DNA of 64,000 nt from assembly GCA_024398055.1 (NCBI GenBank), contig CP073749.1:2852594-2916593 (forward strand), given 5' to 3'. The notes below the pieces were generated by a model. It did not search any database. It saw only the letters and a list, made by a program, of their open reading frames with translations, and was not told where the DNA came from. Position 1 is the stretch's first letter; the number at the start of each line of letters is the position of its first letter. The position numbers were made by a program, and so were the translations under genes. The DNA comes from a bacterium SCSIO 12741. Lineage in GTDB: Bacteria; Bacteroidota; Bacteroidia; Flavobacteriales_G; Salibacteraceae. Below, one piece after another: positions 1 through 64,000 of this stretch.

Positions 1-1
1 C

Positions 2-1795
2 CAGGTGATGGGAACAGATTCCAACAATTGTTCTTCTGAGAAAACAGTGGAAGTAATCGTTAATCCATCCATGGTGCTCGTTACATCAGCTCAGGATGCC
101 GATTGTGGTGACAACAATGGAGCGGCTACCGTTTCCGTAAATGGAGGGTTGCCACCTTACAACTACTTCTGGACCAATGGTAGCACCACGACCAATACCA
201 GCGGATTGCCTGCCGGTATCTATCAAGTGACCGTTACGGATGACAACTCCTGTACAGAAGATGCCACGATTATTATCAAAGACAAGTCAAACACAACCAT
301 TACACTTGATCAGATTGTAGACCCACTTTGTCATGGATCGAATGATGGAAGCATCAACATTACAATCAATGGATCGGCATCCAACATCGCTTGGTCGAAT
401 GGAGAAACTACCGAAGACGTTAGCGGACTGACCGCTGGTAAGCACATCGTTTCGGTGATTGATGAAGATGGCTGTCAACTATTCGAAACCTATCTATTAG
501 GGGAGCCTGATCCAATATCTATTCAGACCTTGACCAGAGATCCTTCGTGTGGATCAAGCAACGGTCTTGCCGTGGCTACTGCAGGTGGTGGAGCAGGTGG
601 CTTTAACTACAACTGGACGGGCGGAAGCACGGTTGATAGCTTGAAAAATGCGGCGGCCGGAATTTACACGGTTACGGTAATCGATGCTAACAATTGCGAA
701 GACAGCATCCAGGTTGCCCTAAGCGATTCAGGAGCACCAAACATTGATCTGATCCGAATCTTGCCAACGGAATGTAAAGCTCAGGATGGAGAGATTGAAA
801 TTGTGATTGGTACCGATACGCTACAATCGCTGACCTGGACCAATGGAGATACAACAGAACTTATTACCCAATTGGCGGCTGGACAATACGAAGTGACAGC
901 AACAGACACTTCTGGTTGTAAGGCGGTAAGAACTTACGAGGTAGAAATGATCGATCCGGTTGCGCCCGAGATTTGTATGGTCACTTACGACACAGCGAGC
1001 GGATATGTAACGGTATTGTGGAATGACCTGAGCAAATACGAAAATGTACGCGTTTTGACCGAAGGATTAGCCACTAAAGATCTTTACTTACTGAGTACCG
1101 AAAACTCTACAACTACCATGTTGGTTGATTCGTCGTCTTCCTTCGCAGCGAAGTCATACACCTACGCCTTACAAGTAGAAGATAGCTGTGGTCAGTTGTC
1201 AGAAGCAGGTCAGGTTCACCGCTCCATGTATTTGAATGGAACCATCGATCAGCAAGGAAAAATTTCCCTGGAATGGTCTCACTATGTAGGGGCACCAGTT
1301 GGCGATTATGAGATTTATCGAGTGACTCCAGGTGGAGGTACGCAGCAGATTGGAACCGTTGCCTGGCCGATTAAGACTTACGAGATTACCCGCGAAAACT
1401 TTGAGGAAACTTCTATCAGATACTTTGTTCGTGCAGCCTTGTTAAACGGATGCGACAACGATCCTTTTGATGGATACACCTATTCCAACTTCTCTGCCGA
1501 TTTCGGCTCCTTCAACATTTTTACCCCTGAAGTGGAATTACTTCAGGAGTTCAGAATCTATCCGAACCCTACAAACGGGGCTTTCTTTATCGAGTTTACC
1601 ACCCTGCGATCTGAAGATGTCAGCATTGAGATCATGGACAGCCGGGGCCGAATGGTATTTGAGCGTAGTTGGAACAATGTATCCGGAGCATTCCGCGAAC
1701 CAGTTGACCTTACAGGTGTGGCTGTAGGAGTGTATCAGCTTAGAGTGAAAACCGATGGAGAATTAAAAGTTCGCAAGATTCAGGTGCAGAAGTGA
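2..1795 (+). CDS. SprB-repeat T9SS cargo protein, 5' end outside the window
   Basis: Large secreted surface protein whose N-terminus lies upstream of the window; the frame is open from base 2. It carries four SprB-type repeats of about 80 residues (roughly residues 20-320), each starting near a Cys (DCGDNNG, DPLCHGS, DPSCGSS, PTECKAQ) and ending in a xVTVTDxNxC-like strand. A fibronectin-like stretch follows (about 325-505). The last 80 residues form a type A T9SS sorting domain beginning IYPNPTNG and ending in a short Lys-rich tail. Such domains direct export across the outer membrane and are then cleaved or anchored (family knowledge). The stop codon overlaps the next start, so it heads a translationally coupled group ending in porP/sprF. 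The C-terminal half resembles that of the product encoded at 4263-8204, so the two are probably paralogues. Its ligand is unknown. Confidence 0.9.
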   Translation, partial: QVMGTDSNNCSSEKTVEVIVNPSMVLVTSAQDADCGDNNGAATVSVNGGLPPYNYFWTNGSTTTNTSGLPAGIYQVTVTDDNSCTEDATIIIKDKSNTTITLDQIVDPLCHGSNDGSINITINGSASNIAWSNGETTEDVSGLTAGKHIVSVIDEDGCQLFETYLLGEPDPISIQTLTRDPSCGSSNGLAVATAGGGAGGFNYNWTGGSTVDSLKNAAAGIYTVTVIDANNCEDSIQVALSDSGAPNIDLIRILPTECKAQDGEIEIVIGTDTLQSLTWTNGDTTELITQLAAGQYEVTATDTSGCKAVRTYEVEMIDPVAPEICMVTYDTASGYVTVLWNDLSKYENVRVLTEGLATKDLYLLSTENSTTTMLVDSSSSFAAKSYTYALQVEDSCGQLSEAGQVHRSMYLNGTIDQQGKISLEWSHYVGAPVGDYEIYRVTPGGGTQQIGTVAWPIKTYEITRENFEETSIRYFVRAALLNGCDNDPFDGYTYSNFSADFGSFNIFTPEVELLQEFRIYPNPTNGAFFIEFTTLRSEDVSIEIMDSRGRMVFERSWNNVSGAFREPVDLTGVAVGVYQLRVKTDGELKVRKIQVQK

Positions 1796-4266
1796 TGAAG
1801 AGAGGATTCAGGCAAATAGCAATTTTATGGAGCGTAATTCTTCTTGGGTTAGGAGGAAGTCTACAGGCTGAAAATGGATGGCTTTCCGCTCCTTTACCTA
1901 CCTGCTCCTTTTCACCGGGAATAATTCCATCCAAGGGTTTTATTTGCGAAGGAGACACCGTTACGCTCACAGCAAATACCGGTAACTATACCTATCAATG
2001 GTATAAAAATGGAACAGTTCTCACCAACGACACACTCTTCAATTACAAGGCATCCGACGTCGGTTCCTACAAGGTGGTGATCACGGATACAGCTTTGAGT
2101 TGTTTAGACTCGGCTACCTTCAATCTTACTTTGGGAAGTAAACCCTCTCTCTTGATTACCTTTAGTGACACAGCCGTGTGCGATGGTGATGAAGTAACGC
2201 TTACAGGAGCTGGTGCAACCTCTCTTTCCTGGAGCGGGGGAATATCCAATGGCGTGGCCTTTACAGTTACTCAGGATAATTGGTATTACCTAACCGGACA
2301 GGACGTTTCAGGATGTCCGACTCAAGATTCGATTTTCATCCACAAGTATGATTTGCCGACCTTGTCTGTGGCGATCAGCGATGACTCCATTTGTAATAAA
2401 GACAGTACCCGATTAACGGCCAGCGGAGCCCAATCCTACATTTGGACTCAACAAGTGAATAATGGAATAAACTTCAGCCCATCTGTCACTCAAGATTACG
2501 TAGTTATTGGTACTGATTCCAACGGATGTAAAAGCAATGATACCGTCGAAGTGGTGGTATTCTCACTACCAGCTTTGGATTTAGGTAACGATACCAACAT
2601 TTGTCCTTACGATTCCTTGCAGCTTCAAGCTCCAACAGGATTTATTAAGACCTATTTATGGTCGGATGGAAGCACGCTTTCCTCTACCTACGTTTCCGCC
2701 AAAGGCGACCATTCTGTCATGGTAACCGATTCTAATGATTGCGTGGTACGCGATACGCTAACCTTGGGTCATGATACCTTACCTAAGAGCTACATCAAGG
2801 CCAAGGATACCATTTGTGATGGCGATCAATACTCCTTGAGTGCAACGGTTGTTTCCAACTACAGTTACCTGTGGTCTAAGGATTCGATTAGTTCCCCTTT
2901 TATTCAATTGACCGCGGCCGGACCTTACTACTTAACCGTAACCGATCAAAATGGATGTTTTCAGGTAGACACCTTTGAGCTGGAAGTTTTGGCTCTGCCT
3001 ACCATGAGCTTTACTGCAGCCATTCCCGATCAGTGTACCAATAATCCTCCCCTTGCATTGAGTGGGGGAAGTCCTGCCGGCGGAAGCTATTCCAGCAGTA
3101 GTTCTATGGTGGCCAATGATACCCTTTGGCCCACGCAAGCTGGAACCCTGCCAATAAGATATACTTACACCGATGGTTTTCAGTGTACCAACTTTATCGA
3201 TACATCGGTGATCATTAACGATCCGCCGGTGGTGAGTTTGTCAAACCTTCCGGATTTGTGTGTTAATGGTGAAGTTGATACCCTTACCGAGAACAGTCCT
3301 AAAGGAGGTCATTTTTTCTCCACCTTGATTTGGGTGAATGACACCGGATATGTGGACCCGACCCAAAATACTCCAGGTACCTACCAAATTGCTTATACCT
3401 ATACTGATGCATCTATTGGATGCTCCGATACGGCTTTTAATACCCTCGTGATTCACGATACAGTAGCATTGAGCTTTTCGACCCAGAGCTGGTGCGAGAA
3501 TTTACCCTTGCAATTAATTGGTGAGGCTACCGGAATTCCAGCCAATCTCACGGGAGTTTATACCGGACCATCGGTTCAATCCGGAAGTTGGTTTGATCCC
3601 TCCATCGGATATGGTTCTTACGATTTGAACTACCAGTTAACGGATAGTAATTCATGTATTAGTAAATCTGTTCGAACCGTTTCAGTAGATTCTATTCCAT
3701 CGCTTCAGTTCGCTATTTCGAATATTTGTTCCAATGCCGATCCTGTCACCTTAACAGCATCGCCTTCAGGTGGAACTTATTCTGGTGTGGGTTTAATTTC
3801 AGGGGATTCTCTGGACCCATCTATTCCGGCAGTAGGATTGAATTCCTTGAGTTATGCCTATACAGACGCATCAACTACTTGTTCTGATACCATTTCCGCT
3901 TCCTATTCTATTTATGGTATTCCGACCGTTCTTTTTGAATTGCCAGATACCATCAAGGATCAATGCGTAGAAAGTGATTCCGTATTTCTTTCTGGTAATT
4001 CTCCGGTAGGTGGTGTGTTTTCCGGAATTGGATTAACCGTCAGTAACTCGGTATTCAACCCCGATACGGCCGGAGCCGGAACCCACGAAATTGTTTACAC
4101 CTTTACCGATGCCAATGGCTGTTCCAACTCGGATAAAGATTCCATTACCGTTCACAATCGCCCATCCTTGACTTTTGCTTTTCCTGATAGTTTGTGTTTT
4201 AACAATGGAGCTTTTAAGTTGACCGGAGCAACTCCTTCTGGGGTACCTATTCTGGATCTGGCGTGA
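1795..4266 (+). CDS. Giant repeat T9SS cargo protein, N-terminal part (frameshifted)
   Basis: N-terminal part of a secreted surface protein that would be about 2,140 residues if the frame were intact. The ATG at 1795 overlaps the previous stop by one base; a GTG at 1792 is also in frame. A signal peptide ends near LGGSLQAEN. Ig/PKD-like units follow to about residue 400. From there a repeat of about 85 residues begins, of the form C...LxGxxPxGGxYxGxG...FxPxxAGxG...YxYTDxxGC. Five copies are complete here. The sixth breaks after TPSG, where the frame reads into a stop at 4264. Adding one G to the run at 4240-4243 restores GTYSGSG and continues directly into the frame of 4263-8204. The product as written lacks a sorting domain and could not be attached by T9SS. 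Confidence 0.85.
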   Translation: MKRGFRQIAILWSVILLGLGGSLQAENGWLSAPLPTCSFSPGIIPSKGFICEGDTVTLTANTGNYTYQWYKNGTVLTNDTLFNYKASDVGSYKVVITDTALSCLDSATFNLTLGSKPSLLITFSDTAVCDGDEVTLTGAGATSLSWSGGISNGVAFTVTQDNWYYLTGQDVSGCPTQDSIFIHKYDLPTLSVAISDDSICNKDSTRLTASGAQSYIWTQQVNNGINFSPSVTQDYVVIGTDSNGCKSNDTVEVVVFSLPALDLGNDTNICPYDSLQLQAPTGFIKTYLWSDGSTLSSTYVSAKGDHSVMVTDSNDCVVRDTLTLGHDTLPKSYIKAKDTICDGDQYSLSATVVSNYSYLWSKDSISSPFIQLTAAGPYYLTVTDQNGCFQVDTFELEVLALPTMSFTAAIPDQCTNNPPLALSGGSPAGGSYSSSSSMVANDTLWPTQAGTLPIRYTYTDGFQCTNFIDTSVIINDPPVVSLSNLPDLCVNGEVDTLTENSPKGGHFFSTLIWVNDTGYVDPTQNTPGTYQIAYTYTDASIGCSDTAFNTLVIHDTVALSFSTQSWCENLPLQLIGEATGIPANLTGVYTGPSVQSGSWFDPSIGYGSYDLNYQLTDSNSCISKSVRTVSVDSIPSLQFAISNICSNADPVTLTASPSGGTYSGVGLISGDSLDPSIPAVGLNSLSYAYTDASTTCSDTISASYSIYGIPTVLFELPDTIKDQCVESDSVFLSGNSPVGGVFSGIGLTVSNSVFNPDTAGAGTHEIVYTFTDANGCSNSDKDSITVHNRPSLTFAFPDSLCFNNGAFKLTGATPSGVPILDLA
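4240..4243 (+). other. Frameshift site: one G short in a G run
   Basis: The run of four Gs at 4240-4243 should be five for the repeat protein to stay in frame. With the extra base the text reads TPSGGTYSGSG, which is the consensus of the neighbouring repeats; without it the frame stops 21 bases later. Similar single-base G/C losses lie at 9820-9824, 18370-18374 and 23357-23361. Confidence 0.8.
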
Positions 4267-7200
4267 ATAGCTTAGGAGAGTTCCATCCAAAAACGGCTGG
4301 TTTATCCAACAACCACAGCATTCAATATTACTACCTTGATTCAAGCACCGGATGTGACAACAGTATTACGGAGACCTTTCGGGTGGATTCGGTAACCCAC
4401 GTTACTTTGGGACTCATTCCGGATTACTGCCTAAACTACCCCTTGGATACCTTGAGCCAGGGAAGTTTTCATACACCTGGCTTTAAGTACGAAGGGTATG
4501 GAATTAAGGATTCCTCTGTTTTTGACCCAAGAGCAGCCGGAGTTGGATCTGGAACCGTTGAATACATATTCACCAATTCATTTGGTTGCCGCGATACGGC
4601 CAGTCAGGTGGTTACTGTGCATGATTTACCAATAGTGAAGGTTAATATTCCACCGGCTTACCAAAGCTGGTGTCAGAACGATGGATTGATTCCTTTGAGC
4701 TTTGCCACTCCGGCAGGTGGGGTTTACGCCGCCGATAGTGGTATTACAGGAAACTCCTTTGACCCCACCAGTGCCCGATTGGGGAACAACGACCTGATCT
4801 ATACTTACACCGATACCAACAATTGCCAACATGCGGATACCGGAATCATTGAGATTAAAACCATTCCAGTGGTTAGTGTATTGCCCGATACCTTTTGTTT
4901 GAATGAAGGTTATTTAACCTTGACCAGTGGGAATCCTTCTGGCGGTTTTTACCAGGGACCTGGAATGGTGAGTAATACCATTTTCAATCCTACCATTGCT
5001 GGAGTCGGAAATAAGACCATTCAATACACCTACCAAGCGCCCAATGGATGTTCTGAATCAGCAGTCACTTCTTACCGGGTAAACTCGTTGCCTATTGTTT
5101 CTTTCGCCTCACCAGCTCCTATATGTTTGAATGCCGGAGCCCGAGTATTAACCGGTGCCACGACCAACGGAGATAGTTCCTATTTTGTAGGAACCGGAAT
5201 ACTCAACAATTCTTCAACCTTCGATCCGGTTGTGGCGGGAATAGGCCCTCACTCAATTCGATTTATAGGAATTGATACCGTTTCCGGTTGCCGAGATACA
5301 ATGGCCCAGTTGATTCAGGTGGACACCGTTCCGGTTGTTACCTTATCCCAAATTCCGGACACCTGTGCCAATGCTTTTAGTTTCCAATTGACCCAAGGGT
5401 CGCCGAAGTCTGGTGGTTCGGGAATCTATAGTGGTCCGGGAGTATCGGGAAGTTTCTTCAACCCTCAGTTGGTTACGCCAGGTCAGCCTGATACCATCAT
5501 CTATAGCTTTACCGATTTTAATGGATGTAAAGCACAGGATTCTACGATCATTCATGTGGATACGCTCCCTGTCGTTTTGTTAAAGTCTTTGCCTCTGCAA
5601 TGTATTGGTAACGACACCTTGGCTTTGGATACCTTCGGGGCACCATTGGGAGGTGTGTTTTCGGGCAACAATGTGGATCAAGCTACCAGTCGATTTGCAC
5701 CTTCAGCGGTAGGCTCTTCCATCATCACCTACACCTTCGTCGATTCCAAAGGATGCAGCGGAAGTCAAAGTCAATTCATTACCGTGAATGCCCTTCCTGC
5801 AGTATCTCTCAGCTTTGATACGAGCTTTTGTGAGAACGCAGGCCCTCAGCCTCTTCAAGGAGGATTTCCTCCAGGGGGAAATTACCGAGCGTCTACTGGG
5901 ATTTTCTCGGGCATGTTTGTCCCTGATTCGGTTCATTCTCTAAAAGACACACTTTATTACACCTATACGGATGCCTTCGGATGTAAGGATTCGGTTTGGG
6001 AAGCCATCTCTATTGACACCCTTCAAAAAATTGTAACCACCCCAGTACCGGATTTGTGTAAAGGCGATCCATCGATCGATCTTGAGCCTTATGCGAGTCC
6101 AAAGGGTGGAACCTTTAGCGGAGTCTCCATTTTTGGAACCAGCTTCGTTCCCAATCTTCTGGATACCGGAACTTACTTTTACCAATACACGTTTACCGAT
6201 AGCAACAATTGCATAGTACAATCATTGGATACCATTTTTATTCGTCCCGTCCCAGATTTGCGAACGACCCCAGATCCGTCGATTTGTGTGGGTGAATCCG
6301 TGCAGTTGAATGCAAGTGGTGGATTGAGTTATTCCTGGAACACAGGACAATTTGGCTCCTCTATTCAGGTAACACCAGGGACTTCGACTACTTATGATGT
6401 GGAAACGGTTAACGGATATAACTGTAAGTCTTCAGCTAGCATTCAGGTGACCGTTTTCGATCGCTATCAGGTATTTACTACCGGACTGCCAGCAGACTGT
6501 GGTCAAGCGAATGGCTCGGGGGTGATTAGTGCCAGCGGGGGTGCATCTCCCTATTCTTACTTCTGGTCGGATGGGGACCGCAATAGCATCAATCGGAATT
6601 TGTTTGCGGGCACCTACCAGGTTACCGTTGTAGACAAGAATCAATGTACAGAATACGCCACGGTTAACATTTCCAACCGAAATGGTCCTTCCGTGAGTTT
6701 GGATTCCATTCAAAACAACACCTGTTATGGTGATGAAATGGGATGGTTAAAAGTTTCTGCTACCGGTGGTACCGGAGACTTAAGTTATAATTGGTCCAAT
6801 GGATTCAAAACGGATTCGTTGATTGGCCTTCCAGCGGGAAAATATGATTTGACCGTATCTGATGAGAAAGGTTGTATTGCGGTAAGAACGTATGAAATTA
6901 CAGAAGGTAGTCCTATATCTATAGAGTCCATATTGACTGAGCCTCTGTGTGATTCTGCCAGCGGATCTATTATCGTAAGCCCTGAAAAAGTAGGGGCCGT
7001 CTACACCTACAATTGGCTTCATGGGCCGGTGGGAGATACCCTTAAAAACCTAGACCCTGGAACCTATTCACTGGCTCTTTCCGATACCAATCAATGTAAA
7101 GACACGGTTGATTTTAACCTTTCTACAACCACTCAACCGGAGGTTCGCGTAGATAGTCTATTTCATACCTGGTGTGGAACAGACACGGGTGCTATTTTTA

Positions 7201-8204
7201 CCACTCCTTTGGATACGGCCTATCGCTATGATTGGTCTTCCGGTGATACCACCGTTTCCATTCATCAATTAGCTACAGGTAATTACACCGTCACCATTAG
7301 CGATACAACAGGTTGTACCCGGATAACCACCTTTGAGATTGAACAAGAAGCTCCTTCTGCGGTGAGTATTTGCCTGGTGACCAATGATACCTTAATCGGA
7401 CAGAATGTGGTCATTTGGGATACTACAGGGCGAAGCGGAGATCAATTGTATAGAATCTACCGTGAATCTGGAATTCAAGGCAAATACTTTGAATTGGGAA
7501 CGGTATTGGCGGGACAAAAACCGATGTTTAGAGATTCTACTTTACTCAATCAAACCTTGAAAGGAAATTACCGGGTAACTGCTGAAGATGCTTGTTCCGA
7601 AGAAAGTTCGGGTGAGCAGGTTCATGGTTCCATTCTCTTGTCCGGTGAGCGTATTTCTGGAAATGGGGTTCAACTGAGTTGGAGTAATTACACCGGAATT
7701 CAGGTTCCGAAATACTTCCTTTACCGCTATACCACTTCCCGTGGATTAGAATTGCTGGATAGTATAGGAACCACTTTCCCGACTTACACCGACTATGGAG
7801 CTCCGGCAAAAGAAGACGAAACCTATCATTATTATTTCGTTTCAGCCGATCCTTTGAGCCAGTGTGATACCAGCTTCCCGATGATTTTGTCCAACTACAG
7901 TTTCAATTTTGGAAAGGGACCTACAACCGGCTTGACCGAATACTCGGCTCAATGGGGAATGAAGGTATGGCCAAATCCTAATCAAGGTGAATTCACTCTG
8001 CGCTTTTCAGGTTCAAACCGGGAACCTATGACTATCAGATTGTTTGATCAGCATGGAAAAATTCATCACCAACAACAGATGGACGGCTTCGCCCATCCAC
8101 GGGACATTTCCATAAAATTATACGATATTAGTGCCGGTGTCTATTACTTACAGGTGGTGAGTAATGGGAATGTTAAAACAGAGAGAGTAAGTATAAATCC
8201 TTGA
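4263..8204 (+). CDS. Giant repeat T9SS cargo protein, C-terminal part (frameshifted)
   Basis: Continuation of the gene starting at 1795, out of frame by one base. Homology to the repeat starts at about 4242, so the GTG at 4263 is only the first possible start in this frame, not a true start. It holds the rest of repeat six and eight further 85-residue repeats, giving 14 in all. Then come a PKD-like unit and four SprB repeats (Cys-started, for example DCGQANG and NTCYGDE), a fibronectin-like region, and a type A T9SS sorting domain beginning VWPNPNQG. The four-SprB plus fibronectin-like plus sorting-domain end matches the gene at 2-1795, including the shared QVHxSxxLxG and LxWSxYxG motifs. Likely a cell-surface adhesin; the ligand is unknown. 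Confidence 0.85.
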   Translation: MNSLGEFHPKTAGLSNNHSIQYYYLDSSTGCDNSITETFRVDSVTHVTLGLIPDYCLNYPLDTLSQGSFHTPGFKYEGYGIKDSSVFDPRAAGVGSGTVEYIFTNSFGCRDTASQVVTVHDLPIVKVNIPPAYQSWCQNDGLIPLSFATPAGGVYAADSGITGNSFDPTSARLGNNDLIYTYTDTNNCQHADTGIIEIKTIPVVSVLPDTFCLNEGYLTLTSGNPSGGFYQGPGMVSNTIFNPTIAGVGNKTIQYTYQAPNGCSESAVTSYRVNSLPIVSFASPAPICLNAGARVLTGATTNGDSSYFVGTGILNNSSTFDPVVAGIGPHSIRFIGIDTVSGCRDTMAQLIQVDTVPVVTLSQIPDTCANAFSFQLTQGSPKSGGSGIYSGPGVSGSFFNPQLVTPGQPDTIIYSFTDFNGCKAQDSTIIHVDTLPVVLLKSLPLQCIGNDTLALDTFGAPLGGVFSGNNVDQATSRFAPSAVGSSIITYTFVDSKGCSGSQSQFITVNALPAVSLSFDTSFCENAGPQPLQGGFPPGGNYRASTGIFSGMFVPDSVHSLKDTLYYTYTDAFGCKDSVWEAISIDTLQKIVTTPVPDLCKGDPSIDLEPYASPKGGTFSGVSIFGTSFVPNLLDTGTYFYQYTFTDSNNCIVQSLDTIFIRPVPDLRTTPDPSICVGESVQLNASGGLSYSWNTGQFGSSIQVTPGTSTTYDVETVNGYNCKSSASIQVTVFDRYQVFTTGLPADCGQANGSGVISASGGASPYSYFWSDGDRNSINRNLFAGTYQVTVVDKNQCTEYATVNISNRNGPSVSLDSIQNNTCYGDEMGWLKVSATGGTGDLSYNWSNGFKTDSLIGLPAGKYDLTVSDEKGCIAVRTYEITEGSPISIESILTEPLCDSASGSIIVSPEKVGAVYTYNWLHGPVGDTLKNLDPGTYSLALSDTNQCKDTVDFNLSTTTQPEVRVDSLFHTWCGTDTGAIFTTPLDTAYRYDWSSGDTTVSIHQLATGNYTVTISDTTGCTRITTFEIEQEAPSAVSICLVTNDTLIGQNVVIWDTTGRSGDQLYRIYRESGIQGKYFELGTVLAGQKPMFRDSTLLNQTLKGNYRVTAEDACSEESSGEQVHGSILLSGERISGNGVQLSWSNYTGIQVPKYFLYRYTTSRGLELLDSIGTTFPTYTDYGAPAKEDETYHYYFVSADPLSQCDTSFPMILSNYSFNFGKGPTTGLTEYSAQWGMKVWPNPNQGEFTLRFSGSNREPMTIRLFDQHGKIHHQQQMDGFAHPRDISIKLYDISAGVYYLQVVSNGNVKTERVSINP

Positions 8205-9856
8205 AAGCGGTTTTGAGCATTAAACAATCAATACTCATAAGCTTTTTGCTGTGTTGTGTCGGGCTACTTCAGGCGCAGAAAATTATCTGGGTGGAGGATA
8301 CTGCTGTGTCTTTTTCCAGCGGTGCTGAAGAGATAACCGCTATGGACGCCGATCCGGATAAGAACATCATGGCTGGAGGTATATTTACAAACTCGATTCC
8401 AGGAGTTTCCTTTTCTGCTCTCGGTGGGGCCGATATCATGGTTCAGTTTTTAGATCGGGATAGAAATCAGAATTGGACAACACCTTTTCGATTTCGATCT
8501 TCAGGTGGCGATGATAGGCTCACCGATGTGGAGTTTAATCCGGTCTCCAATTCCTACTACATCACCGGACAGTTGGATGGAAACTTGACCATTTTAAGCG
8601 CTCAGTTTGGGCAGGGAAGTTTTTTTCTAACCGAAATCAATCAAGGTGGTAGCACTCCATCCGTTGGCTGGATGTTTCCTTCGGCTAGCGGAGGGATTAA
8701 TAATTCGGTAAGTAGAGGAGCCGGAATAACGACCGATCCAGCAGGAGATATTTATGTATTAGGCGAGTTTGAAGATTCTATTGTATTGAGTCCAACCCTG
8801 ACCTTGTACGATTCCGAAGGAGATGGAGATTTGTTTTTAGCCAAGTTCAGTGGAACCGGAGGTACTAAGGGCGATCTACTTCAAGCCATCAGAATTGTAA
8901 GCAAGGGATCGGTGCAAGGCGTTGATCTGGGTTACGACAAGGTCAATAATCGGGTGGTAATAGGAGCTAATTACAAAGACACCGTAATTTTCAGTTCCAC
9001 CGATACTCTCTTTGCGGATTCTTCAGGTCAAAGTGACTTTCTCGTAGCTCGGTATTCCAATACCCTTACCTATGTAAATTCCACGGCCGCCATTCATTCC
9101 AAGGACGATATTGTAGCCTACGGATTCGATGTGGATACTACTGGAGCATCCGTTGCCACAGGATATTTTGAAGGAAGTTATACCGCAGGATCTTTTACCG
9201 AGAATGCCCAAGGAGGCAAGGACATTTTTGTGATTAAAGTGGGTAACGCCGGAACCGTAACCTGGGCCACCAATTTTGGAGGAAGTAGTGATGAAGGTGG
9301 ACGAAAAGTAGCCATTGATACCAACAGCAAAATTTACATTCTGGGCCAATTTGAAACCACGGTCAACTTTGGAACCGTGGATACGGTAATCAACAAAGGA
9401 CAACAAGATGGTTGGTTGCTAACTTTGGATAATGCCGGTGCGGTATTGGGAGCCAAAGGTGGAATTATGCAGACCGGTAATGACGTTCTTACCCCATTAG
9501 CCTTTGCATTGGAAGGTGATACTTTATGGTTTGGCGGGGACTTTTTTGGCATCGCCAAGTTTGGAACAAGACCTGCCTTTTCTTCCCGAGGATTCCAAAA
9601 AGATGCTTTTATTGCTCAAGTTGAAGGGCCAACCGTATTCTGTAACGTGGATACATCTTTATCGATCACTGATTTTCGGTTGAATGGCTCGGATCTGCAT
9701 GTGTGTGATGGGGATTCGGGGTTAATGTCCACCAGCGTAACTGGTAATGTTACCTTCCAATGGTTTAAAGATAGTAAAGCCATTGCCGGGGCAACCACTA
9801 CCCAACTACATGTGGACTCGGGGGAGTATATCACCTTGAGCTTACCGATGTGGTAA
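8201..9856 (+). CDS. SBBP-type beta-propeller T9SS cargo protein, N-terminal part (frameshifted)
   Basis: Starts at a TTG overlapping the previous stop by four bases; no ATG precedes the signal peptide, which ends at GLLQAQK. Residues about 30-480 form repeats of the SBBP/beta-propeller kind, for example DIFVIKVGNAGTVTW followed by GGSSDEGG and IYILGQF, typical of exported Bacteroidota proteins. A PKD/Ig-like unit then begins (FQWFKDSKAIAGA) and the frame stops at 9854. One extra G in the run at 9820-9824 would read GGVYHLELTDVVKGC and join the frame of 9850-12228, giving one protein of about 1,340 residues. As written, this part has no sorting domain. Confidence 0.85.
   Translation: MKAVLSIKQSILISFLLCCVGLLQAQKIIWVEDTAVSFSSGAEEITAMDADPDKNIMAGGIFTNSIPGVSFSALGGADIMVQFLDRDRNQNWTTPFRFRSSGGDDRLTDVEFNPVSNSYYITGQLDGNLTILSAQFGQGSFFLTEINQGGSTPSVGWMFPSASGGINNSVSRGAGITTDPAGDIYVLGEFEDSIVLSPTLTLYDSEGDGDLFLAKFSGTGGTKGDLLQAIRIVSKGSVQGVDLGYDKVNNRVVIGANYKDTVIFSSTDTLFADSSGQSDFLVARYSNTLTYVNSTAAIHSKDDIVAYGFDVDTTGASVATGYFEGSYTAGSFTENAQGGKDIFVIKVGNAGTVTWATNFGGSSDEGGRKVAIDTNSKIYILGQFETTVNFGTVDTVINKGQQDGWLLTLDNAGAVLGAKGGIMQTGNDVLTPLAFALEGDTLWFGGDFFGIAKFGTRPAFSSRGFQKDAFIAQVEGPTVFCNVDTSLSITDFRLNGSDLHVCDGDSGLMSTSVTGNVTFQWFKDSKAIAGATTTQLHVDSGEYITLSLPMW
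9820..9824 (+). other. Frameshift site: one G short in a G run
   Basis: A run of five Gs at 9820-9824 where six keep the reading frame. With six, the Ig/PKD-like unit reads VDSGGVYHLELTDVVKGC and runs straight into the downstream frame; with five, translation ends 30 bases later. Same kind of defect as at 4240, 18370 and 23357. Confidence 0.8.
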
Positions 9857-12228
9857 AAGGCTGCACCGTACCATCCAGATCCTTTAAAGTAAGCCTTGAT
9901 ACCTTGCCAAAAATGGAATTGATGCCAGACACCTTTTGCCTGGATCATACTCCTCAGAATGTTGTTTTTTCTCCTGCATTGAATCTTCAAACCGGAACTT
10001 TAATTTCGGGTAAAGGAGTTATTGTTACCGGACCGAATGCAGTGTATAATCCATTTTTAGCAGGGGTTGGAAACGATACAGTGAAGTACACCCATGTAGA
10101 TGCGACTACTGGATGTCAAAATGATACCTCTGCCGTGTTTAGGGTGGATGAATTGCCAATGATTCAAATTTTGACGGCCAATTTGTTAGATTATTGCCAA
10201 GGTGACGAGGATGATACACTTCGTTGGGGAACGGTAATGCCATCTCAATTGGGAGCCGTTGATTTTTATAGCTATTCTATGGTTCCGAGTTATGGAATTA
10301 GCAATGATTCAATCTTTCTTCCTGATACCTTAAGTCCTGGAAATGTTTCCGTTCTCTATACCATCACCGATACCAATGGATGTGTTGCAGATTCGATGGT
10401 AAACGTGGTTGTAAATGCTATACCTCAGGTTCAATTAAGACTGAATCCGGCTAAGATTTGCCGCAATGAGCAGCCCTTTTCTTTCAGTGGTACGGGAAGC
10501 CCGACGACTGGACAAAAAAGTTACTACCTCGGATCTGGAATAACAGACAGTACCGGGTCGTATGACCCTAGCGGGGTTCCAGCATCCTATTCACACGATA
10601 CGATTACCTATGTAAACATTTCCACTCAGGGGTGTATGGGGATGACCACAGCACTTTTGATTTTGGATACCGTTCCGGTAGTTACTTTGAACATTACCGA
10701 TACGGTGTGTGACAGCGATCCTCAATTGGTGCTCAATTATGGCCAGCCTACGACTAACGGATCCTGGCAATATTCGGGGAATAGCTACATTCCGAACAAC
10801 ACCAATATTTTTTATCCGATTCAGGCCCCTCCCGGAAAACACGAAGTCATCTACAGCTTTACTGATTTTGAAGGGTGTACGGCATCCGACACTGACTCAG
10901 TTGATGTGCGACCGTTGCCCATCGTATCCATGGGAAGTGTAGGAACCATTTGCCAAAATGATACGCTTAATCCTTTGAACCAGGGAACGCCGGCAGGTGG
11001 GTATTACGAAACAGCCTTAGGAATTCTGGCAAATGATCGTCTCAATCCGGCTCAATATGGAGTGGGCGATAACGACGTTTGGTATCACTTTGAAGATTCC
11101 TATAAATGTGCCAATAGGGACACCAATGTCTTTACAATTTTGGAGTTCAAAAAACTCCGGTTCAACAACCTTTTCTCCAGTCCGATTTGTGAGTTGGAAG
11201 GAACCATTGATTTGGATCATTTAGGAGACAGTATGGGCTTGGACCCCACGCCAAGTGCAGGCGGATGGTATTCTTTCGATGGAACCACCCCGATTTCTAT
11301 TCTTGACCCGACCGATTTTATTGGACCATCAGATTCACTTCCTGTTGATACCACTTTGTACTACCAATTTACCAACGTAAACAATTGCTCCAGTATCGAT
11401 TCTCAGGTTGTGACCATTCGTCCGGCCCCTCAAGTAGAGATACGTTCGGCCGATGAAGCTTGTAAAGGCATCGAGCACGAACTTGAAGTATTTGGTGGTG
11501 GTAATTTCATTTGGAGCACCGGAGAGATCACCAAGTCAATTCGAATTTTGCAGGATACGGCTACAGGTTATTCCGTTACAGCCACTGACTTTTTCGGTTG
11601 CCAGGATTCAGACAGCATTTTTGTAAGAATGTCGAATGGGATATTCATTACGGCCAAAAAAGATAGCGTTACTCTGCACAAGGGAACGGAAGTAACCCGG
11701 GACCCATTGGTACTCTATCCATCTGATACGGTGGCAATGATCGGGATATATGAAACGAAAATTGAACCGTCTCACGCTTCGGTATTTGAACCTCAATTTG
11801 GCATAGATCCACGCTTCGAATCCGAGTACTACTACAAACCCGATCCGGATTTTAGAAGAATTGATTCGGTTCAATACAAGATTTGCAACATTACCTGTCC
11901 CAATTTGTGTGACTCCAATTATGTGATTTTTCACGTGTTTGGAAACCCCTATGAATTCATTCCAGGTGGGTTCTCGCCAAATGGTGATGGGGTGAACGAT
12001 ACTTGGGTTGTTCCAGGTATTGAAGCCTTTACTTCCAGCGAATTGTATATTTATAATCGCTGGGGAGACCTGATCTATTCCGCCAGTCCTTACGAAAATG
12101 AGTGGGAAGGGCAAACGAATACCGGCCTGTTGGGCGGAGATCGGGTAGGGGATGGAACCTATTATTATGTATTGATCACAAATGGTGGTGAACCCCTAAA
12201 GGGAACCATTGAAATGAAATCGAGGTGA
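9850..12228 (+). CDS. Repeat T9SS cargo protein with type B (CHU_C) sorting domain, C-terminal part
   Basis: Continuation of the gene that starts at 8201. The GTG at 9850 is a frame-imposed start only. It contains six Cys-bounded repeats of the same general design as the preceding gene (for example TICQNDTLNPLNQGTPAGG and TVCDSDPQLVLNYG), then a PKD-like unit and a spacer. The last 95 residues are the gliding-motility-associated C-terminal domain (CHU_C, type B T9SS signal): FIPGGFSPNGDGVNDTW, then YIYNRWGDLIY and GDGTYYYVL. Type B cargo such as SprB requires a dedicated PorP/SprF partner (established in Flavobacterium), and such a gene follows immediately with overlapping start. The pair is therefore a probable adhesin and its export helper. 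Confidence 0.87.
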   Translation: MVKGCTVPSRSFKVSLDTLPKMELMPDTFCLDHTPQNVVFSPALNLQTGTLISGKGVIVTGPNAVYNPFLAGVGNDTVKYTHVDATTGCQNDTSAVFRVDELPMIQILTANLLDYCQGDEDDTLRWGTVMPSQLGAVDFYSYSMVPSYGISNDSIFLPDTLSPGNVSVLYTITDTNGCVADSMVNVVVNAIPQVQLRLNPAKICRNEQPFSFSGTGSPTTGQKSYYLGSGITDSTGSYDPSGVPASYSHDTITYVNISTQGCMGMTTALLILDTVPVVTLNITDTVCDSDPQLVLNYGQPTTNGSWQYSGNSYIPNNTNIFYPIQAPPGKHEVIYSFTDFEGCTASDTDSVDVRPLPIVSMGSVGTICQNDTLNPLNQGTPAGGYYETALGILANDRLNPAQYGVGDNDVWYHFEDSYKCANRDTNVFTILEFKKLRFNNLFSSPICELEGTIDLDHLGDSMGLDPTPSAGGWYSFDGTTPISILDPTDFIGPSDSLPVDTTLYYQFTNVNNCSSIDSQVVTIRPAPQVEIRSADEACKGIEHELEVFGGGNFIWSTGEITKSIRILQDTATGYSVTATDFFGCQDSDSIFVRMSNGIFITAKKDSVTLHKGTEVTRDPLVLYPSDTVAMIGIYETKIEPSHASVFEPQFGIDPRFESEYYYKPDPDFRRIDSVQYKICNITCPNLCDSNYVIFHVFGNPYEFIPGGFSPNGDGVNDTWVVPGIEAFTSSELYIYNRWGDLIYSASPYENEWEGQTNTGLLGGDRVGDGTYYYVLITNGGEPLKGTIEMKSR

Positions 12229-13292
12229 TACGCGGCTTGCACATATTACTGGGCCTTTCGGCTATGCTGCTTGTAGGCATGTTGCACGCTCAACAGACTC
12301 CTGTAAGTGCACAATACCAGTTGCACCCGCCCTTGGTAAATCCGGCTGCCATTTCTTTAAAGAATTCCATAAACGGGGCCATGCTAATCCAACGCCAATG
12401 GTGGGGACATGAGGACGCTCCAACTACGTTTTACCTGAATGCCAATGCACCCTTGATCAATGATGACAATATGGTGGGTATTCTTGTGGTGAACGACAAC
12501 ATCAGTATTCACAACGTGTTCAAGTTTTCGGCGATCTATTCCCGCAAATTCAAATTGGACCAGGGTAGTTTCTTCTCCTTGGCTCTTTCACCTGGATTGG
12601 AACTGATTCAAAGTGACTATTCCAAAATCAATACGGACTTTGCGGGTGATCCAATTTTTGCCGGACAGTCGGTAACCCAAACTTCCTTTAACAGTGGTTT
12701 TGGTGGGTACTACTACAACAAACGCTTTTATGCTGGCGTATCTATTCCCCGCTTGATGTACAATTATCAAGAAGGAGGAAACAACGGAGAAAGCTCTCCC
12801 AAAACCACCATCGACCTCAATCAGATGCCCTTGTATGTGAACTTGGGGTGGAAAAAGGACCTGGGACCCATTGTTACCTTTAAGCCATCGGCTATGGTTC
12901 GGTACCAGCAGGGATCACCGATGCAAATCGATTTTAACGCCCTATTTGAATACCGGGAAACGATTGGGGTAGGAGTGAGCTACCGTACCATGAATAGCAT
13001 GAACTTTTTGGCGAATTACAAGCTCCCTGGAGATTTCCAGGTGGGGTATGCTTATTCCATGCAGTTTGGTTCGCAATTGAACCCTTACCACAGCGGAAGC
13101 CATGAAATCATGTTGATCTATGGAATGGGTAACGTAAGCCGTACCAATATCGACTTACCCGATCAAGTGCGGGATTACCGCAAGCAGAAAGACAAGGATG
13201 TGAAACGCGCTAAACGCGGTGGTAAGAAGAAAGCCGGTAAAGTGAAAGGTGCACCGGGTGGAGCAAGAGATAGAAAACAACCTTACTCCTAA
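12225..13292 (+). CDS. PorP/SprF family type IX secretion outer-membrane protein
   Basis: Outer-membrane beta-barrel protein of the PorP/SprF family, which helps export or surface attachment of T9SS type B cargo. The GTG at 12225 overlaps the previous stop by four bases. The signal peptide ends at VGMLHAQ, followed by the typical QYxLHPPLVNPAAI opening and alternating strands with aromatic ends. Length is 355 residues against roughly 300-340 for the family. The excess is a C-terminal tail of about 40 residues that is very rich in Lys, Arg and Gly (QKDKDVKRAKRGGKKK and on), which is unusual. Last gene of the 1-13.3 kb group, so co-expression with the three cargo genes is expected. Confidence 0.92.
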   Translation: MIRGLHILLGLSAMLLVGMLHAQQTPVSAQYQLHPPLVNPAAISLKNSINGAMLIQRQWWGHEDAPTTFYLNANAPLINDDNMVGILVVNDNISIHNVFKFSAIYSRKFKLDQGSFFSLALSPGLELIQSDYSKINTDFAGDPIFAGQSVTQTSFNSGFGGYYYNKRFYAGVSIPRLMYNYQEGGNNGESSPKTTIDLNQMPLYVNLGWKKDLGPIVTFKPSAMVRYQQGSPMQIDFNALFEYRETIGVGVSYRTMNSMNFLANYKLPGDFQVGYAYSMQFGSQLNPYHSGSHEIMLIYGMGNVSRTNIDLPDQVRDYRKQKDKDVKRAKRGGKKKAGKVKGAPGGARDRKQPYS

Positions 13293-13316
13293 GTCCCAGA
13301 AACCATTTAATCCAAA

Positions 13317-14207
13317 TTACTTTTTAAAGCTATCGGCTACAACCAATTCTTTGGTGCCGTGTGTCCAGGAGTAGAATCCTTCACCCGTTTTAACGCCTTT
13401 CTTACCCGCAGTAACCATGTTTACCAACAATGGACATGGTGCATACTTAGGGTTGCCAAAGCCTTCGTAAAGAACGTTGAGGATAGACAAACAAACATCC
13501 AAACCGATGAAGTCAGCCAGTTGCAACGGACCCATTGGGTGAGCCATTCCTAATTTCATTACCGTATCGATCTCTTCAACGCCAGCTACACTCTCATACA
13601 AGGTGTAAATAGCTTCGTTGATCATAGGCATAAGAATACGATTGGCAACAAAACCTGGGTAGTCATTTACTTCCACCGGAGTTTTACCCAATTTGGCTGA
13701 CATTTCCATGATATCCTGAGTCACCTTGTCTGAAGTGGCGTATCCGCGGATAACCTCAACCAACTTCATGATAGGTACAGGATTCATAAAGTGCATTCCA
13801 ATCACTTTATCAGCTTTTCCGGTTACGGCAGCAATTTTGGTAATGGAAATAGAACTGGTATTGGTAGCCAGGTAGCAGTCATCTGAAGTAAAGGCATCCA
13901 AATCGCGGAAGATCTTCAATTTCAGGTCTACGTTTTCAGTGGCCGCTTCAACAACCAATTCGCGATCAGCTACTCCACTTTTCATATCAGTAAAAGTGGT
14001 GATGTTAGCCAAGGTAGCTTCCTTAGCTTCTTCTGTGATTCTTTCTTTCTTAATCAGGCGATCCAGGTTTTTGGTAATGGTACCTAAAGCTCTTTGCAAA
14101 GAGTCTTCAGAAATATCAATCAAGTTTACCTGGAATCCGTTTTGAGCAAATACGTGCGCTATCCCATTTCCCATGGTACCGGCGCCAATCACAGCAATTT
14201 TATTCAT
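13317..14207 (-). CDS. 3-hydroxybutyryl-CoA / 3-hydroxyacyl-CoA dehydrogenase
   Basis: Soluble NAD-dependent dehydrogenase that oxidises 3-hydroxyacyl-CoA to 3-oxoacyl-CoA in fatty-acid or butanoate metabolism. The N-terminal Rossmann motif GAGTMGNG is at residues 8-15. The catalytic His is in GMHFMNPVP (His139), with the partner Glu in KLVEVIRG. The C-terminal helical domain includes VANRILMPMINEA and MAHPMGPLQLADFIGLD. The length of 296 residues is that of single-domain Hbd enzymes rather than FadB fusions. The gene faces the porP/sprF gene tail to tail. A -7-like box, TACTTTTG on the minus strand at 14232-14239, lies 24 nt before the ATG. Whether it serves beta-oxidation or another route is not visible here. 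Confidence 0.93.
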   Translation of the reverse strand: MNKIAVIGAGTMGNGIAHVFAQNGFQVNLIDISEDSLQRALGTITKNLDRLIKKERITEEAKEATLANITTFTDMKSGVADRELVVEAATENVDLKLKIFRDLDAFTSDDCYLATNTSSISITKIAAVTGKADKVIGMHFMNPVPIMKLVEVIRGYATSDKVTQDIMEMSAKLGKTPVEVNDYPGFVANRILMPMINEAIYTLYESVAGVEEIDTVMKLGMAHPMGPLQLADFIGLDVCLSILNVLYEGFGNPKYAPCPLLVNMVTAGKKGVKTGEGFYSWTHGTKELVVADSFKK

Positions 14208-14297
14208 CGTAATGTGTCTGATTTAGGGCTCCAAAAGTATAAAAAAGAGTGGCTCGCCTGAAGCTTGGTAATCCCAGAAAAGAAAGAAAAAAGGAAA

Positions 14298-15713
14298 CTA
14301 TTTTCCGCGGCCCTGAAAGACAATCAGAACGGTGTAGATCAGGATTTTGAAATCCACGAATAGCGACATGTTTTCCAAGTAAAGGATGTCGTATTTCATA
14401 CGGTCGATCATTTCATCGACGTTTTCAGCATAGCCGAATTTCACCTGACCCCAAGAAGTCATTCCAGGTTTGATCCGTTGCAGGTACATGTAGTGCGGTG
14501 CACGCTCCACAATTTGCTCGATAAAGAAGGTGCGTTCGGGTCGGGGACCAACCATACTCATGTCACCTTTCAATACATTGAGGAACTGAGGAATCTCGTC
14601 AATCCTTGTTTTGCGAAGGAATTTTCCAAAGGGTGTGATTCGAGGATCATTCTCACTGGAAAGCTGCGGACCATTACTTTCTGCATCCTGTCGCATAGAC
14701 CTGAATTTGTACATGGTAAAAGGCTTACCCTGAATACCAATTCGTTGGTGCGAATAAAACACAGGACCAGGTGAGGTGATTTTTATAACAATTCCGGTAA
14801 TGAGGTAAACCGGCGAAAGTAGGATCATGGCCAAAATGGAAATGATCACATCAAAAAATCGCTTGAGTGATTTTTGCCAGGCGGGCATTATCTCCTGATT
14901 GATCTGAACCAATGGAGCTCCAAAAATGGAGGTCATTTTAACCGAACCGGATAGAATGTCGTAGATATCGGGGATAACACTGATATGCACATCGCTATCC
15001 TTTAACATATTCAGAATCTTTCCGATTTTGCCATGCTCAGAGGTTTCAGCCGCGATAATGACCTCTTCTACGCCATACCCGCGAATAATATCAGTGATGT
15101 TTTTTACATGACCCAAATGGGGAAGGTAGGGCTTCATGATCAAGCCATCTTTTCCATTGATATGCACGTAACCCACAAACTTGAATCCACTTGACTTCTT
15201 CTGTTGCTCCAGCTCTTTGTAGAGTGAAAATGCGTTCTCATTACTACCCAGCAAAAGCGTATTGAACCCGTACAAGCGATTGTGAATTTTGTAAGCGGTT
15301 TGCGAGGAAAGCAAGAATCGGAACAGAAAAGTGAAAAAGAAATGTCCTAAAAAGAGGGAAGAAAAGGAAAGGTAATAGGCCTTGTAGCTACTGATTTGAT
15401 CATCGAGGAGCAAGGTGAAAAAGATCACAATAACGCCGATGAACGTTTGCATCAAGGTTTGGCCCAATTCCTTCAGCCTCGATTTGCGGTAAATGTCTTG
15501 ATAGGTTCCGGTAACAAAGTAGAAGAATAACCAACCGGCTGGAATGATAAAAAGGCCCGTGTAAAAGCGGGAATCAAAAAGCATTTCTACGCTTGGATCG
15601 TAAGCCAGAGGCTCGATGTACACTTTTCGAAAAACAAAGAATAGAGTCCAGGTGATCGCCGCAGCGAGTGCATCTGCCAGTAAATACTTGACTACCTGAA
15701 TTCTTTTATTCAA
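14298..15713 (-). CDS. Polyprenyl glycosylphosphotransferase (exopolysaccharide initiating sugar transferase)
   Basis: Membrane enzyme transferring a sugar-1-phosphate from a nucleotide sugar to undecaprenyl phosphate, the first step in many exopolysaccharide or O-antigen pathways. Residues 1-150 contain four or five membrane segments. A CoA-binding-like Rossmann region follows (about 150-280). The C-terminal bacterial sugar transferase domain starts with KRFFDVIISILAMILLSPVY and includes GPVFYSHQRIGIQGKPF, MYKFRSM, TRIDEIPQFLNVLKGDMSMVG and PRPE. The length of 471 residues is normal for the WbaP/WcaJ-like group. Its start overlaps the end of the upstream lipoprotein gene by eight bases, so the two are probably co-transcribed. 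The sugar specificity is not readable. Confidence 0.93.
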   Translation of the reverse strand: MNKRIQVVKYLLADALAAAITWTLFFVFRKVYIEPLAYDPSVEMLFDSRFYTGLFIIPAGWLFFYFVTGTYQDIYRKSRLKELGQTLMQTFIGVIVIFFTLLLDDQISSYKAYYLSFSSLFLGHFFFTFLFRFLLSSQTAYKIHNRLYGFNTLLLGSNENAFSLYKELEQQKKSSGFKFVGYVHINGKDGLIMKPYLPHLGHVKNITDIIRGYGVEEVIIAAETSEHGKIGKILNMLKDSDVHISVIPDIYDILSGSVKMTSIFGAPLVQINQEIMPAWQKSLKRFFDVIISILAMILLSPVYLITGIVIKITSPGPVFYSHQRIGIQGKPFTMYKFRSMRQDAESNGPQLSSENDPRITPFGKFLRKTRIDEIPQFLNVLKGDMSMVGPRPERTFFIEQIVERAPHYMYLQRIKPGMTSWGQVKFGYAENVDEMIDRMKYDILYLENMSLFVDFKILIYTVLIVFQGRGK

Positions 15714-16593
15714 AATGAACGACTTTTAAGTTATCCAAATACAAATACCCGTTGCCACCGTTAGACGTGGTCTCGATGTATACTCTATGACTGACCGAAT
15801 TCTGCTGTGCGCTAACCACAGGGGTCAAATAGACATACAACTTGTTCCAAATGACTGTGCCGTTATCATCCGTTTTCGGAGAAGCGACCATAACCGGGCT
15901 GAGGTAAGAAACCAGGTCTGCGTTATAAGACCTAACAAGAATTTGGAAGGGAAGGTTGGTTCGGTAGTCAATTTCTAGGTAAACATCGTTTCCGAAGAGG
16001 GGTAATTTGAAGGCATCGGTAGAAGCTCCGATGAAGTAATCGGCTTCAGGAGTGAGAATCACTCCAGCACATCCCTTGCCTTCTAAAACCAAATCGGGGT
16101 CACTAATTCGGGATACTCCTAATTCTGAACCAGCCACAGAGTCGAAAGAAAAGCTTAGATCTTCGAAATGCTCCAGCCAGGGAAACGCAACGTTGGGACG
16201 GTACTTAACTACCGGGCGCTCAACAAGGGTGTTTTCCCGAATCAAAAATGTATCGTGAGAATAGGCATCGTAGAATGGGTAAGGCACTCGGGTAGCCGTT
16301 TGACCACTCCGCTTGATTCCGGCGAACATCACCAAATTGGTTTGCCCATCTTTAAGAACCGGAACTTCGGCGGGAAGTTCATAAACGCCCAATTCATCTC
16401 CAGCAGCGTAAAACCATACATCGTGAATGTTGTCAGAAGGAGATCCTTCTTTGAGGTAGTCCGTTTCTACAGTAACGTCGTTTACAGCCACATAAGCGGG
16501 CACGCCGTTTTCTTTGTTACATCCGGCAAGGGAGAATACAAGCAACAATACCAGCGCGTAGCTGGAGAAGGGAATTCGCAAGACCATGGGCAT
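15706..16593 (-). CDS. Predicted lipoprotein of unknown function
   Basis: Not recognised beyond being an exported lipoprotein. The signal peptide runs from MPMVLRIPF to a lipobox LVFSLAGC. The frame is open further upstream to a TTG at 16645-16647, but the ATG at 16593 gives a normal signal peptide and is preferred; ATG 16587 is also possible. The mature part is mostly beta and ends with IETTSNGGNGYLYLDNLKV, which resembles the end of carbohydrate-binding or jelly-roll modules; that comparison is inference. It sits directly before the sugar transferase gene with an eight-base overlap, which suggests a role at the envelope or in polysaccharide assembly. Confidence 0.8.
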   Translation of the reverse strand: MPMVLRIPFSSYALVLLLVFSLAGCNKENGVPAYVAVNDVTVETDYLKEGSPSDNIHDVWFYAAGDELGVYELPAEVPVLKDGQTNLVMFAGIKRSGQTATRVPYPFYDAYSHDTFLIRENTLVERPVVKYRPNVAFPWLEHFEDLSFSFDSVAGSELGVSRISDPDLVLEGKGCAGVILTPEADYFIGASTDAFKLPLFGNDVYLEIDYRTNLPFQILVRSYNADLVSYLSPVMVASPKTDDNGTVIWNKLYVYLTPVVSAQQNSVSHRVYIETTSNGGNGYLYLDNLKVVHFE

Positions 16594-16679
16594 AACCAAC
16601 CAGTAACGAGTGTGCGAAGATATTATTGTCAATTTGATTAGAGACAATACATCTTTACGAAGTTAGGCTTTGAAGGCCC

Positions 16680-17669
16680 TTAATCTTGATACAAACTGGG
16701 TGTAAGGCGCAATTTATCGAGGATCAGGTGGGCCACTTCCATGGCCTTAAATCCGTCGTGAATGGTCACCGCAGGAGTTACATTGTTGTGAATGCTTTTG
16801 GCAAAACTTTTCAGTTCTTCTTCAATGGCGTTGGTTTCCAGCGGCTTGGGCTTTTCGAAATAGATTTCTTTGAGCGGCTTGCCGTTTCCTGGGTCCACCG
16901 TTATTGATAGAGGATCCGGATCGCCTTCCACGGTTTTTATTTTCACGATTTCCACCACCTTGTCCAGAAAGTCTACGCTTACGTAGGCGTCTTTTTGGGA
17001 GAAACGTGATTTACGCATGTTTTTCAAAGAGATTCGGCTGGAAGTCAAGTTTGCCACGCAACCGTTGTCAAACTCGATTCGAGCATTGGCGATGTCTGGC
17101 GTATCGCTAATTACCGCTACACCCGAAGCACTGATGTGCTTAATGTTGGAGTTGACCATACTGAGCACGATATCAATATCGTGAATCATCAAATCCAGAA
17201 TTACGGGTACATCCGTTCCTCTTGGGTTAAACTGAGCCAATCGGTGAGTTTCGATAAACATTGGATTATTGATGTAGCCTTCCGCCGCAACAAATGCCGG
17301 GTTAAATCGCTCAACGTGACCTACCTGAACTTTTACATTGGCCTCTTCTGAAAGGGTAATCAGCTTTTTTGCCTCATCGAGGGTGTTGGTCAAAGGCTTT
17401 TCAATAAACACATGCCGACTTTTCTTGATGCTCTTTTCAGCACAGTCGTAATGCGATAGGGTAGGAGTGACCACATCTACCACATCCACGGCGTCAATAA
17501 GCTCATCAATTGAATCGAATCGCTTTACTCCAAAATTTTCGGAGGCTTCTATGGCGTTACGCAAATTGGGGTCAAAAAAACCAACCAATTCATAATCTGG
17601 AATTCCTTTTAGCAGTTTCAGGTGAATTTTCCCCAGGTGTCCTGCTCCCAATACGCCAATTTTCAGCAT
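16680..17669 (-). CDS. Gfo/Idh/MocA family oxidoreductase
   Basis: NAD(P)-dependent sugar or sugar-nucleotide dehydrogenase family member. The N-terminal Rossmann motif is GVLGAGHLGKIH (residues 5-16). The Gfo/Idh signature EKPLTN, with the conserved Lys, is at about 95-100. The C-terminal alpha/beta domain has a conserved HDIDIVLSM helix carrying the likely active-site His/Asp pair. The length of 329 residues fits the family. It lies in the same direction as the polysaccharide genes downstream, but with an 86-base gap, so coupling is possible and not shown. The substrate cannot be read from the sequence. Confidence 0.9.
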   Translation of the reverse strand: MLKIGVLGAGHLGKIHLKLLKGIPDYELVGFFDPNLRNAIEASENFGVKRFDSIDELIDAVDVVDVVTPTLSHYDCAEKSIKKSRHVFIEKPLTNTLDEAKKLITLSEEANVKVQVGHVERFNPAFVAAEGYINNPMFIETHRLAQFNPRGTDVPVILDLMIHDIDIVLSMVNSNIKHISASGVAVISDTPDIANARIEFDNGCVANLTSSRISLKNMRKSRFSQKDAYVSVDFLDKVVEIVKIKTVEGDPDPLSITVDPGNGKPLKEIYFEKPKPLETNAIEEELKSFAKSIHNNVTPAVTIHDGFKAMEVAHLILDKLRLTPSLYQD

Positions 17670-17816
17670 GTATCTTACTTTGGTTTATAAACTGCTTCAA
17701 TATTCAACATTAAATGTTTCCACCTAACTTATAGGGCAGTTAAATTTTAAAGAAAATCCGGTTAATAAAAAAGCACGACAAATTCTCCCTTTTTGTGCAT
17801 ATCCCACCTCGATTTA

Positions 17817-17849
17817 TTTGCATCCGCCCTTGGGATTTCGCTAAATTTG
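17817..17849 (+). promoter_or_regulatory. Candidate Bacteroidota promoter for pcm
   Basis: A TTTG box at 17817-17820 and a TAAATTTG box at 17842-17849 are 21 nt apart, matching the Bacteroidota -33 TTTG / -7 TAnnTTTG pattern. The ATG of pcm starts eight bases after the -7 box, so the mRNA would have almost no 5' leader. Confidence 0.6.
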
Positions 17850-17856
17850 CCGGGCT

Positions 17857-18417
17857 ATGAGTCCACGAATGGATACCTACAAACACCAGGGAATGCGTAA
17901 AAAACTGGTGGAAGAAATTCAGCGAATGGGTGTAACTGACCCTGCTGTACTACAAGCCGTTAATTCGATTCCCCGTCACTTTTTTCTGGATCCGGCCTTT
18001 GAAAAACAGGCCTACGAGAATACCGCCTTTCAAATTGGTGCTGGACAGACTATTTCTCAGCCTTTTACGGTAGGAATTCAGACCCAATTACTTCAGATTA
18101 AAAGGGGGGAAAAGGTTCTTGAAATCGGAACGGGTAGTGGTTATCAAACCGCCGTTTTGTGTGAAATGGGTGCCCGGGTATTTAGTATAGAGCGTCAACG
18201 ATACCTCTATGATAAAACACGCAAATTGCTCCCTGAGCTGGGATACAATGCCAAGTTGTTTTACGGAGACGGCTATCAGGGAAAGGCCACTTTTGCGCCC
18301 TTCGACAAAGCCATTGTGACTTGTGGTGCGCCTTACATTCCCGATGCTTTAGTCCACCAACTCAAGGTAGGGGGATTTTGGTTATTCCTGTTGGAGAAGG
18401 GAGCAAACAATTCATGA
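17857..18417 (+). CDS. pcm: Protein-L-isoaspartate O-methyltransferase, N-terminal part (frameshifted)
   Basis: SAM-dependent repair enzyme that methylates isoaspartyl residues in damaged proteins. Family hallmarks are present: PRHFFLDP, the ENTAFQIGAGQTISQPF substrate loop, the SAM-binding VLEIGTGSGYQTAVL and the acidic SIER strand end. The frame is correct to LVHQLKVGG. It then reads into FWLFLLEKGANNS and stops, where the family has a G-rich strand ILVIPVG. Adding one G to the run at 18370-18374 restores ILVIPVGEGSKQF and the rest of the protein to 18506, for about 216 residues in total. The break is more likely a base-calling error than real loss. Confidence 0.9.
   Translation: MSPRMDTYKHQGMRKKLVEEIQRMGVTDPAVLQAVNSIPRHFFLDPAFEKQAYENTAFQIGAGQTISQPFTVGIQTQLLQIKRGEKVLEIGTGSGYQTAVLCEMGARVFSIERQRYLYDKTRKLLPELGYNAKLFYGDGYQGKATFAPFDKAIVTCGAPYIPDALVHQLKVGGFWLFLLEKGANNS
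18370..18374 (+). other. Frameshift site in pcm: one G short in a G run
   Basis: Five Gs where six keep the frame (KVGG-ILVIPVGEGS). A six-G run at 18104-18109, earlier in the same gene, is correctly in frame, so such runs are not always shortened in this assembly. Confidence 0.8.
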
Positions 18418-18506
18418 AGAAAATTACTCGTACCGGAGAAGATTCATACGAACTGGAAGAGCATGGGACCTTTAGCTTTGTCCCTATGCTAGAAAGCAAA
18501 CAATAA
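18375..18506 (+). CDS. pcm: Protein-L-isoaspartate O-methyltransferase, C-terminal part
   Basis: Last 43 codons of pcm in the shifted frame: ILVIPVGEGSKQFMKKITR, then a beta-rich end finishing FSFVPMLESKQ. ILVIPVG followed by a Gln-containing loop and the closing FVPM(L) strand is the usual C-terminus of the family. There is no independent start; it is listed because the piece is needed to rebuild the protein. Confidence 0.8.
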   Translation: MLVIPVGEGSKQFMKKITRTGEDSYELEEHGTFSFVPMLESKQ

Positions 18507-18554
18507 GACCTGCTTTAATTCGTTCGAGTGCCGGAACGACCAAATATGATAACT

Positions 18555-19328
18555 ATGAAAAAATTACTTTGGCTTGCTCTGCTGGCCTTTACCGTAAATA
18601 TCGCTTCGGCCCAGAAAGATTCAGCAAAAGTGTTCAAACCAGAGGAAGGTCAATTTGGCGTTTTCTTCAACGTATCGGGACTATTGAACAACATCAATAT
18701 TAGCCCAACAAAGGATCCGATTGGCAACGATTTGATCCTCGCTAAGTACCGTTTAAAAAATAATCACTTCGTCCGCATGGGATTGGGAATGCGTTCCTAC
18801 AACAACACGTCGTCCATGGTGGATTCCTTGGGTTCGGCCAAGGTGACCACGGATAGTACCTTCAAAAAATTCAACTTCTTCATCTCTCCGGCCTACGAAT
18901 ATCACTTCCAGGGTTTGAAACGATTGGATCCCTACATTGGAGCGGGAATCAATTTAGGATTGTTGGGTAAAACCAAAATCGAAACCGAAGTTCTTCAAAG
19001 TGATACAACAGGGGAAGACAAGAGACAAACTTCTTACGAAAAAGCCGGAGGGTTTATGTTTGGCTTTAACGCCCTTATTGGGTTCAACTACTTCATTGCT
19101 CAGCGTGTAGCCCTGGGAGTTGAATACAACATTGGATTCTACAACGTAAGAGACGGTGGCGACTGGGAACGGGTTACTGTGAATACACCGGTGAGCGGAA
19201 ATCCTACCTCAGTAAGAGAAGTAGGTAGCGACCGAACAGTACAAAGGGGCTTTGACCACAGCAACAATCTGAGTTTTACCTTGTCCTACTATTTTGGGCA
19301 GAGTAAATCCAAAACCGCATCGCCATGA
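18555..19328 (+). CDS. Outer-membrane beta-barrel protein of unknown role
   Basis: Probable outer-membrane protein of the OmpA-like/porin-fold kind common in Bacteroidota. The frame opens at a GTG at 18528, but the ATG at 18555 begins a clean signal peptide (MKKLLWLALLAF to NIASAQ) and is preferred. The mature part alternates strands and turns, with motifs such as YEYHFQGLKRLDPYIGAGIN, FGFNALIGFNYFIAQRVALG and a terminal aromatic strand LSFTLSYYFG. The stop overlaps the start of the next lipoprotein gene by four bases, so the two form a coupled pair. No specific substrate is suggested. Confidence 0.85.
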   Translation: MKKLLWLALLAFTVNIASAQKDSAKVFKPEEGQFGVFFNVSGLLNNINISPTKDPIGNDLILAKYRLKNNHFVRMGLGMRSYNNTSSMVDSLGSAKVTTDSTFKKFNFFISPAYEYHFQGLKRLDPYIGAGINLGLLGKTKIETEVLQSDTTGEDKRQTSYEKAGGFMFGFNALIGFNYFIAQRVALGVEYNIGFYNVRDGGDWERVTVNTPVSGNPTSVREVGSDRTVQRGFDHSNNLSFTLSYYFGQSKSKTASP

Positions 19329-19924
19329 AAAAATTAGTTGTATTTCTTCTTCTCGGAGGCCTTGTATTTGGCGCCTGTAAAAAGGGAGATAACGACCCCT
19401 TTATTTCCCTGAAGACCCGTAAAGCTCGTCTTTCAGGTGAGTGGAAGGTAACCTTCATGGAGAGAACCTTGAATGATACACTTTTCATGTTTGATGGAAC
19501 CACGGAGACCAAATCGTTCGGTGGAACCACCTTGGGAACGTATACGGTGGATTACAAAATGGAATTTACCAAACAAGGAAAGTACACGGTTAATCGAAAT
19601 GTTACTTACCCGGAAAACTACTTTCAGGACGGAACTCCAGCTTTGACCTTCAAAAACTTTGAAGAAGGAATCTGGAATTTTACCGGTGGAGCAGGAGACA
19701 CGCGAAACAAATCTCAATTGCTTTTGCAACCTGAGCGAGAAGAGCAACAACTGGATGGATTGTCCAACATTCGGATAACGGTTCACACCAATCCCATTCA
19801 CGGTAGAACCATTAACCTGGACATGCTCAAGGATAAGAGTATGCGTTGGAAATACGATACCGAAACCAATTCTCCTACCAGCATCGACAAGGACGTGCTG
19901 ACGATGGAATTTGAGAAAATCTAA
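19325..19924 (+). CDS. Predicted lipoprotein, lipocalin-like
   Basis: A 199-residue lipoprotein: signal peptide MKKLVVFLLLGGLVFGAC with the lipobox Cys at residue 18. The mature protein opens KKGDNDPFISLKTRKARLSGEWKVTF, after which beta strands follow; the LSGEW motif is common at the start of lipocalin-like domains in Bacteroidota. Its ATG overlaps the TGA of the upstream barrel gene, indicating coupled translation and a likely shared envelope role. Function is not known. Confidence 0.82.
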   Translation: MKKLVVFLLLGGLVFGACKKGDNDPFISLKTRKARLSGEWKVTFMERTLNDTLFMFDGTTETKSFGGTTLGTYTVDYKMEFTKQGKYTVNRNVTYPENYFQDGTPALTFKNFEEGIWNFTGGAGDTRNKSQLLLQPEREEQQLDGLSNIRITVHTNPIHGRTINLDMLKDKSMRWKYDTETNSPTSIDKDVLTMEFEKI

Positions 19925-19971
19925 CGGGTAAAAGTGTTGTGCTCGGGTCTATTTCTTGATCCGAAATCCGT

Positions 19972-20772
19972 CTATTTTTCTACTGGAAAAAATTGCTGGA
20001 TAGAATCCAGGTAATAAGCTTGGAGGTGTCCATTACTGGCGAGGATTTGCTCACCGAATAGGTAATCGTTTCCATTTTGCCAATCGGATACCTGTCCACC
20101 TGCCTGTTGCACCAAAAAAGCGCCGCCGGCTACATCCCATGGATTGAGGCCATATTCAAAGAAGCCATCCATACGTCCGCAGGCCACGTAGGCGAGATCC
20201 ACCGCAGCAGAACCTAATCGTCGCAAACCACTGGTAGTTTCCATGAAATGCTTGAGCAGACCCAGGTATTGATCAATCAAATCGTAATCGTGGTAGGGAA
20301 AGCCGGTAGCCAATAAGCTGAGCTGATGATCAGTCTGCGGAGTGACCCTAATTTCAGTTTCATTGAGGTAAGCCGGAATCCCTTTGTGACTATGAAACAT
20401 CTCATCGGCATTGATTTCGTAGACTACTCCAAGAATAGTTTTGTCATCCTCCTGCAAAGCAATGCTGATGGAAAAAATGGGAATACCATGGATGAAATTT
20501 GTGGTTCCATCAATAGGATCGATGATCCAGTTGTAATGCTCACCTTTATATGAAGCGGTGCCTTCTTCAGCGATAAATCCAGCTTCCGGGAGAATGGCTT
20601 TTAGCCCTTCAACCAATTTTTCTTCTGCTTGCTTATCTACATAGGTTACATAATTGTGCAACCCTTTCAGCTCGACCGAACTTTGCGAAAAATTCACCCG
20701 TTCGTTTTTGATCCATTGTCCGGTGGAACGGGTTAGTTCAAGAACTTGCTGATGAATAGTTTCGAGTTTCAT
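19972..20772 (-). CDS. Inositol monophosphatase family protein
   Basis: Mg-dependent sugar- or inositol-phosphate phosphatase of the SuhB/IMPase fold. The metal-binding motif EEGT is near residue 70, WIIDPIDGTTNF is at 82-93, and the second signature NPWDVAGGAFLVQQAGG is near residue 215. The length of 266 residues is typical. The gene starts two bases after the end of mtaB and is probably transcribed with it. The physiological substrate could be inositol phosphate, 3'-phosphoadenosine phosphate or another phosphate ester; the sequence does not decide. Confidence 0.92.
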   Translation of the reverse strand: MKLETIHQQVLELTRSTGQWIKNERVNFSQSSVELKGLHNYVTYVDKQAEEKLVEGLKAILPEAGFIAEEGTASYKGEHYNWIIDPIDGTTNFIHGIPIFSISIALQEDDKTILGVVYEINADEMFHSHKGIPAYLNETEIRVTPQTDHQLSLLATGFPYHDYDLIDQYLGLLKHFMETTSGLRRLGSAAVDLAYVACGRMDGFFEYGLNPWDVAGGAFLVQQAGGQVSDWQNGNDYLFGEQILASNGHLQAYYLDSIQQFFPVEK

Positions 20773-20774
20773 AG

Positions 20775-22085
20775 TTATTCGTTTTCTAAAGGCCAGTCAA
20801 TTTCGCCAATGCCGTTGGCGTCAATTCCGACCATTTCAATCCGCTCAGTTTGATTGATAGAGGATTGATCAAAGGGCTTTTTCACCTTGAGGTAGTTTTC
20901 GGTAAAGCCGGTCATAAAACCATCTTCGTTTTCGGCTTCCCAAAGCACATCGTAAGCCCCTCCGATATTTTCTTCGTAAAACTGTCTTTTCTTTTTGGCA
21001 GACAAAATGCGCAATCTTTTGCTTCGTTCCTGTCTCACCTGCTGGGGGACGGTTTGATCCATTCGCGGAGCAGTGGTATTGGCCCGCTCTGAATAGGTGA
21101 AAACATGGAGGTAGGAAATCGGAAGATCTTTTAGGTAATCGTAGGTACGTTCAAAGGCCTCATCCGTTTCTCCCGGAAATCCAACAATAACGTCTACTCC
21201 AATGCAAGCCTGAGGCATACGCTCTTTGATGGCTGTCACTCGATTGGTGTACAAATCCGTTAGGTACTTTCTCCTCATTTTTTGCAGTAATTCATCATCA
21301 CCACTTTGAAGAGGAATATGAAAATGAGGTACAAATCGCTTGGCACCCGCAACGTATTCTATGATTTCATCGGATAGGAGGTTCGGTTCAATGCTCGAAA
21401 TTCGAAAGCGATCGATTCCCTCTACTTCATCCAATCCTTTGACCAGGTCAAAAAAGTTTTCGTCCAATCCTTTGCCAAAATCCCCAATGTTTACTCCTGT
21501 AAGTACCACTTCTTTGGCTTCTGAAGAGGCTACTTCACGAGCTACCTGTAATGTTTCTTCTACCGTTTGGCTACGGCTTCTTCCTCGGGCTAATGGAATG
21601 GTACAAAAGGAACAGAAGTAATCGCATCCATCTTGAACTTTTAGAAAGGTTCGGGTGCGATCATTGGCGGAGTAGGAAGGAATAAATTCTCGAACTTCCT
21701 TAATCTTTCCGAATATGGCCTGACCTTCCGCTTTTTTGTCCATCGAATCCAAATACTGGTGGATATTGAACTTTTCATTGGCTCCCAATACAAGGTCTAC
21801 TCCAGGAATCTGGACAATCTCTTCAGGCTTAAGCTGAGCATAGCAACCCACTACAACCACAAAGGCACCAGGATTGGTACGAAGGGCTTTTCGAACAATG
21901 TTGCGGCATTTTCGATCCGCATTTTCGGTCACAGAACAGGTATTGATAACATAGCAATCCGCTGATTCTGAAAAATCAACTACGCCAAAGCCATTTTCCT
22001 TAAAACTACGCCCAATGGTAGAAGTCTCGGAGAAATTCAACTTACACCCCAGGGTGTAAAACGCCACTTTTCTATTCGGATTCAT
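20775..22085 (-). CDS. mtaB: tRNA (N6-threonylcarbamoyladenosine37-C2) methylthiotransferase MtaB
   Basis: Radical-SAM enzyme that adds a methylthio group to t6A37 in tRNAs reading ANN codons. The N-terminal UPF0004 domain holds three cluster Cys (TLGCKLNFSE, NTCSVTENADRKC, VVGCYAQLKP). The radical-SAM motif CDYFCSFC is at about residues 153-160, followed by IPLARGRSRS, and a C-terminal TRAM-like region closes the protein. The cluster spacing and TLGCKLN favour MtaB over MiaB, and RimO is encoded separately at 60147. The length of 436 residues is normal. A TAATTTTG box lies seven bases upstream of the ATG. Confidence 0.93.
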   Translation of the reverse strand: MNPNRKVAFYTLGCKLNFSETSTIGRSFKENGFGVVDFSESADCYVINTCSVTENADRKCRNIVRKALRTNPGAFVVVVGCYAQLKPEEIVQIPGVDLVLGANEKFNIHQYLDSMDKKAEGQAIFGKIKEVREFIPSYSANDRTRTFLKVQDGCDYFCSFCTIPLARGRSRSQTVEETLQVAREVASSEAKEVVLTGVNIGDFGKGLDENFFDLVKGLDEVEGIDRFRISSIEPNLLSDEIIEYVAGAKRFVPHFHIPLQSGDDELLQKMRRKYLTDLYTNRVTAIKERMPQACIGVDVIVGFPGETDEAFERTYDYLKDLPISYLHVFTYSERANTTAPRMDQTVPQQVRQERSKRLRILSAKKKRQFYEENIGGAYDVLWEAENEDGFMTGFTENYLKVKKPFDQSSINQTERIEMVGIDANGIGEIDWPLENE

Positions 22086-22092
22086 CGAGCTG

Positions 22093-22100
22093 CAAAATTA
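22093..22100 (-). promoter_or_regulatory. Candidate -7 box for mtaB
   Basis: TAATTTTG on the minus strand, ending seven bases before the mtaB ATG and inside the 76-base gap after the rhodanese gene. It fits the TAnnTTTG consensus. No clear TTTG -33 box is visible at the right distance. Confidence 0.4.
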
Positions 22101-22161
22101 GTAAGTTCCCTGGTATAGAAGGGATCGGAAATTATAGAGGTGTTAAGAAGGGTAAAAGTCC

Positions 22162-22662
22162 TCAGTCATAGCACTTTTCGCCCGATCGAAGCCACAGTCC
22201 CCAGACCTTGTCATAGGCATGCACTTTCTCCGTTGGCTGTCCGGCGGAATTGTACACCTCAAATCCGGCATTTTTCCATTCAAAGATGCCACCGTAGAGG
22301 TTGTAAACCTGCGTATAGCCCTTGGCTTTAAGTTGTTCGGCCACCTTTTCGCTTCGATAGCCCACAGAACAATATACAATGATGGGTGTGTCGTGTGATA
22401 AATGAGCTACCTGACAAGGATCAAATTCGTCGTAGCCGACCCATGCCGCACTGTCGATATGAGAAACTTCAAATTCTTTCTTCGCCCGGGCATCCAGGTA
22501 CACCCAGTTTTGAGCGCTATCAATTTCGCTTACTCCGATTTCCGGTACAGAATGACTAAGGAGTCCTTTTAGAAGCAAGTTGTAATCCGTACGTTCCACC
22601 CGTTGAGCTTGTCCCATTATGGTGGCGATAAGTAGCATAAATAGGGAGTAGACTTTCTTCAT
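22162..22662 (-). CDS. Exported rhodanese-like domain protein
   Basis: Single rhodanese domain behind a signal peptide (MKKVYSLFMLLIATIMGQAQ), so probably periplasmic. The active-site Cys is residue 98 in the loop CSVGYRSE, which gives a six-residue loop as in sulfurtransferases. Other markers are WVYLDARAKKEFEVSHIDSA and the closing VYNLYGGIFEWKNAG. The ATG overlaps the xerD stop by four bases, so it is co-expressed with the recombinase, although a functional link is not apparent. The sulfur donor and acceptor are unknown. Confidence 0.9.
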   Translation of the reverse strand: MKKVYSLFMLLIATIMGQAQRVERTDYNLLLKGLLSHSVPEIGVSEIDSAQNWVYLDARAKKEFEVSHIDSAAWVGYDEFDPCQVAHLSHDTPIIVYCSVGYRSEKVAEQLKAKGYTQVYNLYGGIFEWKNAGFEVYNSAGQPTEKVHAYDKVWGLWLRSGEKCYD

Positions 22663-23306
22663 CGCTGATAGGCATGAGGGTGAAACTGCATAATGGTATT
22701 CTTCAAAAAATCGCGGTCGAGGTGGGTGTAAATTTCGGTAGTGGTAATGGATTCGTGGCCCAACATTTCCTGTACAGCTCGAAGGTCGGCTCCTGCTTCT
22801 ACAAGGTGCGTAGCGAAAGAATGCCGGAAACTGTGAGGACTTACATTCTTATTTATTTGTGCCCGGGCTGCTAGATCCTTTACGATGGTAAAGATCATAA
22901 CCCGGGTGAGGCGTTTCCCCCGTCGATTGAGAAACAAGAGGTCTTCTTCACCGGGAACAATGTCGAGGTGGTTGCGAATGGCCTCCATGTAAATTTTGAT
23001 GTACTTCATGGCTACACTACCAATAGGGACCAGCCGTTCCTTGTTTCCCTTACCAATAACCCGAACAAATTCATCCTCAAAAAAGAGGTTCGAAAGTCGA
23101 AGTTCAACCAATTCACTAACCCGCAGACCACAGCTGTACAAGGTTTCAATAATGGCTTTGTTTCGGGTTCCTTCAGGTTTACTCAGGTCAATGGCTGCAA
23201 CCATAAGGTCGATTTCTTCCTTGGCCAGAGTAACCGGTAACTTGCGACCAATGCGAGGACTTTCCAACAGTTCGCTGGGATCCGTATCAATCACATTTTC
23301 GAGCAA
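22659..23306 (-). CDS. xerD: Tyrosine recombinase XerD, catalytic part (frameshifted)
   Basis: Catalytic domain of a XerC/XerD-type recombinase that resolves chromosome dimers at dif. Catalytic residues are visible: Arg in YSCGLRVSELVEL, Lys in VIGKGNKERLVPI, HSFRHSFATHL, LGHESITTTEIYTH and a Tyr in this last motif. The frame continues upstream without a real start: bases before 23306 on the minus strand read RTQARIISGIKAFYRYLL, the expected linker. A missing C in the run at 23357-23361 separates it from the N-terminal domain. The intact protein would be about 300 residues, normal for XerD. Neighbours are aroQ (divergent) and the rhodanese gene. Confidence 0.88.
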   Translation of the reverse strand: MLENVIDTDPSELLESPRIGRKLPVTLAKEEIDLMVAAIDLSKPEGTRNKAIIETLYSCGLRVSELVELRLSNLFFEDEFVRVIGKGNKERLVPIGSVAMKYIKIYMEAIRNHLDIVPGEEDLLFLNRRGKRLTRVMIFTIVKDLAARAQINKNVSPHSFRHSFATHLVEAGADLRAVQEMLGHESITTTEIYTHLDRDFLKNTIMQFHPHAYQR

Positions 23307-23335
23307 CAGATATCTGTAAAACGCTTTGATTCCGC

Positions 23336-23566
23336 TTATGATTCGGGCTTGAGTGCGGGGGCAATTTCAAATTCTTGCAACCACAATAGAAAAGCCCTTA
23401 AATCTTTGAGATTGGCGCGAAGTGGACTGGGATTGTCAGCACCGAAGGCCAGAAATTGGTAGAGCTTGTCTACATCTCTCAGGTAGGCATCTATGGAATT
23501 GGCAGAAAGTGATTTTTCCAACTGAAGGTATGCCTCAAATCCTTTGATATAGGGGTCAGGTGCCAC
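23336..23566 (-). CDS. xerD: Tyrosine recombinase XerD, N-terminal SAM-like domain (frameshifted)
   Basis: DNA-binding core domain of XerD: YIKGFEAYLQLEKSLS, then ANSIDAYLRDVDKLYQFL and FLLWLQEFEIAP. The frame is open to a TTG at 23585-23587, but the GTG at 23564-23566 places YLQLEKSLS about 14 residues from the start, as is usual, and is preferred. After EIAP the frame runs into ALKPES and a stop, whereas one more C reads EIAPRTQARIISG and joins the catalytic domain. Confidence 0.82.
   Translation of the reverse strand: MAPDPYIKGFEAYLQLEKSLSANSIDAYLRDVDKLYQFLAFGADNPSPLRANLKDLRAFLLWLQEFEIAPALKPES
23357..23361 (-). other. Frameshift site in xerD: one base short in a G/C run
   Basis: Five Gs on the plus strand (five Cs in the coding strand) where six restore XerD. 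This is the fourth such defect in the window and the second in a housekeeping gene. Confidence 0.8.
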
Positions 23567-23646
23567 AGCGAGCAAAGGTACAGCCAAAATGTGGTATCTG
23601 GAAAAGGCCTAACTTCGAGCCTTCCTTAACTCCAGATGTGGCTACC

Positions 23647-24066
23647 ATGAAATTGTTGATTCTAAACGGACCCAATTTGAACTTACTCGGAAAACGTGAA
23701 CCCGATATTTATGGAACGGAAACAGCCGAAGGAATTTTCGAGAAACTTCAGAACGATTTTCCCAATTGCCAATTGAGTTACTACCAAAGCAACGTGGAAG
23801 GTGAGCTGATTAACCGATTGCACGAAGCAGATGGTCAGGTCGATGGAGTTGTTTTTAATGCGGGAGGATATACCCATACTTCGGTGGCCATCGCCGATGC
23901 TATAGCGGCCATTTCAGTTCCTGTGGTAGAAGTTCATCTATCCAATATATTGGGGCGCAACAATCCGGAGCGTGAAGTTTCGCTCATGGCTCGCAATTGC
24001 GTGGGAGTAATTTCTGGATTTGGCTGGAAATCCTATGCCTTGGCTATTCGCTACTTCGAATCCTGA
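23647..24066 (+). CDS. aroQ: 3-dehydroquinate dehydratase, type II
   Basis: Converts 3-dehydroquinate to 3-dehydroshikimate in the shikimate pathway. The open frame begins at 23560, but the ATG at 23647 gives the exact family start MKLLILNGPNLNLLGKREP. Catalytic elements are the Tyr-containing DIYG loop, the NAGGYTHTSVAI segment with the catalytic His region, and VEVHLSN. The length of 139 residues is typical of the type II enzyme. The gene is divergent from xerD, an arrangement often seen in this phylum. Its 3' end overlaps the convergent reductase gene by 16 bases. Confidence 0.95.
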   Translation: MKLLILNGPNLNLLGKREPDIYGTETAEGIFEKLQNDFPNCQLSYYQSNVEGELINRLHEADGQVDGVVFNAGGYTHTSVAIADAIAAISVPVVEVHLSNILGRNNPEREVSLMARNCVGVISGFGWKSYALAIRYFES

Positions 24067-24926
24067 AGGGACCTCAAAAAGTCATCTACATTGGTGTAGT
24101 TGAAGTCCGGGTATTCACTCAAAAACTTTTCACTTCTCAAGCCACCTCGTAGGGGGCGTGCTGCCGGTGGGTTCAATTCAGGTGTTGTTTTGGGAATAAT
24201 GGAAACATGTGGAGCAGGGTAATAGCGCAGAATTCGTTCTGCCAATTGAACCCGATTCAGGTAATCGGTAGATCCAATGTGGTAAACCCCATTTTTTCCA
24301 TCCCGAATCAATAGGTACAATGCTCGGGCAATATCAGCTGCATTGGCTGGTGTAGCGTATTGATCGGCTGGAAGATTGAGCTCCATAGGCTCTCCCTTTT
24401 TGATGTTGTCGATCAGTCGCATGACAAAGTTCTTATTCCGGAGTTCTTTACCGTATACATTGGTGATTCGAATGGCCAGGCTATTGGGATTTTCCAGAGC
24501 TTTTTGTTCCGCTTCTAACTTGTGTTTACCGTAAACGCTCAAAGGGTTCAGGGTGTCCTCTTCGCTGTAGGGACCGTTTTCACCATCAAACACATAATCG
24601 GTAGAAATGAAAACAAGACGAGCCCCTAATCTTTCCGAAAGCTCGATCAGATTCAGTGTTGATTGCACCGTTTTTTCGTAACTCTCTTCCGGGTTCTGTT
24701 CACAGTAGTCTACCCAGGTTAGTGCTCCACAATGGAGGATGTAATCAGGTTTCCAGGTGGCCAGATCAAAGTTTTCGGAAGAATCCGGATTTAAGGTGTC
24801 AAAAGGAACCGTGTAATCTGTGGGGTAGGAGAAGTGAGACCCCACTACTTCCCATCCTTTTTCGGTAAAATAGGTATAACAGTTACCTCCTACTAATCCT
24901 GATGCTCCTGAAATAAAAACTCGCAT
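24051..24926 (-). CDS. RmlD-like dTDP-4-dehydrorhamnose reductase / SDR family protein
   Basis: NAD(P)H-dependent short-chain reductase of the RmlD subgroup. The nucleotide-binding motif SGASGLVGG follows the start MRVFISG; an ATG two codons upstream and an in-frame TTG further up are less likely. Other markers are STDYVFDG, the YGKHK active-site Tyr/Lys pair, and RITNVYG. The length of 291 residues suits dTDP-4-dehydrorhamnose reductase. Rhamnose genes rmlA/B/C are absent nearby, so the exact substrate is open; other members act on nucleotide sugars or on S-adenosylmethionine synthase (MAT2B-like). Confidence 0.82.
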   Translation of the reverse strand: MRVFISGASGLVGGNCYTYFTEKGWEVVGSHFSYPTDYTVPFDTLNPDSSENFDLATWKPDYILHCGALTWVDYCEQNPEESYEKTVQSTLNLIELSERLGARLVFISTDYVFDGENGPYSEEDTLNPLSVYGKHKLEAEQKALENPNSLAIRITNVYGKELRNKNFVMRLIDNIKKGEPMELNLPADQYATPANAADIARALYLLIRDGKNGVYHIGSTDYLNRVQLAERILRYYPAPHVSIIPKTTPELNPPAARPLRGGLRSEKFLSEYPDFNYTNVDDFLRSLQDSK

Positions 24927-25132
24927 AATCATCTTTGGTTTTCGCGGCCAAAAATACACCTTCTATGCACCCAAAATCCATTTTCGGATTAGAAATGAAG
25001 GGGGTGATTAAAAAATTCGTATCATTGCAACAGGTCCCTACACTTTCTGGGATCAAATCCACCGAAATTTTTCATTTCGTTATTTTTTTTCTGAGAATTC
25101 TATTTGACATTTTACCATAATTCAATCATTTC

Positions 25133-26983
25133 ATGTACGATATTGAGGACCTGAAAAGCAAGCTCCTAGACGAATTGCGAGGAATTGCTAAAGGGCTGGA
25201 AATTAAGCGTGTAGAGAAATTTAAAAAACAAGATCTTATCTACACTATCCTGGATGCTCAAGCCGAAAAGGTTTCTGAAAATCCTCCAGCACCCAAAAAC
25301 GACAGCGATAAGCCGCGTCGTAAAAGAACACGGGTCAAATCAGCACAAAAAGTTGTTCCAGGCCAGGATAAAGGTGGCCAACAAGCCAAGTTACCAATCG
25401 ACGACGTAAAAACCGAAGAAACTAAACCTGCCGCAGAAGCTCCCAAACCAAAGGAGAATCAAGAGAAAAAGAGCAACGAACCTGTCGCCAAGAAGAGCAA
25501 CGAACCTGCCCCTAAAAAGGAAAACGAACCCCGTAAAGACAACCGGAAAAATCCGGAATCCAGAGACGATCAAAAGAAGGGACAACAGCCCCGTGATGAT
25601 CAGAAGAAGGGAAATTCCAGAGGCAGAAACGATAATTCCCAAAATCGTAACGATAACCGGAACGACAATCGCAACGATAACCGCAATGATAATCGTAACG
25701 ATAACCGGAATGACAACCGCAACGACAATCGAAACGATAACCAACGAAGAAACAACGATCGCCAAAACCGTAACGATCGCCAGAATCAAGGCAATCGCAA
25801 TCAGAACCGCAATCAACATGGTCACTCCGATCAGCAAAACACACCTAAAGAAGACATCTACGACTTCGGAAATTTGGTGTTAGCTGAAGGTGTTTTAGAA
25901 ATCATGTCTGACGGCTACGGATTTTTGCGCTCCAGCGACTTTAACTATCACCCGTCACCAGACGACGTTTACGTATCTCAAAGTCAGATCAAGTTGTTTG
26001 GGCTCAAAACCGGTGATACCATTTTGGGAGCCATTCGCCCACCGAAAGAAGGAGAAAAGTATTTCCCTTTGATCAAGGTAGAGAAGGTAAATGGAAAAAG
26101 CTCTCAGGATATTCGCGACCGCGTGCCGTTTGAGTACTTAACTCCACTGCACCCGGAAGAGAAATTGAACTTGAACGGACACGCCAAAGAAAGCGTTCCA
26201 ACTCGTGTTATCGACCTGTTTACACCGATTGGTAAAGGACAGCGTGGCTTGATTGTAGCTCAGCCGAAAACGGGTAAAACCTCTTTGCTTAAGGAAGTGG
26301 CTAACGCCATCGCATCGAATCACCCCGAAGTTTACCTGATCATTTTGCTCGTAGATGAGCGTCCTGAAGAGGTAACCGATATGAAGCGGAGTGTAAATGC
26401 GGAAGTGGTGGCCTCTACGTTTGATGAGCCTGCAGATAAGCACGTAAAAGTGGCCAACATTGTTTTGGAAAAATCCAAGAGAATGGTTGAATGTGGTCAT
26501 GACGTAGTTATCCTGCTCGACTCGATTACCCGTTTGGCCCGTGCTTATAACACGGTAGCTCCAGGATCTGGTAAAGTACTTACCGGTGGTGTGGATGCTC
26601 ATGCCTTGCACAAGCCAAAAAGATTCTTCGGAGCTGCCCGTAATATCGAAAACGGCGGATCTCTAACCATCATTGCTACCGCTCTTACCGAGACCGGTTC
26701 GAAAATGGATGAGGTGATCTTTGAAGAATTTAAAGGTACTGGTAACATGGAGCTTCAATTGGATAGAAACTTGTCGAATCGACGGGTTTACCCAGCCATT
26801 GATTTGGTGGCATCAAGTACTCGTCGCGACGACTTGCTTTATGATCCGGCTACGCTACAGCGTGTATGGATTCTCCGCAAGCACCTTTCTGATATGAACC
26901 CGATCGAAGCGATGGAGTTCATCAAAAACCGAATGGCAGGTACCCGTTCCAATGAGGAATTCCTCATTTCGATGAACGGATAG
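25133..26983 (+). CDS. rho: Transcription termination factor Rho with disordered insertion
   Basis: Hexameric RNA helicase that ends transcription. The Rho_N domain is at about residues 1-40 ([18 protein letters not shown]). A low-complexity, charged insertion follows at about 45-240, rich in Lys, Asn, Arg, Asp and Gln and containing eight RNDN repeats. The cold-shock RNA-binding domain begins [15 protein letters not shown]. The ATPase core has Walker [21 protein letters not shown] and [13 protein letters not shown]. The length is 616 residues against about 420 in E. coli. Such insertions are known in Bacteroidota Rho and can drive phase separation in Bacteroides. A Rof-like Rho-binding protein is encoded at 40045-40296. 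Confidence 0.96.
25646..25741 (+). repeat. Eight 12-bp tandem repeats inside rho
   Basis: Eight in-frame 12-bp units, each encoding Arg-Asn-Asp-Asn, with synonymous changes between units (CGT/CGG/CGC/CGA for Arg, AAC/AAT and GAT/GAC elsewhere). The synonymous drift shows that the array is not a fresh slippage product and that the peptide rather than the DNA is conserved. Confidence 0.9.
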
Positions 26984-27009
26984 TTTTCCGTAAATTCACT
27001 TAGCTTGTT

Positions 27010-27501
27010 ATGGAAAATCGAATCACATTAGGAGTCGGTTTTGCCATTTTGGGTATGAGTACCCACATGGTAACCTTTTTTCTGGGAGTAGATTCCTTTT
27101 TCTCCACACAGCTCTATTTTCTATACTTATTATTGGCCATATATCTGGGAATGCGCTCCTACAAGCGCTCCCAGCCCGAGGCCGGTTTTCGTCATCTTTT
27201 CAAATCAGGAATGCAAGGCGGAGCCATTTTCACCCTATTGGTTTCTGCCTTTGGCTTCGTCTATTACAAGTGGATTAATCCTGAATACTTTCTTCACCGT
27301 ATCGAATCCAGGGTTGCTGAAGCTACACAACTGGGTTACTCAGCAGAAGACATTGAGAAGGTGAGAAGTACAGCCGAGTTCATTTTTTCGTCTGTAGTGG
27401 ATGGAACGGTTAGCTTGATCATGTTTATGCTAATGTCTGTGCTTTATTCGCTAACCATCACCGTATTGTTTCGGCGCATCCCGGCTCTCTGGAAAGGGTG
27501 A
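27010..27501 (+). CDS. DUF4199-type small membrane protein
   Basis: A 163-residue integral membrane protein with about four hydrophobic segments: one near residues 5-25, one near 33-48, one near 68-85, and one near 130-155. The arrangement and the GGAIFTLLVSAFGFVYYKWINP motif resemble the DUF4199 family of Bacteroidota. The start ATG is 26 bases after rho, so read-through from rho is possible. No function is established for the family. Confidence 0.75.
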   Translation: MENRITLGVGFAILGMSTHMVTFFLGVDSFFSTQLYFLYLLLAIYLGMRSYKRSQPEAGFRHLFKSGMQGGAIFTLLVSAFGFVYYKWINPEYFLHRIESRVAEATQLGYSAEDIEKVRSTAEFIFSSVVDGTVSLIMFMLMSVLYSLTITVLFRRIPALWKG

Positions 27502-27502
27502 A

Positions 27503-27540
27503 GAATGTTGAATCCTGAATTTCGAATGTTGAATTCTGAG
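27503..27540 (+). repeat. Short intergenic direct repeat
   Basis: Two adjacent copies of a unit starting GAATGTTGAATnCTGA (27503-27523 and 27524-27540), one mismatch apart. They lie between two convergent genes. An inverted relative of the core (AATTCAGAATTCAAAC) follows near 27595-27612. A similar AATTCAGAATTCAGAATT stretch occurs at 33040-33057, also at a convergent gene junction. Confidence 0.6.
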
Positions 27541-27615
27541 GTTTTTGGATCAGTAATCCTAAAGCAATTAAGGACATCCACATCCGAGTAACAAAATTCA
27601 GAATTCAAACTTGAA

Positions 27616-28974
27616 TTACCCCAGTAATTCTCCGGCTAATTCGTCGAATTGAATTCCGTCAAAATTCCCTGAACTCATTAAGAGCAGATTACGATTCTGC
27701 CAGTTTAAGCTCTTGAGTTGTTCAACCAGTTTTTTAGAATCCGTGTATACCTGTAAGTCCTCACGGGCGAAGGCTTTCTTGACTTGTTCCGGGGAAATGG
27801 GAGGGAGTTTTTTGTGCTCCAAAGTTTTGGGGCTGTAGTATACGAAAGCTTGATCGGCGGTGTTCATAGCTCCTTCGTATTGCGCTAAAAACTCCTGGTT
27901 GAGCGAGCTAAATGTATGCAGCTCCATACAGGCGATCAGTTCTCTTTGCTCAAATTGTTTTTTAACGGCCGATGTGGTCGCTTTTAACTTAGAAGGGGAG
28001 TGGGCAAAGTCTTTAAATACCACGGAAGTTTCGTTCTCCAGCACTTTTTCCAAACGCTTAGCTGCGCCTTCAAATGTGCCGAAGGATTTTAGAATGGTTT
28101 CATCATCCAACCCCATTTGTCCCAATACCAACCAGGCTCCTCTCAAATTTTGAAGGTTATGTTCTCCAAATACTTGCAGAGGATATTCTTGTTCATTGTG
28201 AATTAGGTAAGTTACATTGTTACGAATCACGTGAGATGGAGTGTCGTAAGGAATGTAATTCTTTGGGCCCTTACCAGATTCTGCAATCTTCTTCAATTCA
28301 GGATCGCCTTGGTAATAGATCAAAGACCCATCCGGATCCACCGATTCGGCGAAAATGGAAAATTGCTCAACGTAGTTCTCAAAAGTGGGAAATACGTTGA
28401 TGTGGTCCCAGGCAATTCCACTGAGCAAAGCGACCTGAGGTTTGTACCAGTGAAACTTCGGACGTCTATCGATCGGCGAGGATAAGTATTCGTCTCCTTC
28501 CAACAGCATGTAGGGTGCTTCACGGGTAATTTTAACCATCCGCTCAAATCCCTTTAATTGAGCACCTACCATATAATCGGTATCCATTCCTTGTTCTTCC
28601 AACACGTGAAGGATCATGGACGTAATTGAGGTTTTTCCGTGCGAGCCGCCAATTACGATCCTTGTTTTGTCCAGCGATTCCTTGTACAAGTACTCCGGAT
28701 AGGAGTGAATGCTTAGACCGAGTTCCTGTGCTTTGAGCAATTCAGGATTGTCTGGCCGGGCGTGCATTCCCAGGATTATGGCATCCAAATCATTTGATAT
28801 TTTTTCCGGAAACCAGCCGTATTCCTGGGGAAGAAGGCCCACTTTTTCCAACCGACCTCTTGAGGGTTCAAAGATTTCGTCGTCCGATCCGGTAACGTGA
28901 TGACCCAATTCGTGAAGGGCAAGTGCCAGGTTGTGCATGGCGCTTCCGCCGATCGCAATGAAATGAATGCGCAT
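27616..28974 (-). CDS. mpl: UDP-N-acetylmuramate:L-alanyl-gamma-D-glutamyl-meso-diaminopimelate ligase
   Basis: Mur-ligase family enzyme that re-attaches recycled murein tripeptide to UDP-MurNAc. The N-terminal Rossmann-like motif HFIAIGGSAMHNLAL is that of Mpl/MurC. The ATP loop GGSHGKTSITSMI is at about residue 115, and the central domain motifs include LLEGDEYLSSP and WDHINVFP. The length of 452 residues is typical, and the HxN loops differ from MurC, supporting Mpl. The frame runs to a TTG at 28983; the ATG at 28974 begins MRIHFIAIGG and is chosen. It is convergent with the DUF4199-like gene. The product is cytoplasmic. Confidence 0.9.
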   Translation of the reverse strand: MRIHFIAIGGSAMHNLALALHELGHHVTGSDDEIFEPSRGRLEKVGLLPQEYGWFPEKISNDLDAIILGMHARPDNPELLKAQELGLSIHSYPEYLYKESLDKTRIVIGGSHGKTSITSMILHVLEEQGMDTDYMVGAQLKGFERMVKITREAPYMLLEGDEYLSSPIDRRPKFHWYKPQVALLSGIAWDHINVFPTFENYVEQFSIFAESVDPDGSLIYYQGDPELKKIAESGKGPKNYIPYDTPSHVIRNNVTYLIHNEQEYPLQVFGEHNLQNLRGAWLVLGQMGLDDETILKSFGTFEGAAKRLEKVLENETSVVFKDFAHSPSKLKATTSAVKKQFEQRELIACMELHTFSSLNQEFLAQYEGAMNTADQAFVYYSPKTLEHKKLPPISPEQVKKAFAREDLQVYTDSKKLVEQLKSLNWQNRNLLLMSSGNFDGIQFDELAGELLG

Positions 28975-29001
28975 GAAAATCAAAATTTATGCTAACATAA
29001 C

Positions 29002-29802
29002 ATGGAAAAGCCCGGTTTGGTTACTTGGGTGACCGGAATTTTAAACAGGGTTCTGTTACCTTTGATTGAAATGATTAAAGAAGAAGTTATATACGGGAAT
29101 AACGGCTTTTCGCTTTTCGCCTTTCCCTTCTTTTTTGTGGCCCTGTTGTGGGTTGCTTTTGCCTTTGATATGCTCGTCCCGTTTGAAATGGCCAACCTGG
29201 GTGTTTATCCCAGAAGTTTTGCGGGATTGTTGGGGATTTTTACCATGCCATTTGTACATGGATCGCTCAATCACTTAATGAGCAACTCGGCACCGTTGAT
29301 TGTTTTAGGCGGGCTGGTCTATTATTTCTACCGACCTATTTTTTATCGAATTTACTTTTTTGGAATCGTGTCCACAGGAATCATGGTTTGGCTATTTGCC
29401 CGGCCTTCATTCCATATCGGGGCCAGTGGTTTGGTTTATGCCTTAGCCTCATTCCTTTTCTTCAGCGGAATGTTTCGAAAGTCCTATCGACTGATGGCTA
29501 TATCCCTGTTGGTTGTGTTTCTGTATGGAAGTTTGATCTGGGGTATTTTCCCTTTTAAACCCGGGATATCCTGGGAAGGACACTTGTTTGGTGGAATTTC
29601 TGGATTGGGAATTGCTATTTTCTACCGCAAGTTTCAGGTAGTGCGTAAACGTAAATACTCTTGGGAAGTGATCGATGAAGACCTCGAAATTGAGCATTAC
29701 GAGTCTCGCTATGGGGAAAAATATTGGGAAGATAAACCCAATCCGGCACCGCCTCAAATTCCAGTTATCCGGTACTTTTTCAAGAAAAAAGAAGAAGATT
29801 AG
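29002..29802 (+). CDS. Rhomboid family intramembrane serine protease
   Basis: Six-helix intramembrane protease. The catalytic Ser is residue 142 in the GASGLVYALAS helix and the partner His is residue 194 in WEGHLFGG. The HGSLNHLMSNS segment (His86, His91, Asn95) matches the oxyanion region of the family. The C-terminal 55 residues are charged and cytoplasmic, ending in KKKEED. The length of 266 residues is longer than the bare rhomboid core because of this tail. The stop overlaps the convergent flavodoxin gene by four bases. Its substrates are unknown. Confidence 0.92.
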   Translation: MEKPGLVTWVTGILNRVLLPLIEMIKEEVIYGNNGFSLFAFPFFFVALLWVAFAFDMLVPFEMANLGVYPRSFAGLLGIFTMPFVHGSLNHLMSNSAPLIVLGGLVYYFYRPIFYRIYFFGIVSTGIMVWLFARPSFHIGASGLVYALASFLFFSGMFRKSYRLMAISLLVVFLYGSLIWGIFPFKPGISWEGHLFGGISGLGIAIFYRKFQVVRKRKYSWEVIDEDLEIEHYESRYGEKYWEDKPNPAPPQIPVIRYFFKKKEED

Positions 29803-30317
29803 TTCCTTCCGAACTCCGATTTAATTTGCTCCGACCATTGATCGACGCGCTCCTCGGTAAGGTCATCCTGGTTGTCTTCATCCAGGCAAAGTCCGATAAA
29901 GGTATCATCGTCAATTTGAGCTTTTGAAGCATCATGTTCGTAGCCTTCCGTAGGCCACTGCCCAATGATTTTTGCTCCATTTTTCTCTGCCATTTTTCCA
30001 ATGATGCCAATGCCATCACAGAAATAGGTGCTGTAGCCAAACTGATCGCCCAAGCCAAAAAGAGCAATGGTTTTTCCTTGGAGATCCAATTCCGCAAAAC
30101 GGTTGTAAAAATCATCCCAAGCGCTTTGCAACTGACCATCGTGCCAGGTAGATAGTCCAAAGATGAGTTGATCATACTCCAAAATCTCCGGACCTTCAAT
30201 GTCATAAACATCAAAGAGATCCACCTGTTCAGTTCCACCCAGCCGTTCGCGGATCATTCTGGCCACCGCCTCGGTACATCCTGTATCTGATCCAAAAAAC
30301 AATCCAATTTTACTCAT
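29799..30317 (-). CDS. fldA: Flavodoxin
   Basis: FMN-binding electron carrier of the long-chain flavodoxin type. The phosphate-binding loop GSDTGCTEAVA is at residues 9-19, the isoalloxazine loop GLSTWHDGQLQSAWDDF near residue 55, and LFGLGDQFGYSTYFCDG near 90-105 includes the long-chain insertion area. The length of 172 residues fits. It probably serves low-potential reactions such as those of IspH, MtaB and RimO, all encoded in this window, which is a plausible but unproved link. It is convergent with the rhomboid gene. Confidence 0.93.
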   Translation of the reverse strand: MSKIGLFFGSDTGCTEAVARMIRERLGGTEQVDLFDVYDIEGPEILEYDQLIFGLSTWHDGQLQSAWDDFYNRFAELDLQGKTIALFGLGDQFGYSTYFCDGIGIIGKMAEKNGAKIIGQWPTEGYEHDASKAQIDDDTFIGLCLDEDNQDDLTEERVDQWSEQIKSEFGRN

Positions 30318-30345
30318 AGCATTCTTGTTGTTCCCAATAGGGCAT

Positions 30346-30381
30346 AAAAAAACCTACTTCGACAAAGCTCAGTAGGTTTTC
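30346..30381 (-). terminator. Intrinsic terminator after rplS
   Basis: On the minus strand, AAAACCTACT and AGTAGGTTTT form a 10-bp stem with a 12-base loop, followed by a run of Ts. It lies 38 bases past the rplS stop. Confidence 0.75.
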
Positions 30382-30418
30382 TTGAGTAATACGGTTGACA
30401 AGCCCGTGTTGTTCAGGC

Positions 30419-30769
30419 TTAAATTCTTTTCTCTTTAATCCGTGCAGATTTTCCTTTACGGTCTCTTAGGTAGAAGATACGTGCGCGACGTACAACACCT
30501 ACTTTGTTTACTGTAATGCTCTCAATGAATGGAGAGGATACTGGAAAAATTCTTTCCACTCCCATTCCACTGGAAACTTTGCGTACAGTGAATGTCTCGG
30601 TAGAACCACCGCCTCTGCGCTGGATCACAACACCACGAAACTGCTGAACCCTTTCTTTATTACCCTCACGGATTTTGTAATCCACAGTGATGGTATCTCC
30701 GGCTTTGAATTCAGGCAATTGTTTGCCTACCGCAGCCATTTCCTCAACCTCTCTAATAATTTGATCCAT
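30419..30769 (-). CDS. rplS: Large ribosomal subunit protein bL19
   Basis: Ribosomal protein L19, located at the 30S-50S interface. The conserved [53 protein letters not shown] and the closing [21 protein letters not shown] are all visible. The length of 116 residues is standard. It follows trmD in the same direction with 80 bases between them, the usual trmD-rplS order. A TAAGTTTG box at 30802-30809 on the minus strand is a candidate promoter of its own. A terminator lies downstream. Confidence 0.97.
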
Positions 30770-30849
30770 GGTTCTTTATTTACCTTCGAAAAATAAGCGT
30801 GCAAACTTAAGGATTTTTCTTTAATTGGTAGTCAATCAAAGAATAGAAT

Positions 30850-31530
30850 TTATTTTTCATCCAACAGATCCGGACGGCGTTGACGGGTTCGCTCCAGAGC
30901 CTGTTCCATTCTCCAATTGTCGATGGCCTTCAAATTACCGGAAGTCAGAATTTCAGGAACCTGCATTCCTTTCCATTCGCGAGGGCGGGTATAGACTGGG
31001 GGAGAGAGCAATTCATCCTGAAAGGAATCCGTGAGCGCAGAGGTTTCATCACCCAATACCCCGGGTAGCAAACGAACCACACTGTCTACCAAGACAGCGG
31101 CCGCCAATTCACCTCCAGTAAGTACATAGCTGCCAATAGAAATTTCCAGGGTCACATATTTTTCACGAATCCGTTCGTCGATTCCCTTGTAATGCCCACA
31201 AATAAGAAGGAGATTTTCCCGAATGCTCAGGCTATTGGCCCGTGCTTGTTCGTATAGCTCTCCATCGGGGGTGAGAAAAATAACCTCGTCGTAGTCCCGT
31301 TCCGCCTGTAACTTATCGATAAGTTCACCCAAGGGCTCGGGCATGAGAACCATACCAGCTCCTCCGCCAAATTGGTAATCATCGACCTGTTGGTAGTTTC
31401 CCTTTCCAAATTCCCGTAAATCGTGAACTTGAATAGTAACCAGATTTTTGGCCTGAGCGCGTTGAACAATAGATTGTCCAAGTGGCCCAGTCAACAAGTC
31501 GGGTACCACTGATATAATATCAATGTGCAT
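30850..31530 (-). CDS. trmD: tRNA (guanine37-N1)-methyltransferase
   Basis: SPOUT-class methyltransferase that modifies G37 of tRNAs and prevents +1 frameshifting. Signatures are the start MHIDIISVVPDLL, QVDDYQFGGGAGMVLMPEP, LLICGHYKGIDERIREKYV, the trefoil-knot SAM site EISIGSYVLTGGELAA, and YTRPREWKGMQVPE. The length of 226 residues is normal. It is the first gene of trmD-rplS. A TAACTTTG promoter box ends only four bases before the ATG, which predicts a leaderless transcript. Confidence 0.97.
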   Translation of the reverse strand: MHIDIISVVPDLLTGPLGQSIVQRAQAKNLVTIQVHDLREFGKGNYQQVDDYQFGGGAGMVLMPEPLGELIDKLQAERDYDEVIFLTPDGELYEQARANSLSIRENLLLICGHYKGIDERIREKYVTLEISIGSYVLTGGELAAAVLVDSVVRLLPGVLGDETSALTDSFQDELLSPPVYTRPREWKGMQVPEILTSGNLKAIDNWRMEQALERTRQRRPDLLDEK

Positions 31531-31534
31531 GGCG

Positions 31535-31542
31535 CAAAGTTA
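31535..31542 (-). promoter_or_regulatory. Candidate -7 box for trmD
   Basis: TAACTTTG on the minus strand, followed by CGCC and then the trmD ATG. With transcription beginning a few bases after the box, the first base of the mRNA would be at or next to the start codon. A -33 TTTG is not evident. Confidence 0.45.
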
Positions 31543-31565
31543 GTCAGGAAAGACTAAGGGATGGA

Positions 31566-32327
31566 TCAGCTTCCAACCAGCTCGTCGTATGAACGAGTGA
31601 TCTTCAGATTATCAGGAAAAATCTCTTTACCCATGGTGATAAAATCCTGGGCTTCTGAAGACCGGCCACTTTCGTTTAAGTAACGAGCGTAAATGATGAA
31701 TCCGGTGATTAGGGCATCACGGGTAATATCATCTGGAACGGCATCACCTGATTTGTATTTCTCCTTAATTTGAGGAACAACCACATCAATGATTTTTTGA
31801 CCTTCGGCATTTTTGGAAAGCAGCATGCTGGCTCCCAAAGCCAATTGGATGTTCTCATCATCTTTACGAACTTTAGCCACCTTCTTCAACCAGGAAGCAC
31901 CTTTACTAAACTTATCTTCATTGATGTGGTAAAGTGCCTCTTCCAGGCCAATGGTCACGAGTTCGTTGTAAAATTCGATGTTGTCTTCCAACGCATAGGT
32001 AGCGATGTTCTTTTTCTCACACTTGGCGTGATACTTCATGGCCTTCTCACCAAACTTGAGAGCCATTTTTAATCCACCGTAGTAGTCGAAGGCCTCCGGA
32101 TCAACTTCCTTAAACTTTACGATACACATAGAAGCGTATAGGTAAGGTTCTGGATCGCTGCGATATTTTTCCGTTTCGGTCATCTTAAGGGCCCTGGCGT
32201 AGCAGGCTTCGTATTTTTCAAGCAAATACATGTCAAACAGTTTATCCTGTTTTCCACCAATTACTTGAGCATTCAGTGAAACTACTGTTACGAATAAGGA
32301 GAAAAGGAGCAAGAAAAGTTGTCTCAT
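31566..32327 (-). CDS. Exported TPR-like protein of unknown function
   Basis: Exported helical protein, not recognised beyond TPR-like character. The frame begins at 32387, but the ATG at 32327 opens a clear signal peptide (MRQLFLLLFSLFVTVVSLNAQ) and is preferred. The mature part consists of amphipathic helices with paired motifs such as YLLEKYEACYARALKMTE and YLNESGRSSEAQDFITMGKE, typical of tetratricopeptide-type scaffolds in the periplasm. It is in the same direction as trmD but ends 35 bases before the trmD start. Partner unknown. Confidence 0.8.
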   Translation of the reverse strand: MRQLFLLLFSLFVTVVSLNAQVIGGKQDKLFDMYLLEKYEACYARALKMTETEKYRSDPEPYLYASMCIVKFKEVDPEAFDYYGGLKMALKFGEKAMKYHAKCEKKNIATYALEDNIEFYNELVTIGLEEALYHINEDKFSKGASWLKKVAKVRKDDENIQLALGASMLLSKNAEGQKIIDVVVPQIKEKYKSGDAVPDDITRDALITGFIIYARYLNESGRSSEAQDFITMGKEIFPDNLKITRSYDELVGS

Positions 32328-32462
32328 ATAACGACTTTTATGACGGGCTATTTTTTTGCCAAAGGTCAAAAATATTGATTTCGACAATATATAAACGGAA
32401 CTTTTTCATCTATTCTTCCCGTCCGTTGTTCTTATTTTGTTACCAAATTGCTTGCCATAGAT

Positions 32463-33014
32463 ATGAAAGAAACCATTGGAGAACGAATTTCGGTAGTAAG
32501 AGAAAGGCAGTTTCTGGAAGTTTTAATTTCCGGAAAAGGTAAGGTTTGGCAGGAGTCAGTGCTCTTTGCATGGGTCCTTATGTGGACTCTTATAGGAATC
32601 TATATCATTAGTTATATGTTCATGGTCGACATGACTGGAGAGCAGCGAATTTTCTTTTTGGGTTACCTGGTTTTTTGGGGATATTTCGAATATACCTGGG
32701 GACGCGCCTGGTTCTGGAAAAAATTTGGCGTCGAAAGGATTCGAATTTCAGATGGCCACCTCGAAATCAAAAATGATGTTAGAGGTTATGGCAAGGTAAA
32801 GCGGTACTTTCTGGAGAATATCCATGATTTAGGGGTGATCAATCAGAACGAGAAATCTTTTTCAGCGGTGTATTTTCGCTCCTTTTGGACGGTAGGTGGC
32901 GAAACGGTTGGCTTCGAATACATGGGGCAAAAGGTGATTCTTGGAAGGCAACTTCCCGCAGAGGAGGCTAGGCGGGTTGCTTCTTTAATTAGAAAGTACC
33001 TGAAAAGAAAATGA
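32463..33014 (+). CDS. Small membrane protein of unknown function
   Basis: A 183-residue protein with two hydrophobic segments: SVLFAWVLMWTLIGIYIISY and a second around IFFLGYLVFWGYFEYTW. A soluble beta-rich domain follows that resembles a PH-like fold in its strand pattern (inference). The open frame begins at a TTG at 32448; the ATG at 32463 (MKETIGERISVV) is chosen. It is isolated between oppositely oriented neighbours. No family was recognised. Confidence 0.72.
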   Translation: MKETIGERISVVRERQFLEVLISGKGKVWQESVLFAWVLMWTLIGIYIISYMFMVDMTGEQRIFFLGYLVFWGYFEYTWGRAWFWKKFGVERIRISDGHLEIKNDVRGYGKVKRYFLENIHDLGVINQNEKSFSAVYFRSFWTVGGETVGFEYMGQKVILGRQLPAEEARRVASLIRKYLKRK

Positions 33015-33041
33015 TGAATCCGATAGCGATGGGATTCGAAT

Positions 33042-34085
33042 TCAGAATTCAGAATTAAAAACCGTCGTTTTCACCCTTCTGGTTTTTACCCCTTCTCGAT
33101 TTTCTTCAAGAACCAGGCTTTGGGCTTCGGGTTGTTCAAATACTTCTTTTAGGTTCAACACTCTTCCCATGGGGATGGAATGTTTTAGGCAGGATTTGAA
33201 AAAGTCTTCCCGCTTCCAGGTTCCAATTTTTTCTTGAAGGACTGCTTGCAACTCGGCTCTGTTTTTAACCCGGAGTTCGTTGCTAGCCAAAGAGGGAAGG
33301 GGCTCGATCGACAGAACTTTAAGGAGTGATTCAAATTGCTTGTTGTTTCCCACGGCTAAAACCAAGGGCAAATTATCAGAAGAATAGAACAAGTCTCCAT
33401 AAGGAGCAATATTCGGATGGAGTGTACCCATTGGTTGAGGAACATGCTCTTCCATCAAGAAGTTGGTGGCTTGATTGACCAAAGAGGCCAGTGCTGCTTC
33501 ATAAAGAGATACCGTTACCCGTTGAGGGCGTTTTTGATTAAGCAGGGCTACCAACAACCCTTCCTTCAATTGATGGGCGGCTAAGACATCTATAAGAGCC
33601 ACCGGCATTTTTACAGGATCTCCATCGGGATGTCCGCTCATGGATATAAATCCGGTTTCTGCCTGCAGCACTACATCAAAGGCTGCTCGGGGCGAATCAG
33701 GACCAAATCCATTAATTTCTCCAACAATCAATTTGGGGTTGATCTCAATAAGATGGGCATAGGTGAGCCCAAATTTTTCTCCATCCCCATGTTTGAAATT
33801 GGTAATGACCACATCGGCTTCCTGAAGGTAGGATCGAAGAGTTTCGAAGTCCTCAGCGTTGAGGTAGTCCAGACGCAAAACCTCTTTGTTCCAATTTACC
33901 GAGGAATAATACGCCGATATAGGCGCCTCGCTGGATTCAGTAGGCAACTTCCACCGACGAGTGATGTCTCCGGCCTTGCGGCTTTCCACTTTGGTCACGG
34001 TGCAGCCCATTTCGGCAAAGAACATACCTACAGCAGGACCGGCAAGTACACTGGCCAGTTCTACTATTTTCAAATCTTTTAGCAT
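33042..34085 (-). CDS. CaiB/BaiF family CoA transferase
   Basis: Class III CoA transferase or racemase family. The N-terminus LKIVELASVLAGPAVGMFFAEMG and RRWKLPTESSEAP follow the family pattern. The catalytic Asp is in the RAAFDVVLQAETGFISM segment, where class III enzymes form an aspartyl-CoA thioester. GHPDGDPVKMPVALIDVLAAH comes next. At 347 residues it is slightly shorter than the usual 380-410. It ends close to a convergent small membrane protein gene and starts three bases before the glycosyltransferase gene's end. The acyl substrates are not readable. Confidence 0.88.
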   Translation of the reverse strand: MLKDLKIVELASVLAGPAVGMFFAEMGCTVTKVESRKAGDITRRWKLPTESSEAPISAYYSSVNWNKEVLRLDYLNAEDFETLRSYLQEADVVITNFKHGDGEKFGLTYAHLIEINPKLIVGEINGFGPDSPRAAFDVVLQAETGFISMSGHPDGDPVKMPVALIDVLAAHQLKEGLLVALLNQKRPQRVTVSLYEAALASLVNQATNFLMEEHVPQPMGTLHPNIAPYGDLFYSSDNLPLVLAVGNNKQFESLLKVLSIEPLPSLASNELRVKNRAELQAVLQEKIGTWKREDFFKSCLKHSIPMGRVLNLKEVFEQPEAQSLVLEENREGVKTRRVKTTVFNSEF

Positions 34086-34088
34086 GGT

Positions 34089-35210
34089 TTAAAGCGTTTT
34101 GCTGAAATCAACGATGGCTTCTCCGAAGCGCTTCCAGGACTTTTCGTCCTTCAGGTCTTGAATGTGTTGCTGGTAATCGATTCTTGGGTTTCGTTCATAA
34201 AACTCACGAATGCCACCCACCAACGATTCGGCCGAAGGCTCTTTGATAATATGCCCGGTCTTGTTGTCGTAGATAGTGTCTTTCAATCCACCCACATCGG
34301 TAGCCAAAATGGGTAGGTTAAAGTGATAGCAGATATAAGTAATCCCACTCTGCGTAGCCGACTTATAAGGAAGAATGCACACATCAGCGGCACTAAAGAA
34401 GGCTGGAATCTCCCGATCACTGATGTAATCATTAAAGAGGTGGATTCGCTCCTTGTTTCGGTTGGTATCAATCAACTGTTGATACTTGTCGAAGCTGGAA
34501 TAGCTTTCACCCGCAATAATCAACTGGTAACTCTCATCCAACTGATCGAAGGCTTCAATCAATAAGTCCAGGCCTTTGTAGTCGCGGATAAATCCAAAGA
34601 ACAAAAGCGTTTTCTTGTCTGGGTCAAGTTTCAGTTTTTGGCGGCTTGCCAAGGTATCCTCACGAGGGCCAAAGTGATCATATATCGGGTGGTCCATTCG
34701 TAGGCACTTGGCGTCGTTTCCGGCCATGGAATACAAATCGTCCTGAACTGATCCACTCATGGCAATAAAACCGGTATTTCTTTTGAGGAAGTAGTTGGTA
34801 AACGGTTTATCAATGATGCGCGATTCGTGTGGAATCACATTGTCCAAAATGGTAATCACCTTGGTGTGTGGAGCCATTCTTCCTGCAACCGTTCCAAGAG
34901 AAGGGCCGAAAAAAGACATCCAATATTTCATGATCAACAAATCCGGATTGAATTGTCGAATCTTTTTGGCGGTACTTAGGTAACTAAAGGGGTTAATACT
35001 GTCTAATACTTCAACACTATCGATGGGGTCAGCAAGATCGTCATCCGTTACGTATTGGGTTTTTCCAGGAAATAGAAAATCTGGGTACTGCCTGGAAAAC
35101 GTAAAGGCTTTTACCTCATGTTCTTTTTCAAAAGCCCGGTAGAGTGAGGCGTTAAATTGAGCAATTCCCCCGCGAAAAGGGTAAAAGGTAGAGAGGTAGG
35201 CTATCCTCAT
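34089..35210 (-). CDS. Glycosyltransferase family 4 protein
   Basis: GT-B fold sugar transferase acting on an envelope polysaccharide or lipid. The N-terminal domain opens with AYLSTFYPFRGGIAQFNASL. The C-terminal donor-binding domain has LLFFGFIRDYKGLDLLIEAF, the EPAF-like FFSAADVCILPYKSATQSGIT and PILATDVGGLKDTI. The length of 373 residues is normal. Its start overlaps the end of the GT9 gene by four bases, and the CoA transferase gene follows, so the three are probably one transcript. The specific sugar is unknown. Confidence 0.92.
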   Translation of the reverse strand: MRIAYLSTFYPFRGGIAQFNASLYRAFEKEHEVKAFTFSRQYPDFLFPGKTQYVTDDDLADPIDSVEVLDSINPFSYLSTAKKIRQFNPDLLIMKYWMSFFGPSLGTVAGRMAPHTKVITILDNVIPHESRIIDKPFTNYFLKRNTGFIAMSGSVQDDLYSMAGNDAKCLRMDHPIYDHFGPREDTLASRQKLKLDPDKKTLLFFGFIRDYKGLDLLIEAFDQLDESYQLIIAGESYSSFDKYQQLIDTNRNKERIHLFNDYISDREIPAFFSAADVCILPYKSATQSGITYICYHFNLPILATDVGGLKDTIYDNKTGHIIKEPSAESLVGGIREFYERNPRIDYQQHIQDLKDEKSWKRFGEAIVDFSKTL

Positions 35211-36310
35211 AGAGTTTTTTCTTTGAGCGCTTCGGCGGCATCAAAAACGGTGTCCACAGACAAATCGTGCATACAGCGTCGTTCACGTGAACAGGTATTA
35301 CCATAATAGCAATCACAGCCGGAAACCGGTTCAACGATCATCCCTCTACCGTAAAGTTCAAATTCGTATTTGTTGAAGATGTTATTAAACAACAACAACT
35401 CCTTCTTCAAGGCAATGGCGATATGCATCATCATAGATACTTGAGTAACGATAATGTCACAACTATCGGATAGGGCTATAAATTCAGCCAGCGAAAAGTG
35501 TCCTGGGTAGTAGGCTCCGGTTTCTTGGTGGTAAATCCGGTTTTGGTGATCTTCTTGTTCACCTCCAAGCAATACCGGAAAGTATCCGGCATTTTGCAGC
35601 CTTTTTATAAAATCAACCCAATATTGTTCGGGCCATAGTCTTGTTTGCCAGCGAGCTCCACATCCGGTATTTAATCCGATGATGGGCTTGCCCTCAGTAT
35701 TTTCAGTTTGGAAGATTTGTTTCCACTTGGCCACAAGGGCTTTATCAATGTTGATCAAGTAGTCCTCATTTCTAAAATCAAAGTGACAGATTTCAAAAAT
35801 CTCTTCCAGGTAATTCTTCGTGTTCTTGATGGATAGGTGATCAAAAAATCCAGTGAGCAACTTGTGCTCGGCTTTATCCGTTGCCGCATCTATGTGACCA
35901 TTTTCCCAAGTAAAGCCGTATTTCTCTTTCGCATCTACTTGCTTGAGAAGCATACAGGCCTCTTTGTCTTTGTCCAGGTTTAGGGCAATGTCGAAAGTCT
36001 CATTCTGCAAAATGAAAAGGGACAAAGCATCGGGCTTGTAAATCCGATCGATTTGTTCCTTAGGCAAAACTGCTGGGCTTAAAGTCAACCAGGTAATGTG
36101 ACAGTTTGGGTATTCGGCCCGGTATCGAGTTAAAAGAGGCGTGGTGCGAATAACATCTCCAATAGCACCCAACTTAATAATCAGAATGCGCTTGCTGATC
36201 GGAGAATAGTGAGAACAATCAGGACAAGCAACAGGCTCAATCTTGTTTGGTTTACAGGGGATATGCCCTTGAAAATGTTTACAATCGTAATGGATGTCGC
36301 TTAGTTTCAT
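35207..36310 (-). CDS. Glycosyltransferase family 9 (heptosyltransferase-like) with Cys clusters
   Basis: GT9 family enzyme related to lipopolysaccharide heptosyltransferases. The core begins at ILIIKLGAIGDVIRTTPLL (about residue 42), with GLNTGCGARWQTRLWP in the donor region and LGGEQEDHQ before the final helices. A short N-terminal module has four Cys (residues 10, 19, 29, 32), and a second Cys group lies at the end (SGCDCYYGNTCSRERRCM). Both suggest metal binding, and this arrangement occurs in a recognised GT9 subgroup. It is the first gene of a coupled pair with the GT4 enzyme. Likely function: LPS or glycan core synthesis. Confidence 0.88.
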   Translation of the reverse strand: MKLSDIHYDCKHFQGHIPCKPNKIEPVACPDCSHYSPISKRILIIKLGAIGDVIRTTPLLTRYRAEYPNCHITWLTLSPAVLPKEQIDRIYKPDALSLFILQNETFDIALNLDKDKEACMLLKQVDAKEKYGFTWENGHIDAATDKAEHKLLTGFFDHLSIKNTKNYLEEIFEICHFDFRNEDYLINIDKALVAKWKQIFQTENTEGKPIIGLNTGCGARWQTRLWPEQYWVDFIKRLQNAGYFPVLLGGEQEDHQNRIYHQETGAYYPGHFSLAEFIALSDSCDIIVTQVSMMMHIAIALKKELLLFNNIFNKYEFELYGRGMIVEPVSGCDCYYGNTCSRERRCMHDLSVDTVFDAAEALKEKTL

Positions 36311-36552
36311 ACTGACCCTTCAAATAATCGTTTACTGGATCGGAAATGCCCGGTATTCAGCCTTTTCAGAAAGCTGCAAACTTAGTGATTGATACGGGAT
36401 TTTGCAAAATAGAAAACCCGCTAATGAATGGTTATCTGGCCTGGGATTGGGAAGGGGGAGATCGCCTTTACCAAAATTGATTCGCGTCGTGTGTATATTT
36501 GTTAGGAGCCGACGAGTTAAAATCGGTTCCAAAAACGACCGAAAATCCATCC

Positions 36553-37368
36553 ATGAGAGTTGTTCATTCATCTATTCTTATCACCTGCATTAGCCTCTTT
36601 CTGTTGGGTTTGACTCCGAATATGGTTAATGGTCAGCATTCCGACTCCACCAGATTTCAGCGCAGCATGCAGTATGGAGGAGAGCTTAGCCTTTCTGGAA
36701 GATTGTTAAAATGGCCTGAGAATTCGTATTACTACAAACCCCAGGATGAGGTTTGGAAAAGCGCTTTTTATTATACCCGTTTTGCCTATCCTGCTTTGGG
36801 GGCTGTGGTGAGAATGAGAAATTCCGACGTTCATACTTTGGGAATCACTTACCATAAGACCAGTCGCGAAGAGTCATACTTGTCGCGGCAACCCTGGCAA
36901 ACCACGGTTAGTGATTTCATTCTCTACTACCAATACCAGTATTGCCCGCTCAAAAAGTGGACGCAGAAAAAATGGGGGAGAGTAGCTCCCTTTATTGGAG
37001 GTAGGTTGCAATACAATAACAAACATGTGGATACCTACGAAAACCGTCCTCCTGACCAGGGCGACCAAAGTGAACTTAAAATCGATAGCTATTCCTCTAC
37101 TTTAATGTTGCAAGCCTATCCGAGTATTCGCTTGGTCAATGAACAATTTTTTGCCGAATTGGGTATGGCGATCAACCTTTTGGGGTGGTACACCTACGAT
37201 TATCATTATCGCTATAGCGGTTCAGGTTGGAACAACTTCTCGAATGAGTATTACACCTTTGACGATAGGAATAATCAACAGGGCAGTGATATTCTCACTC
37301 CAAGCGATTTGCAGAACAACGGATATCTGTTCAGCGATCTCGTTTTGAAGATTGGATTTGTGTTCTAA
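36553..37368 (+). CDS. Predicted outer-membrane protein of unknown function
   Basis: Exported beta-barrel-like protein, not recognised. An open frame begins at 36499 with a non-ATG start; the ATG at 36553 (MRVVHSSILITCIS) starts the signal peptide, which ends near NMVNGQ. Aromatic-rich strands such as YYYKPQDEVWKSAFYYTRF and DFILYYQYQYCPLKKW, and the terminal SDLVLKIGFVF with a final Phe, are typical of outer-membrane barrels. It is followed within 40 bases by another exported protein gene, suggesting a two-gene unit. Confidence 0.8.
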   Translation: MRVVHSSILITCISLFLLGLTPNMVNGQHSDSTRFQRSMQYGGELSLSGRLLKWPENSYYYKPQDEVWKSAFYYTRFAYPALGAVVRMRNSDVHTLGITYHKTSREESYLSRQPWQTTVSDFILYYQYQYCPLKKWTQKKWGRVAPFIGGRLQYNNKHVDTYENRPPDQGDQSELKIDSYSSTLMLQAYPSIRLVNEQFFAELGMAINLLGWYTYDYHYRYSGSGWNNFSNEYYTFDDRNNQQGSDILTPSDLQNNGYLFSDLVLKIGFVF

Positions 37369-37405
37369 AAGAACCTCCCGTTTAAGAACAATCAATATTT
37401 CTGGA

Positions 37406-38470
37406 ATGAAGCCGTTTAAATGGGGCATGTTAACACCTACCTTTTATCTCACCCTCTTTCTGCTTTCCATGTCTTTTGCGGCAAGTGCTCAAAACTACCT
37501 GCCTTACTTTCGAACCGTGGCTCGGGCCGAAACATTTTTGATGGACAGCCTGTATGAGGAAAGTTTGCAACGATTTGATTCAGCTTTTCATTTGGTCCCC
37601 TATGCCCAACCCAAGGATTTGTATTTGGCAGCTCAGGTTTCGGCCTACCTGAATCAAAATCAAAGGTGCTACAACTATTTAATCACGGGATTTGTAAACG
37701 GTATACCTCAAAGTGTTTTGGAGAACAATCCTTATCTCAAGCGATGGACCTCTACAGAATGGGGTAAAAAATTAACGCAAAGTCGTTTGGATTCCCTGTA
37801 TGCGGTTAATGAAGAACGGATCAACACATGGTATAAAAAGAGAATGGCGGCCCTTTATCGTCAGGATCAACTCTTGCGTGATTCGTGTCACCTGCCCGTC
37901 GACTCATTCCCCGGTGGGCAGCAACAGAAAAACCTACTATATCAAAAATGGATGAAACAAGCCGATCGCCAATCCCGGCAAATTATGAGGTATACAGTGA
38001 AGTATGGATTTCCTTCATTCCAAGTGATTGGATGTGACGACAAGCGCTATTTTGAAGATTCAGATGATGGAGTTGGTTCTAAGTATGGAAGCATCATACT
38101 CTACCATTCAAAAACCTCCTGGGATTTATTCAAAAACGTATTGATGACTCAATTGGAACAAGGGAATCTAATTCCAAAACAATATGCCTTGATCCGTGAT
38201 TTTGCAGCAAGGAACTATCAAACCGGATATAGACCCAATGCCAAGTATGGAAATTACGTCTACTACATTCGATGGAATGACCAGAAGAAAACACCTTGGA
38301 GCACTACCAAATTGAAGTGGGTGAACAAAAATCGATATGAAATCGGTTTGCCGCCTTATAGGGTTTATGAGAAGAAAGAAAACATGGCAGAGCAGTATTT
38401 TTGGGGCAGAGTAACCCTGTTTGAACATGTGGCTCCAATATTCGACCTTATGACCCTGGATGTTGATTGA
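37406..38470 (+). CDS. Exported protein of unknown function
   Basis: A 354-residue exported protein. The frame opens at 37352, but the ATG at 37406 begins a standard signal peptide (MKPFKWGMLTPTFYLTL to AASAQ). Helical, TPR-like spacing appears early (ESLQRFDSAFHLVPYAQPKD, LYLAAQVSAYLNQNQ). The later part has conserved-looking segments such as LYHSKTSWDLFKNVL and IRDFAARNYQTGYRPN. No catalytic motif was recognised. It probably forms a transcription unit with the outer-membrane protein gene just upstream. Confidence 0.8.
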   Translation: MKPFKWGMLTPTFYLTLFLLSMSFAASAQNYLPYFRTVARAETFLMDSLYEESLQRFDSAFHLVPYAQPKDLYLAAQVSAYLNQNQRCYNYLITGFVNGIPQSVLENNPYLKRWTSTEWGKKLTQSRLDSLYAVNEERINTWYKKRMAALYRQDQLLRDSCHLPVDSFPGGQQQKNLLYQKWMKQADRQSRQIMRYTVKYGFPSFQVIGCDDKRYFEDSDDGVGSKYGSIILYHSKTSWDLFKNVLMTQLEQGNLIPKQYALIRDFAARNYQTGYRPNAKYGNYVYYIRWNDQKKTPWSTTKLKWVNKNRYEIGLPPYRVYEKKENMAEQYFWGRVTLFEHVAPIFDLMTLDVD

Positions 38471-38556
38471 TGATTCCCTAAAATCAGGTATTTCTACGCT
38501 TGAAAATTCGATTGCTGGTTTCTTATTTTACGGGAATCCAAAAACCTTATTCTTCC

Positions 38557-38979
38557 ATGAAAGCCTTACTCACCCGAAAAAACGCAAACGACAAACAAAC
38601 TACTGGAACTTTTGAACTCTTTGATGAAGAGGGAAAAATCTTCCACGCCTTTTCCCTGGAGCTGCCCTGGAAAGACAATCAAGTAAGGGTGAGTTGCATT
38701 CCAACCGGAAACTACCGCTGCATTTATCGTGTGTCGCCAAAGTTTGGACCGAGTTACCTGGTGGAAGAGCCGGAAGGAGGACATGTGACCGGTCGAACGT
38801 GGATATTGATCCACCCGGGGAACTACCATACTCAGATTTTGGGCTGTATTCTTTTAGGGCGTACGCTTCAGGATATCAATGATGACGGTTACCGCGATGT
38901 AACGAGCAGCAAAGCCACAATCAAAGAGCTTATAAAACATGCTCCGGATGGGTTTTCGCTTACCATCGTGGACGATTGA
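38557..38979 (+). CDS. DUF5675 family protein
   Basis: A 140-residue soluble protein of the DUF5675 family. The frame is open from 38500, but the ATG at 38557 (MKALLTRKN) matches the family start. The family pattern is clear: TGTFELFDEEGKIFHAFSLE, LPWKDN, SCIPTGNYRC, TWILIHPGNYHTQILGCILLG and a closing SFSLTIVDD-like strand (here GFSLTIVDD). DUF5675 is widespread in phages and Bacteroidota; its function is not established. It has no signal peptide and no linked partner here. Confidence 0.85.
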   Translation: MKALLTRKNANDKQTTGTFELFDEEGKIFHAFSLELPWKDNQVRVSCIPTGNYRCIYRVSPKFGPSYLVEEPEGGHVTGRTWILIHPGNYHTQILGCILLGRTLQDINDDGYRDVTSSKATIKELIKHAPDGFSLTIVDD

Positions 38980-38992
38980 ATGGGATTGGAAT

Positions 38993-39514
38993 CTACAGGT
39001 TCAAATCGAACAGCAATCCAACACTCATGGAGGGGAGAAAGATGTAGTCGTCGTCCATATCGTAGACTCCGTAGCCAACAGAAAACTGGAAATGGGCCGG
39101 AGAGGTAGGTCGACTCACATCACCTTTCACAGCCAGTCCGGCATTGTAAGTCGTGTTGGTCGTTTTGGTGTATTCAAATCCATTCCACTCTTCCCGGGTG
39201 GTTTGCCACATCGAAGTATTAAGGCCCATATAAATATCTACGGTACGGTTGTCTTTGATTTTTAAATCCAATTGAGACCCCATCAATAGGGTGAATTGAT
39301 CCCTTGAGCCGATGGGTAAAGCAGAAAGAATGATGGCAAATTTTTCCTTGAATTCTCCGCCCAAACTAAAGCCCATACCTGAGTTACTTCCCAAATGAAG
39401 CCCGACTTTTGGAACAAAGACCGGTTTTGGGATAGAATCATTGACATATTGAGCGTGGGCGAGGTGTGATGCTCCCACAAGGAGAAGCGTGAGCAAGAAG
39501 AGTCGAGTTTTCAT
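38993..39514 (-). CDS. Small outer-membrane beta-barrel protein
   Basis: A 173-residue exported protein with signal peptide MKTRLFLLTLLLVGASHLAHA. The mature part is a likely eight-stranded barrel: VGLHLGSNSGMGFSLGGEF, FAIILSALPIG, LDLKIKDNRTVDIYMGLN, FQFSVGYGVY and a final SMSVGLLFDLNL strand. Function unknown. It faces the DUF5675 gene tail to tail. Confidence 0.75.
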   Translation of the reverse strand: MKTRLFLLTLLLVGASHLAHAQYVNDSIPKPVFVPKVGLHLGSNSGMGFSLGGEFKEKFAIILSALPIGSRDQFTLLMGSQLDLKIKDNRTVDIYMGLNTSMWQTTREEWNGFEYTKTTNTTYNAGLAVKGDVSRPTSPAHFQFSVGYGVYDMDDDYIFLPSMSVGLLFDLNL

Positions 39515-39630
39515 GATTAGTTTTTCATTAAAACTTAGGAAGAGTGAATTTAGTACATCTTTTTTAATCAGTTGCGACCCGTTGACTAACAGGTGCGATA
39601 CCAGATGTTAGATGCGTCTGATCTTTTTTC

Positions 39631-39966
39631 TTAGCCTTTTCTTACAAACTCAGACTTAAGTTCCATGGCTCCAAAGCCGTCTATTTTGCAGGCTATGTTA
39701 TGATCTCCTTCAATAAGCCGAATGTTTTTGACCTTGGTCCCTGCTTTTATGGGGCCGTTGGCTCCCTTCACGGTTAGGTTTTTAAGTACGATAATGGTGT
39801 CGCCATCAGTCAGGTTGTTACCGTTGGCATCTTTTACCACTAACTGATCGTCCAGTTCCACTTCATTGGGATTCCATTCATGACCACATTCGGGGCAAGC
39901 CAAAAGGTCGTTCATAGGATAGGCGTACGGAGAATTACAATTCGGGCAGGGAGGTACATCACTCAT
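39631..39966 (-). CDS. YjdM/PhnA family zinc-ribbon protein
   Basis: Small cytoplasmic protein of the YjdM (formerly PhnA) family. The N-terminal zinc ribbon has four Cys ([12 protein letters not shown] and [10 protein letters not shown]). The C-terminal SH3-like domain contains [27 protein letters not shown] and [10 protein letters not shown]. The length of 111 residues is typical. Despite the old name, a role in phosphonate use is not established, and no phn genes are nearby. Confidence 0.93.
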
Positions 39967-40044
39967 GCCGCAAATATAGGATTACAAGAGTTTGAAATTA
40001 CCTTCGGTGATCGCTCTTCGAGCTCGGAGTTAAACCTGAAGATT

Positions 40045-40296
40045 CTAACAACTTTGCCATTCCGAAAGCGGCATACCGTCTGCAGAAATCAAGTAATCCA
40101 GGCGAAACTTAATCCCCGAATGCAATACCATAAATTCTTCTCCCTTTCGGGTATAAATATCCACGATTCGGTCTTCCACCACTTGCTCTTTTTCATCCGG
40201 ATCCAGGTAGTGAATTTCAATCACCTTGCGGAGAGTAGCCAGATCGAGAAGCTTGTCATGGAAGGTGCAGTTGATGGGAGTGTATGCTGAATTCAT
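40045..40296 (-). CDS. Rof-like Rho-binding antiterminator family protein
   Basis: An 83-residue protein with the Rof fold pattern: an opening YTPINCTFHDKLLDLATLR, then EIHYLDPD, a central VVEDRIVDIYTRKGEEFMVL and a closing FRLDYLISADG. E. coli Rof begins YQPINCDDYDNLELAC and blocks RNA access to Rho. The frame is open to a TTG at 40317; the ATG at 40296 is chosen. A TAAATTTG box is at 40315-40322 on the minus strand. Because this window also encodes a Rho with a large insertion, a regulator of Rho is plausible. Binding to this Rho is inference. Confidence 0.72.
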   Translation of the reverse strand: MNSAYTPINCTFHDKLLDLATLRKVIEIHYLDPDEKEQVVEDRIVDIYTRKGEEFMVLHSGIKFRLDYLISADGMPLSEWQSC

Positions 40297-40420
40297 TCGA
40301 TTCGGATTAGACAACAAATTTAAAGAGAAGGAGTTTCTGAAAATGTTAGCACCCTACCATTGAGGCCTTGTCCTCGTGCTGGTGATGACCAACAGCGACT
40401 TCTGAAATGGGGCAGTTTAG

Positions 40421-40516
40421 AAAGAACTCAACCAAGAGTTGAATCCGGGTATGTACCTTATTCAAGTTGTTACGGACAATTCAGAACAAATTACCAGCAG
40501 ATTCGTAGTGAAATAA
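40421..40516 (+). pseudogene. Remnant of a T9SS type A sorting domain
   Basis: A short open stretch reads ELNQELNPGMYLIQV, then TDNSEQITSRFVVK and a stop at 40514. This is the last third of a type A T9SS sorting domain (LxPGxYxIxV ... RFVVK). A TAG at 40418 ends the frame upstream, and no signal peptide or cargo domain is found in the 120 bases before it. An intrinsic terminator follows 26 bases later. Most likely the tail of a deleted secreted-protein gene. Confidence 0.65.
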
Positions 40517-40541
40517 ACAGGTCATTATAGTTTAGTGATAG

Positions 40542-40578
40542 AGAAGCCGTCTCCTGAAATGGGGCGGCTTCTTTTTTT
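40542..40578 (+). terminator. Intrinsic terminator
   Basis: AGAAGCCG pairs with CGGCTTCT around a 15-base loop, followed by seven Ts. It appears to belong to the decayed sorting-domain gene just upstream, since no intact plus-strand gene ends here. Confidence 0.7.
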
Positions 40579-40622
40579 GGATGAATCTAAATGATCACCA
40601 TGGATAAGGAATTTTCCAGCGG

Positions 40623-41609
40623 TTATTCTTTGATCAATCGGAAGGTCATGATCTCACCTTTGCTTTGGACCCGAATGAAATAGGGTCCGGGTTTTAATTC
40701 TTCCAATCCGGAGAGCTCGCTTCCACTCAGTGTTCCCGTTTTTACTTCACGCCCGGCGGGATCGTATAGGGTAAATTCGCTGTTCAGGTCGACGCCTTTA
40801 AAGTGGAGTTGATTCGAGAATGGATTAGGAAATATTCTTATTGATTGGTACACTGATGGAAGAGATGGGGAGGACAAAACATCTCCATAACTCCCGCAGA
40901 ATTCTACCGAACAATCGTAGTAGACCTTAAACTTCCAAAAACGTCGATTGATGCATCCCGATGGACAATCACCCCAGCCGATCGAATAGATGAGTTCTAC
41001 ATGGTCAGAATTGATGGAACTTTGAATCGAATATCCATCCCCATATACCGATTCAAGTTCAGCCCAATGTACCCCTGGAATAGGGTTAAATGCTTCGGTT
41101 AAAGCCTGGATGTTGGTATTGCTGTCGCATTTCATATAAGCCGTATGAAATGGCATTGGAAGGCGGTAGGAATAGTAAAAGTCCAGTTGGATGTGGTACC
41201 GATTCATCAAACTATCGATGGTGGAGTTTCCGGTTGGAATAATTCCATTTTTTAGTTGTTGCATCCAGTTTAAAGTTGAGTCCGCGCTGACCGAAAAATT
41301 TCTGAGGTTTGGATAGGGGAAGGAATGGATGTTAAAACGATCAACCACCGTATCCCGAGCTGGTAAGGAGGTGGCATTATAAACGGCAATGAGGGCGTCT
41401 AAAATGGTATCGGAATGGGCTTTTGATATTTCCACACTATCGTAGAGAGGATGTTTCAGCTTTTGGAGATAATTCAAGGCTAATCGATCAGCATCATCCT
41501 GATAGAACTGAACCACACTATCAGGACCTGTACAAATGGAAGGAACCTTTTGAGCCCACAATGCAGGCGAAAGAATCAAAATGAGTAGGGCAGCATAGAG
41601 GTTTTTCAT
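40623..41609 (-). CDS. T9SS cargo protein of unknown function
   Basis: Exported 328-residue protein with signal peptide MKNLYAALLILILSPALWAQ and a C-terminal type A T9SS sorting domain (IRIFPNPFSNQLHFKG, LYDPAGREV, GLEELKPGPYFIRVQSKG). The body contains paired Cys (WGDCPSGC, YDCSVEFCG) that could form disulfides outside the cell. No enzymatic motif was recognised. It probably functions at the surface or is released. Expressed alone on the minus strand. Confidence 0.85.
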   Translation of the reverse strand: MKNLYAALLILILSPALWAQKVPSICTGPDSVVQFYQDDADRLALNYLQKLKHPLYDSVEISKAHSDTILDALIAVYNATSLPARDTVVDRFNIHSFPYPNLRNFSVSADSTLNWMQQLKNGIIPTGNSTIDSLMNRYHIQLDFYYSYRLPMPFHTAYMKCDSNTNIQALTEAFNPIPGVHWAELESVYGDGYSIQSSINSDHVELIYSIGWGDCPSGCINRRFWKFKVYYDCSVEFCGSYGDVLSSPSLPSVYQSIRIFPNPFSNQLHFKGVDLNSEFTLYDPAGREVKTGTLSGSELSGLEELKPGPYFIRVQSKGEIMTFRLIKE

Positions 41610-41767
41610 AGCGGTCGAATTTCGAGAGACTTGGGGTGTATCTACTTAATTGACAATTACCTTGTAGTTAGAGTTGGGTTTTCCATAGACAAAATGGATA
41701 CCGAATTCAAACTTGGATAATGAGGGTCACAAAGTATTTCATGTTACTCGTGCTTGAATTTCGGACA

Positions 41768-41817
41768 TCGGCAAAAAAGGGACTACGTCCCTCATCGAGA
41801 TGAGCACCTTTGGCCGA
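41768..41817 (+). other. Possible structured 5' leader element
   Basis: Two adjacent perfect hairpins, AGGGAC-TAC-GTCCCT (41778-41792) and CATC-GA-GATG (41793-41802), lie inside an outer stem formed by TCGGCAAA (41768-41775) and TTTGGCCGA (41809-41817, one bulge). The element ends 30 bases before the ATG of the following T9SS gene. It could be a regulatory RNA junction or a relic of a repeat; no known riboswitch class was recognised. Confidence 0.35.
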
Positions 41818-41847
41818 AACTATAATTCAATTAATCAATTTATTACC

Positions 41848-43722
41848 ATGAAAAAACTATCCTTTTTGCTCCTTTTCTTAGGAGTTTATGCAACTGTTTC
41901 AGCCCAGCGATCCTATTTACAAGGAATGGATTTGAACACCTTTAACTTAACCAATGCCCATCCCTGCTTTTGCCATTCCGACGGGGCGTTAATGTCAGCC
42001 AATCACACCCAGGGAAATGAGTTTCTGCTCAATAGAGTCCTCTACAATGGGGATACCGCTTGGGTAAAATGGTTTAAAACCCTTGATCCCATGTTATCTA
42101 CCCGGGTGCTTAAAACCTCGCGGCTGTATAAGAATAACGATTACTTCTGGTTGGTTGCCGGTTATGAGGAAATTAGCGGGGGTATAGAAAATGGTCTGGT
42201 CATGATTGTGGACGACCACGGGCAAATCATCAAAAAAATCAATTTTGATGGGGTCAACAACAAAAACCATGTACTTGATATTCTTCAGGCAGGTAACCAT
42301 ATCTACATTACGGGTCATAGTAGGGATATTTTGAACGAGACCTATTCGAATGATGGCCGAGGATTCATTATCAAGCTTGATTTAAATCTCAATATAGTTT
42401 GGGATTATTGGTTTGATTCCGGAGCTACGCCAAATGATTATGATATGGCCGAGGATATTACCTACATAGAAACTCGTGGTAATGGAGATGTAGTCTTGTT
42501 TGTTACTGGTTCGAGAAATAAGAACAATACCACCGGGCAATCCACCACCTTGGCTTTGTTTTTAGAAGACAAGGGATCTACTTGTAATTTTTCAGATGTA
42601 TCCTTTGTGGATACGGTGGCTACACCAGCATTCCGTCAGTGGGGTGCAGATGCCTTGGTTCATGATCAAAAGCTCTACTTACTCTGGAATAATGAAGATT
42701 ACCACCACATGCAAATTATGCCTTTTGACATTTCGATGCAATCGCCTCAGTTCAACAATTCAATGGTTACTGATGTTAACGGCGGTCATTCTTTTTCTAC
42801 GGGTTTTCAGTTATTCGCTGATCCTTCTGATCCTGAATATCTCTTAGCCTTCGGATATGGTGCAGGAGCCAACAGCGCTACGGTTTTTTTACGCCCTTTT
42901 TACGCTCAAATTCATAAAGATGGCATGGCGGGAGATCCCAATATCTTCTTTATGGAAGGCACCTATGCGAATGCCAGGCCAATTTGGCATCCGAATGATA
43001 TTTATAGCTTAATGCCCTATTACATGTTCGAAACTCCCTCACAGGGAGGTTACGAGTCAGGATCGAATTATACTCCGGATTTTGTTGATTTTACCGGGGA
43101 TCATTTGAATGCCCTTCATTATCATACAGCTGGAACTTCCCCTTCTGCTGTAGAGAATTTTCACCTTACACCTGGATCGTGGCATTGCGGAGAATATGGC
43201 TCAACAGGTTCATTTGGATCTTTTGGTTATAAGCCACTGCCTCCGGTTACATTCAGCAATTCTATCGCCAATTCCTATACGTCGAATGTATGGGTAGAAA
43301 ACTGGAGCGTTGCATACCTGGATTGTCAGCCCATTACTCCGGAAGATAGATTTGGTTATGGTCCGGATGAATGGAACGGTATCTGCAAAGGCACTTATTG
43401 TTTCCCATCCTCCGGAGGTGGCGGAGGTATACTCTTCCCGAAGAAAGAAGTGACTTCAACGGAAGAAGCGAAAGAAGAAATTCAAAATCTATCCGTTTTT
43501 CCTAATCCTGCTGCGGATTATGTTCAAATCAATGGTTTGCAAGAAGACGTTTCTACCGATATCTACTTGTATGATCTCAATGGTGCCACGGTTGCTGAAT
43601 TCCATGGTCAAAGTGCAGAGAATACCCGATTGAATACCCAGGAAGTTCAAGCTGGAACTTATATTCTAAAGGTGAATCAAGGGGATGCGCAATCTACCCT
43701 TCGGGTAATTATTCAGAAATAG
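41848..43722 (+). CDS. T9SS cargo protein of unknown function
   Basis: Exported 624-residue protein. The frame is open from 41800, but the ATG at 41848 starts the signal peptide MKKLSFLLLFLGVYATVSAQ. The body resembles the exported beta-propeller-like proteins of this phylum, with repeated strands such as FWLVAGYEEISGGIENGLVM and HIYITGHSRDI. Near the end is a Cys-bounded segment (CKGTYCFPSSGGGGG), then a type A T9SS sorting domain (LSVFPNPAADYVQING, YLYDLNGATV, VQAGTYILKVNQG). A terminator follows. The gene at 47880 has a similar overall design. Confidence 0.85.
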   Translation: MKKLSFLLLFLGVYATVSAQRSYLQGMDLNTFNLTNAHPCFCHSDGALMSANHTQGNEFLLNRVLYNGDTAWVKWFKTLDPMLSTRVLKTSRLYKNNDYFWLVAGYEEISGGIENGLVMIVDDHGQIIKKINFDGVNNKNHVLDILQAGNHIYITGHSRDILNETYSNDGRGFIIKLDLNLNIVWDYWFDSGATPNDYDMAEDITYIETRGNGDVVLFVTGSRNKNNTTGQSTTLALFLEDKGSTCNFSDVSFVDTVATPAFRQWGADALVHDQKLYLLWNNEDYHHMQIMPFDISMQSPQFNNSMVTDVNGGHSFSTGFQLFADPSDPEYLLAFGYGAGANSATVFLRPFYAQIHKDGMAGDPNIFFMEGTYANARPIWHPNDIYSLMPYYMFETPSQGGYESGSNYTPDFVDFTGDHLNALHYHTAGTSPSAVENFHLTPGSWHCGEYGSTGSFGSFGYKPLPPVTFSNSIANSYTSNVWVENWSVAYLDCQPITPEDRFGYGPDEWNGICKGTYCFPSSGGGGGILFPKKEVTSTEEAKEEIQNLSVFPNPAADYVQINGLQEDVSTDIYLYDLNGATVAEFHGQSAENTRLNTQEVQAGTYILKVNQGDAQSTLRVIIQK

Positions 43723-43743
43723 AGCTTACCATACTCTCAAACC

Positions 43744-43782
43744 CAAAACCTCGTCTTTTTGTAAGGCGGGGTTTTGCTTTTT
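43744..43782 (+). terminator. Intrinsic terminator
   Basis: AAAACCtCG and CGgGGTTTT form an imperfect stem around TCTTTTTGTAAGG, followed by a short T-rich tract. It lies 22 bases after the T9SS cargo gene stop. Confidence 0.6.
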
Positions 43783-43858
43783 CAGAAGGCTATTCCTTCT
43801 ATCTATTGAAAAATCACTTTCTTAGTCGAACTTCCATTCGCGAAACTGATCGTTTAAA

Positions 43859-44560
43859 ATGAATTTGTTCCAAATCGTTTGGCCCGCCGTAAGATTCACC
43901 CTTCCGTTTAGTTTATGCCTTTTGCTTGGCCTGATCACCTGTTCTTGTCAAAGCAGCAACAAGGAGGTTGAGGCGATCCCTATGGAAGATTCAACCCATG
44001 CACAACCTAACTTGTATGCACTGGCTCACCAAAAGGCTACCCAAGAACTCAATCTGAACATCCTTCGTGAAGAAGTCGATTCCTTTGAACTTCGCTTGTG
44101 GGCCAAAGTTGAGGTAATGATTTATGGCCAGGTGTTGGTTATCAAAAAAGTGGACGGCAAATGGACCTGCCTGGATTACCGATACACTGAATCACAAAAA
44201 GAATGGGTGAATGAACTCTCTGCTGAGGAATATGTCACCCGTTTTAGCATCGACTCATTTTCGGTGACTAAACGAGAACCCCAATCCAATTGGAATCAAT
44301 TCTTCAACAACATGCAAGAGCAGCAGCTATTCACCTTACCCGATCAACGAAATATTCCAAATTGGCAAAACCGGGTGACTGATGGCTATACCTATCATGT
44401 GGAATGGGCTACAAAAGACAACTACCAATTCATCAGCTACAATTGTCCTGATGTTTATCAAAATGATTACAATGAATGCCTTCGAATGACTGAAATTTTG
44501 GAAGTTTTTGATCGGGAATTTGGCTTGTATATTCCTGGCGGATTTCGGTGCGGTAGGTGA
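43859..44560 (+). CDS. Predicted lipoprotein of unknown function
   Basis: A 233-residue exported protein with a hydrophobic start (LPFSLCLLLGLITC) and a lipobox ending LITCSC; either Cys could be modified. The mature part is mixed alpha/beta with AKVEVMIYGQVLVIKK and a Cys pair near the C-terminus. No family was recognised. The stop lies 14 bases before the S41 peptidase start, so the two genes are probably one transcript. Confidence 0.75.
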   Translation: MNLFQIVWPAVRFTLPFSLCLLLGLITCSCQSSNKEVEAIPMEDSTHAQPNLYALAHQKATQELNLNILREEVDSFELRLWAKVEVMIYGQVLVIKKVDGKWTCLDYRYTESQKEWVNELSAEEYVTRFSIDSFSVTKREPQSNWNQFFNNMQEQQLFTLPDQRNIPNWQNRVTDGYTYHVEWATKDNYQFISYNCPDVYQNDYNECLRMTEILEVFDREFGLYIPGGFRCGR

Positions 44561-44574
44561 TCAATAGATATAAA

Positions 44575-45801
44575 ATGAAACATCTGATTTTAACGATTTC
44601 GGTTCTTCTCTTTTCTGGTCTGGCTTATGGACAGGAGTATGAAATCGATCAGGCAAAGATCAAGGAAGACCTGGATGAGATTCTAACAGATTTGTCCCAC
44701 GACTACATTTATCTGTCGGATAAAAAGGTAGATCTAAACTGCATTCGAGACTATTATGAGCAACAAATTCCAAGCTTGAAAACGGAAGAACAAGTGGTGC
44801 TTTTTTTCGAATATCTTCTGGATGAGTTTTACGATAGCCATTTGATTTTATCCACCAACAGAAGTTCTTCTTACCGCTTGTACTCGCCGGTATATGCGAG
44901 CCTTCAGCAGGGGAGTCCCGTTATTACGCAGGTTTGGCAAACGCAGTTAAAGAGTCTCCAAATTGATTTGATCGGAGCTGAGGTAGTAAAAATGAATGGG
45001 GTTGACATGGACCAGGTCATTGAGAAATTCCCCACCCATTGTAACAACAAAAACGATGAACAGGTAAGGGAATGGATCGTCAACAAAATATTGGCAGGAC
45101 GCTACAATCAGCCTCGGGTGTTAACGCTGAAATTAGCGAATGGGGAATCGACTGAAATGGATTTAGACCAGCTTGAATACCGATCCAATTCAGCGTTGCT
45201 AACAAGTTCCATAGAAAATGGAGTGGGTGTTATTCGGCTAAACAATTCCCTTGGAAATGGTAGGCTCATAGATGAATTTGACCAGGCTCTCAACGGTTTA
45301 ATGAATACCGAAGGATTGATCATTGACCTGAGAAATACCGTGGACGGTGGCGACTCTTATATCGCACGGGCAATTATGGGCCACTTTATTCAGGAACTCA
45401 AACCCTATCAAAAACATTGGAGCCTAGAACAGTATGAGGAGGCGCCAGCCGTAGAGAGAAGTTGGACAGAATTTGTAAGCCCCAGAAAGGACTACTACTC
45501 CAAGCCGGTTGTTATTTTGGTAGGAAGATGGACCGGAAGCATGGGCGAAGGGCTGGCCATCGGTTTTGAAGGTATGGGCAGAGCAATAATAGTGGGTTCC
45601 GAAATGGAGCGATTAGCCGGTGAAATGAATGGTTATTCGTTCGTCCATCAAAATTTTGGATACCGAATTTCCACCGCAAAACTCTTTCATATTGATGGGA
45701 CTCCCAGGGAGGAATATGTACCTGAGAATTATGTGACCCAAACTACCTATCAAAAAGACGAAGTTCTTGAAAAAGGAATAGAACTGATCAAGGCTCGCTA
45801 A
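44575..45801 (+). CDS. Exported S41 family peptidase-like protein
   Basis: S41 (C-terminal-processing/tricorn core) family. The frame opens at 44557 with a non-ATG codon; the ATG at 44575 begins the signal peptide (MKHLILTISVLLFSGLAYGQ). An N-terminal helical region and a PDZ-like part (IGAEVVKMNGVDMDQVI) are followed by the catalytic fold: IENGVGVIRLNNS, GLIIDLRNTVDGGDSYIARA, and the likely nucleophile Ser in GRWTGSMGEGLAIG. A general-base Lys is not clearly identified. The length of 408 residues is in range. It probably acts in the periplasm together with the upstream lipoprotein. Confidence 0.85.
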   Translation: MKHLILTISVLLFSGLAYGQEYEIDQAKIKEDLDEILTDLSHDYIYLSDKKVDLNCIRDYYEQQIPSLKTEEQVVLFFEYLLDEFYDSHLILSTNRSSSYRLYSPVYASLQQGSPVITQVWQTQLKSLQIDLIGAEVVKMNGVDMDQVIEKFPTHCNNKNDEQVREWIVNKILAGRYNQPRVLTLKLANGESTEMDLDQLEYRSNSALLTSSIENGVGVIRLNNSLGNGRLIDEFDQALNGLMNTEGLIIDLRNTVDGGDSYIARAIMGHFIQELKPYQKHWSLEQYEEAPAVERSWTEFVSPRKDYYSKPVVILVGRWTGSMGEGLAIGFEGMGRAIIVGSEMERLAGEMNGYSFVHQNFGYRISTAKLFHIDGTPREEYVPENYVTQTTYQKDEVLEKGIELIKAR

Positions 45802-45880
45802 AATCGAATTTGGGGATACCCGAAATGATAAAGCAAGTACTTTTGCCATTATCTCTTAGAAAATCTCAATAAAGCAAGCG

Positions 45881-47110
45881 GTGGCAAATAGTTCTGAACA
45901 ACAATCGAGCAGTTCAATAAATCGGGTTCCAGTAGTCATACTCAACGGATTTCTGGGTTCCGGCAAAACGACCCTGTTTAGAGCATTGCTGGCTCAATCC
46001 AGAAAAAAGAATATTCCGGTTTGCGCCATTGTGAATGACATGAGCGAGCTGGACGTGGACGGTGAATTGATCGGAACAACCGATGCAGTAGAAGAAAATA
46101 GCCGCATTTTAGAATCCATTCATTCCTGCGTGCTAAGCAGTAAAATGGGAATTGAAAAGCTTGATGCGGCCATCCGAAAGCTGTTATCTGATCAAAATCC
46201 TGAGCTATTGATCATTGAGACATCGGGAAGTTGTCACCCACAACCCTTGATTGAATACTTCAAAGATCACCAACAGACGAAGCTCACCGGAGTGTTTGCT
46301 TTGGTGGATAGTTTGATGCTTGCACATGACTATCGTTACGGAGAAGATTTGATTCCAATCATGCAACATAACCTGGCAAATGGCCGTCGAGATACCGTTA
46401 ATCTGCTGGTAGAACAAATCTTGTTTTGCAGTCATTTGATTCTCACAAAAGCCGATCGGATTGAAGAAAATAAGCTTCCCACAATTGCGTCTCATATTCA
46501 AAGGATAAATGGGTTTGCTTCCATTCATTCTGTGTTTTTTGGGAAGTTGACCCTAGAGTCTTTGTTCGAGCTTGAGGAATACGATTATTACCGCGTGGCG
46601 CCTCTTATTCAAGAATTAAAACCCATTTTAGAAACCGAAGAGGAGCAAGAAAGACCTTACAATTTGGCAACCCGGGTTATTAAGGACGAACGCCCTTTTC
46701 ACCCACAACGGCTTTGGGACACTTGCCATCAATACCTCGATCAAAGAATATACCGGAGCAAGGGGTTCTTCTGGTTGGCCAGTCGCGATAAGCTTTCACT
46801 TCTCTGGAATCAAGCTGCGGGCGGAATAAATCTGGAAATTATTGGTTCCTGGCGATCTGGAATTGTAGAAGATGAAGATCACGGCATTACCGAATATGAA
46901 ATCGAGAAATTGAAAGAGATGCTGGCCAACGAAACCGGACGTTTTGGAGATCGTATTTGTGATTTAACCGTGATTGGGGATCAAACTCAAGTCGATCGAT
47001 TTACCGATGCGTTAAAAACTTGTTTTCTAACCGAGGAAGAAATTAAGCTTTGGGAAAATGGTCACGAGTTTACCGACCCATGGCCCAAGAATATTGTAAA
47101 AGTGAGGTAG
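45881..47110 (+). CDS. COG0523 (CobW/YjiA) family GTPase without the CxCC motif
   Basis: G3E-type GTPase, probably a metal chaperone or insertase. GTP-binding elements: Walker A NGFLGSGKTTL (about 22-32), the switch region VNDMSELDVDGELIG, ETSGSCHP (Walker B) and TKAD for guanine recognition. The C-terminal CobW_C domain begins near RPFHPQRLW and includes SKGFFWLASRD. The usual metal-binding CxCC motif (often GCICC) is replaced by HSCVLSSKMG with a single Cys. The start codon is GTG; no ATG gives a better N-terminus. A role in zinc homeostasis is typical but the altered motif makes the metal uncertain. Confidence 0.9.
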   Translation: MANSSEQQSSSSINRVPVVILNGFLGSGKTTLFRALLAQSRKKNIPVCAIVNDMSELDVDGELIGTTDAVEENSRILESIHSCVLSSKMGIEKLDAAIRKLLSDQNPELLIIETSGSCHPQPLIEYFKDHQQTKLTGVFALVDSLMLAHDYRYGEDLIPIMQHNLANGRRDTVNLLVEQILFCSHLILTKADRIEENKLPTIASHIQRINGFASIHSVFFGKLTLESLFELEEYDYYRVAPLIQELKPILETEEEQERPYNLATRVIKDERPFHPQRLWDTCHQYLDQRIYRSKGFFWLASRDKLSLLWNQAAGGINLEIIGSWRSGIVEDEDHGITEYEIEKLKEMLANETGRFGDRICDLTVIGDQTQVDRFTDALKTCFLTEEEIKLWENGHEFTDPWPKNIVKVR

Positions 47111-47184
47111 GCGCGAATTTAGGATTGGGTCTTTCCAGTGCTTGGCGATGTTGGGCAATAATTTACTGGTAGATATTCTGAGAG

Positions 47185-47646
47185 ATGAAGAAAACGGTCA
47201 TTAAATACCGAGAGTCCGAAGTGGAAGCGGTTTTTCAAAAACTCGTATCCAACTGGGTTGAATTGGCCAATTTCTACCAGAAAGAAGTGACGTATGACTA
47301 TGAAGCTCCGAGCGATCGACTACCTTATGTAGAAATGGGAGATATCGCCAGGTTTATAGTCGACAAAAAGAAATCAGACAACACGGAGCATTTTATTCCC
47401 TTTTTCGAAAACGTAGAAGAGTTAATGATACATGGGGATCAGTACACCCGGGAGCTCATGGTCGTTGGACTTTTCGAAGGAATCCAAAACAGAGGAGGCT
47501 CCCAAATCGACTACTACCGATCCTTCGACAAATGGTTAAAACCAGAGTCCCTAAAAGCATGGCGAAAGTTGATTGAATTTTGGGAAAAGGACGATTGGAA
47601 AAAGACCTCTGAAAGTGAGAAGATATTGAGGAAGGGGCGTAGGTGA
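47185..47646 (+). CDS. Small cytoplasmic protein, immunity-like
   Basis: A 153-residue, mostly helical, charged protein with no signal peptide. Segments such as IPFFENVEELMIHGDQYTRELMVVG, LFEGIQNRG and FDKWLKPESLKAWRKLIEFW resemble a family often annotated as DUF7674, whose members look like immunity or effector-linked proteins. This match is from memory of the pattern and is uncertain. No toxin partner is next to it. Confidence 0.55.
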   Translation: MKKTVIKYRESEVEAVFQKLVSNWVELANFYQKEVTYDYEAPSDRLPYVEMGDIARFIVDKKKSDNTEHFIPFFENVEELMIHGDQYTRELMVVGLFEGIQNRGGSQIDYYRSFDKWLKPESLKAWRKLIEFWEKDDWKKTSESEKILRKGRR

Positions 47647-47879
47647 ATTTGGCCCAAGAGAGACAACATAACTAGCATTCCCGGTAACCTTTTTTATCCA
47701 CTAATTGTTTCTATTTCTCTTATTTACAGACTTTATGGGGAATCGGAGTATTCCTTAAATGAACTGCGCAAAAAAAATAGAGTAGGGCACAAACTATTCC
47801 ATGTAGTTTACAAAAGTCAGTCCTTTTCTTTCTATCAATTTCCTCTCTTTGATGGAGTACTAAATCCAAACAACTTATT

Positions 47880-49736
47880 ATGATTTTAAAAAGTATTTCA
47901 GGGCTGATTGTAGGTGTTTTACTGATCAGTAGTGTTCAGCTTTTCGCGCAATCTGTTCCAGTTAGTGGGGGCTATCAGGCCTTTAAATTTCAGATAGATC
48001 AGGTCATCGGTGGTATGTCCAATGCAGCTGAAAGAGTTAGAATAACGACCACTTTGGCTGTCGAGGATGGTTATCTGATTTTAGGAAACGTTGAGAAACC
48101 CAATTCCAGTAATATGATAGTAACTACAGTTTTTATTGCTCACGTGGATCACCATGGAAGGATTCCAAACTCCAATTATTGGGTAAAAACTTATGGTGAT
48201 AGTATTACGAATCAATTGGGACATCAAATAATTCGTGATTACTATGGCAATTATGTGGTATTAGGCGAAGAAGAGGATCCTTTTCAACCGCCTTCCAAAA
48301 GAATTTGGCTTTTTACAGTGGACTTGGCTGGAACAATGTCCAACTCCAAGCTGTTTAATTTGCATGTCCCTCAAGGTTATTGTTCCATTCGAGGAATGGA
48401 GATTGTTCCAACTCTTGAGAGTTCTGGTCCTAGTGGTTATGCGATTTGTGGATTCATTTTTGACTGTACCATGCAGTCCAATTATCCATTTGCCATGAGG
48501 CTGGATAATAACCTGGGTGTGGTATGGAGTAAATACTACAACCAAACTAATGCGAAATTTCTATCTATAGCTCAAAAAAAGGGCTTAGGTGAAAACCTTA
48601 TTGTGGTTGGTACCGACGGAGATGGAATTATGGCCGAATTAAATTATGCTAACGGTAATTTGGTGGTTAATTCAAATATTAATTCCAGTGGTAACTTTTA
48701 TACAACAGGTGTTAGGAGTTGTAATAAGGTGATCAGTACTTGGGATGGTGGATTTGTAATTGGCTCGTCTATTGGATATTACTCGACGTCCTCAGGTGTA
48801 ATGGACGAATTTGGTTTACACAAATTTGATCAAAACGGCGTTCGGGAATGGTTCTCAGAGTACGACGAATTCTCGTCTTCTTACCACGATTACTTGACCC
48901 TCGAGGATATTCGAGAACATGATGATGAATTTGAAGTACTCCTCTCCTCAAATAAGGGGTTAATAATAAGCCGGGCTAATAAGTTTACTGGATCAGCATC
49001 AACCAGTATGCTGTACACAACGGGAGGAACTTCAACAAAGTTTTGGAGAGAGGTTGAATCAGATGTTAAATACCAAAAGTTAAGTTTTGATCCAGGATCA
49101 ATTATCCGTGAGGGGACTGCCGTAGCCACCCATTTTTCTGGTAACACTCCGTTGGGAGGTATTCCTACAACCAATGACCGCAAGGAGTTTCGATTAATAA
49201 AAACAGACACGGACCTCGAAACCGGGGCTACTTCGTGTCAATCATCCATTCTCATTGTCAATGATCCTCATTGTTCCCAAAACCCGGCTGGACCATGTAG
49301 AAAATTTTTGGCTAACGCGGGAATGGTCTCGACCAATAACGCCGGTATTTCAGGAGGAAACTTCAATCATAGCGTATTCAATGGATCAGCGACACCTCAC
49401 TATTACTGCTCTGAAGTAGTGTATGAAGTATTTCTACCGGAACCCAATGATGATAATCAGTTTTACCCTCCAAAAAGGACAACAGGAATTAATGATTTGG
49501 AGGCCGGAAAGGTAGATTTTTTGGTTAAAACGATTTCATTATCAGGTATATATAATATCGAGTCTTCTCTGAAATACAGTCGTCTTCAAGTGCTTGATAT
49601 CAACGGAAGAATAGTTTTGGATACGATGGAGCAGATGGATCAAATTGATATTAGCCAAGAAGAGGGAGGTGTATATGTGGTTCGTGCAGTATTTGGATCG
49701 AACACTGTGGTGTCTTCTAAGATTGTAAAACAATAA
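47880..49736 (+). CDS. Exported T9SS-type cargo protein of unknown function
   Basis: A 618-residue exported protein with signal peptide ILKSISGLIVGVLLISSVQLFAQ. Its body has propeller-like repeats (TTTLAVEDGYLILGNVE, QIIRDYYGNYVVLGEEED, GGFVIGSSIGYYS) as in the gene at 41848. The C-terminal 75 residues form a divergent type A sorting domain: SLSGIYNIESSLKYSRLQ, VLDINGRIVLDT, EEGGVYVVRAVFG. It lacks the usual NP motif, although the DINGR and GVYVVR segments are conserved. Function unknown. A terminator follows. Confidence 0.83.
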   Translation: MILKSISGLIVGVLLISSVQLFAQSVPVSGGYQAFKFQIDQVIGGMSNAAERVRITTTLAVEDGYLILGNVEKPNSSNMIVTTVFIAHVDHHGRIPNSNYWVKTYGDSITNQLGHQIIRDYYGNYVVLGEEEDPFQPPSKRIWLFTVDLAGTMSNSKLFNLHVPQGYCSIRGMEIVPTLESSGPSGYAICGFIFDCTMQSNYPFAMRLDNNLGVVWSKYYNQTNAKFLSIAQKKGLGENLIVVGTDGDGIMAELNYANGNLVVNSNINSSGNFYTTGVRSCNKVISTWDGGFVIGSSIGYYSTSSGVMDEFGLHKFDQNGVREWFSEYDEFSSSYHDYLTLEDIREHDDEFEVLLSSNKGLIISRANKFTGSASTSMLYTTGGTSTKFWREVESDVKYQKLSFDPGSIIREGTAVATHFSGNTPLGGIPTTNDRKEFRLIKTDTDLETGATSCQSSILIVNDPHCSQNPAGPCRKFLANAGMVSTNNAGISGGNFNHSVFNGSATPHYYCSEVVYEVFLPEPNDDNQFYPPKRTTGINDLEAGKVDFLVKTISLSGIYNIESSLKYSRLQVLDINGRIVLDTMEQMDQIDISQEEGGVYVVRAVFGSNTVVSSKIVKQ

Positions 49737-49787
49737 AAGTTGGCGCTGTATTCGATTAACCTCCAATTGATCACTTTATCATTAGCG

Positions 49788-49825
49788 AAAGAACCCCTTG
49801 GTTAAAACCTTGGGGTTTCTTTTTA
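49788..49825 (+). terminator. Intrinsic terminator
   Basis: AAAGAACCCC and GGGGTTTCTTT form a nearly perfect stem around TTGGTTAAAACCTT, followed by Ts. It lies about 50 bases after the T9SS cargo gene stop. Confidence 0.75.
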
Positions 49826-49955
49826 TCCAATTATGGAACCCTGAATACAGTGCCATATCTTTAGATATTTTCATACTTTGGTGATCCGAAAGCCTCTTTC
49901 AAAAAACTAACCGTTTACCGAATAGGGTATCTTTTAAAATCAAACTTGGAGAAAT

Positions 49956-50315
49956 ATGTTAGGATTAATTCTAGTCTACTTTATTGGTAAGAGATTCTAT
50001 GACTTAGCAGAGAAACACGATAAACATAAATGGGGTTTTGCGATTGCCGGAGTGGCTTCCTATTACTTGGGAACCATGGCCTTTGGGTTTTTCCTGGCTT
50101 TGTATTCTGAAATATGGAATCCAACGCTGTTGGAAGGAACCAATGATTTCGCTGTTGGGCTTATGGGCGTACCTTTTGGAGTGCTTGCTTGTGTGGGGTT
50201 CTACAAACTTTTAAAAAGAAGCTGGGAGCCCAAATCAGTGCCTTTGGATTCTAATGTTTTGGATGCCGAAATTGACCAAGATTCTTTTCAAAGGAAAGAG
50301 GATAAGGAAAAGTGA
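49956..50315 (+). CDS. Small membrane protein of unknown function
   Basis: A 119-residue membrane protein with three hydrophobic stretches (start to residue 12, about 27-48, about 66-86) and a charged C-terminal tail ending DSFQRKEDKEK. The pattern FIGKRFYDLAEKHDKHKWGFAI is common in small Bacteroidota membrane proteins. Function unknown. It lies convergent to the serine hydrolase gene. Confidence 0.65.
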   Translation: MLGLILVYFIGKRFYDLAEKHDKHKWGFAIAGVASYYLGTMAFGFFLALYSEIWNPTLLEGTNDFAVGLMGVPFGVLACVGFYKLLKRSWEPKSVPLDSNVLDAEIDQDSFQRKEDKEK

Positions 50316-50380
50316 GTTCCAAGTTATCGGACTCGAACTCAATCTGACCAACGGGCCTAAAACGGACATAAAGCCGGGAG

Positions 50381-52240
50381 TTAAATACTCCACAACCGTA
50401 AATCGAACCAGCCGTGATAGATGGAGTAAATCGTAAACATGGATACCCCTGCATATAAACTCAGGTAGAATACTTTGAAGCCGTTGGTTTTAAAAAGCAA
50501 TCGTTTTTTATAGAGTTTAAAGCCGCCATACACTGAGAATACCGGAAAGAGTATGGAGCATGCAAACAGGCTAACAGAGGTTAATGTCACTGTCCCAAGC
50601 GACTCCAAATTAGAGAAAGACGAATTACTCAGATAGATAGCTATAGAACAGGACATTAACCAAAATGGTAAAGCCATTAACCCTGTTGTTTTGGTTGAAC
50701 TGAGGTAGGTCCTTGTAAACGGAAGAGTTAGTATTTGTCCCAAAAAAAGCATCGTAAGCAAGAAACCTGAGAGTAAACCAAAACACAACAAACCAGTAGA
50801 TAGATAATGGGCTAAAGGATTGATTTTGACAAAGGTGTCTTCATAAAAAACGAGTGCTTTTTCACCGTCGTTATTGCATAAAAACAAGTAGGCTGCTTCG
50901 TTTTTTTCAGGGCTAAAACCGTTGTTCCCCGAATGGTAATACACCTCTTCGTCACGTATAAAGCGTTTAATGCTCAGTGAGTTGTTTTTTATTGAAAGTT
51001 TCATCGTTCTCACTGGAGCATTGATAAGATTCGCCAGACCGTTAGTTCCGTTGAGCATCTTATAAGTACCCTCCCATTCTTTGTAAGTTGAAATATCCGT
51101 GGATTTGATTGGGGCCTTACTATTTGAGGTTAATGACGGATCAACAAAATGATCCACCAACAGATGAAGAATTTTGGAATTGCTTTTTTGGAATAGATTG
51201 GAACTTACGGCCATACCCAAGTTTAGTTCCTGATTAAAAATATAATCACTGGTAAAGCCATCTATAGATCCATTATGACCTTTGAAAAGAACATCATTCT
51301 GGCCATAGTCTTTGTCACACATACCCAAACTGTATCCAGTTGAGATATGGTTTTCTATTTCAAAGTTGGATTGCAGCTGCTGCATGATAGCGGCCTGTTC
51401 TCGGGTAATTATTCCAAATGAGTCTAATTTATTTTCGTTCAGAAAGAACTGTAGAAATTTGGACATATCCGAACTACAACTCACTAATCCGCCAGCCGAT
51501 TCTCCAATTAATTTTGGAGCCTTACTTGACTCAATTTTTCCATTGTTTCGTTGAAATCCGGTAGTTATGTCCGTGTTTTTTTGGGTGGAATAATAAGCCG
51601 TGTTTTCCATTTCTAAAGGAAGCAGAACATTCTTGGTGATGTATTCTTGGTAGGGAATACCGCTTGTCTTTTCAATGATGTACCCGAGAATGACATAGCC
51701 TGGATTGGAGTAGGAGAACACTAAGCCAGGTTGCCAATTCGATTGGTAACTCTGCTCAAAAGTCATCACCTCGTCCAGAGCCGTTAATTCCCTTTCTCGC
51801 TTTTTGATAATGGCCGAGATATGCATATCGTCAAATCCAGAACGGTGACTGAGCAGGTGTTTTATTTTTACCGGATGGCTGGATTCCCAGTCGTTTTCGA
51901 ATGGAACTTCGGGGGCTATTTTCTTTAACTCATCCTCTAAACTGAGCTTCCCTTCACCAACAAGTTTCATGATCGCCAGGGCCGTAAAAGTTTTGGAAAT
52001 GGACCCAAGGGCAAAAAGGCTTTTCTGCGTTACTTTTTGGGTATGCTCGGCATCGCTAGAGCCAAATTCTGATTGAAACAAGATGCTATCGCCACTCACC
52101 ACCGTTACAAAGGCACCTGGAGTATTAGATTTCGTCAAAATCGAATGGATACTGTCTTTCAGCTGTGTTTCCGTGAGATTTTGGGCTCCGCTTTGAAAAG
52201 TGAAAGTCACCAACCATGCGATTAATACTGCTTTCTTCAT
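50381..52240 (-). CDS. Serine hydrolase of the class C beta-lactamase / D-aminopeptidase fold with membrane segments
   Basis: Exported penicillin-binding-like enzyme. The signal peptide is MKKAVLIAWLVTFTFQSGAQ. The catalytic SISK (Ser80-Lys83) lies in FALGSISKTFTALAIMKLV, a YSN triad is in VFSYSNPGYVILGY, and the third motif HNG is in LFKGHNGSIDGF. Residues after about 480 contain four membrane segments, giving 619 residues, longer than a bare beta-lactamase domain. The natural substrate is unknown; hydrolysis of antibiotics is not implied. Upstream, at 52265-52285, is a palindrome matching the one before padR, so PadR probably controls it. Confidence 0.9.
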   Translation of the reverse strand: MKKAVLIAWLVTFTFQSGAQNLTETQLKDSIHSILTKSNTPGAFVTVVSGDSILFQSEFGSSDAEHTQKVTQKSLFALGSISKTFTALAIMKLVGEGKLSLEDELKKIAPEVPFENDWESSHPVKIKHLLSHRSGFDDMHISAIIKKRERELTALDEVMTFEQSYQSNWQPGLVFSYSNPGYVILGYIIEKTSGIPYQEYITKNVLLPLEMENTAYYSTQKNTDITTGFQRNNGKIESSKAPKLIGESAGGLVSCSSDMSKFLQFFLNENKLDSFGIITREQAAIMQQLQSNFEIENHISTGYSLGMCDKDYGQNDVLFKGHNGSIDGFTSDYIFNQELNLGMAVSSNLFQKSNSKILHLLVDHFVDPSLTSNSKAPIKSTDISTYKEWEGTYKMLNGTNGLANLINAPVRTMKLSIKNNSLSIKRFIRDEEVYYHSGNNGFSPEKNEAAYLFLCNNDGEKALVFYEDTFVKINPLAHYLSTGLLCFGLLSGFLLTMLFLGQILTLPFTRTYLSSTKTTGLMALPFWLMSCSIAIYLSNSSFSNLESLGTVTLTSVSLFACSILFPVFSVYGGFKLYKKRLLFKTNGFKVFYLSLYAGVSMFTIYSIYHGWFDLRLWSI

Positions 52241-52264
52241 TGTTTTTATTTATTGTTAAGCACA

Positions 52265-52285
52265 ATACATTGTTATGCTATGTAT
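52265..52285. promoter_or_regulatory. Candidate PadR operator before the serine hydrolase
   Basis: ATACAT-N9-ATGTAT inverted repeat, 25 bases upstream of the hydrolase start and between it and the HAAS gene stop. Read on the plus strand, it matches the minus-strand sequence at 53248-53268 at 19 of 21 positions. PadR proteins usually bind ATGT/ACAT-containing palindromes of this kind. Confidence 0.65.
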
Positions 52286-52298
52286 GTAGTGAAAAAAA

Positions 52299-52886
52299 TT
52301 AGCGAGTCGCTTTTCGTTTTTGCTTTAAGAGTAAGGTAATCATGAAATACAGGATCACGGCACTTAAGATCATTACAGGAATGAACCAATTCCCTAATAC
52401 TTCCTGGTAATGGCTTCTGGAGACACTTCCAAGTTTGCCCAGAATGGCAAAATCACCGTCTTTAAAATACAACCCTACTTCATCCGGGTATCGCAGTTTT
52501 TGAAAAATCAAAAAACCAAATCCCAATAACAGTAAGTACAACAAGCTAAATACAGCATAAGAAATGCCATTGGCAATATTTAATGATAGTGCCTTAAAGA
52601 CATGAATAGGATTGAATGTTTGGGTAGCTTGAGTCAGTTTCTTTTCAGCTATGGTTGGTTTTAGAATCTCCTCTGGGTTACCAAGTTTATGGAGTATTTT
52701 AACGATTTTATCAGCTTCGGAATCTCCATTTTCCTTTTGTAGGCCTTCGTAAATGTGGCTGTTGAATTCCATTAAAATGTCGAATCCATCTTCTGTAGGT
52801 AAGTCCTTCGTTTGCTGTTTAATACGTTCAATGTAGCTGTCGTAAATCTTTTGAGAAGTTTTATCCTGAAATCTGATTTCCTTCAT
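52299..52886 (-). CDS. HAAS domain membrane protein, PadR partner
   Basis: A 195-residue protein with an N-terminal helical HAAS/DUF1700-like domain (about 1-80, with DILMEFNSHIYEGL and KILHKLGNPEEIL) and two membrane segments (about 115-135 and 170-190). HAAS proteins are typically encoded next to PadR regulators and are thought to transmit signals from the membrane. It starts six bases after the padR stop and is read in the same direction, so the two are co-transcribed. Confidence 0.78.
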   Translation of the reverse strand: MKEIRFQDKTSQKIYDSYIERIKQQTKDLPTEDGFDILMEFNSHIYEGLQKENGDSEADKIVKILHKLGNPEEILKPTIAEKKLTQATQTFNPIHVFKALSLNIANGISYAVFSLLYLLLLGFGFLIFQKLRYPDEVGLYFKDGDFAILGKLGSVSRSHYQEVLGNWFIPVMILSAVILYFMITLLLKQKRKATR

Positions 52887-52892
52887 CTCGTT

Positions 52893-53228
52893 TTATCTTG
52901 AAATTTTATTGATTGCCATATCCAGTTGTTTCCAATATTCTCGCATTTGGTCCAGTGTTTCTTCACCCATTTCCGTTAGCGTGTAGTACTTTCTTGGAAT
53001 TCCTGAGGGTTGTTCGATCCACTTAGAGGTGGCCAAACCATCCGATTTTAATCTATTCATCAGGGGATAAAGAGTTCCTTCGGCAATTTCGATATCGGTA
53101 AACTTTTTTACTTCTTCTATAAGTTCGTAGCCGTAGTATTGGTTGTCTTTTAAGACATTAAGGATGATAAAGGCCAAAGTCCCTTTCTTAACCTGGGATT
53201 TCCATTTTTGTATAAACTCCTCATTCAC
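52893..53228 (-). CDS. PadR family transcriptional regulator
   Basis: A 111-residue PadR-type repressor with a winged helix (KKGTLAFIILNVLKDNQYYGYELIEEVKKF), the wing and recognition region (IAEGTLYPLMNRLKSDGLATS) and a short C-terminal helix. The length is that of PadR-s2 proteins. It heads the padR-HAAS unit and sits 20 bases from an ATACAT-N9-ATGTAT palindrome (53248-53268), with a second copy before the hydrolase gene. Autoregulation and control of the downstream hydrolase are therefore likely. The inducer is unknown. Confidence 0.93.
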   Translation of the reverse strand: MNEEFIQKWKSQVKKGTLAFIILNVLKDNQYYGYELIEEVKKFTDIEIAEGTLYPLMNRLKSDGLATSKWIEQPSGIPRKYYTLTEMGEETLDQMREYWKQLDMAINKISR

Positions 53229-53235
53229 GGCTCAA

Positions 53236-53268
53236 ATGTATAGCATAATACATAGCAATACAATGTAT
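53236..53268. promoter_or_regulatory. Candidate PadR operator before padR
   Basis: Overlapping inverted repeats upstream of padR: ATGTAT-N6-ATACAT (53236-53253) and ATACAT-N9-ATGTAT (53248-53268), sharing the central ATACAT. The N9 version is nearly identical to 52265-52285. The triple half-site arrangement could let two dimers bind side by side. Confidence 0.65.
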
Positions 53269-53626
53269 GGGTATCATTTATTCAGATAAAGCTCTGAAAA
53301 TACTTGAATATCAATGGGTACATCTTGAGTTTTGTGTGAAGCGCATAAAATCAATCTGTGAAAGTGAGTAATTGCTTGCCATCAGTCCGATCATACCTGG
53401 TCGTAGTTTCAACCTAGGACGAAGCTGTTTTTCCATTTATTCGAAATCCGGATTTTACCTGATATTCGGAATGAATGAAGGTTTTTGATTTGAAATGGTT
53501 AGATTCGATTTAGACCGCACTGAATTTCTCTTGTTTCAGGATAGTTTTGAGTTTTCACTTGTAATCAACTGAATTCACGATGACAATAAAGATCATGTTA
53601 TAATACCGTAGTTACCTCATATTAAT
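53269..53626. other. Gene-free spacer between padR and the VOC gene
   Basis: About 360 bases with no credible reading frame. It holds one REP-like palindrome (53393-53426) and is visibly AT-rich. No promoter with both boxes could be placed with confidence, although TATAATACCG at 53599-53608 is a possible -10-like stretch before the VOC gene. Confidence 0.5.
53393..53426. repeat. REP-like palindromic element, degenerate copy
   Basis: ATACCTGGTCGTAGTTTC followed by AACCTAGGACGAAGCT. It is an imperfect palindrome that matches the perfect one at 54935-54970 in both arms and flank. The two copies bracket the VOC gene and the small gene at 54601. Confidence 0.6.
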
Positions 53627-54463
53627 ATGAATAGACGCAATTGCCTAATAATTTTAGTTCTGTTTATCGGTTTTCTTTCTTGTGAAAACGAGAAAAAATC
53701 GGAACCACAAATAGACAAAGCCACGATAAAATCTTCACCCGATTTGGAGGTTGACCATTTGAATATTTGGATTGAAAACCCAACAAAGGCAAAAGAAAAA
53801 TTAACTCAAATTGGATTTACAGCTGTTCCTGATTCACTTTCACAGATTCATGGTGGGCAGGGAACAACAGGCAGGTATTTCAATTTTTTAAATGGTTATC
53901 TCGAACTGATATTTGTTTTTGACCAGCACGATTTTGATAGGAACAATGAATTGAACCCAGAATTGGATTTTGCTGAAAGAAATGATCACACAAAAAATGG
54001 TGCGTCACCTTTTGGCATTGCTCTCAGAGTAAAGGATTATGATCTACAAAAAATTCCATTTGAAAAAGTAACCTACCATCAAGATTGGATGGAGAAAAAT
54101 GCGAACATTTATTCAGCTAAAAATTCAAAAACGAACCTCAGGGAGCCTTCCATTTTTGTTGTTTACCCAGAAATTGAATCAGACAGATTTGAAACGTTAG
54201 CTGACTTAAAGAACATTCCGGATGAATATGGATTTGCCAGAGAATTTTTCAAGCATCCGAATGGAGCAAAGAAGATTACAAAAATTACGATTACATCAAC
54301 GGACTTGGATCTTAATACAGAAACGATTAAAACAATTAACGGAATTGGGAATGTAACCGTTAAAAATGGCAATGAACATCTGATGGAATTGTATTTCGAT
54401 AACCATGTTCAGAAAAAGTCATTCGATTTAAGACCCGAATTACCAATCATAGTTAATTTATAA
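53627..54463 (+). CDS. VOC/glyoxalase-like lipoprotein
   Basis: Exported lipoprotein (MNRRNCLIILVLFIGFLSC, lipobox Cys at residue 19) with a glyoxalase-like VOC domain: LEVDHLNIWIENPTKAKEKL, GTTGRYFNFLNGYLELIFVF and a second half from about residue 110. The first His and the Glu in GYLELI fit metal ligands of this fold. The length of 278 residues allows one paired module. Substrate unknown. It looks AT-richer than the housekeeping genes and is flanked by REP-like palindromes, so it may be acquired. Confidence 0.75.
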   Translation: MNRRNCLIILVLFIGFLSCENEKKSEPQIDKATIKSSPDLEVDHLNIWIENPTKAKEKLTQIGFTAVPDSLSQIHGGQGTTGRYFNFLNGYLELIFVFDQHDFDRNNELNPELDFAERNDHTKNGASPFGIALRVKDYDLQKIPFEKVTYHQDWMEKNANIYSAKNSKTNLREPSIFVVYPEIESDRFETLADLKNIPDEYGFAREFFKHPNGAKKITKITITSTDLDLNTETIKTINGIGNVTVKNGNEHLMELYFDNHVQKKSFDLRPELPIIVNL

Positions 54464-54600
54464 AACATGCGGTAAAGCGGTATGGCCGCAACTCTAACTC
54501 GTTTTAGTTTCAAATTTCAATTGATTGTTCAGTTGAATATATGGAAGGAATAGCCGTGCCTTAAGGTAATCTTGATACTCAAGAGGATTAATGAAGTACA

Positions 54601-54903
54601 ATGGAGAAAGTAAACAAAGTACCATTCAATGAAATTAAGAATGTAAAGGAAGCTCTTGCGAACATGGCATTAGAACAACTTGAAATTGATATAAATTCAT
54701 TGGAGAACCTGGTAGTAGAGTTCGGTTATATTTATTTACGAGGTGATCACTACGAGTCATTATTTAAAGTTTTGACAGACCAAGAAACCTTTTATTTTGC
54801 GGTACAACAAGGAAACCTTATATGGCTGCAAAACACCTTTAGCGAGGAATTGTTCCAATCAACAATTCAACAAATGCGAACCTTTCATGGAGATTGGAAA
54901 TAA
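54601..54903 (+). CDS. Small protein of unknown function
   Basis: A 100-residue acidic protein with no signal peptide. The pattern FGYIYLRGDHYESLFKVLTDQETFYFAVQQGNLIWL shows alternating strands, and the two flanks are helical. It could be a small immunity or inhibitor protein, but no family was recognised. It has its own upstream spacer of 137 bases after the VOC gene and lies inside the REP-bracketed segment. Confidence 0.6.
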   Translation: MEKVNKVPFNEIKNVKEALANMALEQLEIDINSLENLVVEFGYIYLRGDHYESLFKVLTDQETFYFAVQQGNLIWLQNTFSEELFQSTIQQMRTFHGDWK

Positions 54904-54934
54904 ACACGAATTACATTCTAAGCAGAAATCTGAA

Positions 54935-54970
54935 CATACCTCGTCGTAGTTTTAAACTACGACGAAACTA
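54935..54970. repeat. REP-like palindromic element, perfect copy
   Basis: TCGTCGTAGTTT and AAACTACGACGA form 12-bp perfect arms around a single T (54941-54965), with CATACC in front as in the copy at 53393. Such elements in Bacteroidota are often mobilised by RAYT-type transposases, but none is encoded in the window. Confidence 0.75.
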
Positions 54971-54990
54971 TATTTCTGATTTAGTACCGA

Positions 54991-55158
54991 ATGAAAAATA
55001 TGGACTCTATGAGTTCTGAAACCAACCTGGCATTTTCGAATTCTAAAAGCAAAACAGATATAGTCAGGGCGACGAGAATACTATCGAACCATTTTTTGGT
55101 TGATATTCAGGAGGTTGAAGATGAGTTCGGTAGTAAAGGAAAGGTAAGCGTTTCATAG
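54991..55158 (+). CDS. Possible short protein, 55 codons
   Basis: An ATG-started open frame (MKNMDSMSSETNLAF...) of 55 residues, ending in DEFGSKGKVSVS. It has a reasonable composition and lies between the REP-like element and the attC-like structure. There is no promoter, domain or homology that can be recognised, and it could be chance or a degraded gene. Confidence 0.25.
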   Translation: MKNMDSMSSETNLAFSNSKSKTDIVRATRILSNHFLVDIQEVEDEFGSKGKVSVS

Positions 55159-55197
55159 CCCGCCAAAGCTGCGCTTTGACGTTTAATGAGTAAATTT

Positions 55198-55289
55198 AAA
55201 CCAAAAGACACAGCTTTGGCTACTGTCTGTGTAGTTCGAAAGGTTCATGCCTTGAAATCCCACACTACGCACAGCCAAAACGTTATCGG
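55198..55289 (+). other. Integron attC-like structure, upstream site (weak)
   Basis: Inverted arms TTTGGCT...CTGTGTAGT (55215-55235, with five extra bases) and ACTACGCACAGCCAAA (55264-55279), followed by a core ACGTTATCGG. The asymmetry and the GTTA core resemble the 3' side of an attC site, but the 5' core (AAC at 55199-55201) is poorly placed. It lies 25 bases before the lipoprotein gene at 55315. Confidence 0.4.
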
Positions 55290-55314
55290 TTATAGCGAAT
55301 TGAAAAAGAAATTA

Positions 55315-56262
55315 ATGAAGGAGACTTGTGCATTCTCAATTCTGGCAATCTCGATTGTTTGTGTTCTGGTTTCCTGTAGCACTGACTCCAAAACCCAGCA
55401 GGAATTTCGAAACCCAAACTATATATGGTTTGTTCCTAATGGGGAATCTGAAGGGAGATGGGTGGAAATAGACTATACAAGCAACTCTCCATTACTATCT
55501 TCCGGTCATTGTACAGAGTTCTATTCGAATGGAAGCGAAAGGAGCAAGTATAATTTGAATAGACACGGAAACCCAGACACTATTTTCTACCTGAACTTGG
55601 AGAGTTCAGTAACTCACTATTCTATAACGAATGAAGATCGGTTAACGAGTTATTTCACAAGAGACGGAGAGTTCGAATCGTATTTGAACGATGGCTCGGT
55701 TGCCATGTTCGGAATTGTGGAGGACCACAATTTGATAGACTACAAATGGAGTGGGAAAATGGCCAGTTTCTATGAATTACTTTCCGCGAAAACAAGGGTA
55801 TGGCGAAGTTTTGAGGCCTTTCTCAAAGAAATAATATCAACCGCTAAAGAACGAAATCAAAGTGGTGCTCTGTATATTGAAGAATCACGAACTACAACGC
55901 TGGATTCACTTAGATTGAATCTGATTGATTCGATTATGATTACATCAGAAACGCTGACCAAATTGAAGGTTGAACAAGGCTGTGAAGACCTCAAACACTC
56001 AACACTTCAATTCATCAATGGGACCAAATCACTGTCTGAAAATGAATGTGGCGAAATAATTCAGAAAATGAAATTAGAGTTTACAGACCAAAATATTGAT
56101 TCATTGATGGCTGTGGTTCAAATTATACTCGATAAGTCGAAAATCGATGATGAAAATGCTGAGAAAGCCTACATGAACTGGAGTAGGAAATTTCAACCTG
56201 GAGAATATATTGTTCCGCTGTTACACGAGGTGAACAAACAAAAAACAATGCTTGACAATTGA
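55315..56262 (+). CDS. Predicted lipoprotein, possible integron cassette gene
   Basis: A 315-residue lipoprotein. The frame is open from 55186, but the ATG at 55315 begins the signal peptide MKETCAFSILAISIVCVLVSC, and the upstream part falls on the attC-like element, so this start is chosen. The mature part begins with GESEGRWVEIDYTSN and MORN-like short strands (HCTEFYSNGSERSKYNLN), and ends in helices. It contains no recognised catalytic motif. The gene sits between two attC-like structures at 55198-55289 and 56290-56387, as a cassette would. Confidence 0.68.
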   Translation: MKETCAFSILAISIVCVLVSCSTDSKTQQEFRNPNYIWFVPNGESEGRWVEIDYTSNSPLLSSGHCTEFYSNGSERSKYNLNRHGNPDTIFYLNLESSVTHYSITNEDRLTSYFTRDGEFESYLNDGSVAMFGIVEDHNLIDYKWSGKMASFYELLSAKTRVWRSFEAFLKEIISTAKERNQSGALYIEESRTTTLDSLRLNLIDSIMITSETLTKLKVEQGCEDLKHSTLQFINGTKSLSENECGEIIQKMKLEFTDQNIDSLMAVVQIILDKSKIDDENAEKAYMNWSRKFQPGEYIVPLLHEVNKQKTMLDN

Positions 56263-56289
56263 GTTTTGGCGAAACGATAAAGCAAAAAA

Positions 56290-56387
56290 CTATAACACCA
56301 TGTCATACCACATGCCCACACAAACCCGCCCGCAGCATGCTAAAAGCTATGCTCTTTCCTCGGCACGTGGCATACAGTTGTTACGTG
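56290..56387 (+). other. Integron attC-like structure, downstream site
   Basis: Arms CTATAACACCATGTC-ATACCACATGCC and its imperfect inverse GGCACGTGGCAT...GTTGTTACGTG (56362-56387). Core AAC and GTT trinucleotides lie at the outer ends, two bases on the left arm are extrahelical, and the internal spacer folds again (AGCAT...ATGCT). On the bottom strand the two mismatches become G-T wobbles, as expected for attC, which recombines as bottom single strand. No integrase gene is in the window. Confidence 0.55.
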
Positions 56388-56644
56388 TATGATTCCCTAA
56401 AAACCGAAGTGTTAGAACTTAGAACCAACCTGAATCGACTGCTATAATTGAGATGGTCGTGAAATTTTCGAAACTCAGAATACAACTGAAGAAACCAAAG
56501 ATTTCCCAAAACCCTATCTCGTTGCCTATGTGCTATAGAAAAAGAGAAATTCGGTAAAAATCTAAAGGTGAATTGTAGAAAGTTTGATTTCGTGCTTAAA
56601 ACCAGAAAGTGAGAGTTAGGACGAGTCTGAAAACGAGTGCGAAG

Positions 56645-56697
56645 AAAAATCAGTTCCAAGTCCTCGCACTCTCGTGCTCACACTCGAAACTGATTTT
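56645..56697 (-). terminator. Intrinsic terminator after tRNA-Leu
   Basis: AAAATCAGTT and AACTGATTTT pair across 53 bases just past the tRNA 3' end on the minus strand, followed by TTCTTC. The loop is long (32 bases), so it may also fold locally. About 250 bases on the plus side (56388-56644) hold nothing recognisable. Confidence 0.55.
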
Positions 56698-56698
56698 G

Positions 56699-56782
<84 letters not shown>

Positions 56783-56874
56783 TTGTGGAGGCGGCAAAAT
56801 TAATCTTTTTTCCCCTATGACAATGCGTTTTTCAAGGGTGGCGCAGAAAATTCCAGAAAGTGCGGCAAGATCGG

Positions 56875-57864
56875 TTAGGGGAGGTATACTTTTTCCGTGT
56901 AAACTTGATCGCCAACCCACCACTGAAGTAGATAAATGCCGGCTTTCAACCCATCTCGAGGAATGCGAATTTCAGAACCCAATCGGTCTGATTCCCTGAT
57001 CAATGCCTGGCCGGATAAATCGCGGATAATGACGCGTTCGATTTTATCATTGGGATCTTGAAGGCCAATGTATTCTTCTTTTATTGACCAATGAATTTGC
57101 TCAGATTCAGCCGCTCCTTCAACCATCAAAATGGAGCTGTAATGGGTATCTCCATTTAGATCTACTTGCTTAAGTCGGTAAAACAGAGGACCCGAAAAAT
57201 ACGGTTGATCTTCAAATTGATAATGCCGCAATACATTCGAACTTTCCTGTCCCGCCTGCTCGTCAATAGTCTCCCAGTCTTGGCCCTGCTGAGAGCGTTG
57301 TAGTTCAAAACGATCGTTGTTTTGCTCGCTGGCCGTGCTCCATTTTAGCGTTACCCATGGACCCTGCTTTTCAGCTTTCCAACGGACCAAATCAACCGGT
57401 AAAGGTGTTATCGCACAATTGACCGTTTGATGGGAAATGCCAGGTCCTTGAATGATAATATTAACCGAATTGCAACCAAAGGAGGATACCGTTGAAGTAG
57501 CACAGTCCGTATTACCGGTCCAAACGTTGGAGGATGAGGTGACATTTCCAGATCCGCCCGCATTGGGAAGGTTAAAAAAATGACTACTGGCACCACAGAT
57601 TAGGTTGCCCTGAAAGGTGTACAAATTGGCCGGTTGGTTACTTCCCGAAAAGGAAGCTGAATAGCTCATTTCCACATTGTAGTTGTACCCAAAAGGGCAG
57701 CTGTTGCTTGAAGGAATAATGGTTTGAGGCGTGATAGTCACATTCACATCATAGCCATTGGATGAGCTAATGGTGGTGGTACATTGACCATTACCAAGTA
57801 GGGGAAACAATAAAACAATCGCTACCCAAAAAAAAGGTTGATGCCAAGGCCAATTTATGGTCAA
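56875..57864 (-). CDS. Exported T9SS-type protein of unknown function
   Basis: Exported 329-residue protein beginning at a TTG (57862-57864); no ATG precedes the signal segment FFWVAIVLLFPLLGNGQ. The body has Cys-bounded beta strands and ITPLPVDLVRWKAEKQG, followed by a fibronectin-like VTLKWSTASEQNNDRFELQR module common before T9SS tails, with the YRLKQVDLNG motif. The C-terminus (VIIRDLSGQALIRE and GLKAGIYLLQWWVG) is a divergent type A sorting domain without the NP motif. A TAATTTTG box at 57897-57904 on the minus strand is a candidate promoter. Confidence 0.8.
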   Translation of the reverse strand: MTINWPWHQPFFWVAIVLLFPLLGNGQCTTTISSSNGYDVNVTITPQTIIPSSNSCPFGYNYNVEMSYSASFSGSNQPANLYTFQGNLICGASSHFFNLPNAGGSGNVTSSSNVWTGNTDCATSTVSSFGCNSVNIIIQGPGISHQTVNCAITPLPVDLVRWKAEKQGPWVTLKWSTASEQNNDRFELQRSQQGQDWETIDEQAGQESSNVLRHYQFEDQPYFSGPLFYRLKQVDLNGDTHYSSILMVEGAAESEQIHWSIKEEYIGLQDPNDKIERVIIRDLSGQALIRESDRLGSEIRIPRDGLKAGIYLLQWWVGDQVYTEKVYLP

Positions 57865-57983
57865 TTCTCTCCTACTTTTAGTAAAAATTCGCGCTGCAAA
57901 ATTAGTGGGTACTTGGATTGAAAATTGCCGCTATTTTTGGATGTCGATGAATTTTTATTTTTTTTCGATGAAAAGAGTTTTCC

Positions 57984-58847
57984 ATGGTAAATGAAGATCC
58001 GTACGAAGAAGAGTTGACGGCGAAAGATCTGGCCAATATAACCTCCATTAAGGGCTTGAAACTTCTGCTGAAGGACAAGAAGATTGATTACAGCAAGGCC
58101 CTTACCATCATGAAATATGAGGAAGAGCTCGTTAAGCTGCAAATCGAGTTGGTTCGTTGGCAGCTGTCCATTTTGGAAAACAACCAGCGGGTGGCCATTC
58201 TATTTGAAGGTAGGGATGCTGCTGGAAAGGGAGGAACGATTCGTCGCTTTATTCAGCACCTCAATCCAAGGTCTTTTCGATTAGTGGCTTTAACCAAACC
58301 GACGGAGGTGGAGCAGGGGCAATGGTATTTTCAACGCTACAGCACCCATTTGCCCAACCAAGGAGAAATTGTGTTCTTCGACCGGAGTTGGTACAACCGG
58401 GCCGTGGTGGAACCAGTGATGGGATTTTGCTCACCCGATCAATACGATGTGTTTATCAACCAAGTGAAGGATTTTGAGCAGATGTTGATCGACGATGGTA
58501 TTCAGTTGATCAAACTGTGGTTTAATATTTCCAAAGAGGAGCAGAAAAAACGATTTAAAGAAAGAGAAACAGATCCGCTCAAGCAATGGAAATTGTCTCC
58601 CATTGATAAGGTAGCTCAGGAGAGATGGGACGCCTTTACCCATTACAAGATGGAAATGTTTAAGCATTCCCACACCAAAAAGAATCCCTGGATAGTGGTA
58701 GAAGCCAACAACAAAAAGATTGCTCGATTGGAGAGTATTCGCTACGTACTATCTCAAGCCACATACCCCAATAAAGGAGGCAGCGGTGCTTTTCTGGAAG
58801 TGGATCCGGACGTTGTGCGACTTTACCCAGATGCTTACAAGGACTAA
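57984..58847 (+). CDS. ppk2: Polyphosphate kinase 2 family protein
   Basis: PPK2 enzyme that transfers phosphate between polyphosphate and nucleotides. The Walker A-like loop FEGRDAAGKGGTIRR is near residues 74-88, the lid region FDRSWYNRAVVEPVMGF near 130, and RETDPLKQWKLSPIDKVAQERW follows. At 287 residues it is a single-domain class I-type PPK2 by size. A TATTTTTG box at 57932-57939 is a possible promoter. It may buffer GTP/ATP under stress; whether it favours synthesis or use of polyphosphate cannot be told from the sequence. Confidence 0.93.
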   Translation: MVNEDPYEEELTAKDLANITSIKGLKLLLKDKKIDYSKALTIMKYEEELVKLQIELVRWQLSILENNQRVAILFEGRDAAGKGGTIRRFIQHLNPRSFRLVALTKPTEVEQGQWYFQRYSTHLPNQGEIVFFDRSWYNRAVVEPVMGFCSPDQYDVFINQVKDFEQMLIDDGIQLIKLWFNISKEEQKKRFKERETDPLKQWKLSPIDKVAQERWDAFTHYKMEMFKHSHTKKNPWIVVEANNKKIARLESIRYVLSQATYPNKGGSGAFLEVDPDVVRLYPDAYKD

Positions 58848-58920
58848 GGCATTTTGCTGAACCTTTCCGCTACCCGTCGGTAACAAACTAAATGGTAGTT
58901 TTGCCGCAAAGTTTTTCTTC

Positions 58921-60150
58921 ATGAAGAAATTTGATATTCCGACGCATTACCGGAGTTCGTTTATCGGTCAGATTAAGCAGGCCCGAAAGGCTGGTGATCC
59001 GCGGAAAAAAGACTTTTCTCCTACAGTCCTTGATTTTGGACCCCTTCGTTTTCTCATTGCCCGGCATTTTGGTTTTTGCTACGGGGTAGAAAATGCGATC
59101 GAAATCTCCTATCGTACCGTTCATGAAAATCAAGGTAAACGCGTATTTCTGTTAAGTCAGATGATCCACAATCCTTTGGTGAACCGGGATTTAGAGGAGA
59201 AGGGTATTCAATTCATTATGGATACGGAGGGAAATCAATTTATTCCCTGGGAAGAGCTTACCAATGAGGATGTGGTTATTGTTCCCGCCTTCGGGACTAC
59301 CGTTGAAATTGAAGAAAGACTCCGAAAGATCGGCATTCAAATGGAGCGTTACGACACCACTTGTCCTTTTGTAAAAAAGGTGTGGACGATGTCGGCAAAA
59401 TTGGGAAAAGCAGGTGCCACTGTGATTATTCACGGAAAACACCAGCATGAAGAAACCCGGGCAACTTTTAGCCATAGCCGTGAAAATGCTCCTTCGGTAG
59501 TAGTACGAGATATTGAGGAGGCCCGTAAATTGGCCGCTTACATGACCGGTGAAAAAGATGCAGAGTCATTTTACCAGGAATTTGCTGGAAAACACTCCCA
59601 AGGTTTTGATCCCAAAATCCATTTTAATCGGGTTGGGGTGGTTAACCAAACGACCATGTTGGCTTCTGAGACGCAGGAAATTGCCGAGTACATGAAAACG
59701 GTAATGGTTGAGAAGTTTGGAGAAGATCAGATTAAAGAACATTACCAAGATACCCGCGACACTTTGTGTTATGCGACCAACGACAACCAGGACGCTACCT
59801 ATGGCTTGTTGCAGGAAGATGCCGATTTGGCTATCGTAGTGGGTGGTTATAACAGTTCCAATACCTCGCATTTGGTGGAATTGTGCGAACAAAAATTCCC
59901 GACTTATTTTATTGATTCAGTAGATCGAATTTCCGAGAGCCAGGAGATCGATCATTTTCATTACGAAACCAAAACCAATCAAAAAAGTTCCCAGTTTTTG
60001 CCGGAAAAAGATCCGGTAACCCTGGTACTGACCAGTGGAGCCTCTTGTCCTGATTCTGCTATTGATGCAGTGATGGATAAGTTACTTTCCTTTTATCCAG
60101 AGGCCCGAAGCAAAGAAGAAGTCTTACAGGAAATTCTCGATCAAGCGTGA
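58921..60150 (+). CDS. ispH: 4-hydroxy-3-methylbut-2-enyl diphosphate reductase
   Basis: Last enzyme of the MEP isoprenoid pathway, an iron-sulfur reductase producing IPP and DMAPP. The three cluster Cys lie in HFGFCYGVENAIE, DTTCPFVKKVW and TSGASCPDSAIDAVM. The length of 409 residues is the long form seen in Bacteroidota, cyanobacteria and plants. The catalytic Glu region is in CYATNDNQDA. The stop overlaps the rimO start by four bases, so the two are co-transcribed. A TAGTTTTG box is at 58896-58903. The electron donor could be the flavodoxin at 29799. Confidence 0.95.
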   Translation: MKKFDIPTHYRSSFIGQIKQARKAGDPRKKDFSPTVLDFGPLRFLIARHFGFCYGVENAIEISYRTVHENQGKRVFLLSQMIHNPLVNRDLEEKGIQFIMDTEGNQFIPWEELTNEDVVIVPAFGTTVEIEERLRKIGIQMERYDTTCPFVKKVWTMSAKLGKAGATVIIHGKHQHEETRATFSHSRENAPSVVVRDIEEARKLAAYMTGEKDAESFYQEFAGKHSQGFDPKIHFNRVGVVNQTTMLASETQEIAEYMKTVMVEKFGEDQIKEHYQDTRDTLCYATNDNQDATYGLLQEDADLAIVVGGYNSSNTSHLVELCEQKFPTYFIDSVDRISESQEIDHFHYETKTNQKSSQFLPEKDPVTLVLTSGASCPDSAIDAVMDKLLSFYPEARSKEEVLQEILDQA

Positions 60151-61463
60151 GAACAAAAAGTCTGAAAAAGAACAAAGTGAACGTCGTTACCCTCGGATGT
60201 TCCAAAAACATATTTGATTCAGAGGTAATGATGAACCAGTTGAAGGCCAATTCCTTCGATGTGGAACATGATTCCAATGCCGGTGAATCATCGACTGTAA
60301 TTATCAACACTTGTGGATTTATCGACAATGCCAAGCAGGAATCTATCGATACCATTTTAGGATGGGTGGATGCCAAGAAAGAGGGCATGGTAGACAAAGT
60401 GATGGTTACCGGTTGTCTTTCTGAAAGGTACCGCGATGATTTGGAAGTAGAAATTCCGGAAGTGGATGCCTACTTTGGAACCCGGGAACTACCTCGTTTG
60501 CTCAAAACCTTAAAGGCCGATTACAAACATGAATTGGTAGGTGAACGTCTATTGACCACTCCCCATCACTATTCTTACTTCAAAATTGCTGAAGGATGTG
60601 ATCGTCCCTGTTCGTTTTGTGCCATTCCGCTCATGCGTGGTAAGCACATTTCAACTCCGATGGATCAGTTGGTAACCCATGCCAAGCAATTGGCGGCTGG
60701 AGGAACCAAGGAACTGATTCTCATTGCCCAGGATTTGACTTATTACGGATTGGACCTGTACAAAAAACGCAACCTGAGCGAATTGCTTGAACGTCTTTCT
60801 GATGTAGAGGGAATTGAATGGTTGAGAATGCAATATGCTTATCCTTCCGGATTTCCGATGGATATTTTAGACGTGATGAAGAACAATCCAAAGGTGTGTA
60901 ACTACCTGGATATGCCTCTACAGCACATTTCAACGCCGATGCTCAAAGCCATGAAGCGTGGAATTAACCGGGAACGTACCATCGACTTGATCGATAAGAT
61001 CAGGCAAACCGTACCGGATATTGCTCTAAGAACCACCCTGATTACCGGGTTCCCAGGTGAAACGGATGATCACTTCGACGAATTGTTGGAATGGGTAGAA
61101 CAGACCCGTTTCGATCGTTTGGGATGCTTTACCTATTCTCACGAAGAGAACACAACCGCTCACCAATTGGAAGATAATGTTCCGGAAGGGGTGAAGATGG
61201 AAAGAGCGAATGCCATTATGGACGTTCAGCGTGATATCTCCCGGGAATTGAATGAGAAAAAAATTGGAAACACCTACAAGGTTTTGTTCGACCGAAAGGA
61301 AGGAGACTATTTCGTAGGAAGAACCGAGTTTGATTCACCAGAAGTAGATAACGAAGTATTGGTATCTGCTGAAAATCAGTATGTACGTCTGGGTGATTTT
61401 GCAAATGTAAAGATCACTGAGGCAGAGGAGTTTGATTTGTTTGGTGTAGTTGTCGAAGATTAG
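60147..61463 (+). CDS. rimO: Ribosomal protein S12 methylthiotransferase RimO
   Basis: Radical-SAM enzyme that methylthiolates Asp of ribosomal protein uS12. UPF0004 Cys: TLGCSKNIFDSEV, NTCGFIDNAKQES and VTGCLSERYR. The radical-SAM motif CDRPCSFCAIP is near residue 150, and a TRAM domain ends the protein (from about 370). The SKNIFDSE motif distinguishes RimO from MiaB and MtaB. The start codon is GTG, overlapping the ispH stop by four bases. The length of 438 residues is typical. Confidence 0.95.
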   Translation: MRTKSLKKNKVNVVTLGCSKNIFDSEVMMNQLKANSFDVEHDSNAGESSTVIINTCGFIDNAKQESIDTILGWVDAKKEGMVDKVMVTGCLSERYRDDLEVEIPEVDAYFGTRELPRLLKTLKADYKHELVGERLLTTPHHYSYFKIAEGCDRPCSFCAIPLMRGKHISTPMDQLVTHAKQLAAGGTKELILIAQDLTYYGLDLYKKRNLSELLERLSDVEGIEWLRMQYAYPSGFPMDILDVMKNNPKVCNYLDMPLQHISTPMLKAMKRGINRERTIDLIDKIRQTVPDIALRTTLITGFPGETDDHFDELLEWVEQTRFDRLGCFTYSHEENTTAHQLEDNVPEGVKMERANAIMDVQRDISRELNEKKIGNTYKVLFDRKEGDYFVGRTEFDSPEVDNEVLVSAENQYVRLGDFANVKITEAEEFDLFGVVVED

Positions 61464-61520
61464 TTCAGTCCTTGAGCCGACAATGCGTCAAGTGATCAAA
61501 CAGCGGTAACCCGGAGTTTC

Positions 61521-61528
61521 TAAATTTG
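61521..61528 (+). promoter_or_regulatory. Candidate -7 box for bshC
   Basis: TAAATTTG ends four bases before the bshC ATG at 61533. A -33 TTTG is not clear. The transcript would begin at or within the start codon, suggesting a leaderless mRNA. Confidence 0.45.
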
Positions 61529-61532
61529 CACC

Positions 61533-63128
61533 ATGGATGTTGACTGTTTGCCATACGATCAGATTTCCTTCCTTCCCTCGCTCATCCGAGATTATTTAGC
61601 TGATCGCCCAGAATTAAAGACTTTATACGGAAACCGCCCTGACCTGGCAGGATTTGCTGAGCAACTCAAGCAGAAACAGCTGCCAGAAGAGAACCGGGCG
61701 GTATTGGCCGATGTACTGATCGAGCAGTACCAATCTTTAGATCATAAAGAGAAGCAACTGAGGCATATTGAAGCGCTAAGGCTGCCGAATACCTATTCCG
61801 TTACCACCGGACATCAACTGGCTCTATTTTCAGGCCCCTTGTATTTCATTTACAAGATTTTGTCCACCATCAATCTGGCTGAACAGCTGCAACAGGCGCA
61901 TCCGGATGCTCATTTTGTGCCTGTTTTCTGGATGGCCAGCGAGGACCATGATTTTGAAGAAATCAATCATTTTTTTGCCGGCGATCGAAAGATTTCCTGG
62001 GAAAGAGATTTTGGTGGAGCCGTTGGCGAAATGTCTACGGAAAGCCTTTCCATTGATGGTGAATTGAAGGCCGCTCTTGGCACCACTCGTCAGTCGGAGG
62101 AGTTATTGGATTTGTTCCAACGTGCCTATAAGAAGCACGCTAATCTTGCAGATGCCACACGATACTTGGTTCATGAATGGCTTGGCGAATATGGCGTAGT
62201 GGTCATTGATGCAAACGATAGGCGGCTGAAGGCCCAATTCGTCAATCAGATGTCCCAAGAAGTTACGGCTGGAACCGGTCAGGATAAGATTTCTAAAAGT
62301 ATTCAAGAGTTGACCCAATTGGGATATAAAGCCCAGGTCAACCCAAGAGATATCAATCTGTTTTACCTGAGTCCCGATCGACGGGATCGAATGACTTGGG
62401 AAGGAGAGAAAGTAGTCTTGGTTGATGCGGATAAAAGCTGGACTCAGGAAGAACTTTTGGCAGAGATGCAATCGCACCCCGAACGTTTCTCTCCAAACGT
62501 AGTCATGCGTCCCTTGTACCAGGAAGTGATTTTGCCCAATTTGGCCTATATCGGTGGAGCCGGAGAAATGAGTTACTGGTTTGAGCTGATGACTATGTTT
62601 GAAGCACACCAAGTGACGTTTCCAATTCTAATGTTGAGGAATTCTGTTCTTCATATCCCCCTTCGAATTCGTAAAAAGATGGACAAGTTGGGCGTAAAAC
62701 CCACCTCGCTTTTTAAGCCCTTGCACGAAATGGAAAAGGATTGGGTGAAAACGCATGCTTGTGATCTCGATTTAGAACCTGAAACCGCGGCATTGGAAGA
62801 CTTAGGTAAAAGGCTAATGGAAAAGGCTCAATCCTTGGATGCCAGCCTTCAAGGAGCCGCCGCTGCTTCTCATAAGCGTTGGTTCAACGAAATTGAGAAA
62901 ATCAACAAGAAGATGATTCGGGCTGAGAAGCGCAAAAACGAACAGGTTATGCGTCAACTGGGAGAAATCAAAGAGGCTGCTTTTCCAGGTGGTACGTTCC
63001 AAGAACGGAGGCACAATTATTCCTGGTATTATTTACAAGGTAGAACCCGTATGATTCAAGTTTTAAAGGAACAACTCGATCCTTTTTGTCAGGAAATAAC
63101 ACTGCTTTTCGAAAGCGATCGAGCTTAG
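61533..63128 (+). CDS. bshC: Putative cysteine ligase BshC (bacillithiol synthesis)
   Basis: Enzyme adding cysteine to GlcN-malate in the last step of bacillithiol synthesis. Conserved features: TTGHQLALFSGPLYFIYKILSTI, FVPVFWMASEDHDFEEINHF, VMRPLYQEVILPNLAYIGGAGEM and LRNSVLHIP, followed by a C-terminal coiled-coil region (about 410-480) and an end with NYSWYYLQGRTRMIQVL. The length of 531 residues is typical. The other bsh genes are not in the window. The stop overlaps the convergent T9SS gene by four bases. Confidence 0.93.
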   Translation: MDVDCLPYDQISFLPSLIRDYLADRPELKTLYGNRPDLAGFAEQLKQKQLPEENRAVLADVLIEQYQSLDHKEKQLRHIEALRLPNTYSVTTGHQLALFSGPLYFIYKILSTINLAEQLQQAHPDAHFVPVFWMASEDHDFEEINHFFAGDRKISWERDFGGAVGEMSTESLSIDGELKAALGTTRQSEELLDLFQRAYKKHANLADATRYLVHEWLGEYGVVVIDANDRRLKAQFVNQMSQEVTAGTGQDKISKSIQELTQLGYKAQVNPRDINLFYLSPDRRDRMTWEGEKVVLVDADKSWTQEELLAEMQSHPERFSPNVVMRPLYQEVILPNLAYIGGAGEMSYWFELMTMFEAHQVTFPILMLRNSVLHIPLRIRKKMDKLGVKPTSLFKPLHEMEKDWVKTHACDLDLEPETAALEDLGKRLMEKAQSLDASLQGAAAASHKRWFNEIEKINKKMIRAEKRKNEQVMRQLGEIKEAAFPGGTFQERRHNYSWYYLQGRTRMIQVLKEQLDPFCQEITLLFESDRA

Positions 63129-64000
63129 TGCACTTCCAGTTTTTGGGTTGAGAGCCTATTTCCTTGCTCATTCCATAAGCTAATTATATAGACTCCAGGA
63201 TTGAGTAGAGAATTGAACTGGATTTCATCTTTTTCCGTGGTTGGACATTCTTCAACGATTTGCCCATCCAGGTTCATAAGAACAACCTTTCCTTGAGTCG
63301 ATCGAACCAACTTTACTAAAACCTGATTCTGAGAAGAGTAGGCAACAAATCCAGGATTTGATTCCTGACTGTCGCGTATCACTGGGAATACAGAGCTGTA
63401 TTCATAACTGCCATCCAAATCCACCGTCTTTAATCGGTAGTAGGATTGTTCGATCAGCTGTTCGTCCCAGAATCGGTATTGCCGTATTTCGTTGGAGTAG
63501 CCTGCTGCGGCAACTTGACCAATAGGTTCAAAAGAAATTCCATTTGCCGAGTGCTGGATTTCGAAATAGGAAGAATGAATTTCGCTTGCCGTTTCCCATT
63601 GGAGTTGAGTTCCATTTTCAAGTGCCTCTGCATGGAATTGGGTGAGCTCTACTGGAAGTGGTGTTCCATTGCCAGCGCCACCAAAAATGCTAAAGGAGCG
63701 AACTCCTGTCCAGGTGAGTTTATTTGTACCCGTGTTCACCGATCCAGTTCCCATGGTATCGGTTATGGCCGCTGTGCTGTTGGCAGGCCTTTCCCAGGTA
63801 CTTCCATATTTTACGGGAAAAAGATCGGCTTCGGTTCCGTTGATGTCTCCATCTTGGTAGATCAATTCAATCGAATAATTGGGGTTAGTGATTCCTGTTG
63901 GTTCGATGGTCCAATAGCGGTTGATAAAAGTGGTTACTCCGCCATCCATATTGGGGTGTTTACTTGCCGTTACCGTGGCGTCCAGGTAGGCTGTTGGGGC
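63125..64000 (-). CDS. T9SS cargo protein, 5' end outside the window
   Basis: C-terminal part of a secreted protein; the frame is open to the window end, upstream of the first ATG at 63949. It holds strands ending in INRYWTIEPTGITNP, then VELTQFHAEALENGTQLQWE, the fibronectin-like SSYFEIQHSANGISFEPIGQV with YYRLKTVDLDGSYEYS, and a type A T9SS sorting domain (VVLMNLDGQIVEE, LLNPGVYIISLWNEQ). Its layout parallels the gene at 56875. The cargo function lies outside the visible region. Confidence 0.83.
   Translation of the reverse strand, partial: APTAYLDATVTASKHPNMDGGVTTFINRYWTIEPTGITNPNYSIELIYQDGDINGTEADLFPVKYGSTWERPANSTAAITDTMGTGSVNTGTNKLTWTGVRSFSIFGGAGNGTPLPVELTQFHAEALENGTQLQWETASEIHSSYFEIQHSANGISFEPIGQVAAAGYSNEIRQYRFWDEQLIEQSYYRLKTVDLDGSYEYSSVFPVIRDSQESNPGFVAYSSQNQVLVKLVRSTQGKVVLMNLDGQIVEECPTTEKDEIQFNSLLNPGVYIISLWNEQGNRLSTQKLEVH

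Follow-up and report, generated by a model that had tools for sequence, protein, structure and literature searches.

The lipoprotein gene described here is probably a stranded, decaying cassette of an integron-like, non-IntI system of the Bacteroidia. It lies in a 64-kb window (the whole stretch of DNA that was analysed, 64,000 nucleotides; G000:C1:2852594-2916593) of a complete 5.1-Mb Bacteroidota genome, G000, and is flanked by two sites that lie 1 kb from each other, one of them complete and the other a half; neither is a canonical attC. As we picture the system in its living versions, a recombinase of ~380 aa lies beside a primary site just past its own stop codon, where cassettes are inserted; each cassette comprises a single co-oriented gene or a few of them, with a folded hairpin site behind. 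The likely substrate is the folded bottom strand, with AAC and GTT paired and a 16-18 bp stem carrying conserved G.T wobbles, and strand exchange would likely fall between G and TT. The arrays, the structure and orientation of the sites, the complementarity of cassette ends, the attI-like junction and the linkage of recombinase and sites can be read from the sequences; we infer that the recombinase performs the reaction, that its substrate is single-stranded, and where exactly the crossover lies. Because the cognate recombinase is gone and the upstream site has lost half, the cassette would be immobile in this genome, although its downstream site might still be used in trans.

The lipoprotein gene and its flanking sites

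The 315-aa product carries an N-terminal lipoprotein-type signal, as read from its sequence, and a Pfam search assigned it to no family. The first-pass annotation had placed the gene between two imperfect inverted structures and had suggested a lone cassette or CALIN-like remnant (a CALIN being defined by two or more attC sites inside 4 kb and the lack of an integrase). The look of a lone, recombinase-free cassette holds up, with attC-like structures at both sides and a bottom strand that folds better; of the two structures, the downstream one is a complete site, but the upstream one is only half of one (Table 1). An Rfam search of the window returned tRNA only.

Table 1. Positions in the window of the putative cassette, its gene and the parts of its two sites
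Feature	Position	Strand	Basis or remark
Long-variant recombination site, remaining half (right arm L'-R' plus loop)	55126..55284	+	homology to L030
Inner hairpin of the upstream site	55162..55220	+	inverted repeat, 25-nt arms, 76% complementary
Presumed cassette start, GTTATCGGTTA	55282..55292	+	R' position by homology; crossover presumably between G and TT
Cassette gene (315-aa putative lipoprotein)	55315..56262	+	ORF
Complete attC-like site of the cassette	56286..56390	+	R2 10.5 bits, architecture scan, strand folding
Downstream site R'', AAAACTATAAC	56286-56296	+	AAC at 56294-56296
Downstream site L''	56302-56316	+	
Downstream site inner hairpin	about 56335-56354	+	
Downstream site L'	56362-56375	+	
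Downstream site R'	from GTT at 56380 (56380-56382)	+	

In the downstream site, the AAC at 56294 and the GTT at 56380 close a stem of 14-15 bp with one extrahelical C, bottom-strand G.T wobbles and an inner hairpin, so that the outer ends, extra base, hairpin and wobbles noted at first pass are all borne out. Calling either flanking structure an IntI-type attC proved mistaken: RYYYAAC/GTTRRRY is found in neither, and the family to which we compare them has no conserved extrahelical bases. Folded with AAC and GTT paired, the bottom strand reaches -13.8 kcal/mol, against -7.7 kcal/mol for the top strand; the generic folding energy is ordinary (z -1.0). An architecture scan of the + strand of the 64-kb window ranked this site first with a score of 13.0, and each of 12 shuffled controls gave 0-2 matches of at least 12.5. 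The site is placed 32 nt past the lipoprotein stop codon in the correct orientation with no T-run behind it, and BLAST against its own genome returned only the self-match. The covariance model R2 (built from 72 sites and replacing R1, which was built from 11 complete ones) matched it weakly, with an E value of 0.25 in 6 kb; R1 had found only the upstream half in the window (E 0.48).

For the upstream site, alignment to a complete site from a same-family genome (L030) gave 84% identity over 159 ungapped positions, with 25 mismatches, and showed the outer left arm R''-L'' to be missing; we sought that arm elsewhere in the window and did not find it. The GTT of R' lies at 55282-55284, R2 matched positions 55157-55291 with 21.4 bits, and BLAST against the own genome revealed a second copy at G000:C1:346 kb (E 1e-5). 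The inverted structure noticed at first pass is thus real but had been misread: it belongs, as the inner hairpin, to a long site of which half remains, and the same hairpin is found within the complete sites L030 and L036. Both window sites appear to resemble the Bacteroidia family, the downstream one weakly.

The two ends of the putative cassette match at 5/8 nt, against 3/8 for the alternative, which is weak given that 8.5% of random pairs reach the same figure. A distant homologue of the lipoprotein (30% identity over residues 12-142) occurs at L277, in another family, where it sits in a clean cassette (cassette start GTTATGCGGC, site start GACCGCATAAC); since that homologue is a clean cassette, the gene family can apparently travel in this way.

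The genes at 53.6-54.9 kb were considered as extra cassettes and set aside, as R2 with filters off found no site there. Nearby, a short hairpin element, ATACCT[C/G]GTCGTAGTTT..., occurs in two copies (window 53393-53430 and 54936-54966, +), one of them a nearly perfect palindrome, positioned downstream of or between small genes. These hairpins were rejected as sites: they have no AAC/GTT ends, and the perfect form was found in 0/194 loci.

Elsewhere in G000, the genome-wide search called for at first pass returned no IntI, no cognate recombinase and three sites outside the window, and the statement that no integrase is nearby can be extended to the absence of IntI from the whole genome. The four sites found by the model are two at 346 kb, 575 nt apart, one at 3,482 kb and the window half site. 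The 346-kb pair forms a clean single cassette with an AHSA1-domain gene (G000:C1:346052-346901; L022 10053-10902, -), and the 3,482-kb site (G000:C1:3482374-3482511; L143 1501-1638, -) is solitary, the model having found no partner. The N-terminal-domain profile of the cassette recombinase, described below, has no match in G000, whose only tyrosine recombinases are two Xer-like proteins and one distant 526-aa protein; unlike the Bacteroidia recombinase, the Xer-like genes have no array. The XerD-like gene in the window (22659-23560, -) has a frameshift near 23340, with the N-terminal part in another frame, from a sequencing error or a real loss.

The site family and its arrays

Sites of this family are present in 185/247 sampled Bacteroidia genomes and in 32 of 35 same-family genomes, where many are serial and in the same orientation. 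The first-pass view that such structures are rarely described in this kind of bacterium is therefore to be replaced by that of a kind of site common in the class, with a dedicated non-IntI recombinase. Nor are the structures conserved parts of flanking genes, the condition named at first pass as counting against a cassette: in relatives, the sites stand in arrays whose cargo changes.

Most sites are 125-140 nt long, and many copies are 125-126 nt with a conserved loop sequence; there are also short variants of 60-90 nt and long ones of about 200 nt. They share AACA on the left, (C)CGTT on the right and top-strand A/C mismatches that become G.T wobbles on the bottom strand. The stem arms of the 11 core sites align without bulges, wobbles being found instead, and among the bases preceding AAC in 97 sites only the last is conserved (Y). 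Stem covariation is pronounced: 92% of cells are paired, compensatory changes occur at 16/16 pairs, and the score of 0.688 compares with 0.16 for shuffled and about 0.05 for slid controls. That score is favoured by an alignment fitted to the structure, though the initial MAFFT alignment already had compensatory changes at 10/16 pairs. In 125 of 158 sites the bottom strand folds more stably than the top one (p 3e-15).

Of 127 intervals that separate neighbouring sites by 250-2500 nt, 118 have a co-oriented longest ORF, its stop codon falling a median of 8 nt ahead of the next site. A site in an integron carries a left half-core that was formerly attached to the start of the same cassette; those two sequences are therefore complementary, and the right half-core next to it belongs to the following cassette. 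The same pattern is seen here over the 8 variable nucleotides compared: in 75 consecutive pairs from the family, R'' matched its own cassette start at 5.55 of 8 nt and the adjacent R' at 2.54, and in 74 pairs from loci outside the family, unused in model training, the values were 6.12 and 2.76 (shuffled, 2.46, sd 0.16). At the eighth position R'' mostly has C and the R' complement mostly T, giving a further G.T wobble when the bottom strand of the circle folds. Judged by sequence, the end complementarity over these 149 consecutive pairs is the signature of integron cassettes. R'' pairs with its own cassette start and not with its neighbour, a pattern that independent repeats would not give.

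Several defence systems lie each between two sites: a Pycsar cassette (PycTM plus PycC, L104 7106-8353), a Lamassu cassette (LmuA plus LmuB, L103 10983-13808) and a type III restriction-modification pair (L103 14345-18639).

The array recombinase and its attI-like junction

A Pfam tyrosine-recombinase search identified a ~380-aa protein encoded directly ahead of several arrays, with a XerA/IntI-like catalytic domain and an extra N-terminal domain of ~75 residues. The recombinase-plus-array pattern is repeated in Winogradskyella ursingii, Seonamhaeicola aphaedonensis, Algibacter onchidii and Algoriphagus ornithinivorans, and at 15 further loci the recombinase shares its orientation with every downstream site (60 of 60). 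According to the N-terminal-domain profile, the recombinase is present in 104 of 247 Bacteroidia genomes. Sites occur in every one of these (104/104) as against 81/143 of the others (Fisher p 1e-18), which leaves 81 genomes with sites in which the recombinase was undetected. Draft genomes bearing the labels Firmicutes, Spirochaetota and archaeon (L217, L219, L223) also contained relatives of the recombinase, reflecting misbinning or a wider spread.

In 11/13 loci the first cassette joins 9-81 nt past the recombinase stop codon. We scored a junction as attI-like when the complement of the first site's R'' was found as GTT plus at least 6/7 nt, no more than 120 nt after the stop codon; with R'' taken from other loci and sought at the same places, this gave 0/156. 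An initial unanchored version of the test was weak, many 9-mers reaching 7 matches by chance, and anchoring on GTT sharpened it. The junction beside the recombinase is thus an attI-like primary site, of a kind that G000 lacks, and inverted repeats often stand ahead of it when inspected by eye.

The predicted structure of the whole recombinase is closest to XerA (5hxy) and the integron integrase 2a3v. The N-terminal domain is itself predicted confidently (pLDDT 88.6), but a PDB sequence search and Foldseek gave nothing significant for it. Weak DUF5710 matches were found in 8/16 sequences, and a structural list headed by XPB chains (Z 6.4) also held HARP (Z 4.2), with all Z below 8. We treat this middling likeness to the damage-recognition region of XPB and to the HARP domain of SMARCAL1 as a lead only; our guess would be that the N-terminal domain reads the folded site.

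Relation to IntI integrons and competing explanations

Integrons share with this system a recombinase beside a primary site, co-oriented gene-plus-site cassettes and orphan arrays without a recombinase, and their sites share folding, strand bias, AAC/GTT ends and an R'' complementary to the own cassette start. The differences lie in both partners. Unlike that of integrons, the Bacteroidia array lies downstream of the recombinase and points the same way, and its R box is about 10-11 nt with a conserved wobble and no conserved extrahelical bases, in contrast to integron RYYYAAC. The recombinase has the extra N-terminal domain and lacks the IntI-specific insertion of ~42 residues: the latter is concluded to be missing because the active-site lysine motif lies 66-72 residues from RHS in array recombinases versus 109 in 14/14 IntI. 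Array recombinases score 177-212 bits on TIGR02249, below its cut-off of 265 bits, in matches split in two pieces around the insertion. VchIntIA (2a3v) is among the best structural matches, yet its I2 helix, which is IntI-specific and docks onto and reads the extrahelical bases of attC (PMC7790495), is absent from the Bacteroidia recombinase.

Xer proteins have the same catalytic fold: the recombinase's best matches are NF040815 (XerA-like) and the XerA structure. Xer enzymes of ~270-300 aa lack an N-terminal domain of this kind and are not known to mobilize arrays of cassettes. In a quick tree, IntI sequences form a separate clade, and some long-branch Xer sequences fall among the cassette recombinases.

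These comparisons bear on whether the lipoprotein cassette could be a CALIN, the remnant of an ordinary IntI integron with canonical attC sites whose IntI has been lost. The architecture, AAC/GTT ends, bottom-strand folding and cassette order would all be the same, and IntI is common elsewhere in the phylum (105/395 genomes). However, neither the own genome nor any of 35 relatives has an IntI above the cut-off, and among the class genomes listed in our IntI survey only G071 has one. A scan for canonical attC (RYYYAAC/GTTRRRY plus fold) found sites near IntI loci but none in 7 arrays or in the window, and R2 found no site in 10 IntI loci. IntI as the mover of these sites is thereby largely refuted, and we regard a CALIN origin as very improbable. 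Even less credible is that dispersed hairpin repeats (REP/MITE-like elements or ends of single-strand transposons) flank the gene by chance, with no cassette movement. The many copies of uniform length with a conserved loop and a strand-biased stem would suit such elements, but independent repeats would not leave one copy's left end complementary to the right end of the copy one gene before it, nor would they be co-oriented with genes and recombinase. The coupling of ends refutes this reading for the family.

A narrower doubt concerns the downstream structure, which might be a chance hairpin or terminator, leaving the upstream half site as the only real relic and a gene that was never a cassette. 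The modest R2 match of 10.5 bits (E 0.25 in 6 kb), the ordinary folding energy (z -1.0) and the 5/8 match of the cassette ends are what one would then expect. Against this stand its place as the best + strand architecture match in the window, 32 nt past the stop codon in the right orientation, the missing T-run, the clear bottom-strand bias and the homologous gene that is a cassette elsewhere (L277). We consider a chance hairpin unlikely, and the stranded cassette of the Bacteroidia system remains our preferred reading, on evidence that is thin within the window itself.

In Bacteroidetes, surveys by IntegronFinder with IntI and attC models had yielded In0 only, integrases lacking cassettes, until a single complete integron was reported from Salinibacter (PMC9024848). 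The integron literature that we searched describes IntI-based integrons only and no such system; subscription journals and preprints were mostly outside that search, and an earlier description is possible. On the sequence evidence we class the system as functioning in the manner of an integron without being an IntI integron. The I2 helix has been taken as the innovation that enabled integron integrases to use folded single-stranded sites (PMC7790495). We give an even chance to the proposal that a Bacteroidia recombinase without I2 captures cassettes via folded single-stranded sites, their wobble geometry being read by the N-terminal domain, as a second solution to cassette capture through folded DNA. 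With integron anatomy found class-wide in the absence of I2, the role of that helix becomes directly testable. The sites, present in three quarters of the sampled Bacteroidia genomes, also point to a large and probably unseen gene-capture resource, and Pycsar, Lamassu and type III restriction systems have already turned up among the few cassettes examined.
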